From: Verrucomicrobiota bacterium
GTDB lineage: Bacteria; Verrucomicrobiota; Verrucomicrobiia; JADLBR01
Length of the DNA stretch: 44,585 nucleotides
Assembly: GCA_029560585.1 (NCBI GenBank)
Contig: JAKQKQ010000272.1
Coordinates: 1-44,585, forward strand
Direction of reading: 5' to 3'
Shown here: positions 1-44,585 of the stretch, piece by piece
How positions within the stretch are numbered: position 1 is the first letter of the stretch
Layout: each line of letters begins with the position of its first letter
Notes under the pieces: model-generated
Seen by the model: the letters and a program-made list of their open reading frames with translations, nothing else
Databases searched by the model: none
Told to the model about the DNA's origin: nothing
Made by a program: the position numbers and the translations under genes

Positions 1-51
1 CATCACGCTCAACCGTTCCCTCTCCTTCCGACTCATCCTTAACGTCTCCAT
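1..51 (-). CDS. Transposase N-terminus (partial, runs off the left edge)
   Basis: Reading the minus strand from an ATG at 51 gives 17 codons beginning METLRMSRKERERLSVM before the window ends. This resembles the N-terminus of ISNCY-type transposases, which start with a short 'M-x-L-x-(M/L)-S-(K/R)-K-E' stretch before the helix-turn-helix. The two AAAAGGGGACATT repeats just upstream (84-123) look like element ends and support the reading. Only 17 residues are visible, so the family call is tentative and intactness cannot be judged. Confidence 0.45.
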   Translation of the reverse strand, partial: METLRMSRKERERLSVM

Positions 52-83
52 TTTGTGGGCAGGGTGGCTGCTGCCGCCTCGCC

Positions 84-123
84 AAAAAGGGGACATTTCT
101 ATCGAGTCCAAAAGGGGACATTC
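84..123. repeat. Two direct copies of AAAAGGGGACATT (putative IS end)
   Basis: AAAAGGGGACATT occurs twice within 40 bases (about 85-97 and 111-123), separated by TCTATCGAGTCC. They lie upstream of the transposase fragment at 1-51 and just before the TetR gene. Closely spaced copies of a 13-mer are typical of an insertion sequence's subterminal transposase-binding sites; that role is inferred. Confidence 0.5.
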
Positions 124-171
124 TCAAAGAGCTCCGACAGGTTGTGGCTGTCAATAGATTGATATCTGGCG

Positions 172-816
172 ATGGAAGAGGCCTCAGGAGTCGTGGAAGC
201 GCGCCGATCGGCCGGGCGACCGACCGACGTGGAGAAGACGCGTGAGATACTGGAGGCGGCAAAGCGGCAATTCATCAGCCATGGGTTTGACGGGGCGACC
301 ATCGAGGCGATAGCCGAAGAGGCGGGCGTATCGAAAGTTACTGTTTATAAACGGTTTGCATCGAAGACCAGGCTCTTTGCTGCGATTGCGCGGGAGTTGG
401 TTGGCGGAATGGAAGAGGCGGTTGCGGCGGTGCCAGCCGGATCGGGGGAACTGAGGGATCGGCTGATCATCTGCGGGTTTTCACTGATGAAATCGGTGGT
501 CTGCCGGGAGATCATCGCGGTGGATCGGCTGGTGGCATTGGAGTCGGAGCGCCATCCCGAGTTGGCGCGGGCGCTCTTTGATGCGGGTGCCCGGGCCGCG
601 CTGGAAAACCTGGCCGAAGTCTTGCGGGGGGCGGGGGAAGAAACGGGCTTGGACCTGAGCGATCCGCGGGCCGTCGCGGAGGATCTGCTTTCGCTTTGGT
701 TCGGGTTCGAATGGGAGGCAATCCGGCTCAACGTGCGGGAGATTCCGGACGAGGCGTGGCTGCGGTCGCACGTCGAGCGGTGCGTGGACACAATCCGCCG
801 GGCGTACCGCAAGTAG
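172..816 (+). CDS. TetR/AcrR family transcriptional regulator
   Basis: 214-residue one-component repressor. Residues about 20-66 form the TetR DNA-binding domain: a helix that starts at TREILEAAKRQF, then GFDGATIEAIAEEAGVSKVT and VYKRFASKTRLFAAI, the standard helix-turn-helix and its supporting helices. The remaining 145 residues are the all-helical ligand-binding and dimerisation half and look closest to AefR-like (TetR_C_7) proteins. Length is normal for the family. No good Shine-Dalgarno site precedes the ATG at 172, and the gene begins only about 50 bp after the putative IS end, so its native promoter may have been displaced. No target gene (for example an efflux pump) is adjacent, so the regulon is unknown. 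Confidence 0.85.
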   Translation: MEEASGVVEARRSAGRPTDVEKTREILEAAKRQFISHGFDGATIEAIAEEAGVSKVTVYKRFASKTRLFAAIARELVGGMEEAVAAVPAGSGELRDRLIICGFSLMKSVVCREIIAVDRLVALESERHPELARALFDAGARAALENLAEVLRGAGEETGLDLSDPRAVAEDLLSLWFGFEWEAIRLNVREIPDEAWLRSHVERCVDTIRRAYRK

Positions 817-882
817 GGTCGTGTCAGGGCACTCGGAATGAAATCCTGGTGGTCTTCCAGCGGACCTCCCTAAGGCCGACCG

Positions 883-919
883 TTTCACAGCCGGCAGGCT
901 GTGAAATATCCGGGCTAGG
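883..919 (+). repeat. Palindromic repeat R1, copy A
   Basis: TTTCACAGCC (883-892), loop GGCA, GGCTGTGAAA (897-906) form a perfect 10-bp stem, followed by TATCCGGGCTAGG. A second copy with the same loop and trailing motif lies at 2597-2633, and the trailing part recurs inverted at about 1142-1164. It lies in the 248-bp gap between the TetR gene and the tRNA, where nothing else is recognised. Confidence 0.6.
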
Positions 920-1064
920 GATTTTAAAGGCCTGGCGCACCCGCAAGTTGACCGCGTGGGCCGGGAGCAGGTGCCGCAATAGGACCAGCGCCTTGGCCTC
1001 CCATGCTCACGATGGCTTTCGTGATTGGCGCGGGGCGCTGGCGGCGCTAACGTTCGCCGACGAT

Positions 1065-1137
1065 GGGCCTGTAGCTCAGTGGTTAGAGCAGACGACTCAT
1101 AATCGTCTGGTCCCGGGTTCGATCCCCGGCGGGCCCA
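1065..1137 (+). tRNA. tRNA with anticodon CAU (Ile2 or elongator Met)
   Basis: Full cloverleaf by eye. The acceptor stem pairs GGGCCTG 1065-1071 with CGGGCCC 1130-1136, with discriminator A1137. The D arm is GCTCAGTGGTTAGAGC. The anticodon stem is GACGA/TCGTC (1091-1095/1103-1107) around loop CTCATAA, giving anticodon CAT at 1098-1100. The T stem is CCGGG/CCCGG (1113-1117/1125-1129) around TTCGATC. No CCA is encoded. The anticodon arm and following TGGTC resemble bacterial tRNA-Ile2, in which lysidine modification of C34 gives AUA decoding, but elongator tRNA-Met cannot be excluded. Confidence 0.93.
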
Positions 1138-1222
1138 AGTGATTCCCGGGCTTGATATTTCAAGAATGGTCTGCTGGCGCCCTGCGCCGGAGATGGACAA
1201 TCCGACTGCGACGAGAGTACAA

Positions 1223-1228
1223 TATAAT
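1223..1228 (+). promoter_or_regulatory. Candidate -10 element upstream of the DUF6807 gene
   Basis: A perfect TATAAT lies at 1223-1228 inside an AT-rich patch in otherwise GC-rich DNA. No convincing -35 hexamer is seen at 16-18 bp spacing. Initiation near 1235 would give a leader of about 115 nt with two hairpins: CGAGAG/CTCTCG (1236-1241/1248-1253) and GAGGGC/GCCCTC (1290-1295/1306-1311). Confidence 0.4.
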
Positions 1229-1350
1229 ATAGGCCCGAGAGTGAATCCTCTCGAAGGCTCAAAAAGGTGAGTTCGGTCAGGAGTAAAAAGAGGGCTGCCA
1301 GCACGGCCCTCGGCCTGTTACGCGATCCCACGAGAGAGGAGAATGGACTG

Positions 1351-2427
1351 ATGATTCACCGCATGTGTGGAGCGGCAGCTCTCTTGGTGTTTTCCGTCTC
1401 GGCACCGCTTTTTGCGGAGACGGGCCCCCTGGCGTTTTCCGTCGATGAGAAGACGCACAGCTACACGATCACCGAGCAGGGGCAGCCGGTCTTGACCTAT
1501 CGATTCGGCGAGGTTCCGCTCCCGGCCGGAATCGAGGCGGGGCATTTCCGCAAGGGCGACACTCCTTATGATGGCGCCTACTTCACCGATGGAAGCCGGT
1601 ATGGGGGCGAGCGGAGCGACTACATTTATCCGCTCTACGGGTTTCACGGCGAGTCCCTGACCGCCGACTACCCGAAAGATCATTTGCACCACCGGAGCTT
1701 ATGGTGGAGCTGGTGCGAAGTGCGACAGAATGGCAAAATCGGCGATCTATGGGCCGTGTGCAAGATCCGCGCTTATCCGATCGAAATCAGCAAGATGGAG
1801 GCCGGTGCCGATCAAGCCGTGCTTCGGGCGGTAAACGTGTGGCGGTACGACGACGACCCGGCCGCCGTGGTGAAGGAGACCGCGACCATCCGCGTCTGGA
1901 AGGCCCAGGGGGCGCCGGGAGCCAGGAGCCGCACGATCGATCTGGATATCAGGCTCGAGGCGCTGGTTGACGGTATGGCGATTACCGGGCGGCAGAAGGT
2001 CGATTACGGCGGCTATGGCGGAATGACGGTCCGGATGAATCCGCAGGTTAAGGAGTTCTCGATCCGCGCGGTGCACCCGAACCCGGACAAGTGGCGCGGC
2101 GATGATCTGGCGATCGTGAAACGGGTGATCGATCCGGCGGCATTCGGCGACGCGGCCTGGATGGCGCTCTACGGCAGGTACCCGGCCGCCGGGATCGAGA
2201 GCCCCGACTTCACGACCGTCATGATGTTCGAGTCGAAGACGACGCCCCAGTATCCTAATAATTTCCGCTATTATGGCTCGACCTGCATTTCGTTGGCCTT
2301 CCCGGCTAAGACGGTTGTCCCGCTCCCCAAAGGCAAGCCGCTGGATTACAAGACGCGCTTTGTGATTTGCGAGGGCAAGACCACCGTCGAACGGGAAAAT
2401 GCGTTGTGGCAGGAGTATCAGCGCTAG
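1351..2427 (+). CDS. Exported DUF6807 (PmoA-like) family protein
   Basis: 358-residue protein of the DUF6807 family, which databases often label 'methane oxygenase PmoA' although it is not a subunit of methane monooxygenase. Members are frequent near sugar-catabolism genes in PVC bacteria; a biochemical role is not established. The start at 1351 is preferred over the in-frame start at 1267 because AGAGGAGA (1335-1342) precedes it at good spacing and it opens directly onto a signal peptide (MIHRMCGAAALLVFSVSAPLFAE). Family hallmarks include the DHLHHRSLWWSWCEV segment and later FRYYGSTCISLAFP. The TAG stop is the first part of an 18-bp hairpin. Free-standing, with its own candidate promoter. 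Confidence 0.85.
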   Translation: MIHRMCGAAALLVFSVSAPLFAETGPLAFSVDEKTHSYTITEQGQPVLTYRFGEVPLPAGIEAGHFRKGDTPYDGAYFTDGSRYGGERSDYIYPLYGFHGESLTADYPKDHLHHRSLWWSWCEVRQNGKIGDLWAVCKIRAYPIEISKMEAGADQAVLRAVNVWRYDDDPAAVVKETATIRVWKAQGAPGARSRTIDLDIRLEALVDGMAITGRQKVDYGGYGGMTVRMNPQVKEFSIRAVHPNPDKWRGDDLAIVKRVIDPAAFGDAAWMALYGRYPAAGIESPDFTTVMMFESKTTPQYPNNFRYYGSTCISLAFPAKTVVPLPKGKPLDYKTRFVICEGKTTVERENALWQEYQR

Positions 2428-2465
2428 CCTTCATGTTTCACGCTTCCGCGTGAAACATGAAGGCT
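2426..2465 (+). terminator. 18-bp perfect hairpin overlapping the stop codon
   Basis: AGCCTTCATGTTTCACGC (2426-2443), loop TTCC, and its exact reverse complement (2448-2465). The stem begins inside the TAG stop of the DUF6807 gene. There is no following T-run (CAAAGGAAAA follows), so it is not a textbook intrinsic terminator. It could act as an mRNA 3'-end stabiliser or bidirectional terminator, or be a mobile palindrome. Confidence 0.5.
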
Positions 2466-2596
2466 CAAAGGAAAACCGCGCTCCGAAAGACACGATTTTG
2501 GAGGACCTGGGGCCACCGATCCGCGAACAAGCCCAGTCTTTGCCTGACCCTTCCCAATAAATGGCTTTTCTGGCGCGGTTTTCCCAGAGCCCGGAA

Positions 2597-2633
2597 TTTC
2601 ACAGTCGGCAGGCTGTGAAATATCCAAGCTAGG
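2597..2633 (+). repeat. Palindromic repeat R1, copy B
   Basis: TTTCACAGTC, loop GGCA, GGCTGTGAAA, then TATCCAAGCTAGG. It matches the copy at 883-919 in stem, loop and trailing GCTAGG with one stem mismatch. It lies in the 449-bp gap 2428-2876, whose remaining sequence holds only the hairpin at 2426 and the hydrolase relic at 2695. Confidence 0.6.
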
Positions 2634-2694
2634 CATGTGCGTTCGGCTAAACGGCGATGTGGATTTCTGGGGTAGGCTTTTCGGGATCGGGACA

Positions 2695-2802
2695 ATGAAG
2701 GATGGCGGACCGCCCCTGATCGTCATTCACGGGACTGCCGACCGGGTGGTCCCTTTCGAGTTTGCGGAAAGACGGCGCGCATGCCGCCCCCGATCGGGGT
2801 GA
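2695..2802 (+). pseudogene. Relic of an alpha/beta-hydrolase (esterase) C-terminal region
   Basis: This 35-codon frame encodes GGPPLIVIHGTADRVVPFEF, the strand and loop that carry the catalytic Asp in esterases and acetyl-xylan-esterase-like hydrolases (consensus 'P.LI.HGt.D..VPf'). It then reads into arginine-rich sequence and stops at 2800-2802. No nucleophile elbow (GxSxG) is found upstream, so only the fragment around the acid residue is left. It suggests that an esterase gene once stood between the DUF6807 and aldolase genes. Confidence 0.55.
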
Positions 2803-2876
2803 TTCTCAGAAGAAATGGATGGCGCATGGACGATCCGGTCTTGTCTTATCGGACGACTCGGGGCTTTCTAAACGGC

Positions 2877-3665
2877 ATGCAACCGTCCTTCGTTCTCCAG
2901 AGAATCGCTCGTCGCGAGATGGTGATCACCGCCAAGGCCTGCTACACGGACCCGGAGTTGGTCGAACTGATCGCCTCATCCGGATTTGATGCCGTGTGGA
3001 TCTGTACGGAGCACAAGCGGATGGACCCCGCGATGGTGTATGCGCTCATCCAGGCCTGCCGCCTTGGCGGCGCAGATGCGCTGGTCCGCGTGAGGCCATC
3101 CAACTACAGCGAGGTGCTGCATCTCATCGAGTCGGGCGCGCGCGGGATCATGCTGCCGCGCGTGACGCATCCAGACGAGGTGAGGGAGGTGGTGCGGGCG
3201 ATGAAGTTTCCGCCGCTGGGCTGCCGTGGCTACGATGGCATTCATGCGGAGGCGGACTTCGGGCGTCTGCCCGCGGGCGAGTATCTGTCGAAGGCCAACA
3301 GCGAGAACTTCCTCGTCGTCCAGATCGAGGAACCGGCGGTGGTGCCGCACATCGAATCCATCGCGGCCATGCCGGGTGTGGATGTCCTTTTCGTCGGGCC
3401 GGGCGACCTCACCCTCGGCCTTGGCAAATTTGGGAGGACGGACGAACCCGACGTGAGATCCATCATGCAAGCGGTGGCAGATGCCTGCCTGCGCCACGGG
3501 AAGGTGGCCGCGATTCCCTGCGCCCCCGAACAGGTGAAGGGCTACCACGCGATGGGCTATCGCTTCTTCAACATCATGAGCGACTACCGTTGCGTGTTCA
3601 ACGGCATGAGGGCGGCACGGGCCGCCGTGGGAATCGATAGCAGAGAGAAGAACACCGCCCCGTGA
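2877..3665 (+). CDS. HpcH/HpaI-type aldolase/citrate lyase family protein
   Basis: 262-residue class II (metal-dependent) aldolase-like TIM barrel; family members cleave or form 2-keto acids such as 2-keto-3-deoxy-sugar acids or 4-hydroxy-2-oxoheptanedioate. Visible family features are the N-terminal segment up to SSGFDAVWICTEH, the VRVRPSNYSEVLHLIESGARGIMLP strand region, the metal-site Glu in VVQIEEP and the Asp in VGPGDLTLGLGK. The start at 2877 (MQPSFVLQRIARREM) matches where homologues begin (M-x-P-S-x-V-L). Upstream in-frame starts at 2826 and 2781 would add unsupported residues overlapping the hydrolase relic. The stop overlaps the start of the next gene (GTGA), so aldolase and transporter are probably co-translated. 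Substrate unknown; a hexuronate or aldonate breakdown product is likely from context. Confidence 0.85.
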   Translation: MQPSFVLQRIARREMVITAKACYTDPELVELIASSGFDAVWICTEHKRMDPAMVYALIQACRLGGADALVRVRPSNYSEVLHLIESGARGIMLPRVTHPDEVREVVRAMKFPPLGCRGYDGIHAEADFGRLPAGEYLSKANSENFLVVQIEEPAVVPHIESIAAMPGVDVLFVGPGDLTLGLGKFGRTDEPDVRSIMQAVADACLRHGKVAAIPCAPEQVKGYHAMGYRFFNIMSDYRCVFNGMRAARAAVGIDSREKNTAP

Positions 3666-4936
3666 GCATCCCCGTCAGCGTCACCGCTCTCGCGCCCCGC
3701 CCGCGCGCATGGCTGGTCGTGTCGGTGCTCTGGGTCATTGCGCTGCTGAATTACTTGGACCGAATCATGGTCACGACGATGCGGGATTCGCTGACGGAGG
3801 CCATCCCGATGACGGACGCGCAGTTTGGCCTCCTCACCTCGGCGTTCCTGTGGGTCTATGGGCTGCTGAGTCCTTTCATGGGCTTCCTTGCGGATCGGTT
3901 CAGCCGCAGCCGACTGATCATCGGCAGTTTGCTCGTGTGGTCGCTGCTCACGTGGCTCACGGGTCACGCGCGGAATTTTGAGCAGCTTGTCGTCATCCGT
4001 GCGCTGATGGGTCTGAGTGAGGCGGCGTACCTGCCGGCCGCACTGGCCTTGATCGCCGATTACCATCGCGGCAGTACGCGGTCGCTAGCCACGGGCATTC
4101 ACATGACGGGCTTGAGCGTCGGAACGGGTCTGGGCGGCGCCGGCGGCTGGATTGCGGATCGGTACGGTTGGAGCGCCGCCTTTGATGTGTTCGGCTTGTT
4201 CGGCATCGGCTATGCGCTCGCGCTTGCGCTGATCCTTCGGGATGCGCCACGTGATGGCGTGGGCGCGGAGGGGGCGCCCGCGGGCGCGGCGGGCGTCCGG
4301 CTGGGGGAGGCGCTGGCGGGTTTGTTCCGCAGTGGCTCGTTTCTGCTGCTGCTGGCGTTCTGGAGCCTGCTCGGCCTTGCGGGATGGGCGGTGATTGGCT
4401 GGATGCCGACATACTTCAAAGAGAGCTTTCGTCTCGGCCAGGGTGCCGCCGGCCTCACCGCCACCAGCACGCTCTCGGTGGCGATGATTCTTGGCAAGCT
4501 CATCGGCGGCGCCTGGGCAGACCGCTGGAGCCGCACGCATGCGCGCGCGCGCATTCTCGTGCCGGCGATTGGGTTGTTCATCGCGGCACCTGCCGTTTTG
4601 CTCGTTGCCAAGACGAGCCTCCTGACGGTGGCGGTCGTCGGGCTGTCCATCTATGGCCTGACGCGCACCTTCGCCGACGCAAACCTGATGCCAATCCTCT
4701 GCCTGATCGGCGATCCCCGCCACCGTGCCACCGGGTACGGCGTGCTGAACATGTTCGCCACCATCGTAGGCGGTATCACCATCTACATCGGCGGGGCGCT
4801 GCGGGACGCGCGGGTGAACGTGAGCACGCTGTTCGTTTTCGCCGCCGTCGGCTTGCTCGCGTGCGCGGTGCTATTGGTTATGGTGAGGCCAAACCCTTTG
4901 CCTTTGGCGCCGCGTCCCTTTGATAACCAGCGGTGA
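3662..4936 (+). CDS. MFS transporter (sugar-acid permease type)
   Basis: 424-residue major facilitator protein with 12 predicted membrane helices. TM1 contains VSVLWVIALLNYLDR, the NYLDR signature of the anion:cation symporter group (hexuronate, galactonate and glucarate transporters). The loop between TM2 and TM3 has GFLADRFSRSR, which fits MFS motif A. The GTG start at 3662 overlaps the aldolase stop by 4 bp. Placement directly after an HpcH-type aldolase suggests import of the sugar acid whose keto-deoxy derivative the aldolase cleaves; the substrate cannot be read from sequence. Length and topology are normal. Confidence 0.87.
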   Translation: MSIPVSVTALAPRPRAWLVVSVLWVIALLNYLDRIMVTTMRDSLTEAIPMTDAQFGLLTSAFLWVYGLLSPFMGFLADRFSRSRLIIGSLLVWSLLTWLTGHARNFEQLVVIRALMGLSEAAYLPAALALIADYHRGSTRSLATGIHMTGLSVGTGLGGAGGWIADRYGWSAAFDVFGLFGIGYALALALILRDAPRDGVGAEGAPAGAAGVRLGEALAGLFRSGSFLLLLAFWSLLGLAGWAVIGWMPTYFKESFRLGQGAAGLTATSTLSVAMILGKLIGGAWADRWSRTHARARILVPAIGLFIAAPAVLLVAKTSLLTVAVVGLSIYGLTRTFADANLMPILCLIGDPRHRATGYGVLNMFATIVGGITIYIGGALRDARVNVSTLFVFAAVGLLACAVLLVMVRPNPLPLAPRPFDNQR

Positions 4937-5184
4937 TGGGCCCGTGGGCGAGGGCGGGCCCGATGTTGAATCCCGTCCCGCGGTCTGATAGTCTAACAGT
5001 CATGGTTTCGCCCAAGCAGTTGCGCGCCAGCGCCCCCGGTGCTGCCGCCGCAAGATCCGACTCAGGCCAAGTCTTGAGGCACAAGAGGCCGTGGCACGGT
5101 GGGGTTCTGGTGCTGACGGCGGGCCTTGCTCTTGCGTTCTGTGTGTCGGACGGCGAGAGCGAAACCAACACGAGGAGAGGCAAG

Positions 5185-5640
5185 ATGGTGTTTGACAGCA
5201 TCACGAACTACAAGAAGCACGCGGGCCTCTCGCCGCGGATCGGCCGAGCGCTGGCAATAGCCGCGGAGACTGATTTCGATAAACTGGCGAGCGGCAAGTA
5301 TCCGGTCGATGGCGAGAACCTATTCTACATGGTTCAGCGCTACGACACGGCGCCCATCGTGGAGAAGGTCGAGGCGCACAGAAAGTACATCGACATCCAG
5401 TACATGGCCAAAGGCGAGGAGCGACTCGGCGTCGCCAGTATCCAGGGGCTGAAAGTCCACACGCCTTACAGCGAGGAAAAGGACGTGGAATTTTTCGAGG
5501 CTGGAACGGGCATTCGCTATATCGACGCGAAGGAAGGGATGTTCGTAATATTCTGGCCGGGCGACGCGCACATGCCCGGGAGGCAGATTGGGGAACCGAA
5601 GCACGTTACGAAGGTCGTGTTCAAGATTAGGATTGATTAG
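5185..5640 (+). CDS. YhcH/YjgK/YiaL family protein
   Basis: 151-residue single-domain cupin-like protein (DUF386). E. coli relatives lie in sialate and 2,3-diketogulonate operons, where they are thought to act on free sugar or sugar-acid anomers. Family features are the MVFDSITNYKKH start, the EAHRKYIDIQYMAKGEE metal-site segment, and FWPGDAHMPG near the C-terminus, which supplies further ligands. The start is set by a strong GAGGAGAGG site (5172-5180) and by family length. The frame is open back to 4933, where it would overlap the MFS stop by 4 bp. That 84-residue extension has a hydrophobic stretch (GGVLVLTAGLALAFC) but no family counterpart. Third member of the aldolase-transporter set. 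Confidence 0.87.
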   Translation: MVFDSITNYKKHAGLSPRIGRALAIAAETDFDKLASGKYPVDGENLFYMVQRYDTAPIVEKVEAHRKYIDIQYMAKGEERLGVASIQGLKVHTPYSEEKDVEFFEAGTGIRYIDAKEGMFVIFWPGDAHMPGRQIGEPKHVTKVVFKIRID

Positions 5641-5739
5641 CGTGCCGGGGGCCCACAGGGACTGCTTCGCGCGTTGGCGCGGCGGGGCCGCGCGATGTCC
5701 TTGCGCAGTCGGCGATCCGACTGCCCCGCGCGTGCATCG

Positions 5740-6078
5740 TCATCGGCTCGATGCGGGCCGACGAAATCGCAGCAGCCCCGAGGTCCTGTCATACGCGAGT
5801 TGTCCCGACGCGATGATCGCCTCTTTGCGGGACTTATCCAGTTGCTTGATCTGGTATTCGAGCCGTGCGGCGAGGGACTTCGATCCGATGCGTTTCTGGA
5901 AGACGATCGCGGCGGGCGGGTTGCCCCGGAGGTATCGCGCGCCGCGCGTTTGCCCGGAAAGGTGCTCTCTGAAGCGCCGTGTCACATCTGTCGTGATGCC
6001 GGTGTAAAGGGTGCCGCCCTTGGTCCGGATCATGTAGAGCGACCATTTTCGCGAGGCCATGCGGAGGATCGGGGTCAC
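5740..6078 (-). CDS. GIY-YIG domain protein (UPF0213-like)
   Basis: 112-residue single-domain GIY-YIG protein of the small YhbQ/COG2827 type, with possible nuclease activity but unknown role. Core features are WSLYMIRTKGGTLYTGIT (the GIY...YIG strands, here LYM...YTG), an Arg/His helix TRRFREH, conserved GARYLRG, and the metal-binding Glu in AARLEYQIK. The GTG start at 6078 overlaps the upstream gene's TGA by 4 bases, which favours it over the internal ATG at 6060 and implies translational coupling to the membrane protein. It converges with the yhcH-like gene across about 100 bp. Confidence 0.85.
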   Translation of the reverse strand: MTPILRMASRKWSLYMIRTKGGTLYTGITTDVTRRFREHLSGQTRGARYLRGNPPAAIVFQKRIGSKSLAARLEYQIKQLDKSRKEAIIASGQLAYDRTSGLLRFRRPASSR

Positions 6079-6479
6079 TGATGGCGCTGGGGACGGTGGC
6101 CCTTTGGGGGTGCACCCAAGTCGTCGCCAGGTTCCTCAGGACTCTCCCAGTGGAAGTGGTGCAAGACCCGATGCAGCACGGGAGCGATCATGACACCCGT
6201 GACCGCGATGAAGACGAGGCCGCAATACAGGGCATAGAAACCCGCGAAGAGCTTGCCCGGCTCGCTGGTGGGGCGATCCACGGGCCCCATGCCACCCAGG
6301 ATCATGCTGGCGTTCAAGAAGGCGTCAGGCCACGCGAGATTTTCAAAGCCCATGTATCCGGCCATGCCCAAGCCCAGAGAGAACAATATCAGCACGCCGG
6401 AAATGCCGGCATGGTACAAGAGGCGCCAGGCGAATCGCGGGCCCGAAATCAGGCGATGCGTCTTTCTCTCGTAGGGCAT
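6075..6479 (-). CDS. Small membrane protein with a degenerate K+-channel-like pore loop
   Basis: About 134 residues. It has two membrane helices (LLYHAGISGVLILFSLGLGMAGY and GKLFAGFYALYCGLVFIAVTGVMI) flanking a re-entrant-looking segment, LNASMILGGMGPVDRP. The layout TM - pore loop - 'GKLF..FYAL..G..F' TM mirrors two-TM potassium channels (Ion_trans_2), but the TVGYGD filter is replaced by SMILGGMGPV. Ion conduction is therefore doubtful, and I know of no assigned function. The ATG at 6479 is chosen because codons upstream look non-coding; no clear ribosome site is seen. The stop overlaps the GIY-YIG start. Confidence 0.65.
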   Translation of the reverse strand: MPYERKTHRLISGPRFAWRLLYHAGISGVLILFSLGLGMAGYMGFENLAWPDAFLNASMILGGMGPVDRPTSEPGKLFAGFYALYCGLVFIAVTGVMIAPVLHRVLHHFHWESPEEPGDDLGAPPKGHRPQRHQ

Positions 6480-6685
6480 ATGGCCAGATCGCCAACCCGA
6501 TAAGCTTCGCTTTGGTGGGCGCCATGACGAGCAGGAATTTTGGGCGCAGCGAGGGTCATTCACGGAGGGGGGCGACGCGGGGGATGCAAATGCGGCCGAG
6601 GCCGCGAGGCCTTGGTGGCCAAACGCTCGTCCGCCTGAGACGGGTAGACCGCCTTCGCCTATGGGAAGTTTCAGGTTAGATCCCA

Positions 6686-6803
6686 TCCGGCGGCTGCCGG
6701 ACCACCGGGGGTGAAAATGAGACGTAGGAGCGCGCTTGCGCGCGATTCGCGCATGGAATCGCCTGCAAGCAGGCTCCTGCTGCCCGGGACCTGGATTCTC
6801 CAG
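6686..6803. repeat. REPIN-like inverted doublet, copy 1
   Basis: Core 6724-6780 comprises GTAGGAGC, GCGCGCTTGCGCGC, GATTC, a short spacer, GAATC, GCCTGCAAGCAGGC, GCTCCT. Two small hairpins sit inside a larger inverted repeat, the architecture of REP doublets mobilised by RAYT transposases. Flanking similarity to the copy at 23310-23426 extends on both sides, from CACCACCGGGG to GAAAATG upstream and up to the GCTAG that contains the next gene's stop. It fills the 324-bp gap 6480-6803, in which no gene is seen. Confidence 0.7.
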
Positions 6804-8585
6804 CTAGGGGCTTGGCCGCGCGGGCGGGGCGTTCTTGGTGGCGGCGATCCAGTCTTTCATGCGGCGCTCCAAGACATCGAGGGGTAGGGCACCGGCGAGC
6901 AGGATCGTGTCGTGGAATGCCTTGACGTCGAAGCGGTCGCGGAGTTCTTCTCTCGCGGCGGCGCGGAGTTCGCGGATCTTCAGTTCGCCGATTTTGTAGG
7001 CCAGGGCCTGGCCGGGCCAGACGATGTAGCGGTCGATCTCATTGGCGATTTCATCGTCGGTCTTTGGGGCATTGTTCTTGAAGAAATCGACGGCCCGCTG
7101 ACGGGGCCAACCCATGTGGTGCATGCCGGTGTCCACGACGAGGCGGATCGAGCGCCACATGTCGTAGGTAAGGCGGCCCATGCGCGCGTAAGGGTCTTTG
7201 TAGAGGCCGAGTTCCTCCCCGAGGGATTCGGCGTAGAGGCCCCACCCTTCAACATATGCGGTGTAGCCCCCGTAGCGGCGGAATTTGGGGAGTTCACCGA
7301 GTTCTTGGGTGAGCGCGATCTGGAGGTGGTGGCCTGGGACGGCCTCGTGGAGGGTGAGCGCGGTCATCTCCCACTTCGGGCGCGTTTCGGGCTTGAGGGT
7401 ATTCACGAAGAAGGTGCCGGCGCGGGAACCGTCGGCGGCCGGGCCGCGGTAATAGGCGGTGGGCGCGTCGGCAGCGGAGGTGTCGGGGATGGGTTCGACG
7501 CCGTAGGGCATGCGCGGCAGCGTGCGGAATAGGCGGACGAGCAACGGGTCAATCACGCGCGAGAAAGCGCGGTAGTTGGTGAGGATCTCCTCACGAGATC
7601 TTGGGAGGAATCTTGGGTCCTTGCGGAGGTGTTGGAAGAAGTCGGCCAGGGGGCCGTCGAACCGGACTTCGGCGCGGATCTTCTCCATTTCGGCGCGGAG
7701 GCGAGCGATTTCGCGGAGGCCGATCTCGTGGATCGCCTCGGGCGTCATATCCGTGGTGGTCGCTTGGCGAGCGTCGAAAGCGTACCACTCGCGGCCCCGG
7801 GGCAAGTGGCAGAGCCCGATCTCTTCCGGGCAGGCGGGGAGATATTCCTTTTCGAAGAATGGCGCGAGTTTTCGGTATGCGGGAACGATTAGGTTGGCGA
7901 TGGCGTCGCGTGCCGCTGCCGCGAGGCGGGCGCGGTCGGGTTCTGTTATGTCCCGGTGGAATTCTTTGAAGGTTTTGAAGAACGGGCTGCTCTCGGGGTT
8001 TTCGACGATCTGTTTGGCAATCTGGGCGGGGACGCGGGTCATGACGACCCTCGGATACATGATGCCGGCTTTCATGCCCTCGCGCATGGTGGCGATCTCT
8101 TGGTCGATTTGCTCGGGCAGCGCGCGGAGGCGCGCGAGCCAGTCCTCGTAGTCTTTGAGGGTTTCGAAGCGGAGGGAGTCGGCGGTCTCGTTGATGGTCT
8201 GGATACCGCCGAGCTGGTCTATGGGGCGCAAGAATCCCCGAAAGGGGTAGCCCTCGGCACCCTCTTCGTTGTCTCTCAGGAAGAGGTCGTAGTTGAGTTT
8301 ATCGGCGTCGGGGAGTGCGGCGCGGTCGAGTTTCTTGAGGCGCGCGATGAGTCCGAGGCTGTGCTGGTGTCGGCGTTCGGTGGCCGCGAGGCTCCTGTCG
8401 CCCCACTGGTCGTTGTAGCGACGATCGCCGAGCATAGAGGCCCACGCGGGGTTCTCGCGCAGGCCGTACTCCCATTCCTCGTCGAGCACGCGGTGGAATT
8501 GCGTCACGGTATCATCGGCGGGGCAAGCGCCCACGAGGAGTGCGAGGATGGCTGTGACCGGGATGGTGCGGATCAGCTTGTGCAT
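6804..8585 (-). CDS. DUF885 family lipoprotein (putative metallocarboxypeptidase)
   Basis: 593 residues. The N-terminus MHKLIRTIPVTAILALLVGAC looks like a lipoprotein signal with Cys21 as the lipidation site, so the mature protein would be membrane-anchored outside the cytoplasm. The body is DUF885, an all-helical gluzincin-like fold. The zinc motif appears as TLHEAVPGHHLQIAL (HExxxGHH), followed by the conserved YVEGWGLYAESL segment whose Glu is the probable third ligand. Later blocks RLTYDMWRSIRLVVDTGMH and YIVWPGQALAYKIG are also family hallmarks. Length is typical. Peptidase activity is inferred from the motif. It stands alone, on the opposite strand to the thioesterase. Confidence 0.87.
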   Translation of the reverse strand: MHKLIRTIPVTAILALLVGACPADDTVTQFHRVLDEEWEYGLRENPAWASMLGDRRYNDQWGDRSLAATERRHQHSLGLIARLKKLDRAALPDADKLNYDLFLRDNEEGAEGYPFRGFLRPIDQLGGIQTINETADSLRFETLKDYEDWLARLRALPEQIDQEIATMREGMKAGIMYPRVVMTRVPAQIAKQIVENPESSPFFKTFKEFHRDITEPDRARLAAAARDAIANLIVPAYRKLAPFFEKEYLPACPEEIGLCHLPRGREWYAFDARQATTTDMTPEAIHEIGLREIARLRAEMEKIRAEVRFDGPLADFFQHLRKDPRFLPRSREEILTNYRAFSRVIDPLLVRLFRTLPRMPYGVEPIPDTSAADAPTAYYRGPAADGSRAGTFFVNTLKPETRPKWEMTALTLHEAVPGHHLQIALTQELGELPKFRRYGGYTAYVEGWGLYAESLGEELGLYKDPYARMGRLTYDMWRSIRLVVDTGMHHMGWPRQRAVDFFKNNAPKTDDEIANEIDRYIVWPGQALAYKIGELKIRELRAAAREELRDRFDVKAFHDTILLAGALPLDVLERRMKDWIAATKNAPPARPSP

Positions 8586-8782
8586 GGTGTGCTTGTAAGG
8601 GCGTAAGGTTATGGTGGACTGGGCGATTGTCCAGAGGAGGCAGGGTGGGGCGTCCCGACAGCGGACGCGCGGTTGCGGGCGGGGGTCCGGCGGGCCATGG
8701 CCGCGAAGCCTTGTTCGAGGGGTCGCGTTTCGCTAATGAATCTGAGGGAATCGGGGTTCGAGTCTGAGGTTGGCGCAGAATC

Positions 8783-9208
8783 ATGAAAGAGGCTATTTTC
8801 AGCGAAGAGATTATCGTGTCATCGGGCGCGATCGACGGGAATGGGCACGTGAATAACGTGGCTTTCGTGGGCTGGATGCAGGACGTGGCGACGCGGCATT
8901 TTGAGTCGGCCGGCTGTGGTGAGGCGATGCGCGCGGCGGGGGCGACGTGGGTGGTTCGGTCGCATCACGTGGAATACCTCGGGCCGGCGTTTGAGGGCGA
9001 CCGATTGCGGGTGCTGACCTGGATTGTTGATTTCGGTCGCGCTCGTTCGATGCGGCGATACCGCTTTCTTAGGGCCTCCGACGGTAAGTTGCTAGTGCGC
9101 GGCGAGACCGACTGGGTCTTCGTGAGCGCAAAGACGGGGCGCCCGTGCTCGATTCCAGAGGAGATCAAGCGGGCCTTTGCGCTGGTGCCATCCGACGGCG
9201 AGCCGTAG
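8783..9208 (+). CDS. Acyl-CoA thioesterase (4HBT-type hotdog fold)
   Basis: 141-residue single hotdog domain. The N-terminal AIDGNGHVNNVAFVGWMQDVA block is the 4-hydroxybenzoyl-CoA thioesterase / FatB-like signature (D-x-x-G-H-V-N-N); Asp and the following His/Asn shape the active site. The central strand VRSHHVEYLGPAFEGDRL and the pattern of alternating hydrophobic strands are standard. It probably hydrolyses medium acyl-CoA or aryl-CoA; substrate unknown. It starts 197 bp from the divergent DUF885 gene, in a gap where I see no clear promoter or repeat, and converges with the GH5-like gene. Confidence 0.85.
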   Translation: MKEAIFSEEIIVSSGAIDGNGHVNNVAFVGWMQDVATRHFESAGCGEAMRAAGATWVVRSHHVEYLGPAFEGDRLRVLTWIVDFGRARSMRRYRFLRASDGKLLVRGETDWVFVSAKTGRPCSIPEEIKRAFALVPSDGEP

Positions 9209-9308
9209 CCGAGCCGGAGATGGCATTCGACGCTACTCGGGCCGAACGGAAAAACGCCCACCCGTTCGACGGCGCGTCGATCCCCAAATCCCGCGACGGG
9301 AAAGTCGC

Positions 9309-10436
9309 TCATGGGGCGAGTGTGGGCTTGAGTTCGACGAAAAGGCGCTGCCACTCGCGATAGAAGGCTTGGGTCATGGTGATCTGGCCCTGGCGCTTGA
9401 GGGCATCCAGTTGTTCCGGGGGGTCCCCATCGTAGTGGCCGATCCATCCGCAGGCGATCTGGCGGGAGGCGAGGAGGAATGCTTTCAGTTGGCCCGTTCC
9501 GCACGAGAGGGGGAAGGTTTCCTCGATGACGACGGGCTTGCCAACGGAGAACTTGCGGAGGCATTCCATCGCCTCTTCGGGAAGGTCCTTTTCGGGATAG
9601 ATATGGACGCTCAGGAAATCGAGTTCGGGCGCGATTTTCTCCGGAAGGAATCCGGACAGGAACTTCCATTTGCGCGACCATGGGAGCGAGCCGACGGTGA
9701 TCAGGTGGTCGGGATCGTGGCGCCGGATGGCGGCGGTCATCTGCCGGATCCATGCGACGGCGATGCCCTCGCGGGGGCGGTCGGCGGGGTCGAGGGCGAT
9801 GAACTGAACGAAATCGTAATTGCCGAGGAGGTTGCCCGAGCGCCATTTTCCGGGTTCGCGTCGGCCGGCGGGCGATATAGGTTCGTTCATGAGGTCGTAG
9901 CAGAAGACGGCGGGACTGCGGGCGCAGGTTTTCGCGACGGCGGCCCAGAAGTTGGCCTGCGTGGTCCAGCGGGCGCCTTCATCCATCGTGTCGTACCATG
10001 TGGGGGCGTCTGCGGGGCGATACGATGCGAGGCCGGTGATGTCGAGATAGAGTCCGGTGTCTTCGGCAAGTTTGAGCGTGCGGGCGAGTTGGTTCAAGGC
10101 CGGGGTATCGGGCTCGTCGGCCGCACGCATGAATTTTCCAAACTGAAGATGGACGCGGACAACGTTTGCGCCGATGGCCCTCATCTCGCGGAAATCGTCC
10201 GCGAAAGTATTCCAATCGGCGTCCCAGAAGTCTTCCATCAGGCGCCCCGCATTTCCGTAGTTCATGCCCCACGGATAGAAGGGGCGTTGGCTTTGGGCGG
10301 TGACGAAACCGCGGCCGTCGGGGGAGAGCGAGATCCGTTCGATGGCTTGTTTCGTTTGCCGTGATTGATCATCTCCGCCGCAGGCCGAGAGAACGAGGGC
10401 GAGCAGGAGGGATCCTGGCGGGTGGGCCAACGTCAT
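9309..10436 (-). CDS. GH5-like glycoside hydrolase lipoprotein
   Basis: 375 residues, a TIM-barrel hydrolase of clan GH-A, related to cellulases and beta-mannanases. The start at 10436 is used because it opens on a lipoprotein signal (SLLLALVLSACGGD, Cys19); an in-frame ATG at 10481 would add 15 residues. Barrel landmarks are RPFYPWGMNYGNA at the start, NVVRVHLQFGKF on an early strand, the acid/base Glu in CYDLMNEP, FLSVHIYP, and the nucleophile Glu in GKPVVIEETFP. Glycan specificity cannot be read. The gene diverges from the sulfatase across 86 bp, so the two may share a control region. Confidence 0.85.
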   Translation of the reverse strand: MTLAHPPGSLLLALVLSACGGDDQSRQTKQAIERISLSPDGRGFVTAQSQRPFYPWGMNYGNAGRLMEDFWDADWNTFADDFREMRAIGANVVRVHLQFGKFMRAADEPDTPALNQLARTLKLAEDTGLYLDITGLASYRPADAPTWYDTMDEGARWTTQANFWAAVAKTCARSPAVFCYDLMNEPISPAGRREPGKWRSGNLLGNYDFVQFIALDPADRPREGIAVAWIRQMTAAIRRHDPDHLITVGSLPWSRKWKFLSGFLPEKIAPELDFLSVHIYPEKDLPEEAMECLRKFSVGKPVVIEETFPLSCGTGQLKAFLLASRQIACGWIGHYDGDPPEQLDALKRQGQITMTQAFYREWQRLFVELKPTLAP

Positions 10437-10522
10437 GATGATATTGTAGCTCGCGCGGCGGGGAAAGTCATTCCGGCGCATTGTGGCTGGACATCAACCG
10501 TGGGGCGGACTGTGATTACAAA

Positions 10523-11836
10523 ATGAGCGTCATCGCTCGTTGGCTGAGATTCCTGTTAATCGTGGTGGGTCTGGCGAAAGGATCGGATGTGCCGGGTGCG
10601 GCGCCCCCAAATTTCATCGTGATTCTTTGCGACGATTTGGGCTATGGGGACGTGGGCTGCTTTGGGGCGGAGAAGATCAGGACGCCGCGGGTTGATCGGA
10701 TGGCGACGGAGGGGATGCGTTTCACAGATTTTTACGCGCCGTCGCCGCTTTGCTCGCCGTCGCGCGCGGGGCTGCTGACAGGCTGCTACCCGCGGCGGGT
10801 GGGGCTGGCGAAGTTCGTGCTGCGTCCGGATGCGACGACGGGCATCCATCCCGATGAGGTCACGATCGCGGAACTGCTGAAGGGCCGGGGCTATGCGACT
10901 TGCGCCATCGGGAAATGGCACGTGGGTTTCCTGCCCCCCTTCCGGCCCGGCGCTCAGGGTTTTGATTATTATTTCGGGATCTATCACAACCTGGATCACT
11001 GGGAGACAAAGCACTTCGAGGGGCAGGGTGGGGTGCCGCTGCTGCGCAACGAGGAGGTTGTTCTGCGCCCCGCGACACCGGAAATCCTGACGGAGAGATA
11101 TACCGAGGAGGCACTGGGATTTATCGAGAGGAATCGCGAAAGGCCATTCTTCATCTACCTGGCACACACGATGCCACACCTGCCCTATGACGTGACGCCG
11201 AGATTCAACGGAAGGTCGGCGGGCGGGCTATATGGCGACGTGGTGGAATGCCTGGACTGGAGCACGGGCGAGATACTCGATGGGCTTGTGAGGCTGGGAT
11301 TGGACAAGCGGACGATTGTTGTATTCACATCCGACAACGGGCCGGACAAGGGCTCGCCGGGTTCCGCGGGGTCGCTGCGCGGTCAGAAGCACACGGTGTT
11401 CGAGGGGGGAATGAGGGTGCCTTGCGTGATGTGGGGGCCGGGGCAGATACCCGCGGGATCGGTGTGCAATGAAGTGGCGAGCACGATCGACCTGCTGCCA
11501 ACATTTGGGGCAATGGCTGGGGCGCCCCCGCCGCGGGACAGGGTCATCGACGGGCGGGATATTCGGGCACTGTTGTTTGGGGAGGTGGGCGCCAGGTCGC
11601 CGCATGAGGCGTTCTTCTTCCACGATGGCAACGGCGTGTTGCGCGCGGTGCGGTCGGGCAGATGGAAGTTGCACGTTTCACCGAAACAGGCCCTGTACGA
11701 TCTTGGGACCGAGATCGGGGAGCAGGCCGACGATTCCGCCGCGCACCCGGAAGTGGTCGCCAGGTTGCGCGGGATGTTCGATGCGTTCGAGCTGGAGATT
11801 GGCGTCAGCGCGCGGCCGGTGGGGCGAGGTGAGTAG
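10523..11836 (+). CDS. Exported arylsulfatase-type sulfatase
   Basis: 437 residues with an N-terminal hydrophobic leader (WLRFLLIVVGLAKG). This is an alkaline-phosphatase-superfamily sulfatase that would remove sulfate esters from sulfated glycans. The first metal-site block FIVILCDDLGYGDVGCFG supplies the paired Asp residues. The activation motif LCSPSRAGLLTG carries the Cys (about residue 77) that must be converted to formylglycine. GKWHVG and the late VVFTSDNGPD metal-site segment are intact. The start at 10523 removes 14 unlikely residues of the longer frame. The next gene on the same strand carries an FGE-like domain, but see that entry for why it may not be this enzyme's activator. Confidence 0.9.
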   Translation: MSVIARWLRFLLIVVGLAKGSDVPGAAPPNFIVILCDDLGYGDVGCFGAEKIRTPRVDRMATEGMRFTDFYAPSPLCSPSRAGLLTGCYPRRVGLAKFVLRPDATTGIHPDEVTIAELLKGRGYATCAIGKWHVGFLPPFRPGAQGFDYYFGIYHNLDHWETKHFEGQGGVPLLRNEEVVLRPATPEILTERYTEEALGFIERNRERPFFIYLAHTMPHLPYDVTPRFNGRSAGGLYGDVVECLDWSTGEILDGLVRLGLDKRTIVVFTSDNGPDKGSPGSAGSLRGQKHTVFEGGMRVPCVMWGPGQIPAGSVCNEVASTIDLLPTFGAMAGAPPPRDRVIDGRDIRALLFGEVGARSPHEAFFFHDGNGVLRAVRSGRWKLHVSPKQALYDLGTEIGEQADDSAAHPEVVARLRGMFDAFELEIGVSARPVGRGE

Positions 11837-11900
11837 GCCCGGTGCCCGGGGTCGGATCTCTGGCGGGCCGCCGGACTCGGGATGTCCGGCAAACTCGTAG

Positions 11901-11936
11901 TGCAATTTAAAAGCTGAGTGCTATTATAATAGCGTT
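11901..11936 (+). promoter_or_regulatory. Candidate promoter with palindromic -10 region
   Basis: TATAAT at 11925-11930 lies inside the perfect 12-bp palindrome CTATTATAATAG (11921-11932). A weak -35 match TGCAAT (11901-11906) lies 18 bp upstream. Initiation near 11937 would give a leader of under 20 nt before GGAGG (11946-11950) and the TTG start at 11955. Palindromy over the -10 may mark an operator. Confidence 0.45.
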
Positions 11937-11954
11937 GCATCACTTGGAGGTTTT

Positions 11955-14900
11955 TTGATCCGCGTGCGACCGGATTCGGAATTCTATCGGCACTCTCCGG
12001 TGCGGGGCAACGCGATCGCGGCGTTTCTGTCTGGGGGTAGCGAGGGCGGAGTTGTCCGAGGCACGATCCGCAGAATGGCGTGCGTTGCGCTTGTCGGCTC
12101 TTGGGCTTGCGCCGTTCTCGGTGCGGGAGGGGTGGCAGAAAAGGCAGTGGTGCCGGCTCTCGCGCATGGGGGTGCCGAGCAGTCGGCGAAGGTGGCCGAT
12201 GCGGTGCCAAGACTGGAGACGAGGGCGATTGATTCGCTGCGGCAGGCGATAGAGGATCTGCGCCAATCGTTTGGCAATCGCTACCCGCGCGGGGAGGAGT
12301 TTCTGGATCGGTTGGGGGCCATCGAGCGTGACACGGCGAGTTTGGAGGCCGAGCGGGTGGCGGCGTTCGAGGGATTGCGGCGCGAGGCTTTGTTGGCGAA
12401 TCCGTTGCTGGATGGGATGCGGCTGCTGGTGGTGAAGCGGAAGGCGTCGGGCGCGATTCCTCCCAATGGGAACAAGGGTTGGTTTTCCCGGACGCCGGGG
12501 TTCGAGATCGCGATGCCGTCGAATCACGAGTGCAACTCGTCTCTGAACAAGGATGGGCATGAGGACGAGATCGCGGTGCTGGCGAGGGTTGCGCCGGATG
12601 GCGGGCTGTCGACGCTGCATCGCCCGGCGGGGGGTGGTTACGCGGGAGAGGTGGATTTGAATTGGGATGGGGGGCGTTTCCTCTTCACGCAGTCGGATGC
12701 CGAGAACTGGAAGATCTGGGAGATGCGGGTGGATGGGTCGGGTCTGCGGCAAGTGACACGGATGCCGGCCGACGTGGATTGCATGGATCCCTGCTATCTT
12801 CCGGACGGGAGAATCATGTTTGGCAGCACGGCGTCGTACCAGTCGGTGCCGTGCTGGCATGGCCTGAAGTGGGTCAGTAACCTTTACGTGATGGAGGCAG
12901 ACGGGACTGGGGTGAGACAGGTGTGTTTCGATCAGGATCATGACCTGCATCCCGTGGTGCTGCCGGATGGGCAGGTGATGTACAGCCGCTGGGACTATAC
13001 TGGGATTAACCACATCTACCTGCGGATGCTGATGGTGATGAACCCGGATGGCACGGGGCAGCGTGCGGTCTATGGCAGCAACTCGTGGTATCCTAATGCG
13101 CTGTATTTTCCCCGGGCCATGCCGGGGGCGGCGAACGGGATCGCGTGCATCTTGTCCGGCTACCACGGCCCGCACCGGATGGGGCAGCTGGTGCTGCTGG
13201 ACACGGGGGCGGGGTATCACGATGCGACCGGTATCGTGCGGCGCATCTCGGGGCGCGGCGATCCGATCAAGCCGGTGATACGCGATTGGCTGGTGGAGGA
13301 CGACTGGCCCCGGTTCCTGCATCCTTTCCCGCTGAGCGAAAAATATTTCCTGGTCGCGTGCCAGGAGGCGAAAGGTTGCGACTGGGGCATCTATCTCGCC
13401 GACGCTTTTGACAACCTTGTGCCGGTGAAACGGGAGCCGGGCTGGGCACTGCTCGAGCCGGTACCGTTGCGCGCATCGCCGCGGCCGCCCATCATCCCAT
13501 CGCGGGTGGACCCATCTCGCGATGACGCCCTTGTCTACATACATGATGTGCAGGCGGGCCCGGGCCTGAAGGGTGTGCCGCGGGGGACGATCAGGGCCCT
13601 GAGGGTGGTGGCGTATGATTTTGGTTATCGGGGGCTCGCGGGGCCCGACAAGGTTGGCCGCGGTGGACCATGGGAGGTGATGCGTATCGTGGGAACGGTG
13701 CCGATCGAGGAGGATGGATCGGCGGTGTTTCGGGTGCCGGCGCGCACGCCGCTGTTGCTGCAGGCGCTGGACGCGGAGGGGAAGGCCGTGCAGTTGATGC
13801 GGAGTTGGTTTGCGGCGCAGCCCGGGGAGAATGTGTCGTGCGTGGGTTGCCACGAAACGCCGCGGGACACAGCGGTGCCGCGCGTGTCCATCGCGTCGAG
13901 GCGCGCGCCGCGGGAAATTGATGCGTGGTTTGGGCTGGCGCGGGGGTTCGATTTCGCGCGCGAGGTGCAACCGGTGTTGGACAGGCATTGTGTCGGATGC
14001 CACGACGGGAGCGATCCCACGATGCCCGACCTCCGGCCCGAAGAGCGCGTGTTGGGCTACAAGGGATTGCCGGTGTCCAAGATGGAAATCGATCGCCTGC
14101 TGCCCGAGATCCGGGAGGCGACCGGCGGCGTGTTTAAATACACGCCTGCGTACGAGGCGCTGTTGGGGTACGTGCGGCGCGTGGGCATCGAGGATGATGT
14201 CAGCATGCTGGTGCCCGGAGAGTATCACGCGGATGTCAGCCCGCTGATCCAGTTGTTGAAGAAGGGGCATGGCGGGGTGCGGTTGGCCCAAGAGGATTGG
14301 TCACGCCTGGTGACTTGGATTGATATGAACGCGCCGTGCCATGGCACGTGGGGCGAGGTGTTCCCGATCCCGAGGGACGCGCACGCGCGGCGGATGGCGA
14401 TGCGGCGACAGTTCGGCGGGCCGAAAGACGATCCCGAGGCGGTGCCCGAGGTGGGGCGATCCGAGGTCGAGGCCATTGCGCCGAGGCCCGTGCCCGAGGC
14501 GAGGCCGGTGACGCTCGATGGCTGGCCGATGGATCTGGAAAAGGCGCGGTTGCTTCAGGCCCGTTCGACAGGCTCAGGGCAGGCATCGGGCGGGCCGCAG
14601 GAGAAAGTGATCGATCTGGGCGGAGGCGTGACGATCCGACTGATTCGGATCCCGGCGGGGCCATTCGTGATGGGCGATGCGGGCGGGCAGCCCGACGAGC
14701 GGCCCGAGGCCGTCGTCAGGATCGAGCGCGGGTTTTGGATGGGGGCGACGGAAGTGAGCAACGAGCAGTATCGGCAGTTCGACGGCGGCCACGACCCGAA
14801 ATACTACGCCAAGCGCCATGCCCAGCCGGATGATCAGGGCCCGGCGCTTAACAGGCCGAGACAGCCCGCGGTGCGCGTGTCGTGGGAGGGCGCGATGGCA

Positions 14901-15458
14901 TTCTGCCGGTGGCTGTCGGGTCGGACGGGGATCGCGTTCAGCTTGCCGACCGAGGCGCAATGGGAATATGCGTGCCGGGCTGGGAGCGGGACCCCGATGT
15001 CGTTCGGGTCCATCGACGCGGACTACACGCCGTGGGCCAATGTGGCGGACATCATGTTCAAGCATGGCTATCGGCCGGCCAAACCCACCATAACAGGTGG
15101 GCTAGAACACATTCAATTGGACGGGAGCGCGCTGGCCGACGGGCGGTTCTGTGACAACGCGGTAGTGACCGAGGCGGTCGGCTCGCGGCAGCCCAACGCG
15201 TGGGGGCTGCACGACATGCATGGCAACGCTGCGGAGTGGACCCGTTCCCTTTACCGCCCGTATCCGTATCGCGATGACGATGGGCGCAACGTGCTGGCGC
15301 CGGCGGGCCGCAGGGTGGTGCGCGGAGGTTCTTTTTTCGATCCGCCCCGGCGATGCCGGAGTGCGCAGAGGCTGGAATATCCCGCCTGGCAACGCGTGTT
15401 CAACGCCGGCTTCCGGGTCGTCGCGGAAGAGGGGGATGGCAAGGTCGTGGCGAGGTAG
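11955..15458 (+). CDS. Beta-propeller (HZS-alpha-like) / dihaem / FGE-like fusion protein
   Basis: 1167 residues, probably exported: a hydrophobic segment (ACVALVGSWACAVLGAGG) follows an RR pair at residues 39-40. Residues about 130-620 form a PD40/propeller-like region, with repeats such as MDPCYLPDGRIMFGS and LHPVVLPDGQVMYSRWDYT, related to the hydrazine synthase alpha-subunit middle region. Two c-type haem motifs follow, SCVGCHE (Cys about 629) and HCVGCHD (Cys about 679). Residues about 890-1160 are an FGE/SUMF1-like domain (IPAGPFVMGD, SLPTEAQWEYACRAG, MHGNAAEWTR, VVRGGSFF, FNAGFRVV). In FGE the two copper cysteines follow GGS; here the first is Asp and only the second position is Cys (GGSFFDPPRRC), so oxidase activity is doubtful. 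A TTG start with GGAGG 4 bp upstream is favoured; ATG at 12075 is the alternative. Confidence 0.82.
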   Translation: MIRVRPDSEFYRHSPVRGNAIAAFLSGGSEGGVVRGTIRRMACVALVGSWACAVLGAGGVAEKAVVPALAHGGAEQSAKVADAVPRLETRAIDSLRQAIEDLRQSFGNRYPRGEEFLDRLGAIERDTASLEAERVAAFEGLRREALLANPLLDGMRLLVVKRKASGAIPPNGNKGWFSRTPGFEIAMPSNHECNSSLNKDGHEDEIAVLARVAPDGGLSTLHRPAGGGYAGEVDLNWDGGRFLFTQSDAENWKIWEMRVDGSGLRQVTRMPADVDCMDPCYLPDGRIMFGSTASYQSVPCWHGLKWVSNLYVMEADGTGVRQVCFDQDHDLHPVVLPDGQVMYSRWDYTGINHIYLRMLMVMNPDGTGQRAVYGSNSWYPNALYFPRAMPGAANGIACILSGYHGPHRMGQLVLLDTGAGYHDATGIVRRISGRGDPIKPVIRDWLVEDDWPRFLHPFPLSEKYFLVACQEAKGCDWGIYLADAFDNLVPVKREPGWALLEPVPLRASPRPPIIPSRVDPSRDDALVYIHDVQAGPGLKGVPRGTIRALRVVAYDFGYRGLAGPDKVGRGGPWEVMRIVGTVPIEEDGSAVFRVPARTPLLLQALDAEGKAVQLMRSWFAAQPGENVSCVGCHETPRDTAVPRVSIASRRAPREIDAWFGLARGFDFAREVQPVLDRHCVGCHDGSDPTMPDLRPEERVLGYKGLPVSKMEIDRLLPEIREATGGVFKYTPAYEALLGYVRRVGIEDDVSMLVPGEYHADVSPLIQLLKKGHGGVRLAQEDWSRLVTWIDMNAPCHGTWGEVFPIPRDAHARRMAMRRQFGGPKDDPEAVPEVGRSEVEAIAPRPVPEARPVTLDGWPMDLEKARLLQARSTGSGQASGGPQEKVIDLGGGVTIRLIRIPAGPFVMGDAGGQPDERPEAVVRIERGFWMGATEVSNEQYRQFDGGHDPKYYAKRHAQPDDQGPALNRPRQPAVRVSWEGAMAFCRWLSGRTGIAFSLPTEAQWEYACRAGSGTPMSFGSIDADYTPWANVADIMFKHGYRPAKPTITGGLEHIQLDGSALADGRFCDNAVVTEAVGSRQPNAWGLHDMHGNAAEWTRSLYRPYPYRDDDGRNVLAPAGRRVVRGGSFFDPPRRCRSAQRLEYPAWQRVFNAGFRVVAEEGDGKVVAR

Positions 15459-15465
15459 GGCGGGG

Positions 15466-15575
15466 CCGTGGCCCGGGCAATCTTGCCTGCGGCGTGCGAC
15501 GCCGGGGAAGGGGGCAATCGCGGGAATGCGCTTGCTCGATTCGAATCGCCCGGAAGCGGGCTCCTGCGGGTCTGC
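15466..15575. repeat. Degenerate palindromic repeats between convergent genes
   Basis: Two pieces. GTGGCCCGGGCAATCTTGCC at about 15469 matches GTGGC-CGGGCAATC-TGCC at about 23212. About 15521-15570 (GGAATGCGCTTGCTCGATTC, then GAATCGCCCGGAAGCGGGCTCCTG) is a decayed version of the REPIN-like doublet at 6724 and 23351. They occupy the whole 139-bp space between two converging genes and could serve as a bidirectional terminator. Confidence 0.5.
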
Positions 15576-15597
15576 GGCCAAACGCTGACGCGTTCGG

Positions 15598-16794
15598 CTA
15601 CAAAATTGCCCCCGGCAGGCATGCGGGGCCGAGGGGTTGGAAGCTCTTGTAGGTGAGGGCGAATTCCTGGTGGCCGAGGCGCTCCGATGCGGTGGGTTCA
15701 CCGGAGGCGGTACGCGCAATTCGGTCGAAGATCTCACGGCCGACCCCATCGAGGGTGGCCTTGCCCTCGAGGATGCGACCGGCGTCGATATCCATGTCAT
15801 CGGTCATGCGCCGGTAGGTCTCGGGGTTGGCGCAGATCTTGATGACTGGAGAGATGGCCGAGCCGACCACGGAGCCGCGGCCCGTCGTAAAAAGTATGAG
15901 ATGGGAGCCGCAGGCGATGAGTTCGGCGATTTCGGCAGTATCGTTGATGTTGGCGAAGCCGAAGCGGACTTCTCCGTCCGGCACCACATCGAGCAGATAC
16001 AGGCCGCCCGTGGGCGGGACGTCGCCGGGCTTGACAATACCGACGATCGGGGCGCGGCCGCTCTTGCTGTAGGCGCCCATGGATTTCTCTTCGATCGTGG
16101 TCAGCCCGCCGGTGGCGTTGCCGACGGCGAAACTGCCGTGCCCGAGGGTTGTATAGTGATGGGCGGCTTTGTTCACGCAGGCGATCAATTCGGGGGCGAG
16201 TTCTGGGCGCGCGGCGCGCTGGGCCATGATGTGCTCACAGCCGATGAGTTCACCGGTCTCCTCGAAGATGGCCGTGGCACCGGCTTCGATGAGCAGGTCG
16301 AACGCCCGGCCGGCGGCGGGATTGGCGGTGATGCCGCTGGTGGCATCGGAGCCGCCGCAGATGGTGCCGACAATCAATTCATCGATGCCCATCTCCGCGC
16401 GAGGCGAGCCCTCAAGCGCCGTGAGGGTCTTCTCGATCCACGCGCGGCCGGATTCGATGGTGGGGCGAGTGCCGCCGTGGTCTTGGATTACGAGCGTTTC
16501 GACGGGGCGGCCGGATTCGCGGATGAGGCAAGCCAAGCCCTCGCGATCGAAGCTTTCACAGCCGAGGGAGACGAGCAGCACCGCACCGACGTTGGGATGT
16601 CGGCCGAGCTGGGCCATCATGCGGAATGCGTAATCGTTGGGATAGCAGCCGCCGAAGCCGATGAGGTGCGCGCCGCGCCCTCGGTAGGGCCACCAAATCT
16701 CGCGGGCGACGTGGTGGGCGCACTCGACGAGGTAGGCGACCGCGATGACATTGCGGATCCCCTTTCGGCCGTCTGGGCGAAGATAGGCTCGCAT
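15598..16794 (-). CDS. UxaA family hydrolase, C-terminal (large) subunit
   Basis: 398 residues, the catalytic C-terminal module of the altronate/galactarate dehydratase family, which eliminates water from sugar acids to give 2-keto-3-deoxy products. Seen in order: RPDGRKGIRN at the start (typical of this module), GFGGCYPNDYA, VSLGCES, the glycine-rich TICGGSDATSGITANPA, EEKSMGAYSKSGRAPI and the late TTGRGS. Cys residues at GCYP, GCES and CGGSD are in positions expected for the family's metal site. In E. coli UxaA this module is fused to an N-terminal SAF domain; here SAF is a separate gene six bases upstream. The actual substrate is unknown. Confidence 0.88.
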   Translation of the reverse strand: MRAYLRPDGRKGIRNVIAVAYLVECAHHVAREIWWPYRGRGAHLIGFGGCYPNDYAFRMMAQLGRHPNVGAVLLVSLGCESFDREGLACLIRESGRPVETLVIQDHGGTRPTIESGRAWIEKTLTALEGSPRAEMGIDELIVGTICGGSDATSGITANPAAGRAFDLLIEAGATAIFEETGELIGCEHIMAQRAARPELAPELIACVNKAAHHYTTLGHGSFAVGNATGGLTTIEEKSMGAYSKSGRAPIVGIVKPGDVPPTGGLYLLDVVPDGEVRFGFANINDTAEIAELIACGSHLILFTTGRGSVVGSAISPVIKICANPETYRRMTDDMDIDAGRILEGKATLDGVGREIFDRIARTASGEPTASERLGHQEFALTYKSFQPLGPACLPGAIL

Positions 16795-16800
16795 GGCGAT

Positions 16801-17103
16801 TCAGAGCTCCAATGGACCGGGCAGATAATCGCTCCGGAGGTTGTGGGTATGGACGTGCTCGCCGGCGCTGATGGCCCGCGTCGCGGAACCGATGGGCACG
16901 CCATATTTCAGAATTTTCTCCCCGGCGGCGATATTGCGGGCGGCGACCTTATGGCCGAGGGGGAGCGCCGATGCCATTCTTATGCGCGCGCCTTCGACGG
17001 TCACGAACTCTCCCGCCTCGGCTGACGAGAGGAGGACCAGGACGTTGTCATCGGGCGAGAGCCTGAGGGCCCGGCTGGCGTTTTTCGGGGATATGTCGGT
17101 CAT
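16801..17103 (-). CDS. SAF-domain protein (UxaA N-terminal subunit)
   Basis: 100 residues corresponding to the SAF domain that forms the N-terminus of altronate and galactarate dehydratases. Visible are LSPDDNVLVLLSSAEAGE, LPLGHKVAARNIAAGEKILKYG and the C-terminal ISAGEHVHTHNLRS with its conserved H-x-H. The ATG at 17103 overlaps the transporter's TGA by 4 bases, so it is favoured over the longer frame from 17145. Together with the downstream large subunit it should rebuild a two-subunit sugar-acid dehydratase. Confidence 0.88.
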   Translation of the reverse strand: MTDISPKNASRALRLSPDDNVLVLLSSAEAGEFVTVEGARIRMASALPLGHKVAARNIAAGEKILKYGVPIGSATRAISAGEHVHTHNLRSDYLPGPLEL

Positions 17104-18473
17104 GGAGTGCCTTGATGTTCTGGGCCGTGGTCCGGCATGTGCCAAGCGGCGAGGATGGCGGGTACGAGCAGGAAACTACAATACAGCAACGCCAGGCGGA
17201 AATCGCCGACTTTCGCAAACAGCCCAAAGAAGACGGTGCCGAAGGCGGCGGCGATGCGGCCGATGTTGTAGCAGAAGCCGGCACCCGTGGTGCGCAAGAG
17301 CGTGGGAAAGAGCGGTGGCAGGTACATGGTGAAAAGGCCAAAGACCCCGGAGAAGAACCCGATCCACGGGATCCAGAACAGAAGGGAGGCGTGATCGCGC
17401 GGGACGCCGAAGGTGCCGAGCATCGCGAGCAGGGAACCCAGGCACATGAGGGCAATCGCGCGACGGTATCCCAGGCACTTGGAGAGCCAACCCGCAAAAA
17501 AGTTACCGAGGACGGAGACGCCGATCACGAGAAAGAATGCGGCGCTGACCATCTGCTCGCGCGCGGTCTCTTCCCATCCCGCGGCGACGAGGAGGTTGCG
17601 GAGGTGCTGCTGGTTCCAGAACATGAAGGCCCACCAGGCAGTGAGCGAAGTGGCGCAGACGACGATCGTCAGCAGCGTCGTGCGACGGGTGGGCCCGTGG
17701 AACAATCCCCGGATGCCAGGTTGCGCGGCGTGGACGGCATTTTTGGCGGCGCACCACTCCTCGGGTTCGGGCACGCGGCGCCGGATCCAGTAGACTATGA
17801 TTGCCGGGAGCAGCCCGACGAGGAAGACGAGGCGGGGGTAGACCCGAACATCGCCCCACGAAGCAGGCCTTAAGGCTTCGAGCCAGCTTTGGACGGCCGG
17901 CGCGGCGGCGGCGATCGCGAAGACCGCGACGCAGGCGGCCAGCACGCCGATGTTGACAGCCGTCTGGAGGACGGCGGCGATCCACGGGCGCCAGCGGCGG
18001 GGCCATGTTTCCGAGAGGAGGGTTGAGCCGACGGCCCATTCGCCCCCGATGCCAAGGGCCGCCAGGAAGCGGCAGATCAGGAGCTGCCACCAGCTGGTCA
18101 CGAAACAGGAGAAGCCGGTGAATGCCGCGTAGGTGAGAATCGTCAGGCAGAGGGCGCGACTTCGTCCGAGGCGGTCGCCGAGCCGTCCGAAGAAACCTCC
18201 GCCCAGCGCCCATCCGACCAGGAATGCGGCCTGGATCCAAGAACTTCTCTCCTTGACCGCCGCATCGCTCGTTGATGCGGCGTCGAGCAACTGCATGACG
18301 AAGGGCGCCGCCACGATCGTATACAGATGCATGTCCAGCCCGTCGAAGAGCCAGCCGAGCCATGCGGCGATCCCGGAGCGCCATTGACTCGGCGATATCT
18401 CTCGGAGATGCCGGGCCTCGGGCGGGGAAGGGGTTTCGCCGGTGGCGGGGGGGTCGGCATCCGGTCCATGCAC
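17100..18473 (-). CDS. MFS transporter (sialate/aromatic-acid symporter-like)
   Basis: 457 residues with about 12 membrane helices. The first helix contains WLGWLFDGLDMHLYTIV, the W-x-x-D-(A/G)-x-D pattern of NanT-like and aromatic-acid:H+ symporters. GFFGRLGDRLGRSRAL between TM2 and TM3 fits motif A, and RFLAALGIGGEWAVGSTLL is the TM4 signature of the same group. A segment of about 60 residues between TM5 and TM6 is longer than usual. The GTG start at 18473 has AAGGA about 7 bp upstream. First gene of a three-gene operon with the split dehydratase, hence a likely importer of its sugar-acid substrate. Confidence 0.85.
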   Translation of the reverse strand: MHGPDADPPATGETPSPPEARHLREISPSQWRSGIAAWLGWLFDGLDMHLYTIVAAPFVMQLLDAASTSDAAVKERSSWIQAAFLVGWALGGGFFGRLGDRLGRSRALCLTILTYAAFTGFSCFVTSWWQLLICRFLAALGIGGEWAVGSTLLSETWPRRWRPWIAAVLQTAVNIGVLAACVAVFAIAAAAPAVQSWLEALRPASWGDVRVYPRLVFLVGLLPAIIVYWIRRRVPEPEEWCAAKNAVHAAQPGIRGLFHGPTRRTTLLTIVVCATSLTAWWAFMFWNQQHLRNLLVAAGWEETAREQMVSAAFFLVIGVSVLGNFFAGWLSKCLGYRRAIALMCLGSLLAMLGTFGVPRDHASLLFWIPWIGFFSGVFGLFTMYLPPLFPTLLRTTGAGFCYNIGRIAAAFGTVFFGLFAKVGDFRLALLYCSFLLVPAILAAWHMPDHGPEHQGTP

Positions 18474-18610
18474 GGGAGTTCCTTAGCGCGGACCGCCGGG
18501 AAACTCCAGTCCCGCAATGATCGCGCAACGTGTGACCGGCATCAGAAGATCTGCAGGCCGATTATGTCAGGCGGCCTGCTGCGAACTCTGGGCGCGACTC
18601 TTGAGGCGGA

Positions 18611-18632
18611 CTCAGGCCGCGGGCCCTCCCCA
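18611..18632 (-). repeat. GC-rich repeat R3, copy 1
   Basis: On the minus strand this reads TGGGGAGGGCCCGCGGCC followed by TGAG, identical over 22 bases to 44449-44470. The core 18 bases recur at 41911-41928. It lies in the 250-bp divergent gap between the MFS operon and the sigma-factor gene; apart from this repeat I see nothing definite there. Confidence 0.6.
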
Positions 18633-18723
18633 AGATCGCGCCCCGGCTTTTAGACAAGAAGAGCCTCCGCGGTCGTCCTTGTATATGAGAACGTGACGGA
18701 GTGGAATTCAGCGGGCGACCGAC

Positions 18724-19275
18724 ATGAGGGCCGGAGAGACCGAGGAGGAAGTACGCAGGTTGGTCGAGGAAGACGACCCGCGCGCCATGGAGGTGCTGTA
18801 CGATGTCTTCGGGGAATCCCTCCATGGGTTTCTGGTGGCGCGGCTAAGAGATTTGCACGAGGCGGAGGACGTGCTCCAGCAACTGTTCCTGGATTTGGCG
18901 CGGCGACCGGGTCGGCTGCTGGCCGCCAGGCGACTTGGGCCGTGGCTGTTCGCGAAGGCTCGGAATCTGGCGATCGATCGGATACGCGCACGCGGACGGA
19001 CCGAGAGGCGCGAGGCAGATTGGCCCAGCTGGCTGGAGCCGGCCGTACCGGCGCGCGACGCGCCGAGTTACGATCTCGCACTGCTGGCCGGGATGCTGGA
19101 TCGATTGCCAGCCGAGCAGCGGGAAGTGATCTCGCTGAAGGTTTTGCAGGGCAGGACGTTCGCCGAGGTTGGGGAGTTGCTGGGCGTTTCAATCAACACC
19201 GCCGCGAGCCGGTATCGCTATGCGGTGGAGAAACTGCGGGGTTGGTTGGTCGCGGAGGAGGAGCATGAGGCCTAA
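18724..19275 (+). CDS. ECF-type RNA polymerase sigma factor
   Basis: 183 residues. Region 2 (about 12-95) includes AMEVLYDVFGESLHGFLVAR, DLHEAEDVLQQLFLDL and LGPWLFAKARNLAIDRIRAR, the core-binding and -10-recognition helices. Region 4 (about 120-175) has LDRLPAEQREVISLKVLQG, FAEVGELLGVSINTAASRYR and a terminal helix for -35 recognition. There is no C-terminal extension. The gene overlaps the following small membrane-protein gene, which may be its regulator. No autoregulatory promoter could be defined. Confidence 0.9.
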   Translation: MRAGETEEEVRRLVEEDDPRAMEVLYDVFGESLHGFLVARLRDLHEAEDVLQQLFLDLARRPGRLLAARRLGPWLFAKARNLAIDRIRARGRTERREADWPSWLEPAVPARDAPSYDLALLAGMLDRLPAEQREVISLKVLQGRTFAEVGELLGVSINTAASRYRYAVEKLRGWLVAEEEHEA

Positions 19276-19663
19276 AGAGATCGAGGGCCGATTGGCCGGG
19301 TTGCAGGCTCGTGGACCGACACCCGGATTGCGCGCGCAGTTGCTGGCCGACGCTCGTGAGGAATGGGTGCGACGGAAGGTCGCGCGCCTTGCGTTCTGGC
19401 AGTTTGTTCGCGGGTGGCTGGCGGTGGTCTCCGCGGCCGTGATGATCTGCGCCGGCATATCTTGGCGCGAGGAATCGGTCACTGCGCGGTGTTTCGCGCG
19501 CCAAGGCGAGACCGTGGATCCGTGCGAGATGGCGCTGCGCGAAGTGTGCGCAGAGGTCGGGTTGAACCACGGGTACGCGGACAGGTGGGCATCCGTGATT
19601 CGGGAGCGACGGGCGCCAGGGAAGGGCCGAATGGCGCTGTGGGAGGAGTTGGCGATCGAATAG
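19265..19663 (+). CDS. Small single-TM protein (possible sigma regulator)
   Basis: 132 residues. The ATG at 19265 lies inside the end of the sigma-factor gene (11-bp overlap) and has GGAGGAGG immediately upstream, so the pair is translationally coupled. The N-terminal 50 residues are charged and helical (EGRLAGLQARGPTPGLRAQL). A single hydrophobic segment, WLAVVSAAVMICAGIS, lies at about residues 50-65, and about 65 residues follow on the far side with two Cys (VTARCFA, DPCEMA). The layout, cytoplasmic helix then TM then exterior domain, resembles an anti-sigma factor, but no zinc-binding HxxxCxxC motif is seen and I do not recognise the family. Confidence 0.72.
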   Translation: MRPKEIEGRLAGLQARGPTPGLRAQLLADAREEWVRRKVARLAFWQFVRGWLAVVSAAVMICAGISWREESVTARCFARQGETVDPCEMALREVCAEVGLNHGYADRWASVIRERRAPGKGRMALWEELAIE

Positions 19664-19684
19664 GAGAAGGAGGAAGGACTCGAG

Positions 19685-21079
19685 ATGAGAAAAAAACTTA
19701 GGTGGCTGTTGGTTGGTATGGGGATCGTCATGATCGTGGCGGTTGGTGCCTGGTCGGTATGGAACGTCCTGGCTGGGGTGCGGATGCGGGCCGCCATAAA
19801 GGATGTGGAGAGCCGTCGGGTTCCAATGCGGATTGCGGATGTGCGTCTCGCACCGGTGCCCGACGAGCAGAATGCCGCACTCTTGTTAAACCGGGCATTC
19901 CTGCTCATGGCCGGGGGCAAGACGGGGCCGAACGCACAGATGGCGTCACTGACCGGATTCGAGTCGTTCTGGAAGAAAGATCCTCGAAAGGGCGTTTCGG
20001 CAGAGGACGCGGTTGCGATCAGGGCGCTATTGGATTCGCCCGAGATCCGAGAGATCCTCGATTTACTCCACCGTGCCGGGGAACGGCCAAGTTGTGATTT
20101 CGGATTGGATTATTCCAAGGGGGCGGAAATGCCATTGCCGCATCTGAACCGGATGCGAATGGCGGTGCGGCTGCTGGCATTGGAGTCGTGGTCACGGGCG
20201 GCCGACGGCGACGCGGCGGGTGCGATAAAGGCGGCGCGCTGTGGGTTGCGGATCGGCGGCTTTGGTTCTTCCGACGGCGTGCTAATCAGCTTTCTGGTCG
20301 CCGCCAGTTCTGATGCGCTCACGCTCAACTGGGCGGGGGTGGCGCTGGGGCAGATGGATCCCGCGGCGGTGCCGGCGGCCGAGCTGGAAGCGTTGTCGGC
20401 GCAATTGGCCGCGAGGCGGGCCGAAGTCCGGCCGGCATTCGTGCGGGCGCTGGATCTGGAGAGATTGGGATTTGGGGTGTGGACGTTTGAGGGGTTGCTG
20501 TCAAATCGCCTGAGGTGGTCGCAGCTGTTGGCCCACCCCCGGAACGGCCCGCCACAATTGGGTCAGGGTGCGATCGAAGCGAGCCTGACCGACTCTTACG
20601 TGTGGCTGGGACGACCGTTGCTCAAGGGCGATTATGCCGCGTATCTCGGCCTGATGATGAGGTATCAGGAGCTGGCCGCGAAGCCCTTCGAACCGACCAT
20701 CATGAGCGATTTCGAAAAACTTCTCCGAGAGGTGCCGCGGAGTGCGATCTTGACGAGGATCGCGGTTCCGGCCTACGAGACGTGCTATAAAATGGCCGGA
20801 GAATACGAGGCGCTCCTGGACGTGGCGCGTCTCGGAGTGGTCCTGGAGATGCATCGGGCGAGGACAGGCGCTTATCCGGCGGACCTGGCCGACATGTTAG
20901 GTATCGGGGCGTTGGCGCGTGACCCGTGCTCGGGCGGGGAATTGATGTATCGGCCGAATGCGGGCGGTTGCCGGGTCTGGAGCGTGGGAGCCGACGGAAA
21001 GGATGATGGCGGGGTCAGAAAGGGCGGGGGCACGAACACGCACGATATCGTATGGGAAGTCGCGAGAACCGGGCGTTGA
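19685..21079 (+). CDS. Membrane-anchored protein with a pseudopilin-like C-terminus
   Basis: 464 residues, not recognised as a whole. A strong ribosome site (GGAGAAGGAGGAAGG) precedes the ATG. The N-terminus is a membrane anchor (LRWLLVGMGIVMIVAVGAWSVW). Residues about 30-380 are helical and alanine-rich, without a known motif. The last 80 residues read like the tail of type II secretion pseudopilins (GspG): a helix MHRARTGAYPADLADM, then DPCSGGELMYRPN and VWSVGADGKDDGG. In GspG this part binds calcium. It is the third gene after the ECF sigma factor and probably in its operon. Confidence 0.72.
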   Translation: MRKKLRWLLVGMGIVMIVAVGAWSVWNVLAGVRMRAAIKDVESRRVPMRIADVRLAPVPDEQNAALLLNRAFLLMAGGKTGPNAQMASLTGFESFWKKDPRKGVSAEDAVAIRALLDSPEIREILDLLHRAGERPSCDFGLDYSKGAEMPLPHLNRMRMAVRLLALESWSRAADGDAAGAIKAARCGLRIGGFGSSDGVLISFLVAASSDALTLNWAGVALGQMDPAAVPAAELEALSAQLAARRAEVRPAFVRALDLERLGFGVWTFEGLLSNRLRWSQLLAHPRNGPPQLGQGAIEASLTDSYVWLGRPLLKGDYAAYLGLMMRYQELAAKPFEPTIMSDFEKLLREVPRSAILTRIAVPAYETCYKMAGEYEALLDVARLGVVLEMHRARTGAYPADLADMLGIGALARDPCSGGELMYRPNAGGCRVWSVGADGKDDGGVRKGGGTNTHDIVWEVARTGR

Positions 21080-21088
21080 CGGTTCGCG

Positions 21089-23041
21089 TCATCCCGCTCG
21101 CGCGACGGCGTCCTTTTCGACGTCGCTCCAGAGGGCGTCGAGGAATTTTCGGGTCTTTGTCTTGGCGACCTCGAGTTCCTTGGGCTCGAAGAGTTTGCCT
21201 GGGGCCGGCCGTTCGCACGCAAAGAGGTAGAACTTGACCTTGGGTTCCGTGCCGGAGCCGCGGATGGCGATGCGGGTGCCGCCTTCAAGGTGGAGCATGA
21301 ACATCTTTTCTCTCGGGATCGTTTTCCCATCGACATCCTGAAGGGAATCTTTGGCGAAATTCTCGGAGCGTTCGATCTTCTTGCCGCCGATCTCTTTGGG
21401 GGGCTTGGACGCGTACGATTCGAGCAGGCGGGTGATCTTGGCGGAACCCTCGGCGCCCTCGAGGACGATCTGGCCGAGTTTCTCCCAATAGAATCCGAAG
21501 ATGCTGTAGATCTTGTCGAGGTAGTCAGTGACGCCGAGGCCCTGGGCGCGCGCACCGGCCATCGCCTCGGCGAACATGAGCGCCGAGGCGTTCGCGTCCT
21601 TGTCGCGGACGTCGTCGGTGCCGAGGTAGCCGTAGCTCTCCTCGCCGCCGAAGACGAAGAAGCAGCCTCGTGCGAGGTGCGCGGCGCGTTTCTCGTGTGG
21701 CAACATGGTGCAGTAGTCGGCGCTGGCCGGGGCAGTCGACATGAGCTGCTCCTCGTATTCTCGGAGTTTCTCCCCGATGTACTTGAAGCCGGTCAGGGTG
21801 TTGACGACCTTGAGGCCGAACTTGGTTGCGATGGCGGCCTGGAGTTCTGTGGTGACGAAGGTCTTGATGAGGCAGGCGCGCGCGGCGTTCTGCGGCGTCA
21901 GCACGCCCTGGCGGACGAGGGTGCTTATGCGGTAATGAGCGAGGAAGCTGCCGATCTGGTTGCCGGTGAGCAGTTCGTACGCTCCGCTGGCATTGCGGAC
22001 GGCGACGCCCATCCGGTCAGAATCGGGATCGGTGGCGATGACGGCGTCGGCGCCCTCGCTGCGCGCGAGCGCGATGGCCTGGACGAGGGCCTCGCCGTTC
22101 TCTGGATTGGGCGAGGAGACGGTGGGGAAGCGGCCGTCGGGCTTCTCCTGATCGGGGACGACAGAGAATTGGACACCATGGGCCTTGAGGAGGGGACGGA
22201 TGGCGCGGATACCTGTGCCGTGCAACGGCGTATAGACGATCTTTAATTTCGACCCCTCACTCTTGAGCACGGCCGGATCGACGATGGAGGTACCGGCGGC
22301 TTGCCGGTAGGCCTCGTCGACCTCGGGGCCCAGGGTGATGACCTTGGCGCCGCGGGTGGGCTCGACGGCACCCGTGGCGCTCACCTCGTTGACGCGCCGA
22401 ATGATTGCGGAGGCATGGGGTTCGACGATCTGCGCGCCATCGGAGAAGTAGGCTTTGTAGCCATTGTCGTGGGGCGGGTTGTGGCTGGCGGTGATTACAA
22501 CGCCGGCGGAGGCGCGGAGGTGGCGAACGGTGAAGGAGAGCTGCGGTGTGGACCGGTCGGCGGGGAAAAGGAATGCGGTGATGCCCTCGTTGGCGGCGAC
22601 CTTGGCGGCGAGGGCGGCGAATTCCTCAGAGAAGTGCCGGGTATCGTGGGCAATGACGATGGTGGGTGTGCTCGCGCCAGCGACGTCGCGGAGGTAGCGG
22701 CAGAGGCCACGTGTGGCGCGCTCGACGTTGGTCTCGTTCATGGCGTTGGTGCCGACGCAGGGGAGCTGCGGGCGCCCGAGGGCGGTGGGGACGCCCTCTT
22801 CGGCCTTTGTGACGTGCCGTCCGATGGTGCGGCCACGAAGACCGCCGGTGCCGAAGGCGAGAGTCCGGTAGAAGCGGTCATTGATCTCGCGGTAAAGACG
22901 TTGTTCCAGAAGCTCCTCTATGGAGGCGCGGGCACAGGATCCATCGGCGGAACTATTGTAGGTGGCGGCGAGATTTTTGGCTGCGGACTCGAGGATCAAG
23001 CCCTTCATTACGGGCTGGCTCAGCACGCTGAAGATATCCAT
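21089..23041 (-). CDS. Phosphohexomutase (phosphoglucomutase/phosphomannomutase family)
   Basis: 650 residues, alpha-D-phosphohexomutase superfamily, interconverting hexose 1- and 6-phosphates. All four signature sites are visible: the phosphoserine loop VVITASHNPPHDNGYKAY, the Mg loop ATDPDSDRMGVAV, the sugar-ring loop FGGEESYGYLGTDD, and the phosphate-binding loop RGSGTEPKVKF. Length and the early TLAFGTGGLRGR fit the long bacterial group that includes B. subtilis PgcA. The start at 23041 (MDIFSVLSQPVMKG) is chosen among several close in-frame starts. It converges with the preceding plus-strand gene with only 9 bp between stops. Confidence 0.9.
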   Translation of the reverse strand: MDIFSVLSQPVMKGLILESAAKNLAATYNSSADGSCARASIEELLEQRLYREINDRFYRTLAFGTGGLRGRTIGRHVTKAEEGVPTALGRPQLPCVGTNAMNETNVERATRGLCRYLRDVAGASTPTIVIAHDTRHFSEEFAALAAKVAANEGITAFLFPADRSTPQLSFTVRHLRASAGVVITASHNPPHDNGYKAYFSDGAQIVEPHASAIIRRVNEVSATGAVEPTRGAKVITLGPEVDEAYRQAAGTSIVDPAVLKSEGSKLKIVYTPLHGTGIRAIRPLLKAHGVQFSVVPDQEKPDGRFPTVSSPNPENGEALVQAIALARSEGADAVIATDPDSDRMGVAVRNASGAYELLTGNQIGSFLAHYRISTLVRQGVLTPQNAARACLIKTFVTTELQAAIATKFGLKVVNTLTGFKYIGEKLREYEEQLMSTAPASADYCTMLPHEKRAAHLARGCFFVFGGEESYGYLGTDDVRDKDANASALMFAEAMAGARAQGLGVTDYLDKIYSIFGFYWEKLGQIVLEGAEGSAKITRLLESYASKPPKEIGGKKIERSENFAKDSLQDVDGKTIPREKMFMLHLEGGTRIAIRGSGTEPKVKFYLFACERPAPGKLFEPKELEVAKTKTRKFLDALWSDVEKDAVARAG

Positions 23042-23215
23042 GGGCATTTCTTTCGTCCCGGGGACCGCATGGGGCGGCAACCGCTAACTCTCAGTCTTTG
23101 CGAATGTGGGCGGCTTGTCAACTTGGGGTGTTTTGGTCCAGGGAACACCCTTGCCGGGAGACGCGACAGGGCTGCGCGATGGGCGGCATCGGGGGTGGGA
23201 CCGACTCAGACGTGG

Positions 23216-23235
23216 CGCGGGCAATCCTGCCCGCG
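23216..23235. repeat. Perfect 8-bp-stem palindrome
   Basis: CGCGGGCA, loop ATCC, TGCCCGCG. Similar to the element at about 15469 and to the hairpins inside the MITE-like element at 41757. It lies in the 385-bp gap 23042-23426, which otherwise holds only the REPIN-like doublet at its right end. Confidence 0.6.
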
Positions 23236-23309
23236 ACGTCGGCCAAGGCACGCGGTGGCAGGTGGGATTGCCTGCCTCACGGGCTACGGGAATTTTCGAG
23301 CGATTGATC

Positions 23310-23426
23310 CCGTGCCCCGCGCGGCGGGGCACCACCGGGGAAGAAAATAGGACGTAGGAACGCGCTTGCGCGCGATTCGAATCGCCTGCAAGCAGGCTCC
23401 TACGATTCGGTGTCTGAATTTTCGAG
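23310..23426. repeat. REPIN-like inverted doublet, copy 2
   Basis: Core 23353-23403 is GTAGGAAC, GCGCGCTTGCGCGC, GATTC, GAATC, GCCTGCAAGCAGGC, GCTCCTAC. It is an almost perfect large inverted repeat with two nested hairpins and no spacer. The preceding CACCACCGGGG and GAAAATAGGAC and the following GCTAG (which includes the stop of the gene at 23427) are shared with the copy at 6686-6803. Confidence 0.72.
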
Positions 23427-24728
23427 CTAGCGGCGCCATGGTGGGCCGTCGCCGCGTCCACCGTAGCGGCTTGGCCGCATAACCTCGCGTTTTTGTTCCT
23501 CCGTGAGCGGGGCGGACTGGAGCCAGGATTCGGCGGCGGCCTGATCTCTGCGGTACCAGTCACGGGCAAGATCGACCGTTATGTGGGTGCGGGAATTGGC
23601 GTCGGATATGCTGCTGGCCCATTGGATTGCGGCGGCGGGGTCCTGGTTGGCGATGTTGCGCGCGTAGGAACTGATGATGCGGTCGCCTTCTGGGCCGGCG
23701 GTCACGTTGCTATTGAGCCAGGTACCCGCCGAATTGGGGTCCTTCTCGGCCCACTGGCCGACTGCCGAGGCGATCGCGGAAACGCGCTCGTCGCCCTGCG
23801 GCAACTGGTTGGCCCAGGCGATGGCCTGCGCGGGGTTTTGCTGGGCCATTTGTTGGGCGACCCTTCGGGCCGCATCGGACATGTCGTATTGTGCGGCACC
23901 TTGCTGGACCCACTGGGCGGCGGCGGCGGGGTCCTTGTTGACCCATTCGCGGGCGATCCGGTCCAGGGCATCGCGTTGGGCGGCGGGATCGGTGAGGGTC
24001 TGGGCCCAGGCCGCGGCGGCGACAGGATCCTGTCGGGCGTACTGGCCGGCAATCATTTCGGCATAGCGGGCGTTGGACGTGCCCCCCTCGATGGTGGCAA
24101 GACGCTTGGCGGCTTGTGCCGGATCAATGGACGCGAGCTGATAGAGGACACCGCCAACGGCGAACTGGGATTGATTTCCGCCTAGGCTCTTGGCCCAGGC
24201 GAGGGCGCCTTCGGCGTCGGTGCGCACCCAATTTGCCATGGCGGGTTGGGCGACGAACGTGCCGCGCATGCCGAGTTTCTCAATGGCATAGCCCATGGCG
24301 GCTTTGGGGTCGAAACGGCTCCAGGCGTAGATGAGAAACCGGTAGGCCTCCAAGTTCTCGAACGAATCGCCGCTGACTTCGTTAAAGGCGGCGAGGACCG
24401 AGTCGAGATTATTGGGGTTGAGGCCCTCGAGGAGTTTGAGGAGGCGCATGCCGCGTTGGATGAGGTCGGTATCTTCGAGCGCGGCCTTGAGTTCCTTCGC
24501 GAAATCGGCCGGTTTGAATGCGGTCTTGGAGGCGGCCAGGGTGGTGCCCTTGTTCCCTGCCGTGGCGGAGGCAGCGACGGAGGGCGCGCTGCCGGCGCCT
24601 GACGAGCGGTTGGCGGGCAGCCGACGGCCATCGCGGGAGGAGCCAGGGCCGAATGACCGGCCGGCGAAGAAGGAGAGGCCCAACGAGACAGCCCAGAGGG
24701 TGACGGGGATCCAGAGAGAGCGTTTCAT
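23427..24728 (-). CDS. Exported helical-repeat protein of unknown function
   Basis: 433 residues. The N-terminus (SLWIPVTLWAVSLGLSFFAGRSFG) is a signal anchor, followed by a low-complexity Ser/Ala/Gly linker to about residue 70. From about residue 140 the protein is built of about eight imperfect 30-35-residue helical repeats with the motif 'DP..A..W...L.....R..A...IA..W...DP', for example DPVAAAAWAQTLTDPA and DPNSAGTWLNSNVTAG. The C-terminus ends in a Gly/Arg-rich tail. Such proteins recur in PVC genomes without assigned function; the solenoid suggests protein-protein interaction in the envelope. Nothing links it to its neighbours. Confidence 0.75.
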   Translation of the reverse strand: MKRSLWIPVTLWAVSLGLSFFAGRSFGPGSSRDGRRLPANRSSGAGSAPSVAASATAGNKGTTLAASKTAFKPADFAKELKAALEDTDLIQRGMRLLKLLEGLNPNNLDSVLAAFNEVSGDSFENLEAYRFLIYAWSRFDPKAAMGYAIEKLGMRGTFVAQPAMANWVRTDAEGALAWAKSLGGNQSQFAVGGVLYQLASIDPAQAAKRLATIEGGTSNARYAEMIAGQYARQDPVAAAAWAQTLTDPAAQRDALDRIAREWVNKDPAAAAQWVQQGAAQYDMSDAARRVAQQMAQQNPAQAIAWANQLPQGDERVSAIASAVGQWAEKDPNSAGTWLNSNVTAGPEGDRIISSYARNIANQDPAAAIQWASSISDANSRTHITVDLARDWYRRDQAAAESWLQSAPLTEEQKREVMRPSRYGGRGDGPPWRR

Positions 24729-24834
24729 ATGTCGTTACCACTATTTAACGGTTTTGGCGTGAGCAAGTCGCGGTCGAATTTGATCCTAGGGGCGGAAACT
24801 TGCGGTCATCAAAATAACAACATAGGCTAATTGC

Positions 24835-24937
24835 GTGGGTTTGGAAAGCGATGGGCAAATGATGGGCACGAGGCACGCCCGGTGTGCATCGTGTGGGGGG
24901 GGGGTGGCAGGTCGCGTCGGATCAATGGGGTCCCGAG
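24835..24937 (+). pseudogene. Out-of-frame zinc-ribbon half of the kinase N-terminus
   Basis: In the frame starting at 24835 (ATGs at 24859 and 24862) the DNA encodes RHARCASCGGG up to a 10-G tract. The kinase frame, one base further on, continues GWQVASDQWGPEMACPACG. With nine Gs instead of ten the two join into one CxxC-x(n)-CxxC zinc ribbon, the usual N-terminus of many PVC kinases. Either the tract has slipped (in the cell or in sequencing), or the kinase is made from the ATG at 24938 without the first half. Confidence 0.5.
24895..24904 (+). other. Ten-G homopolymer tract
   Basis: Ten consecutive G residues just upstream of the kinase start, at the junction of the two reading frames that together encode a complete zinc ribbon. 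A prime site for polymerase slippage or for an assembly error. Confidence 0.85.
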
Positions 24938-26746
24938 ATGGCGTGTCCCGCATGTGGGATGCCGGTGGCGCCGGGGGCACTCGTGGGCCATTACCAGCTA
25001 TTGCGGGAAGTGGCGAGCGGGGGGCTGGGGAGCTTTGCCGAGGCGGTGGATTCGGTGGCTGGGCGGCTGGTGGGGATCAAGATGCTGAGGGCGGATCTCT
25101 TTGGGCGGAGTGATTTTGTGGAGCAGCTGGGGCGGGAGGCGCGGGTGGCGGCGAGGATCAACCACCCGAACGTGGCGGAGGTGTACGACTTCTTTGAACA
25201 GGGGGGGACGCATTTCCTGGTCATGGAGTACCTGGACCACGGGAGTCTGGCGACACGGATGAAGGGCGGGCCGCTCGGTGAAAGGGAGCTGCTGCGGATA
25301 GCGCTGGATGTGACGCGGGGATTGCAGGCTGCCAGCGCAAAGGGCCTGCTGCACCGGGACGTGAAGCCTGCGAACATTGTTTTCGACGCCCACGGGCGGG
25401 CGAAGCTGGTGGACTTTGGGCTTGCCATGCCGGCCGACGAGGCGAGGCGAGGCAGCGGTTCGGCGTGGGGCTCGCCGTACTACATACCGCCCGAGCGATT
25501 GGGGGGTGAGCCCGAGGATTTTCGGGGCGACATATACAGTCTGGGGGCGACGCTCTTTCACGCTGCGGCGGGGAGGCCGCCATTCAAAGGGGACTCCATT
25601 GTGGCGCTGGCCGCCAAGACTCTGAAGGCTCGGAAGGCCTCAGTTAAGACGTTTGCGCCTCACCTGAGCGAGGAGACTGCCTGGATCATCAACCGGTGCC
25701 TGGAGCGGGCTCCGGGCGCCCGGTTCGGGAGCTATTTCGAGCTGCTTGAGGCGCTGGAGACGGCGCAGCGCAAGGCGCTGACGGCTCCAGAGGTGGTGCC
25801 GGTGTCGGCCCCGGACGTCATCGGAGCCGAGCGAGACATGGCGTGGTCGGTGCGGTGGCTGGCCATTGCGGCGGCGGTATTCCTGCTGTTGGGCGGGGGT
25901 GCGTGGTTAGCCCTGAAGTTCCGTGCGGGGCGAGACCTGCTGGGCGGCACGGGGGGCGAGGCGCCGGTTGCGGTCGCGGCGAAAGGGGAAGTGGCTGCGT
26001 CGGTGCCCGTTGCGGCGAGCGAGCCCGCGGCGCGTTTGAGCGTGGTCCGTTTTTCGAGTGATGAGGGGTATGCGCAGGGCGATCTGGGGAATCATCCGGA
26101 TTGGCAGGCGCTGCATGGCCCCTCTTGGCTGGTGGATGCGGGGGGCGGCTCGATACTTTTCGGCAGGGATCTGCCAGCGCAGGGGCCGGGAGTGGTTTTC
26201 AAACGGGGCACACGATTGGATTCGGGCACTCTGTTGCAGGCGCGGGTGAGATTCTCGTTCGATGGGCTGGGGGGGTCCACATGGCATCAGCCCAGGCAAA
26301 TCGTCATGTTCCGCCTTAGGGATGCGGCGCGCAATGATCCTCGGGGTCTGGACGTGATACTGGTTCGCGAAGCGAATCAGGCCGAGCGGTATCGATTGAC
26401 GGCGCGGTTTGGCATCCCGAGGGAAGACAAGATGGTGGGGTTTGCGGACATCCGGAACTTTGAGTTGGGGGATGAGGGTATGGGTGCCGGCGATGCATCC
26501 GACCCGTTGGAGCTGGTGGTCACGATCCGCAAAGGGGCCGAGGCCGGCGGTTGGTGGCTGCGGGCCTTACTGAGGAATTTGGCCAAGGTGAGCGACCTGG
26601 CAAAGGTCGAGAAGGGCAACGTGTGGGTGCCGGACGAATTCCATGCCACGACCGAATATCGGGGGGAGTTGCGTTCTCGGAAGGAGGAGGAGCGTTCGGC
26701 ACGCGTCCAAGTGACCGAGTGGGTGTTTGGCACTGTAAAAGAGTGA
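24938..26746 (+). CDS. Membrane-bound Ser/Thr protein kinase (PknB-like)
   Basis: 602 residues from the ATG at 24938. Cytoplasmic kinase domain about 17-280: glycine-loop region LLREVASGGLGSFAEA (degenerate: the loop aromatic and one Gly differ), ATP-site Lys48 in VGIKML, helix-C Glu67, catalytic loop LLHRDVKPANIVF (Asp141), Mg-binding VDFGLA (Asp159), and SPYYIPPERL in the P+1 region. CPACG at residues 3-7 is the second half of a zinc ribbon. One TM helix (about 304-327) leads to an exterior domain of about 270 residues, rich in beta strands, that I cannot assign to a family. It converges on the vWA gene of the Exb operon (11 bp), so it is not co-transcribed with it. Confidence 0.88.
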   Translation: MACPACGMPVAPGALVGHYQLLREVASGGLGSFAEAVDSVAGRLVGIKMLRADLFGRSDFVEQLGREARVAARINHPNVAEVYDFFEQGGTHFLVMEYLDHGSLATRMKGGPLGERELLRIALDVTRGLQAASAKGLLHRDVKPANIVFDAHGRAKLVDFGLAMPADEARRGSGSAWGSPYYIPPERLGGEPEDFRGDIYSLGATLFHAAAGRPPFKGDSIVALAAKTLKARKASVKTFAPHLSEETAWIINRCLERAPGARFGSYFELLEALETAQRKALTAPEVVPVSAPDVIGAERDMAWSVRWLAIAAAVFLLLGGGAWLALKFRAGRDLLGGTGGEAPVAVAAKGEVAASVPVAASEPAARLSVVRFSSDEGYAQGDLGNHPDWQALHGPSWLVDAGGGSILFGRDLPAQGPGVVFKRGTRLDSGTLLQARVRFSFDGLGGSTWHQPRQIVMFRLRDAARNDPRGLDVILVREANQAERYRLTARFGIPREDKMVGFADIRNFELGDEGMGAGDASDPLELVVTIRKGAEAGGWWLRALLRNLAKVSDLAKVEKGNVWVPDEFHATTEYRGELRSRKEEERSARVQVTEWVFGTVKE

Positions 26747-26757
26747 GGGACCACCGG

Positions 26758-27807
26758 CTACTTGCGGGCCTTGGCATCGAAGTCTGTGAATCGACCGCCG
26801 TTGCGAGCGGCGAGGCTCTTGAGGAGTTCGCGTTCGGCCGGTTTGTTGGGCCCGGTCATGAAATAGATGGTGTGGAGGCGGGCCTCTTTGGGAAGTGATC
26901 GCTGGAGCTGGGCGGTGAGCCCCAAGATGTCATCCGTGGGGATGGGGGTGTCCTCGACGAGGGCATTGCCATCGGAGAGCATGTAGATGATCTCGGGGCG
27001 CATCGCGAAGGCCTGGCGCAGGGCAAGGTCGTGGCGGGTGCCGCCGGGGCCTTCCCGCAGCACATCGCGACAGATGCTGCCCAGGCGCCTGTACGCGTCG
27101 GGGCCGAGGTCATTGCGGACGAACGCGGTGGCGGCGGCTTTGGTGGCGTCGGTGGCGGGCACGCATTCCTCTTTCCATCGGCCGGCGCCGCCGCTCCACA
27201 CGACGATCCCGAAACGGCTATTGATCCCGAGGCCCGTGATCAGCGAGGTCGCCTGTTCTTTGACCGCGCCGAAGGCCGCGTCGCCGAGGCGAAGGAACAT
27301 CGATCCCGAGACATCGATCATGATGACGACGGAGCGACCGGTGTCCTGAATTCCAAAGAAGCTCATGCCGTCGCCGTTGCCGCCGCCGGCGCCCACGCCG
27401 GTGCCGAGGCCCGCGAGGCCCTGGCCCGCCATGGCCGCGATGCTGTCGGCGATCATGGAGGATGGGTTGACGGCCATGAGTTGGTCGACCGGCAGTTTGG
27501 GCAGTGCTGGCATGCCGTGCTCCAGCAAGCGGGAGGTGGTCAGGCGGTCGTTGAAGGCTGGCGCGGAGGCGGCGCCCTCGAATTCCGCCAAGGCCATGCT
27601 GTGCTCGCGCGCCTCGGGTTCGATGCGGACCATGTTGCGGCATTCGAATTTGGCCGGCGCAGGCGCGAGATAGCGGGCGACGATCCACGCAGCCGCGCCC
27701 AGGGCCACCGCCGCATGTAGTCCGACGCTCAGCACTGCGGCGGCCGCGATGGTTTTGCGTCTCTGGCGCACCGTGAGCGCAGCAGCGGGGTGCACGAGGC
27801 CGGTCAC
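26758..27807 (-). CDS. vWA-domain protein with a TonB-like membrane anchor
   Basis: 349 residues. A short basic N-terminus (VRQRRK) precedes one TM helix (about 19-48). The helix begins AAAAVLSVGLHAAVALGAA, so Ser27 and His31 have the S-x3-H spacing that TonB uses to work with ExbB/ExbD. A periplasmic linker with a Gly-rich stretch (about 131-148) leads to a von Willebrand A domain from about 158. Its MIDAS is intact: DVSGS (Asp165, Ser167, Ser169), Thr257 in GPGGTR and Asp279 in MLSDGN. The GTG start overlaps the upstream ExbD stop by 4 bases. Last gene of the operon, in the slot where TonB would be. Binding partner unknown. Confidence 0.87.
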   Translation of the reverse strand: MTGLVHPAAALTVRQRRKTIAAAAVLSVGLHAAVALGAAAWIVARYLAPAPAKFECRNMVRIEPEAREHSMALAEFEGAASAPAFNDRLTTSRLLEHGMPALPKLPVDQLMAVNPSSMIADSIAAMAGQGLAGLGTGVGAGGGNGDGMSFFGIQDTGRSVVIMIDVSGSMFLRLGDAAFGAVKEQATSLITGLGINSRFGIVVWSGGAGRWKEECVPATDATKAAATAFVRNDLGPDAYRRLGSICRDVLREGPGGTRHDLALRQAFAMRPEIIYMLSDGNALVEDTPIPTDDILGLTAQLQRSLPKEARLHTIYFMTGPNKPAERELLKSLAARNGGRFTDFDAKARK

Positions 27808-28262
27808 AAGGGGCCCTCGTCGCCGGTTTCGGTCGCGAAAGTCAGTCCGGTGATGTGCGCTGCCGCCAAGGCATCCATGACTTCCGCGATCCGCTGGTGG
27901 GGGGCATCGTCGTCGGCCGCGATGGTCACGAGCGCCTCGGTCTTGTTGGCATCGCAGGCCTGCTTGAAACGGGCCATCGTGGCGTGCAGTTGCGGCAATT
28001 CGTGCGATGTGGGGTGATCGAGCGGGAGATCATTGAGCACGATCTGGCCGGTCGCGCGGATCTCGACGCGCTGCTCGTCGGGCAGGTCAATCGGTTCGTC
28101 CTGTTCGACGGTGCCGGGCAGGCGGAGGCCAAGATCAGCCTCGGGCTTCGTGGGTCGTGCCGTGACCATGAAGAAGATGAGCAACAGAAACACCATGTCG
28201 ATCATGGGGCCCATGGGGATGTCCACCGTTTCGTATCGGCGCCTGCGCCACGTCGTTGCCAT
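27804..28262 (-). CDS. ExbD/TolR family protein (second copy)
   Basis: 152 residues. An N-terminal basic stub (MATTWRRRRYE) leads to a single TM helix, IDMVFLLLIFFMVTARP, whose Asp22 matches the essential proton-pathway Asp of ExbD. The periplasmic part (about 45-150) has the ExbD/TolR fold pattern, ending ...QRIAEVMDALAAAHITGLTFATE. It starts 8 bases after the first ExbD ends and overlaps the vWA gene by 4 bases. The two ExbDs share the anchor (GPMIDM / APMIDM) but differ in their periplasmic parts, so they may form heterodimers. Confidence 0.9.
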   Translation of the reverse strand: MATTWRRRRYETVDIPMGPMIDMVFLLLIFFMVTARPTKPEADLGLRLPGTVEQDEPIDLPDEQRVEIRATGQIVLNDLPLDHPTSHELPQLHATMARFKQACDANKTEALVTIAADDDAPHQRIAEVMDALAAAHITGLTFATETGDEGPL

Positions 28263-28270
28263 GAAATCCC

Positions 28271-28690
28271 TCAGTCTGTCTGTTTTTGGGAGCCGAATAT
28301 GACTTCGAGCGCCCCGGCCTCTGCGGCCGCGGTCATGACCTCCTTGATCCGGCGGGCCGGCGTGCGCCGATCGGCGCGGATGTACAGTCGCAGCGGCGGG
28401 AATTCGATGTAGCGGCGGCGGAGGAAATCCTTTAGGGCCGGCATGTCGGCGGGGCGTTCGCCGAGGAAGATGCCCCCGGTGGGGTCGAGATTGATGATTT
28501 CGCGATCCGAGAGATCGTCGGGTATCGCCGCGTGGCGAACGATGGGGAGATCGATTTCCATGAGGCGCTGCTGGTCGGTGATGCGGGTGGTGACCATGAA
28601 GAAGATCAGAAGCAAGAAGGTCATGTCGATCATGGGTGCCAGCTGAAAGCCGACCTCGTCGGGCTGATGTCGGCGGGCGCGAAGGGACAT
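28271..28690 (-). CDS. ExbD/TolR family protein (first copy)
   Basis: 139 residues. MSLRARRHQPDEVGFQLAP precedes the TM helix IDMTFLLLIFFMVTTRI with the functional Asp at 22. The periplasmic domain contains RLYIRADRRTPARRIKEVMT, the typical late ExbD helix, and ends VIFGSQKQTD. It lies 28 bp after the ExbB gene and 8 bp before the second ExbD. Inner-membrane subunit of the proton-driven motor encoded by this operon. Confidence 0.9.
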   Translation of the reverse strand: MSLRARRHQPDEVGFQLAPMIDMTFLLLIFFMVTTRITDQQRLMEIDLPIVRHAAIPDDLSDREIINLDPTGGIFLGERPADMPALKDFLRRRYIEFPPLRLYIRADRRTPARRIKEVMTAAAEAGALEVIFGSQKQTD

Positions 28691-28718
28691 GGGGGGTGGG
28701 TTTGCGGGGCTTTTGGGG

Positions 28719-29567
28719 TCAGGCGGTCAGCCGGTCGACGGCGGGTTCCGCCAGAACGTCGCGTTCGGTGCTGGCGGCGCGCGGCTCGACGCCCTCGACG
28801 GCAATCTCGCCGGTGAGGATGTCGAGGAGAAGGACCACATCTTTTTGCACCTCGGTCACGGCGCTCTGGACGTTGTTTCGGTACAGCATGTACATCAGCA
28901 TGGCGGGGATGCCGACCATGAGGCCGCCGGCGGTGGTGATCATCGCCTCGCCGATGCCACCGGCTAGATCCTGGGGCTCGCAGAGGCCGGCGGAGAGCTT
29001 GTCGAAGGCCTGGATCATGCCTGTCACGGTGCCGAGGAGCCCGAGCATGGGGGCGACGGTGGCAAAGAAGTTGAGGTAGTTGATCCAATACATGAAGCGG
29101 GTTTCGCCGTGGGCGAGGGTGTCGGCGGCGGCCTGCTCCATGGGTGCCCGGTTCGCGTGATCGCGCTCGAAATTGGCTTTGATGATCGCGGCCCCCAGCG
29201 TGTCGGTCAGGAGGCCCGGATGCATGCGACACGTCTCGAACGCCTCGTCGATACGGCGATTTGCCAGGGTCCTTTGGAGGTGAGCCATGAGATGGGGCGC
29301 GGACAACCGGCGGCGCCCGGTGAGCAACCACGAGTAGACACCGACGGCGACGGTGCCCAGCGAGCACGCGGCAATCGGGTGCATGAGCCAACCGCCGGCC
29401 CAGTAGATGTCCAGCAGTGACTTGTCCTTCTGCTTTTTCTTCAGGCGTTCCGCGACGATTTCCTCCGTCTGCTTCTCATCCTGTGTCTTTGGCTGGGCGG
29501 CGGCGACCGCGGCGTCGAGGGCCACGGCCGTGGCGCAAATGGCGAGCCATGGAAAGATCTTCTTCAT
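28719..29567 (-). CDS. MotA/TolQ/ExbB proton channel family protein
   Basis: 282 residues. ATG at 29567 with AGGAAA upstream. An N-terminal signal-like segment (PWLAICATAVALDAAVAAAQ) and a charged stretch with KKKQKDK precede the three family helices: one at GGWLMHPIAACSLGTVAVGVYSW, one at NFFATVAPMLGLLGTVTGMI with the conserved GLLGTVTGM block, and one at GIGEAMITTAGGLMVGIPAM. In ExbB/TolQ these form the pentameric proton channel around an ExbD/TolR dimer. The N-terminal extension is common in PVC homologues. Fourth gene of the operon. Confidence 0.9.
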   Translation of the reverse strand: MKKIFPWLAICATAVALDAAVAAAQPKTQDEKQTEEIVAERLKKKQKDKSLLDIYWAGGWLMHPIAACSLGTVAVGVYSWLLTGRRRLSAPHLMAHLQRTLANRRIDEAFETCRMHPGLLTDTLGAAIIKANFERDHANRAPMEQAAADTLAHGETRFMYWINYLNFFATVAPMLGLLGTVTGMIQAFDKLSAGLCEPQDLAGGIGEAMITTAGGLMVGIPAMLMYMLYRNNVQSAVTEVQKDVVLLLDILTGEIAVEGVEPRAASTERDVLAEPAVDRLTA

Positions 29568-29590
29568 CTGGGGATTTCCTGATGTCTGGG

Positions 29591-30400
29591 TTATTTTAAC
29601 TCGGCAGTGGGTTTTTGGGTCAGGGCGCCCGCGGCGCGGGCGAAGCTGGTGGTGTTCGAGTAATCGGCGACGATGGTTTCGAGCCAGCGGCGCGCGAGGT
29701 CGCGATTGGTTCGCGCCAGTTCGATTTGGGCAGCCTCCCACAGGCCTTGGGCGGCCTCTTCGCGGAGGTCGGGAAAAAGGACTCGGGTGTGGAGGAAGTG
29801 ATCGATGGCGAGATCGAGGTTGGTGAGGCCGACCTCGACGCGGCCTTTGGCAAGGCTCGCGAAAGCGATGGCGGAGGGGTCGTCGGTCTCTCTGCCGAGG
29901 GCGCGGGCGAGGTTGAGGGCCGCATCGAGCCTGCCCAGTTTTGCCAGCGCTTGCACGCGCATGGCATCCGCGCGTTGGCGGAGGGTGGGGTCGGGATGGA
30001 GGGCGGAGAGGGGGTCGAGCAGGGAGAGGGCCTCGGAAAACGCGCCGGTATCCAAGAATGCCTGGGCCAGGGCCAGGCCGATGGGGCCGGCGTCGGATCC
30101 GCGCACGGAGAGGAGGGGTTTCTGGGCGGCCCACAGGGGGCGCAAGGCCCGCAACCGCTGGTCTGCCGCGGTGGGCAGGTGCGCGGGCGTGAACGGCGTT
30201 CCGGGTTCGATGCGGGCGATGCGCGAGATCTCGCAGGCCAATTCGGCGCGGCCGTTGCCGATGCGCATTTCGATGCGCAGGCGGCCATCCCGCACGCCGA
30301 GGAGGTGACCCTCAAGCGTATCGTTGTTTGAAAGGACGACGCGATCCTTTTGTGCGACGGCGGCGAAAACGAACAGGGTCAGGAGGGACAGTTGTGTCAC
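29591..30400 (-). CDS. Exported TPR-like protein, third gene of the Exb operon
   Basis: 269 residues with a short signal peptide (LSLLTLFVFAAVAQ). The first 60 mature residues (VVLSNNDTLEGHLLGVRDG) look like a small beta-barrel of the kind often annotated SH3/Sm-like in PVC exported proteins. From about residue 85 on it is helical, with TPR-type pairs such as ALSLLDPLSALHPDP and ALAKLGRLDAALNLARAL. The GTG start overlaps the upstream TPR gene's TGA by 4 bases; 23 bp separate it from the ExbB gene. Periplasmic location is inferred. Partner or scaffold of the Exb motor is the likely role. Confidence 0.78.
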   Translation of the reverse strand: MTQLSLLTLFVFAAVAQKDRVVLSNNDTLEGHLLGVRDGRLRIEMRIGNGRAELACEISRIARIEPGTPFTPAHLPTAADQRLRALRPLWAAQKPLLSVRGSDAGPIGLALAQAFLDTGAFSEALSLLDPLSALHPDPTLRQRADAMRVQALAKLGRLDAALNLARALGRETDDPSAIAFASLAKGRVEVGLTNLDLAIDHFLHTRVLFPDLREEAAQGLWEAAQIELARTNRDLARRWLETIVADYSNTTSFARAAGALTQKPTAELK

Positions 30401-33348
30401 GGGAGCCTGCCGAGTTGCGCCTGGGCGAGGCTGTGTTCAGCGAAAGGGGCGAGGTCCTCTCGCGCGAGGAATTCCTGGTAAGTTTTGCGTGCGCCGTCCC
30501 AGAGCTTGAGCTGTTCCAGGACACGGCCGCTGGCCAGGTAGGCTCTGGCGACCCATGGGCGGTGCGCGCCGTACATGACATAGACGCGCTGGTAGCATGG
30601 CATAGCCTTCTCGGGGTGTCCGAGGGCCTCGTGGGATTCACCAATGAGGCATAGTGCGCGAGCCTTGGCGGCGCCCGTGGCAGAGGGGGCCTCGAGGAGT
30701 TTCTCCATTTGTGCGATGGCTTCGGCGTGGCGTCTCTGACCGAGCAGGATGTCGGCGCGGGCCTCGATGACGCGGGCCTTGAGGAGGGATTGGCCCGCCT
30801 CGCGCTCGAATCGGTCGAACAGTTCGAGGGCGTGTATCCAATCGCCGCGGGCTGAGGCGATGAGGCCGAGGCCCGCGAGGGCGCGGGGGAATTCGGGGGT
30901 TCCGGGGCCGGCGTCGAGCAGGTGGCGCAGGTATGGTTCGGCGTCGGGCGCGCGGTTCAGGGCGACGAGGAGTTCGGCGAGATCGATGGCCACTGTCGGT
31001 GGCAGGATATTGGGGTGGAATCCCTCGGTAAGTTCGAGCAGCACCTGTCTGGCGCGCGCCGGTTCGCGGCGGGCGATTTTTGAGATGAGCCAGGTGCAGC
31101 GCGCGGCGAGGGCGGGGTGTGAGGCGGCGTTCGCCTCGGCGGCGGCGCGGCGCAGTTCCCCCTCGAGGCGGGAGCGATCTTCCGGGGTACGGTGCAGTGC
31201 CGCGAAATCCAACAACAGGGGCTCGACCGATCGATTGGCCGGGTCGGGGCCCACACGCGCAATGATGGTGCGATAGAGGTCGGCGGCCTCGGGATGTCGG
31301 CCCTGTTGCCGCAGGGCCCATGCGAGCCAGTGGAAGGCTTCGGCGATGCGCGGACTTTCGGGATGGGCTGCGACGAAGGTCCGGAAGTGGGACTCGAGCT
31401 CGGCGTGGCGACCGGTGAGTCGCAGGGCTTTTCCGATCTGGAACTGGGCGTAATGCTGGAGTGTGGGCTGGGCGGCTGTGACGGCGCGGTAGGATTCGAG
31501 CCCGGCGTCGATTTCGCCGCACGCCAGGCAGGCATCGCCGTGCAAGGCGCGGACCTCGTCCGTGAGGGCATGTCCGGCGAAATCCTTGAGCCAGCGGTCG
31601 AGCGCCTTTCGCGCCTCGGGAAACTCTCGTTTGCCGTACCGTGCGGCGGCTTTCCGGTAGAGGGCCTCCTGCTTGAAAGCGCCGGTCGGGTGGGCCGCGA
31701 GGTAGGCGTCGAAGCGTTCGGCGATGGCGTCGTAATCCTTGGCGAAAACGGCGGCCATGGCGCGCCAATATCGGGCCTGCTCGCAGAGTGGGCTGGCCGG
31801 ATACCGGTGGCAGACATCCGAGAAAGTCGTTGTCGCCTCGTCGTTCAGGTTGAGGGAAAGGGCGCAATATCCGGCGAGGAAGAGCGCGCGGTCGGCCTCG
31901 GGGAAGTCCGGGTGGCTCTGGTTATGCGCGAGGAATGCGTCGTGGGCGGCGCGATGGTCGCGGAGTTCGAGATGGGCGTGGGCGGCGAGGAATTCCACCC
32001 TGGCGGCACGGGCCTCGGCCGGGTGGTGTTTCAGGAATGAGGCGCATTGCTCGGGAACCTTATCCCATCGTCGGGATTCGATACATGACAGGATCGAGAG
32101 GAAGGTGGCATCGGCGGCCAAGGGCGAGGTATCTGGGACCGATGCGGCGGCCTCGCTGGCGGCGACGAACGCCTCGCGATACCATTCGAGTTGAAATGCC
32201 GCGCGCGCGAGCCGCATGTGGCGGGCGGCGTCGAAATCGACAATTCTTTCTATGGCGGTCTTTTCTGCGAGCATCGCATCGCGGATGTGGGCGAGGTGCT
32301 GGTGGCGACCGGAGGGTGGAGCGGAGGCGGCGCTTGCCGCGAGGTCACGTTCGACATCCGCGAGCGCCGACGAGTGGCGGCGGAGGATGCGGCCACGCGT
32401 GGGCACAAGGAGGTAGCAGCGCCAGGCCTTCTCGGGGTTTCCGCGGTCGAGGAATTCGTCGCCGAGGTGCAGGGCCTGTGCGGCGGGCAAGGCCTGTTGC
32501 CGCGGCGTGGGATCGCGACTCACGAATTGCGCGAGCAGCGCGAGCGCGGCATCGGCCTCTCCGAGGTCCATCTGGCATTGCACCTGCAATAGGGTTGAGC
32601 GCTCGGCGATGAGGGGGTCGGGGGCCGTCGTGAGTTTGGAGAAGCGATCAGCGGCGCCGCGCAGATCGGCGGCCCCGCGGGCGGCAAGCGCGGCGAGGAA
32701 AGCTGCATTGGGAGCCTGCTCGTGGTGCGGGTAGGCGGCGGTGAAGCGGTCGAGTTCCTGGACGGCCGCGGCACAGCCTTGCCCAAGGAACAGCGTCAGG
32801 CCGAGCCAGAACGACATCTCCGGCCGCGCCTTTCCGGCGGGGAAGAGGGAGAGGTATTCCTCGAGGAACGGACGGGCCTCGGCGGCTTTGCCGTCTGCGA
32901 GCAAGGAGCCGGCCAGCATGGGGAGGATGCGCTCGCGCGCGGCCTGGGCTTCTGGGCTCTGGCCATAGAGGTCGAAGAAGCGCCGGAAGGCCGAGGAGGC
33001 GTCCGAATATCGACCGGACTGGTAGGCGCTGTAACCGGTGGTAAGGAGAAGATCGGCCGGGGGAGCATCATCTGGGATGGTTTGGGCGGGCGCGGCCGGT
33101 GGTGTGTTGGTGGCATGGCGAAATCCGGCGGGCCGAGGTTTCTCATCACGGCTGACGGGGATCCGGTCCGCCGGGGTTGGTTCGTTGCGACGGCGGCTAG
33201 CGTTCGCGGGCTGCGGGCTGACGGAAATGAGGGCTGCGAGCGACAGGAGGAGCCATCGCGATAACGATGGCGAGAGCGGCTCCGGTGCCGAATCCGATGC
33301 CGGGTCTGATACGGATAGCGATGGGCATGGCAGGCGCCGGGTATTCAC
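30397..33348 (-). CDS. Large exported TPR protein
   Basis: 983 residues. A long N-region precedes a clear signal (LSRWLLLSLAALISVSPQPANA), then a Pro-rich linker to about residue 95 and roughly 25 tetratricopeptide-type units to the C-terminus. Examples are TGYSAYQSGRYSDASSAFRR, ALGHPEKAMPCYQRVYVMYG and ARKTYQEFLAREDLAPFA. It resembles the TPR outer-membrane assembly partners encoded beside ExbB/ExbD in many PVC and Bacteroidota genomes. Its last 350 residues are clearly homologous to the whole TPR part of the next upstream gene, so one arose by partial duplication of the other. It overlaps both neighbours by 4 bases. Confidence 0.82.
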   Translation of the reverse strand: MNTRRLPCPSLSVSDPASDSAPEPLSPSLSRWLLLSLAALISVSPQPANASRRRNEPTPADRIPVSRDEKPRPAGFRHATNTPPAAPAQTIPDDAPPADLLLTTGYSAYQSGRYSDASSAFRRFFDLYGQSPEAQAARERILPMLAGSLLADGKAAEARPFLEEYLSLFPAGKARPEMSFWLGLTLFLGQGCAAAVQELDRFTAAYPHHEQAPNAAFLAALAARGAADLRGAADRFSKLTTAPDPLIAERSTLLQVQCQMDLGEADAALALLAQFVSRDPTPRQQALPAAQALHLGDEFLDRGNPEKAWRCYLLVPTRGRILRRHSSALADVERDLAASAASAPPSGRHQHLAHIRDAMLAEKTAIERIVDFDAARHMRLARAAFQLEWYREAFVAASEAAASVPDTSPLAADATFLSILSCIESRRWDKVPEQCASFLKHHPAEARAARVEFLAAHAHLELRDHRAAHDAFLAHNQSHPDFPEADRALFLAGYCALSLNLNDEATTTFSDVCHRYPASPLCEQARYWRAMAAVFAKDYDAIAERFDAYLAAHPTGAFKQEALYRKAAARYGKREFPEARKALDRWLKDFAGHALTDEVRALHGDACLACGEIDAGLESYRAVTAAQPTLQHYAQFQIGKALRLTGRHAELESHFRTFVAAHPESPRIAEAFHWLAWALRQQGRHPEAADLYRTIIARVGPDPANRSVEPLLLDFAALHRTPEDRSRLEGELRRAAAEANAASHPALAARCTWLISKIARREPARARQVLLELTEGFHPNILPPTVAIDLAELLVALNRAPDAEPYLRHLLDAGPGTPEFPRALAGLGLIASARGDWIHALELFDRFEREAGQSLLKARVIEARADILLGQRRHAEAIAQMEKLLEAPSATGAAKARALCLIGESHEALGHPEKAMPCYQRVYVMYGAHRPWVARAYLASGRVLEQLKLWDGARKTYQEFLAREDLAPFAEHSLAQAQLGRLP

Positions 33349-34856
33349 GGGATGGACTGGAGTCGTTCTCTTGCGAGGGCGGATTCTTCGCGGCCGGCGA
33401 GATCATCGCGTTGGAGGAATTCCTCGTAGGTGGCGCGGGCGCTTTCCCAGAGATGGAGTTTTTCGAAGATGCGACCGCTGGCGAAGTAGGCGGTGGCGGC
33501 GGCGTCGCGCTGATCGCCGTACATGGCGTGAACGCGCTGGTAGTAAGGCATGGCTTTTTCGGGCTGGCCGAGGGCCTCGTGGCATTCGCCGATGCTGCAA
33601 AGGGCGCGCGCCGCGGTGGGGCCCTTGGTCTTGGGAGATTTCAGGAGCATCTCGAGAACGGCTATGGCCTCGGGGTGGCGTGCCTGGGTGATGAGGATTC
33701 GGGCGTGGCACTCGAGGATATTTGGGAGCAACGCGGACTTGACGTTGTCTTCCTTTTCGAAGGTCTCGAAGATCGCGAGGGCTTCGTCGGAGTCGCCCCG
33801 TTCGGCGGCGATGAGGCCGAGTGCGGCGAGCGCGCGTCGGCCCTGCGGGGTGTCGTCGTGGCAGGCGAGGTGGCGGAGCAGCGGCTCGGCCTCGGCGCGA
33901 CAGTCGGCGGCGATGAGGTGTTCGGCGATGTCGATGGCGATGGTTGGGGGGAGTAGCTCCGCCGGGATATCGCGGGCGAGGCCGAGGAAGGTCTGGTGAG
34001 TGCTTTCGGGGTGAGACCTTTTGGCGAATCGCGCGAGCAGCCACGCGCATCGGGCGGCGAGCGTGCGCCGGCCGGCCGAGCAGGCCCTCGAGCAGAGCGC
34101 CGAGAGGTCGCGTTCGAGAGCGATACGATCCGCGGGCGCTTTGTGCAGCTTGGCGCAGGCCAGGAGGATGGACTCGACGGCCCGGTTTGTCGGGTCATCG
34201 CCGAGGTCCTCGATGGCGGCGCGGTAGAGCTTGAGTGCCTCTTGCGCGCGGCCTTGGCGCTGGAGCGCCAGGGAAAGAGAATGATAGGCCCTGGGGAGCC
34301 GGGGGGTTTTCGGGTGGGACGCGATGAATGAGCGCAGTTGCGCCTCAGCCTCCGGGAAACGCCCCGAGTTGAGCAGGGATTCGCCCAATTCAAGGAGGGC
34401 GTACTGGCGGATGGGTGGCTGACTGCCGATGATGTTGGGATCGACGGGGGCTCTCTCGTCCGATGAGTCTTGTGGAGAGGAGTCCTTTGGAGAGGAGTCA
34501 TCGGCGGGTGTGATGTCGCAGACAACCTGTTCTTTCCCGCCCGATGTCCCGTCTGTGGATGATTGCTGCGCGGCGTCTTGGCGCGTCTCGAATGAGGCAA
34601 CGCCCAACGCCAGCGCAATACACGCCGGTCCCAAAATCCCTAGCACGGGCGCAGGAAAGCGACGCTGTCGGAAAGTGTCAAGGGGAATTTCGTGAAAACT
34701 GCAATCGCGAGTTGACTCAAGTGAAACGCCCAAGGGCAGCGCCGACACCGGGCGCTGCCTGCGCGCCTTAAAGGACGATGTGAGCTGGCCCAACGAGTGA
34801 TTCAGTTTCCGGCAGCTCCACGCCTCCCTCCAAGGTTGGATCACTGCCAACAACAC
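33345..34856 (-). CDS. TPR protein, partial paralogue of the neighbouring large TPR protein
   Basis: Up to 503 residues; first gene of the Exb operon. TPR units fill about residues 150-503 and match the C-terminal third of the downstream 983-residue protein segment by segment (CHEALGQPEKAMPYYQRVHA versus SHEALGHPEKAMPCYQRVYV). Before them lie an acidic Ser/Asp-rich linker and one hydrophobic segment (VLGILGPACIALALGVASFE), a probable signal or anchor. The first 50 codons run antisense to a transposase relic and are unlikely to be native. The true start is uncertain and may lie near 34640-34730; no good ribosome site was found there. Confidence 0.7.
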   Translation of the reverse strand: MLLAVIQPWREAWSCRKLNHSLGQLTSSFKARRQRPVSALPLGVSLESTRDCSFHEIPLDTFRQRRFPAPVLGILGPACIALALGVASFETRQDAAQQSSTDGTSGGKEQVVCDITPADDSSPKDSSPQDSSDERAPVDPNIIGSQPPIRQYALLELGESLLNSGRFPEAEAQLRSFIASHPKTPRLPRAYHSLSLALQRQGRAQEALKLYRAAIEDLGDDPTNRAVESILLACAKLHKAPADRIALERDLSALCSRACSAGRRTLAARCAWLLARFAKRSHPESTHQTFLGLARDIPAELLPPTIAIDIAEHLIAADCRAEAEPLLRHLACHDDTPQGRRALAALGLIAAERGDSDEALAIFETFEKEDNVKSALLPNILECHARILITQARHPEAIAVLEMLLKSPKTKGPTAARALCSIGECHEALGQPEKAMPYYQRVHAMYGDQRDAAATAYFASGRIFEKLHLWESARATYEEFLQRDDLAGREESALARERLQSIP

Positions 34857-34950
34857 CGACTTCCCTCACTCGGCGCTCGACTGCCGGACGCCGCAGCACT
34901 ATGAGGACCAGCACGCAGGACAAACCCAACCCATAGTCGCCGCCCACTAA
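34801..34950 (+). pseudogene. IS3-type transposase C-terminal relic
   Basis: In the plus frame ending at TAA 34948-34950 the DNA encodes GWITANNTDFPHSALDCRTP then QHYEDQ. This is the end of an IS3/IS481-group integrase core (consensus 'YN..RPHSALGYRTP..Y'). An in-frame stop at 34798 cuts it off from anything upstream, and no further transposase is seen. It overlaps, on the other strand, the first codons of the operon's TPR gene, so this insertion or its decay reshaped the operon's 5' end. The 133 bp to the sialidase stop show nothing else. Confidence 0.65.
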
Positions 34951-35083
34951 CTCTCGGTTGCCTTAACTGGTAGCCATGCACGACCAAGCTCGCCGATGGC
35001 AACGGGGCGTCGCGGGATTGACGTCCGGTGCAGCGACTGGTTTAGCGCGCGGTAATTCCCGTGGTCGACTTGTCAACATGATC

Positions 35084-36286
35084 TCATCGTTTCTCGGTGT
35101 CGTGACCGGATGTCGCTAAAAGGCCGCTTATCTCATCGAACCGCACGACAGTGAAGGCGACCTCATCGTAACGCTCTTTCTTGCTCTCGCTCGCGCGGAG
35201 ATCCCCACGCTCGTAGATAATGGCGATGTCTCCACCGGGCAGCAAAGCGAGGTCGGAGTAGCCGGTAAAATACGGGGCGGATTTCGGGGCGTAGCAGAAG
35301 GCTTTGACCCATGTTCGGCCATCGTCTTCGCTCAGTTTCAAGGTGCCGTCGGACCGGCATTCAGCGTTGGCCGGATTGGAGAAGAGGATATTTCCTTTGC
35401 CAGTGCGGTCATTGGACGAATGAAACAACAGGCTCGCTTGGCAGCCGCGCGGTTCGACCAGCTGGGTTTCCAGCCAGACTTCCGAGAACGTCATCCCGCC
35501 ATCCCTGCTGATGGAGACCACGCGATAGTGCTCGTTATCGTCCTGATTGCGGCAGTTTAGCATCAGGTCGCCGTTGCTCAGCTCCACGACCGAAGACTCC
35601 GAGGTCCTTGGACGGGGCACGCTCCCGCCCAAGTGCCAGATATCGCCTCTGTCGTCGGAATAGATGAGATGGGAGACCATGCGCGTCCCCTTGGCGTTGT
35701 GCCGCGCGGGCACCACGATCCGCCCTTTGTTCGGTTCACTCCGCTTGACGATCCCATGACAGGGACCGGTCCCGTACCAGCCCCAGTCTGGGCCGTAGAC
35801 AGATGCAGTGATGTTCCGTGGTTTGGACCACGTCGCGCCGTCGTCGTCGGTGTGCATCACAAAGACCTCGCGGGTCGTTCGGTCCTTCTCGGTGGGGATC
35901 CACTTGTTCCAGAGCCAGACGAGCAGGATCCGCCCCGAGGGCAGGACCACGGGGCATTGGTTCTTGCATGGATTGCGACCGTCGTTGGCCAGCACCTGCA
36001 GCGGCCCCCAGGTGCGCCCGCCGTCGGTCGAACGCTTGAGTACCACATCCATGTCGTCCTCGTCCTTGTGGCTGTTGACGCGCCCCTCGCAGAACGCCAG
36101 TGCCGTGCCTTTCGCGCTGACCGCCAGTGTGGGACAGCGGTAGCAGGCGTACCCTTCCTTGCCAGCGACATAGGGTGTGGAATCCACTCTCGGGTGACCC
36201 GGCTCAGCAGCAACTAGCGCGGAAACCGCTGTCAGCAGCAAGGCGCCGGGGAGAGGGATCCTGTGAATCGATCGAGTGTCGTCCAT
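35084..36286 (-). CDS. Exported sialidase (BNR/Asp-box exo-alpha-sialidase family)
   Basis: 400 residues. ATG at 36286 opens onto a signal peptide (LPGALLLTAVSALVAAE). Six-bladed propeller sialidase fold with five visible Asp boxes: STDGGRTW, TDDDGATW, SDDRGDIW, SRDGGMTF and SEDDGRTW. The first catalytic Arg lies in YRCPTL, a variant of the FRIP motif. The other two Arg of the triad cannot be placed with certainty. The Tyr/Glu nucleophile pair is plausible at FTGYSDL and in the Glu-containing IYERGDL segment. It would release sialic acids or act on related glycans. It stands alone; sialate catabolism genes such as nanA are not in the window. Confidence 0.87.
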   Translation of the reverse strand: MDDTRSIHRIPLPGALLLTAVSALVAAEPGHPRVDSTPYVAGKEGYACYRCPTLAVSAKGTALAFCEGRVNSHKDEDDMDVVLKRSTDGGRTWGPLQVLANDGRNPCKNQCPVVLPSGRILLVWLWNKWIPTEKDRTTREVFVMHTDDDGATWSKPRNITASVYGPDWGWYGTGPCHGIVKRSEPNKGRIVVPARHNAKGTRMVSHLIYSDDRGDIWHLGGSVPRPRTSESSVVELSNGDLMLNCRNQDDNEHYRVVSISRDGGMTFSEVWLETQLVEPRGCQASLLFHSSNDRTGKGNILFSNPANAECRSDGTLKLSEDDGRTWVKAFCYAPKSAPYFTGYSDLALLPGGDIAIIYERGDLRASESKKERYDEVAFTVVRFDEISGLLATSGHDTEKR

Positions 36287-36427
36287 GTTCCGGTGTCCGA
36301 TTTCATTGCCAACCATGGTGGTGACCGACCGACGCCCGAGGACTGCCGCCCCTATCGAACGACATCGGCGCGGCGGTTCGGCAGACCACTCCGTTCGCCT
36401 CCGAATCTCGATGGATAATATCGAATT

Positions 36428-36856
36428 TTACGGCTTCCGTGGATTCTGTCGGTCTGCTCCATCCAGTTTTTCCTGGATTTCGTCCATGAGCCGTTGTCGC
36501 TGCCGGGCGGATGGGCTGTCGTAGACCGTCCAGCGAATCGTGCCGTGCAGATTCCACCACATGAGCAGCGTGCATATCACAGGCAGCCAAAGCGGCCATT
36601 CGCTACGCGCGAACATGATCGCAAATACCAAAACCAGCGGCAGAACAAAAATACCGATGCCGCAGAAGAGCGAGGCCGCGCTGATCCCCGGCAATCCGAC
36701 AACTCCCACTATCAGGCCTCCAAACGATCTCGTGGCTGTCAGTCCAGTGAGGATCGATCCGAGCAGCACGGCCGCGAACACCAACGATAACCGGCCGATC
36801 ACCGTCCCTAGGGCATCGCGAAATTGGCCGTCAGGGTAGTCATGAAGGCGTGTCAT
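36428..36856 (-). CDS. Small integral membrane protein, function unknown
   Basis: 142 residues with three to four predicted helices: LSLVFAAVLLGSILTGL, GGLIVGVVGLPGISAASLFC, FVLPLVLVFAIMFA and WPLWLPVICTLLMWWNL. The C-terminal 35 residues are charged and helical (ARQRQRLMDEIQEKL), probably cytoplasmic. No family recognised. It is the gene closest to the group II intron relic, whose 5' end lies about 70 bp upstream of its start. Confidence 0.6.
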   Translation of the reverse strand: MTRLHDYPDGQFRDALGTVIGRLSLVFAAVLLGSILTGLTATRSFGGLIVGVVGLPGISAASLFCGIGIFVLPLVLVFAIMFARSEWPLWLPVICTLLMWWNLHGTIRWTVYDSPSARQRQRLMDEIQEKLDGADRQNPRKP

Positions 36857-36929
36857 CAGTTTCTCGGATTATGGCAACGTCGCGGACCAGCGACCCGAGC
36901 GTTGCGGAGGGTTCGCTGGAGGCGCTGGT

Positions 36930-37873
36930 GTGCGCCCAGCATGGGCGCGTTGGAAATGGGTTGCAAGTCCCCTGCAGGAGAACCAGACATGGAAACATGA
37001 AGAGACTACCACCCGAAGCCAACCCCGGAAGGGCAACCGACCGGGGGGAGGAAGGCTAGGGGGAACCCGCGAGCCGACGGCCCAGGGCGTGCCTCAGGGT
37101 GGGCCGCTGTCGCCGCTGCTGGCCAACATCACGCTCGATCCCCTGGACAAGGAACTCGAACGGCGCGGGCACCATTTTGCCCGCTACGCCGACGATTTCC
37201 TGGTCATGGTCAAGAGCGCGAGGGCGGCCGAGCGGGTGATGGCGAGCCTGACGCGATTTGTCGAAGGGCGACTCAGACTGGTGGTCAACCGGGCCAAGAG
37301 CAAGTGCGCCCCGCTCCAAGAGTGCGCCTTTCTGGGCTTCCAGATCGGCCCTCGCGGTGCGGTGTGGACGGCCAAGGCCCGCGCACGCTTCAAGCGGCGG
37401 GTGCGCGAAATCACCCGCCGCAACCGGGGACACAACGCGCGGGACGTCGTCGATGAGCTGCGCCGCTATGTCACCGGCTGGCTCAATTACTTCGGCATCA
37501 GCAATACCTACACGGAATTGGAGGTGCTGGGGGACTGGGTCCGGCGAAGAGTGCGCCTGTACTACTGGAAGCAGTGGAAACAGCCGCGGACGCGCCGCCG
37601 CCAGCTGCTGGCCCTGGGTGTCCCGCCCGAGGAAGTGCATCTGGCCACGCGCAGCCGCAAAGGGTACTGGCGGATGAGTGCCAACAGCATCCTCCAGCGT
37701 GCCCTGACCAACCGCTGACTCCACGACCACGGGGTCCCCGACCTGCGCACGTCGTGGATTGTTCTTCACTACGGGCCCAACGCCCGTGTCTGATTGGAAC
37801 CGCCGGATGCGGACCCGCATGTCCGGTGGTGTGGGACCCGTGACTGACTAACCCTCAGTCACGGGGACCCGAT
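36930..37873 (+). mobile_element. Group II intron, internally deleted
   Basis: The 5' end reads GTGTGCGCCCAGCATGGGCG, the usual start of many bacterial group II introns. The 3' part has a domain V hairpin (about 37797-37836, GAACCGCCGGATGCGG...GCATGTCCGGTGGTGTGGGA) and a domain VI stem (GTGACTGA...TCAGTCAC), ending GGGGACCCGAT. At about 940 bp it is roughly half the usual length. Part of domain I and the first half of the encoded reverse transcriptase are missing, so it cannot move by itself. Confidence 0.75.
37072..37718 (+). pseudogene. Group II intron reverse transcriptase/maturase, N-terminally truncated
   Basis: The recognisable frame starts at EPTAQGVPQGGPLSPLLANI and carries RYADDFLVMVKS, the YADD catalytic box of the RT palm, so the fingers and RT blocks 0-3 are lost. 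Then come the thumb/maturase X region (WTAKARARFKRRVREITRRN...VVDELRRYVTGWLNYFGI) and the usual C-terminal end YWRMSANSILQRALTNR. The frame is open upstream to 36930 but that part is intron RNA, not protein. There are no internal stops in the surviving 215 codons, so the deletion is recent or the frame is open by chance of high GC. Confidence 0.8.
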
Positions 37874-37900
37874 TCGGCAGATTGCTGTTGTTGCTCCCAG

Positions 37901-40174
37901 TCAGTCCGCCTTGCAATAGATTGTGACCTTTAGGCTTAGCTCCTTGTCCCCCGGAGCCCAAGTGGCGCCACCATCGCTTGAGGTGGCATAGGCACCGAAG
38001 ATGCCAAAGGCCTTGCAGCGAGACCAATAGGGGTCGGCCCAGCCGGGCGCGGATTCGCCGGCTACGACGACCCAGTAAGTCTTGCCTGCGGATAGGCGGG
38101 TCGTGCCGCGACAATCGGTCCCACTGCTTTCGAAGTGCTCGACTTCTGGGCCAGGCTTTCCGGCGTTGTCGCTGTGAATTGCCATCGACACTCTTTCGTA
38201 GCGTGCCACGTCGAGCACGACCCGCCGCAGTGTCGTGTCAGATTGGACCATAAACGGCACGGCGAGGCGCTGGTTGTGTCCAAGCTTTGGATCCTCTTCG
38301 CCAAAGGCTTTGGTGCTTTCCCCATCTTTGGTTTGTCGAAAGCTGGCGTAACTGGCGACGCCCGATCGCTCGTAGCCGATCTTATCCAGGTACTGCGAGG
38401 CTCTCGTCTGGATACCAACGGGAGTCTCAGCATCATACTCCAATTGCGCCGCGAAGACACCTAAGCCCGTCAATCCATGCTGGGAATAGCATGTTAGGGT
38501 CGCGCCCAACAGGTTGCCGGGCGTCTTTCCCGTGAACGCCTTCGCAAAGAGGCTCGCGGCCCCGTCCATGTCGGACAGCGCGAGCCAGTTCATAGCGAGG
38601 ATCTTCTTGAACAAGGTCTCATCGGCGCCTGTGAGGATCGCGTGCAGGGCCTCCTTTCGTACCGGGAAGAACTCCACTCGCTTCACGCTCCAAACGTGCT
38701 TATCCCTTTCGGCGTTTACCTCGCCAAACCAGACGATGGCTTGGTAGCGCTCAATTCCGTCATCGGTGGTGATAATGAATTCCGGCAGCACGGCGAGCGT
38801 GCCCACAACGGCCTCTGGCTTCATCCAGGTGCTGGGGCTCATCGTTTCGAAGAAATAGTGTTCTGCTTTTTCGTGAATCTGTCCAAAGCCGGCGTAGGGC
38901 GGATGGTCACCGTCACAGTTGCTGACCATGGTGGCGCCGCTGATCGATATCGTTCGACCGCCATCCGTGCTGTCGAATCCATCAAGCATGTAACTCAGAT
39001 TAGGCTGAGCTGCGGTATGCTCCTTCCCGATCAACGGATGATTGCCCCTAATGCGGACGAATCCGATAGGCAGACCGTTCTCCCCAAGTTGAGCGACAAG
39101 CAGGGTGTTGCCCAAGTCAATAGAGCACAGGAGTCCGTTGGTAAGTGTGAGATCTAGGATCCATTCGGTGAAGGTTCCCGACGAATTCCAGGTGCTGAAC
39201 GACTTTGTCTCCATCGTTAATGAACCCGCCACCACGACCTGATCACGTAGGGATGCCAAGGCGTCTTTTCCCTCGAAAGCGAAAGGGTTCTGCTTCGTAG
39301 ACGCCGGTCTGAAGTAGTGGACGTTCCAGTAGGGTTGTCCGTAGTGGTCGAGTTGGCTCCCGGTCTGCCGCACAAGAAGCATATGCCCTTTTAGCTGATA
39401 CTCGCTTTCATCTGGGCGAGCAGACCCGTCGTATTGCATCACGAGCATGGAGCCGGAGATTGAATAGGTACCAAAACGCTTCGAAGGCACGCGCTTGCCG
39501 TTCTCGTCCTCTCCGAAATAGCGGAAAGTGCCATCTTCGGCAAACTCGAGCAAGCTACTCTCTCCGGATTCTATGGACATGCCTTGAGAGCCGCCAACTA
39601 CCCACACGCCGACCAGATTCTCGTCGGGCAGCACGGATTGGCGGGCCACACGTGGTGGCTTAGATGACTGTTTGAGCGCCTTGGGAAAAACCTCAGCCGC
39701 AGTGACTTGGCCGTGCTTCCCGGTATTGACAGCAGGAGTTGCCGTTGTGGTTGGCGGAGGAGGCACGTTGTTGCTTGCGAGTTCCTTCGCCGGTGGCGTC
39801 GCGTGACTCAACAACCACCACATGATCGCAAGACAAAGAAGCAGCGCACAAGCAACCGGCACACCGACAAGCAGTGCCAGATTTCTCCTTGGTGGTTGAT
39901 AGGGAGCAGGGGGAGAAGGGGCGAGGGCGGTGGGGGCCGAAATCGGATTAATTTCCTGGCGTCTGGAATCAACAGGCGACAGGTGCTGGTGAGCGGCTGG
40001 TGGGCTTTGGGGTGGTGGAAGTACCTGTTGGGCTGGCACCCACCCTTCCATTCCGTCTGTCCACAGGAGCGTCTGAGGCGTGATTGTGCCGGAGGCGAGA
40101 AGGGCGAGGATTTCGCTCTCCTGGAGGGGACCGGTGGGACTGTCGCCATGAGCATAATACCAGGAACGATTCAT
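37901..40174 (-). CDS. GYF_2-domain membrane protein with a large exterior region
   Basis: 757 residues from the ATG at 40174. Residues 1-52 are a GYF_2 (DUF4339) domain (WYYAHGDSPTGPLQESEILA, WVPAQQV). A Pro/Gln-rich linker and one TM helix (ALLVGVPVACALLLCLAIMWW) follow. The exterior part begins with a lipocalin-like segment (LVGVWVVGG...EFAEDGTFRYF), continues through about 350 residues with no motif I can name, and ends with a beta-rich domain (KLGHNQRLAVPFMVQSDTTL...GKTYWVVVAGES) like those of secreted adhesin-type proteins. Odd for its size: the domain order, cytoplasmic GYF_2 then exterior modules, suggests a sensor or scaffold. The stop is about 30 bp from the intron's 3' end. Confidence 0.75.
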   Translation of the reverse strand: MNRSWYYAHGDSPTGPLQESEILALLASGTITPQTLLWTDGMEGWVPAQQVLPPPQSPPAAHQHLSPVDSRRQEINPISAPTALAPSPPAPYQPPRRNLALLVGVPVACALLLCLAIMWWLLSHATPPAKELASNNVPPPPTTTATPAVNTGKHGQVTAAEVFPKALKQSSKPPRVARQSVLPDENLVGVWVVGGSQGMSIESGESSLLEFAEDGTFRYFGEDENGKRVPSKRFGTYSISGSMLVMQYDGSARPDESEYQLKGHMLLVRQTGSQLDHYGQPYWNVHYFRPASTKQNPFAFEGKDALASLRDQVVVAGSLTMETKSFSTWNSSGTFTEWILDLTLTNGLLCSIDLGNTLLVAQLGENGLPIGFVRIRGNHPLIGKEHTAAQPNLSYMLDGFDSTDGGRTISISGATMVSNCDGDHPPYAGFGQIHEKAEHYFFETMSPSTWMKPEAVVGTLAVLPEFIITTDDGIERYQAIVWFGEVNAERDKHVWSVKRVEFFPVRKEALHAILTGADETLFKKILAMNWLALSDMDGAASLFAKAFTGKTPGNLLGATLTCYSQHGLTGLGVFAAQLEYDAETPVGIQTRASQYLDKIGYERSGVASYASFRQTKDGESTKAFGEEDPKLGHNQRLAVPFMVQSDTTLRRVVLDVARYERVSMAIHSDNAGKPGPEVEHFESSGTDCRGTTRLSAGKTYWVVVAGESAPGWADPYWSRCKAFGIFGAYATSSDGGATWAPGDKELSLKVTIYCKAD

Positions 40175-40517
40175 GCCACGGGAAGGGTGGGCGGTTTGGG
40201 TGCGATGCGCAAGGTGGATTAGGCTGTGGGTCTCATTACAGGTACCCACCGCCCTGAAGGAAAACCTCCCTTGCGGGTACGCCGCCGAGGGCGTTGCGAT
40301 GATGACGTGGTCAAGGAGGGGCTGTCGGATGCGTAGGGTCTGGCAGATCGAGTCGCGCTGGCTTTGGTCCCTGAGAACCGATGCGAGGTGGCAAGGTCAA
40401 GTTGCCAGAGAATTGAGCAGACTCCATTCTTACTGAGCCGCAGGCGGGGTAGCGTGGGAGCCGGGGCTGACGTGCTGGGTCAGTGTCGGGGACCCAATTC
40501 GGCTGTTGTTGCGCAGG
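40175..40517. other. Non-coding gap with a second intron 3' relic at its right end
   Basis: 343 bp between two minus-strand genes. No credible gene is seen. The last 80 bases contain the intron-like tail described at 40434-40494. The remainder has no recognised element, and the promoter of the GYF_2 gene could not be picked out. Confidence 0.5.
40434..40494 (+). repeat. Relic of a group II intron 3' end (domain V remnant and domain VI)
   Basis: GAGCCGCAGGCGGGGTAGCG then TGGGAGCCGGGGCTGAC...GGTCAGTGTCGGGGACCCAAT aligns with the 3' end of the intron at 37873 (TGGGACCCGTGACTGAC...TCAGTCACGGGGACCCGAT). The following TCGGCTGTTGTTGC matches the sequence after that intron (TCGGC, five extra bases, then TGCTGTTGTTGC). 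The domain V hairpin is shortened. Both lie in plus orientation just beyond the stop of a minus-strand gene. Confidence 0.5.
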
Positions 40518-41405
40518 TCATTTCCCATCCTGCGTCTTTGTGACGCCGAATCTTTTCTCGTAGAGCTGCCACACGTGATCATTGGCGAGAACGACTGCGT
40601 GCACAGGAATCGTCAGGATGTTGCTAATCTGGTTGGTTGTCGCCTTGTCCTTGAGCTGGACCCGTAAGGTCCCTCGGCCGGCGTAAATCCAATTTTCATA
40701 GGGGTCGATGAACTGACAAATGAACGTCCCCCCCGGACCAGAGACTCCCTGGTCGGCACTGAGAGAAAGTCGCCTTAATGCGGGCCTCGGTGGATATGCT
40801 TTGGCCGCCTGTTCCGGATCATCCTTGACCTCCAGATCCAAAACTAGGATTGCATTAGTAGGACTGTATGCGGTCTTCTGATACGAAATCGGGAACAAGG
40901 GAGTTTGCCACATGCTTGCCCCTGAAAACCCGGTACCCCGCGGGGAAAGTGGCAGCTCGTCAACATTGGTTGAAACAATCAGCGCGACGGGAAAACCCGT
41001 GTTCGGGACTCCCTCCTCCGGTTGCCGAGCAAGCCCCGTGGGGATATTTCCGAATTCTGCCTCGGAAATCGGACGAGCGTCGTAGTTGCCTGCAGCAACT
41101 GTGTGCAACGTGATTGTCGTCTCTGACCGGGCTGTGCCCGTTTCTGAGACAGCGAACTCCTCGCCTTTGGAATAGCGAAAGCTACCGGGCGTTCCGTATC
41201 GCGCTTTGATGGTGTAGCGCCCCGCCACCGCTTCCACTCCGGCCTTTTCGCCATTTGGCACTTCGACCTGTGTCTCTGTCGGACCTATCAGTTTGACGAG
41301 CGCCGGTTCGCCGGATTGGTTGTCGAAGATGACCTTGTTCTGCGCGAGGGTTGGCACGGCGCATACACACATGATCGAGACGGACCAAGCGAGAGCTTTC
41401 TTCAT
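40518..41405 (-). CDS. Secreted protein of unknown function
   Basis: 295 residues. ATG at 41405 with an excellent GAGGAGAGG site; signal peptide KKALAWSVSIMCVCAVPTLAQ. The first mature segment (VIFDNQSGEPALVKLIGPTE, then VPNGEKAGVEAVAGRYTIKARYG) is a beta-rich domain like small 'carboxypeptidase-regulatory' or PEGA-type folds seen in exported proteins. The rest has no motif I recognise. A longer open frame to 41642 adds 79 codons without support. Same strand and same flanking 3' sequence as the GYF_2 gene. Confidence 0.75.
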   Translation of the reverse strand: MKKALAWSVSIMCVCAVPTLAQNKVIFDNQSGEPALVKLIGPTETQVEVPNGEKAGVEAVAGRYTIKARYGTPGSFRYSKGEEFAVSETGTARSETTITLHTVAAGNYDARPISEAEFGNIPTGLARQPEEGVPNTGFPVALIVSTNVDELPLSPRGTGFSGASMWQTPLFPISYQKTAYSPTNAILVLDLEVKDDPEQAAKAYPPRPALRRLSLSADQGVSGPGGTFICQFIDPYENWIYAGRGTLRVQLKDKATTNQISNILTIPVHAVVLANDHVWQLYEKRFGVTKTQDGK

Positions 41406-41720
41406 GACCTCTCCTCTCTTGTTTCGGCTGTCGAACCCATGATTATACCATCGCCGTTGCCCGGAGGATTGGAGCATGCTGAACGTCAGCGCCCGTGGGG
41501 TCAAGAGTTGGTCGGGCGGTGCGGGCTGGAAGCGTTCCGCGGGTGCTTTCACAAATACCCCGCGGCCTTGAAGCTGAACCAGCCCTCTGTTGAGATCGTT
41601 GAGATCGGGCTCGGACCACGGGTTATTTTGAAATGAAAGCATATTACGCGGCAGATACTATGGGCTTGGGAGTCTTAGTGGCGATATTCTGGCCCGTTTT
41701 TTGTCTGTAAGGGCAGGGAT

Positions 41721-41870
41721 ATGGCGCGAGCGAATCGGCACATGCTGCAAAGCCTGTGGTCCGACCCGAATGGCGCTAAGTTAAGTTTGTCGCGACAGTG
41801 GCACGGCCATCCTGGCCGTGGGGCTGGCCATGGGCAGGATGCCCATGCCACGATCCGAAAGGTCCATTAA
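41721..41870 (+). pseudogene. Possible start of a RAYT/Y1-type transposase, truncated
   Basis: A ribosome-like GGGCAGGGAT precedes an ATG opening MARANRHMLQ. Y1-type (REP-associated) transposases of one group start M-(P/A)-R-A-N-R-(H/Y). After about 10 residues the frame enters the palindromic element and stops at 41870. Only this short match supports the call. Confidence 0.25.
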
Positions 41871-41896
41871 CTTAGCGCCATTGGGGTCCGACCCCG
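41757..41896. mobile_element. MITE-like palindromic element
   Basis: Terminal inverted repeats AATGGCGCTAAGTTAA (41769-41784) and its exact complement (41867-41882), extended outward by GGTCCGACCC-type sequence on both sides. Inside are two perfect 8-bp-stem hairpins, CACGGCCA/TGGCCGTG (41802-41820) and CATGGGCA/TGCCCATG (41829-41847). At about 140 bp with no protein of its own, it has the form of a non-autonomous element. The mobilising transposase is not in the window. Confidence 0.6.
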
Positions 41897-41910
41897 TTAT
41901 GCGGAGGTCC

Positions 41911-41928
41911 GGGGAGGGCCCGCGGCCT
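41911..41928 (+). repeat. GC-rich repeat R3, copy 2
   Basis: GGGGAGGGCCCGCGGCCT, identical to the cores at 18614-18631 (inverted) and 44450-44467. Here it continues into CGCGGGCCGC, which extends the palindrome. Confidence 0.6.
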
Positions 41929-42281
41929 CGCGGGCCGCTTCGACGGCCTCGCGGGCCTGTCACACCCGGACGCTCGGGCCGGCGTTCCTCCCGGGGGTGG
42001 GATATGGATCCGTCCGGCCCTCTCCTCCGCGCGTGTCCCTGATTTGCCCGCTGGGTGTTGGGTCTGGCAATTTTCGCGCCTCGCACGCAAGGGTGGTGGA
42101 GAGGAAAAGGCCTCGAGGAATCGGCGTCGGCGATCTCATCAGGAACTCAGGGAATCAGGGAGGGGTCTGATCAGGCATGAACGGCGCCACCGCTGTCCCC
42201 GGCGGCGTTTGCTCGAGAGTGGGAGTGGGTCGCTGGCAATTCGCCCCTTGCGGCTTTGGCCGCGGGGGCTAGAAGGTTTCC

Positions 42282-43142
42282 ATGAAACACCGCGTTGGTT
42301 TGGCCTATCTTTCGTCATTGGCCCTGGTCCTTGGATGCACGCAGCCCGTTGCCTCGGGCGGCTTTGAGGGGGAGGTGGGCCTCCAGATGTACAGCTTCCG
42401 GGAGGATTTCAAGAAGGACGTGCCTGGGACGATCGAGAAGATCAAGGCCCTTGGGTTCAAGGAGGTGGAACTGGCGGGGACGTACGGGATGCCGCCAGAG
42501 GCATTCAAGAAGTTGATCGACGGGGCGGGGCTGGTGCCGGTGGCCGCGCATTTCCCGTACAACCAGCTGCGCGATGACATCGAATCGGTGGCGAAGGAGG
42601 CGAAGGCGCTCGGGCTGAAGTACGTGGGTTGCGCGTGGGCGGGCCACAAGGATCCGCTGGACGAGAAGCAGACGCTGGAGATCGCCGGGGTGTTCAACCG
42701 GGCTGGCGAGGCGCTCGCCAAGCACGGCCTGCGCTTCTTCTATCACAACCACGGTTTCGAATTTCAGCCGCATGGGGACGGGACGCTCTTCGACCTGCTG
42801 ATGAAGGAGACCAAGCCGGAGTTCGTGGCCTTCGAGATGGACATTCTCTGGGTGCAGTTCCCCGGGCAGGATCCGGTCAAGCTGCTGGAGAAGTATGGTT
42901 CGCGGTGGGAGCTGATGCATCTCAAGGATCTGGCCAAGGGGGTGAAGACGGGCGCGCTGACCGGGAAGACCGACACGAGGAACGACGTGGCGCTCGGCAC
43001 TGGCCAGGTGAATTATCCCGCGGTGCTCAGGGCCGCGAAGAAGGCCGGCGTGAAGCATTATTTCATCGAGGACGAGTCGCCGATAGTGAACGAGCAGATC
43101 CCGCAGAGCCTGAAGTTCATGAAGACGGTGAAGCTGGATTGA
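42282..43142 (+). CDS. Exported sugar phosphate isomerase/epimerase-like lipoprotein
   Basis: 286 residues. The N-terminus (GLAYLSSLALVLGC) is a lipoprotein-type signal with Cys19. The rest is an AP-endonuclease-2/xylose-isomerase-like TIM barrel (COG1082): VGLQMYSFREDFKKD, GFKEVELAGTYGM, VPVAAHFPYNQL, the metal-site stretch FYHNHGFEF, FEMDILWVQ, MHLKDL and FIEDES. His, Glu and Asp ligands in these strands are present. Exported members occur widely in PVC bacteria; their substrates are not settled, although free sugars or inositol-like compounds are suspected. It starts after a long repeat-rich gap and is followed by larC after 47 bp on the same strand, probably one transcript. Confidence 0.87.
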   Translation: MKHRVGLAYLSSLALVLGCTQPVASGGFEGEVGLQMYSFREDFKKDVPGTIEKIKALGFKEVELAGTYGMPPEAFKKLIDGAGLVPVAAHFPYNQLRDDIESVAKEAKALGLKYVGCAWAGHKDPLDEKQTLEIAGVFNRAGEALAKHGLRFFYHNHGFEFQPHGDGTLFDLLMKETKPEFVAFEMDILWVQFPGQDPVKLLEKYGSRWELMHLKDLAKGVKTGALTGKTDTRNDVALGTGQVNYPAVLRAAKKAGVKHYFIEDESPIVNEQIPQSLKFMKTVKLD

Positions 43143-43189
43143 TCCGGCGGACCCCATCGGGACACCACAGGGCACCTTGCCGCAACGCC

Positions 43190-44425
43190 ATGAGGATCCT
43201 CTATCTCGATTGCTTTTCCGGCATCAGCGGCGACATGTTCGTCGGCGCGCTCTGCGACCTGGGCGTGGAGGTCGGGACGTTGCGGGCCGAGCTGGGGAAG
43301 TTGTCTTGCGCGGGCGAGTTTGATATCGAGCTGCGGCGCGAGAGGCGTGGCGCGCTGGAGGGCGCGAAGTTCGAGGTGATCCCGATCGAGGCGCACAGGC
43401 ATGGCCACGGGCATCACGAGCACGGCGGTCACGGGCACGAGGCCCATGGCGGCGAGGGGGGTCACGGGCACCGGGGCTTTGACGAGATCCGGGGGATGAT
43501 CCAGGGGGCTGCGCTGAGTGAATTTGTGAAAGAGCGGGCGGTGTCGGTATTCCGTCGCATTGCCGAGGCCGAGGGGCGGGCGCACGGGATGTCGCCCGAA
43601 GAGGTGCATTTCCATGAGGTGGGCGCGCTGGATTCCATAGCGGACATTGTCGCGGCCTGCGTGGCGATCGAGGCGCTGGGCGTGGACGATATCTGGGCGT
43701 CGGAGCCACAGGAGGGCCGCGGGTTCGTGGAGTGCGCCCATGGGGCGCTGCCGGTCCCCGTGCCGGCGGTGGTCGAGATCCTGAAGGGGGTGCCCTTCAC
43801 GCAGACCGACGAGCCGCACGAGCTGATCACGCCGACGGGCGCGGCGCTGTACGCGGAATTCGTGTCGCGGGTCACCCCGTGGCGCGGGCTCCGGGTCGAG
43901 CGCGTGGGCTATGGGCTGGGGACGCGGGAACTCAGGTCGAGGCCCAATGTGTTGCGCGCGGCGCTGGCGGTGCCGGATTCGGCCGCGGAACATGACGAGG
44001 TGAGCATACTGGAGTCCAACCTGGATGATTGCCCGCCCGAGGTTGTCGGTGATGCGATGGGGCGACTGTTTGAGGCAGGGGCGCTGGATGTCTATGCGGC
44101 GCCGGTGTCCATGAAGAAGAGCCGCCCGGGCGTATTGCTTGGCGTGCTGTGTCGCCCCGAGGACGCCGCGCGGTTGGGCGAGATGGTCCTGCGGCTGACA
44201 ACCGCTTTTGGCGTGCGGGAGACCCGCGCCTCGCGCCGCGTGCTGCGCCGCGAGTGGATCGATGTGGCGACGCCCTATGGCGATGTGTCGGTGAAGATCG
44301 GATTCTTGGGCGCCGAGCGCGTGCAGGCGGCGCCGGAGTACGAGTCCTGCCGCAAAGTGGCGGAGGCCTCGGGCGCCCCGCTGCGCGCGGTGTGGGAAGC
44401 GGCCCTCGCAGCGGCGCGCGGGTGA
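43190..44425 (+). CDS. larC: Nickel pincer cofactor biosynthesis protein LarC
   Basis: 411 residues. LarC inserts nickel, using CTP, into the pyridinium dithiocarboxylate precursor to make the nickel-pincer nucleotide used by LarA-type racemases. Seen: the N-terminal signature LYLDCFSGISGDMFVGAL; a His-rich stretch at about 65-100 (HRHGHGHHEHGGHGHEAHGG), likely nickel-binding; EVHFHEVGALDSIADIVA; ELITPTGAALYAEF; and in the second half SILESNLDDCPPEVVG and APVSMKKSRPGVLL. In Lactobacillus plantarum the gene is split into larC1/larC2 by a programmed frameshift; here it is one continuous frame. larA, larB and larE are not in the window. Confidence 0.93.
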   Translation: MRILYLDCFSGISGDMFVGALCDLGVEVGTLRAELGKLSCAGEFDIELRRERRGALEGAKFEVIPIEAHRHGHGHHEHGGHGHEAHGGEGGHGHRGFDEIRGMIQGAALSEFVKERAVSVFRRIAEAEGRAHGMSPEEVHFHEVGALDSIADIVAACVAIEALGVDDIWASEPQEGRGFVECAHGALPVPVPAVVEILKGVPFTQTDEPHELITPTGAALYAEFVSRVTPWRGLRVERVGYGLGTRELRSRPNVLRAALAVPDSAAEHDEVSILESNLDDCPPEVVGDAMGRLFEAGALDVYAAPVSMKKSRPGVLLGVLCRPEDAARLGEMVLRLTTAFGVRETRASRRVLRREWIDVATPYGDVSVKIGFLGAERVQAAPEYESCRKVAEASGAPLRAVWEAALAAARG

Positions 44426-44585
44426 GGGGGATCGGCATCTGAGTATCCTGGGGAGGGCCCGCGGCCTGAGGCTGTCTCAAAACTCAAACGCCCAACACGG
44501 AACACCCAACAATCAATGCCCATCTGATGATAGAGGGGACTTCCAATGGTGTGCGGCGCGCGACAATGCACGGCATCTCGCAGAG
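44426..44585. other. Right-edge sequence after larC
   Basis: Contains repeat R3 copy 3 (44449-44470) and, near the end, an ATG at 44545 preceded by GAGGGGAC that could open a gene running off the window. Only 13 codons are visible and they match nothing I know. Confidence 0.4.
44449..44470 (+). repeat. GC-rich repeat R3, copy 3
   Basis: TGGGGAGGGCCCGCGGCC then TGAG, a 22-base exact match to the inverted copy at 18611-18632, 24 bases after the larC stop. Confidence 0.6.

Follow-up and report, generated by a model that had tools for sequence, protein, structure and literature searches.

Organization of the locus

The window analysed here is the whole stretch of 44,585 nucleotides from contig JAKQKQ010000272.1 of a Verrucomicrobiota bacterium (assembly GCA_029560585.1). 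Seven minus-strand reading frames were found to be open in this verrucomicrobial locus at the positions first described, and their products are as follows:

33345-34856, minus strand: TPR1, a genus-specific partial copy of the TPR2 C-terminal portion; the 5' end as annotated is doubtful
30397-33348, minus strand: TPR2, 983 aa, with a Sec-type signal sequence and YbgF/CpoB- and BamD-like TPRs, presumably periplasmic
29591-30400, minus strand: TPR3, 269 aa, with a signal sequence, a small conserved region at the N-terminus and, after it, TPR-like repeats
28719-29567, minus strand: ExbB/TolQ-like proton channel with a signal sequence, pore Thr180 and Thr212, and Ser69 aligned with E. coli ExbB Ser34
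28271-28690, minus strand: ExbD1 (TolR-like), transmembrane Asp kept
27804-28262, minus strand: ExbD2 (TolR-like), a paralogue distinct from ExbD1, transmembrane Asp kept
26758-27807, minus strand: putative vWA force transducer with a Ser27-x3-His31 helix, a linker of about 110 residues, and a vWA domain with a complete MIDAS

The 4-bp overlaps given in the initial annotation at 33345, 30397, and 27804 were confirmed from the ORF coordinates and are exact (33345-33348, 30397-30400, and 27804-27807); the remaining intergenic gaps in the operon are 23, 28, and 8 bp. Pfam searches with the operon proteins returned TPR families for three of them, MotA_ExbB (E=5e-25), and ExbD (E=4e-20 and 1e-21), and the vWA protein matched VWA_2 at E=6.5e-5, which is under the curated cut-off. 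The best NCBIfam models for the ExbDs and ExbB were TolR and TolQ, with scores under their cut-offs. Neither TolB nor Pal was detected among the operon proteins or the scanned neighbouring genes, and the operon holds no outer-membrane receptor gene and no outer-membrane export or surface component. A search of the vWA protein against plasmids gave no match, and a PADLOC check for defence systems gave no meaningful match.

Several other features of the window were recorded. The vWA gene converges, at a distance of about 12 bp, with a serine/threonine protein kinase gene (24884-26746, plus strand) whose product has a hydrophobic segment followed by a C-terminal part; the kinase is conserved with the operon in a sibling species (L032, 75% identity). 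A repetitive 433-aa protein without a Pfam match (23427-24728, minus strand) has a counterpart of 77% identity beside the kinase in the sibling species. The group II intron reverse transcriptase/maturase at 36930-37718 (plus strand) seems to be N-terminally incomplete, as RVT_1 was matched from profile position 111. Long ORFs of 1167 aa (11955-15458, plus) and 783 aa (11940-14291, minus) overlap each other on the two strands, and one of them is presumably a high-GC shadow frame.

TPR genes and the conserved core

Over its residues 142-503, TPR1 corresponds to residues 623-983 of TPR2. The duplicate is also present in the sibling species; loci in other families hold TPR2 and TPR3 only, and no TPR1-like extra copy was found in orthologous loci outside the genus. 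Since TPR1 is a genus-specific partial duplicate, the conserved core comprises six genes. The seven-gene operon described initially stands as a set of reading frames, while the reading as seven equivalent genes was rejected. Between the two species (NG86), dN and dS were 0.29 and 0.76 for TPR1, 0.20 and 0.95 for TPR2, and 0.13 and 0.73 for the vWA gene, which suggests that TPR1 is less constrained than TPR2 or the vWA gene, yet, with dN well below dS, still under constraint.

A short frame on the plus strand at 34750-34960 of the window is weakly similar to the C-terminal end of integrase cores (rve_3, E=4e-4, under the cut-off) and is probably an insertion-sequence remnant. Because the called 5' end of TPR1 lies antisense to this transposase-like remnant, the true start of TPR1 is probably near 34670-34640.

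Inspection by eye showed Sec-type signal sequences, with no obvious lipobox, in TPR2, in TPR3, and in most of their orthologues. TPR2 scored E=1.4e-49 against the YbgF/CpoB family. The signal sequences and the conserved co-occurrence described below are consistent with the proposal of the initial annotation that periplasmic TPR proteins are the working partners of the motor.

The vWA protein

In the AF2 model of the vWA protein, an N-terminal helix spans residues 13-47 and the vWA domain begins at about residue 158; pLDDT was about 90 over most of the domain, and the linker was mostly of low confidence. Foldseek comparison of the model returned vWA-domain matches, including the adhesive proteins LapA and SpaC, so that the predicted structure confirmed the vWA fold despite the weak sequence match. 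Pfam gave vWA families only, with no match to a TonB C-terminal domain, in agreement with the earlier view that a vWA domain takes the place of that domain here. Both of the sequence motifs given in the initial annotation are present: the anchor Ser27-x3-His31 in the N-terminal helix (SHLS-type, of which the Ser-His core was read) and a complete MIDAS (D165-x-S167-x-S169, T257, and D279).

Survey of related loci

A vWA profile was searched in 388 genomes of the phylum, and related vWA proteins were found in 121 of them. About 120 neighbourhoods were fetched, in which ExbB, ExbD, and TPR2-like genes were detected and the helix and MIDAS residues were read from the profile alignment. A separate contig scan using close orthologues returned seven loci, all from Verrucomicrobia-type MAGs.

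The conservation of gene order, which the initial annotation had proposed as a check, was strong over the approximately 120 loci. The order TPR-ExbB-ExbD-ExbD-vWA was kept in 59 of the 80 motor-linked heads and most of the others were close variants; a TPR gene was nearby in 73/80, and at least two ExbDs were present in 79/80.

The anchor histidine and its proposed ExbB partner

For the anchor His, only heads whose helix was complete and which had 4 kb or more of sequence upstream were counted. The His was kept in 69/73 motor-linked heads and in 18/34 unlinked heads, 16 of the latter having lost it (Fisher p=1e-6). After reduction to 60% identity the counts were 40/43 and 14/24 (p=0.001), neither set of counts being phylogenetically independent, and in the redundancy-reduced set the His column had the lowest entropy among the helix columns (0.5 bits, compared with 1.3-3.7). 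Among tree-independent pairs comparing His with the presence of a motor, none ran in the opposite direction, but the number of pairs did not suffice for significance. In the clade to which the window belongs (27 heads), unlinked heads carry Gln/Leu or similar residues in place of Ser/His; several unlinked heads in the survey retain the His. Linker residues 67-106 were also considered as a motor-specific 'motor box' and rejected, because the unlinked head L037, which lacks Ser/His, keeps the segment.

By cryo-EM of the complexes from E. coli, TonB Ser16 and His20 touch ExbB Ser34 and Trp38 (PMC12215075). When the profile of the ExbB family was aligned to solved structures, a TM1 Ser (Ser69 in this locus) fell on E. 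coli ExbB Ser34, and its equivalent was present in 73/77 ExbBs. The ExbB pore Thr was found in 77/77 at both positions and the Pro190 equivalent in 73/77. The position equivalent to Trp38, which in E. coli ExbB also touches TonB, shows no conservation in the vWA-motor ExbB family and was rejected as a conserved contact.

The paired ExbB lacked the Ser34-equivalent TM1 Ser in three of the four motor-linked exceptions to the His rule. Over all pairs, ExbB Ser and head His were both present in 69, both absent in three, and discordant in two, or in one when L063 was removed. This locus was left out of the covariation test because it has a single ExbD and probably an unrelated ExbB. In the test, the Ser34-equivalent was the best of 243 ExbB columns in tracking the head His (p=6e-5, the next column giving 0.018), and in the reverse direction, again without L063, none of the 308 head columns tracked the ExbB Ser better than the His did. 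The signal is carried by three His-less loci (L087, L091, and L101) from three different families and is thus small but specific. This covariation supports, at the level of aligned residues, a TonB-like docking of the vWA helix on ExbB, and together with the His counts it bears out the initial description of a motor-coupled, TonB-anchored vWA transducer.

MIDAS residues across the class

Among the 43 non-redundant motor-linked heads, D165 was invariant (43/43), DxSxS (Ser/Thr allowed) was kept in 30, and a full MIDAS was found in 20, with the Thr column aligned less surely than the others. In several clades the MIDAS is degenerate and both gene order and anchor are retained; the close orthologues L034, L035, and L036 are already without the MIDAS Thr. 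The MIDAS-degenerate heads still align over the linker and domain in profile comparison (99.7% probability). The initial annotation had named the loss of either Ser-x3-His or the MIDAS residues in same-order homologues as speaking against it, and the two motifs gave different answers: the His persisted in the 69/73 motor-linked heads counted above, and the MIDAS was incomplete in 23/43. Because same-order homologues keep Ser-x3-His and lose MIDAS residues, the description of the moving part as a metal-dependent adhesion domain does not hold generally for the class, for which the MIDAS appears from these alignments to be dispensable. The site is intact in the present locus, so metal dependence of this particular head is possible.

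Alternative heads on the same motor set

The same genome carries on contig C146 (L042:2681-6753) a TPR3-like gene, ExbB, ExbD, and ExbD, followed by a gene whose product combines an Ala-x3-His helix with a DUF4159 domain. In three distant genomes (L155, L156, and L157), ExbB-ExbD-ExbD is likewise followed by a membrane-anchored DUF4159 protein replacing the vWA protein. The DUF4159 anchors have Ala-x3-His in two of these clusters and a Ser-x3-Tyr-like motif, with Tyr for His, in the other two. No mention of DUF4159 was found in the literature searched.

Tandem vWA heads behind one motor were observed at L043:9763-11811 and L044:10471-13074. Noted with them was L040:7105-8562, an unlinked vWA head in the window's own genome that keeps Ser-x3-His and might share a motor in trans.

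Proposed mechanism and its alternatives

The reading considered probable assigns the operon to the TPR/TolQ/TolR/TolR/vWA class, as a trans-envelope force system driven by protons, in which the helix docks on ExbB and the head grips TPR2/TPR3. From their families, ExbB would form the channel and the ExbD1/ExbD2 pair the axle. The N-terminal helix of the vWA protein would dock on the side of ExbB, with Ser27/His31 placed against Ser69 as TonB Ser16/His20 are against Ser34, a step suggested by alignment, conservation, and covariation. The flexible linker of roughly 110 residues would carry the vWA head into the periplasm, where the head may grip a partner and thereby pull on an envelope assembly. 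TPR2/TPR3 are the most economical candidates for that partner. In this locus the intact MIDAS metal site could serve the head for binding, but the class at large appears not to need it.

A Tol-Pal-like stabiliser of the envelope or of division, in which the head and the TPR proteins would be counterparts of TolA and CpoB that constrict or maintain the envelope, would account for the YbgF/CpoB score of TPR2, for the TolR/TolQ models being the best, under their cut-offs, for the ExbDs and ExbB, and for the OmpA/Pal-like domains found elsewhere in the genome. This explanation is considered unlikely: the operon has neither TolB nor Pal, the TPR similarity is one of generic repeats, and the family occurs in only part of the phylum (the 121/388 genomes). 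It is less probable still that the operon encodes a gliding or surface-adhesion motor whose vWA head is, or drives, a surface adhesin via the MIDAS, like CglB in myxobacterial gliding. That option is raised in PMC12204202 and agrees with the intact MIDAS of this locus and the Foldseek matches to the adhesive vWA domains of LapA and SpaC, but an inner-membrane tether holds the head, the operon lacks an export or surface component, and a full MIDAS is present in fewer than half of the non-redundant motor-linked heads, though motor, order, and His persist.

A TonB-like import energiser, in which the head would drive a transporter of the outer membrane whose gene lies elsewhere, is regarded as very improbable. 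ExbB/ExbD and the docking motif are present and TonB-dependent receptor plug domains were found in the genome; against this, the vWA head has no TonB C-terminal domain and the operon no receptor, and the genome has separate proteins with TonB C-terminal domains. Given those separate TonB proteins and receptors, the vWA operon is no stand-in for TonB.

Beyond the proton-driven force system preferred for this locus, it is suggested tentatively, as a generalization that may well prove too broad, that ExbB-ExbD-ExbD-TPR serves generally as a chassis on which pulling heads (vWA with or without MIDAS, tandem vWA, and DUF4159) can be exchanged. In that case Ton and Tol would be joined by a third major trans-envelope system driven by the PMF, whose grip would depend on the head rather than on metal chemistry.

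Comparison with known systems

A PVC-group class of vWA force transducers (Tichowtungia family) was published in June 2025 in Mol Biol Evol (PMC12204202). According to that report, the class consists of a TPR protein, a TolQ-like protein, two heterologous TolR-like proteins, and a vWA protein with a TonB/TolA-type SHLS helix; force transduction is proposed for the vWA proteins, and an AF3 model places the anchor at the motor edge through a conserved His. The present locus is a further member of this class. The idea of a motor-driven vWA protein is accordingly not new, and the initial annotation arrived at it independently. The likeness to the class, as so described, extends to gene set, gene order, the SHLS-type helix with its His, the disordered linker, and the C-terminal vWA domain; the locus differs in its extra upstream partial TPR duplicate and second small TPR gene, and its MIDAS is intact where that of the surveyed class is variable.

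Three points are added to the published class. The docking pair of head His and ExbB Ser is detectable by sequence covariation; members of the class can, judged from the alignments, do without the MIDAS, and this speaks against a role in adhesion that depends on metal alone; and DUF4159 heads also occur on the ExbB-ExbD-ExbD motor set. With these points, a third PMF-driven trans-envelope system could be tested directly by genetics in a verrucomicrobium held in culture.

The second family in PMC12204202, the TolQ-only vWA pairs, also places a vWA domain on a TolQ-like motor, but is described there as having no ExbD and an Asp-bearing vWA helix in the pore without SHLS, whereas the present locus has two ExbDs and a helix proposed to dock at the side. 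The Fibrobacter succinogenes cluster FSU_2396-2403 (OmpA, TPR, TPR, ExbB, ExbD, ExbD, and TonB), reported as more abundant on cellulose (PMC6851124), shares the TPR, TPR, ExbB, ExbD, ExbD series as judged from the locus tags and tables of that article, in which the head belongs to the TonB family. Tol-Pal (TolQ-TolR-TolA, CpoB) is similar in its TolQ/TolR-like motor, SHLS-type helix, and periplasmic TPR protein, and differs in that the present operon lacks TolB, Pal, and the C-terminal domain of TolA and has two TolR-like subunits. With E. coli TonB-ExbB-ExbD the locus shares the proton channel residues, the Ser-x3-His anchor, and the ExbB TM1 Ser contact; in contrast to that system, ExbB Trp38 is not conserved, the operon is without a receptor, two different ExbDs and TPR partners are present, and a vWA head stands in place of the TonB C-terminal domain.
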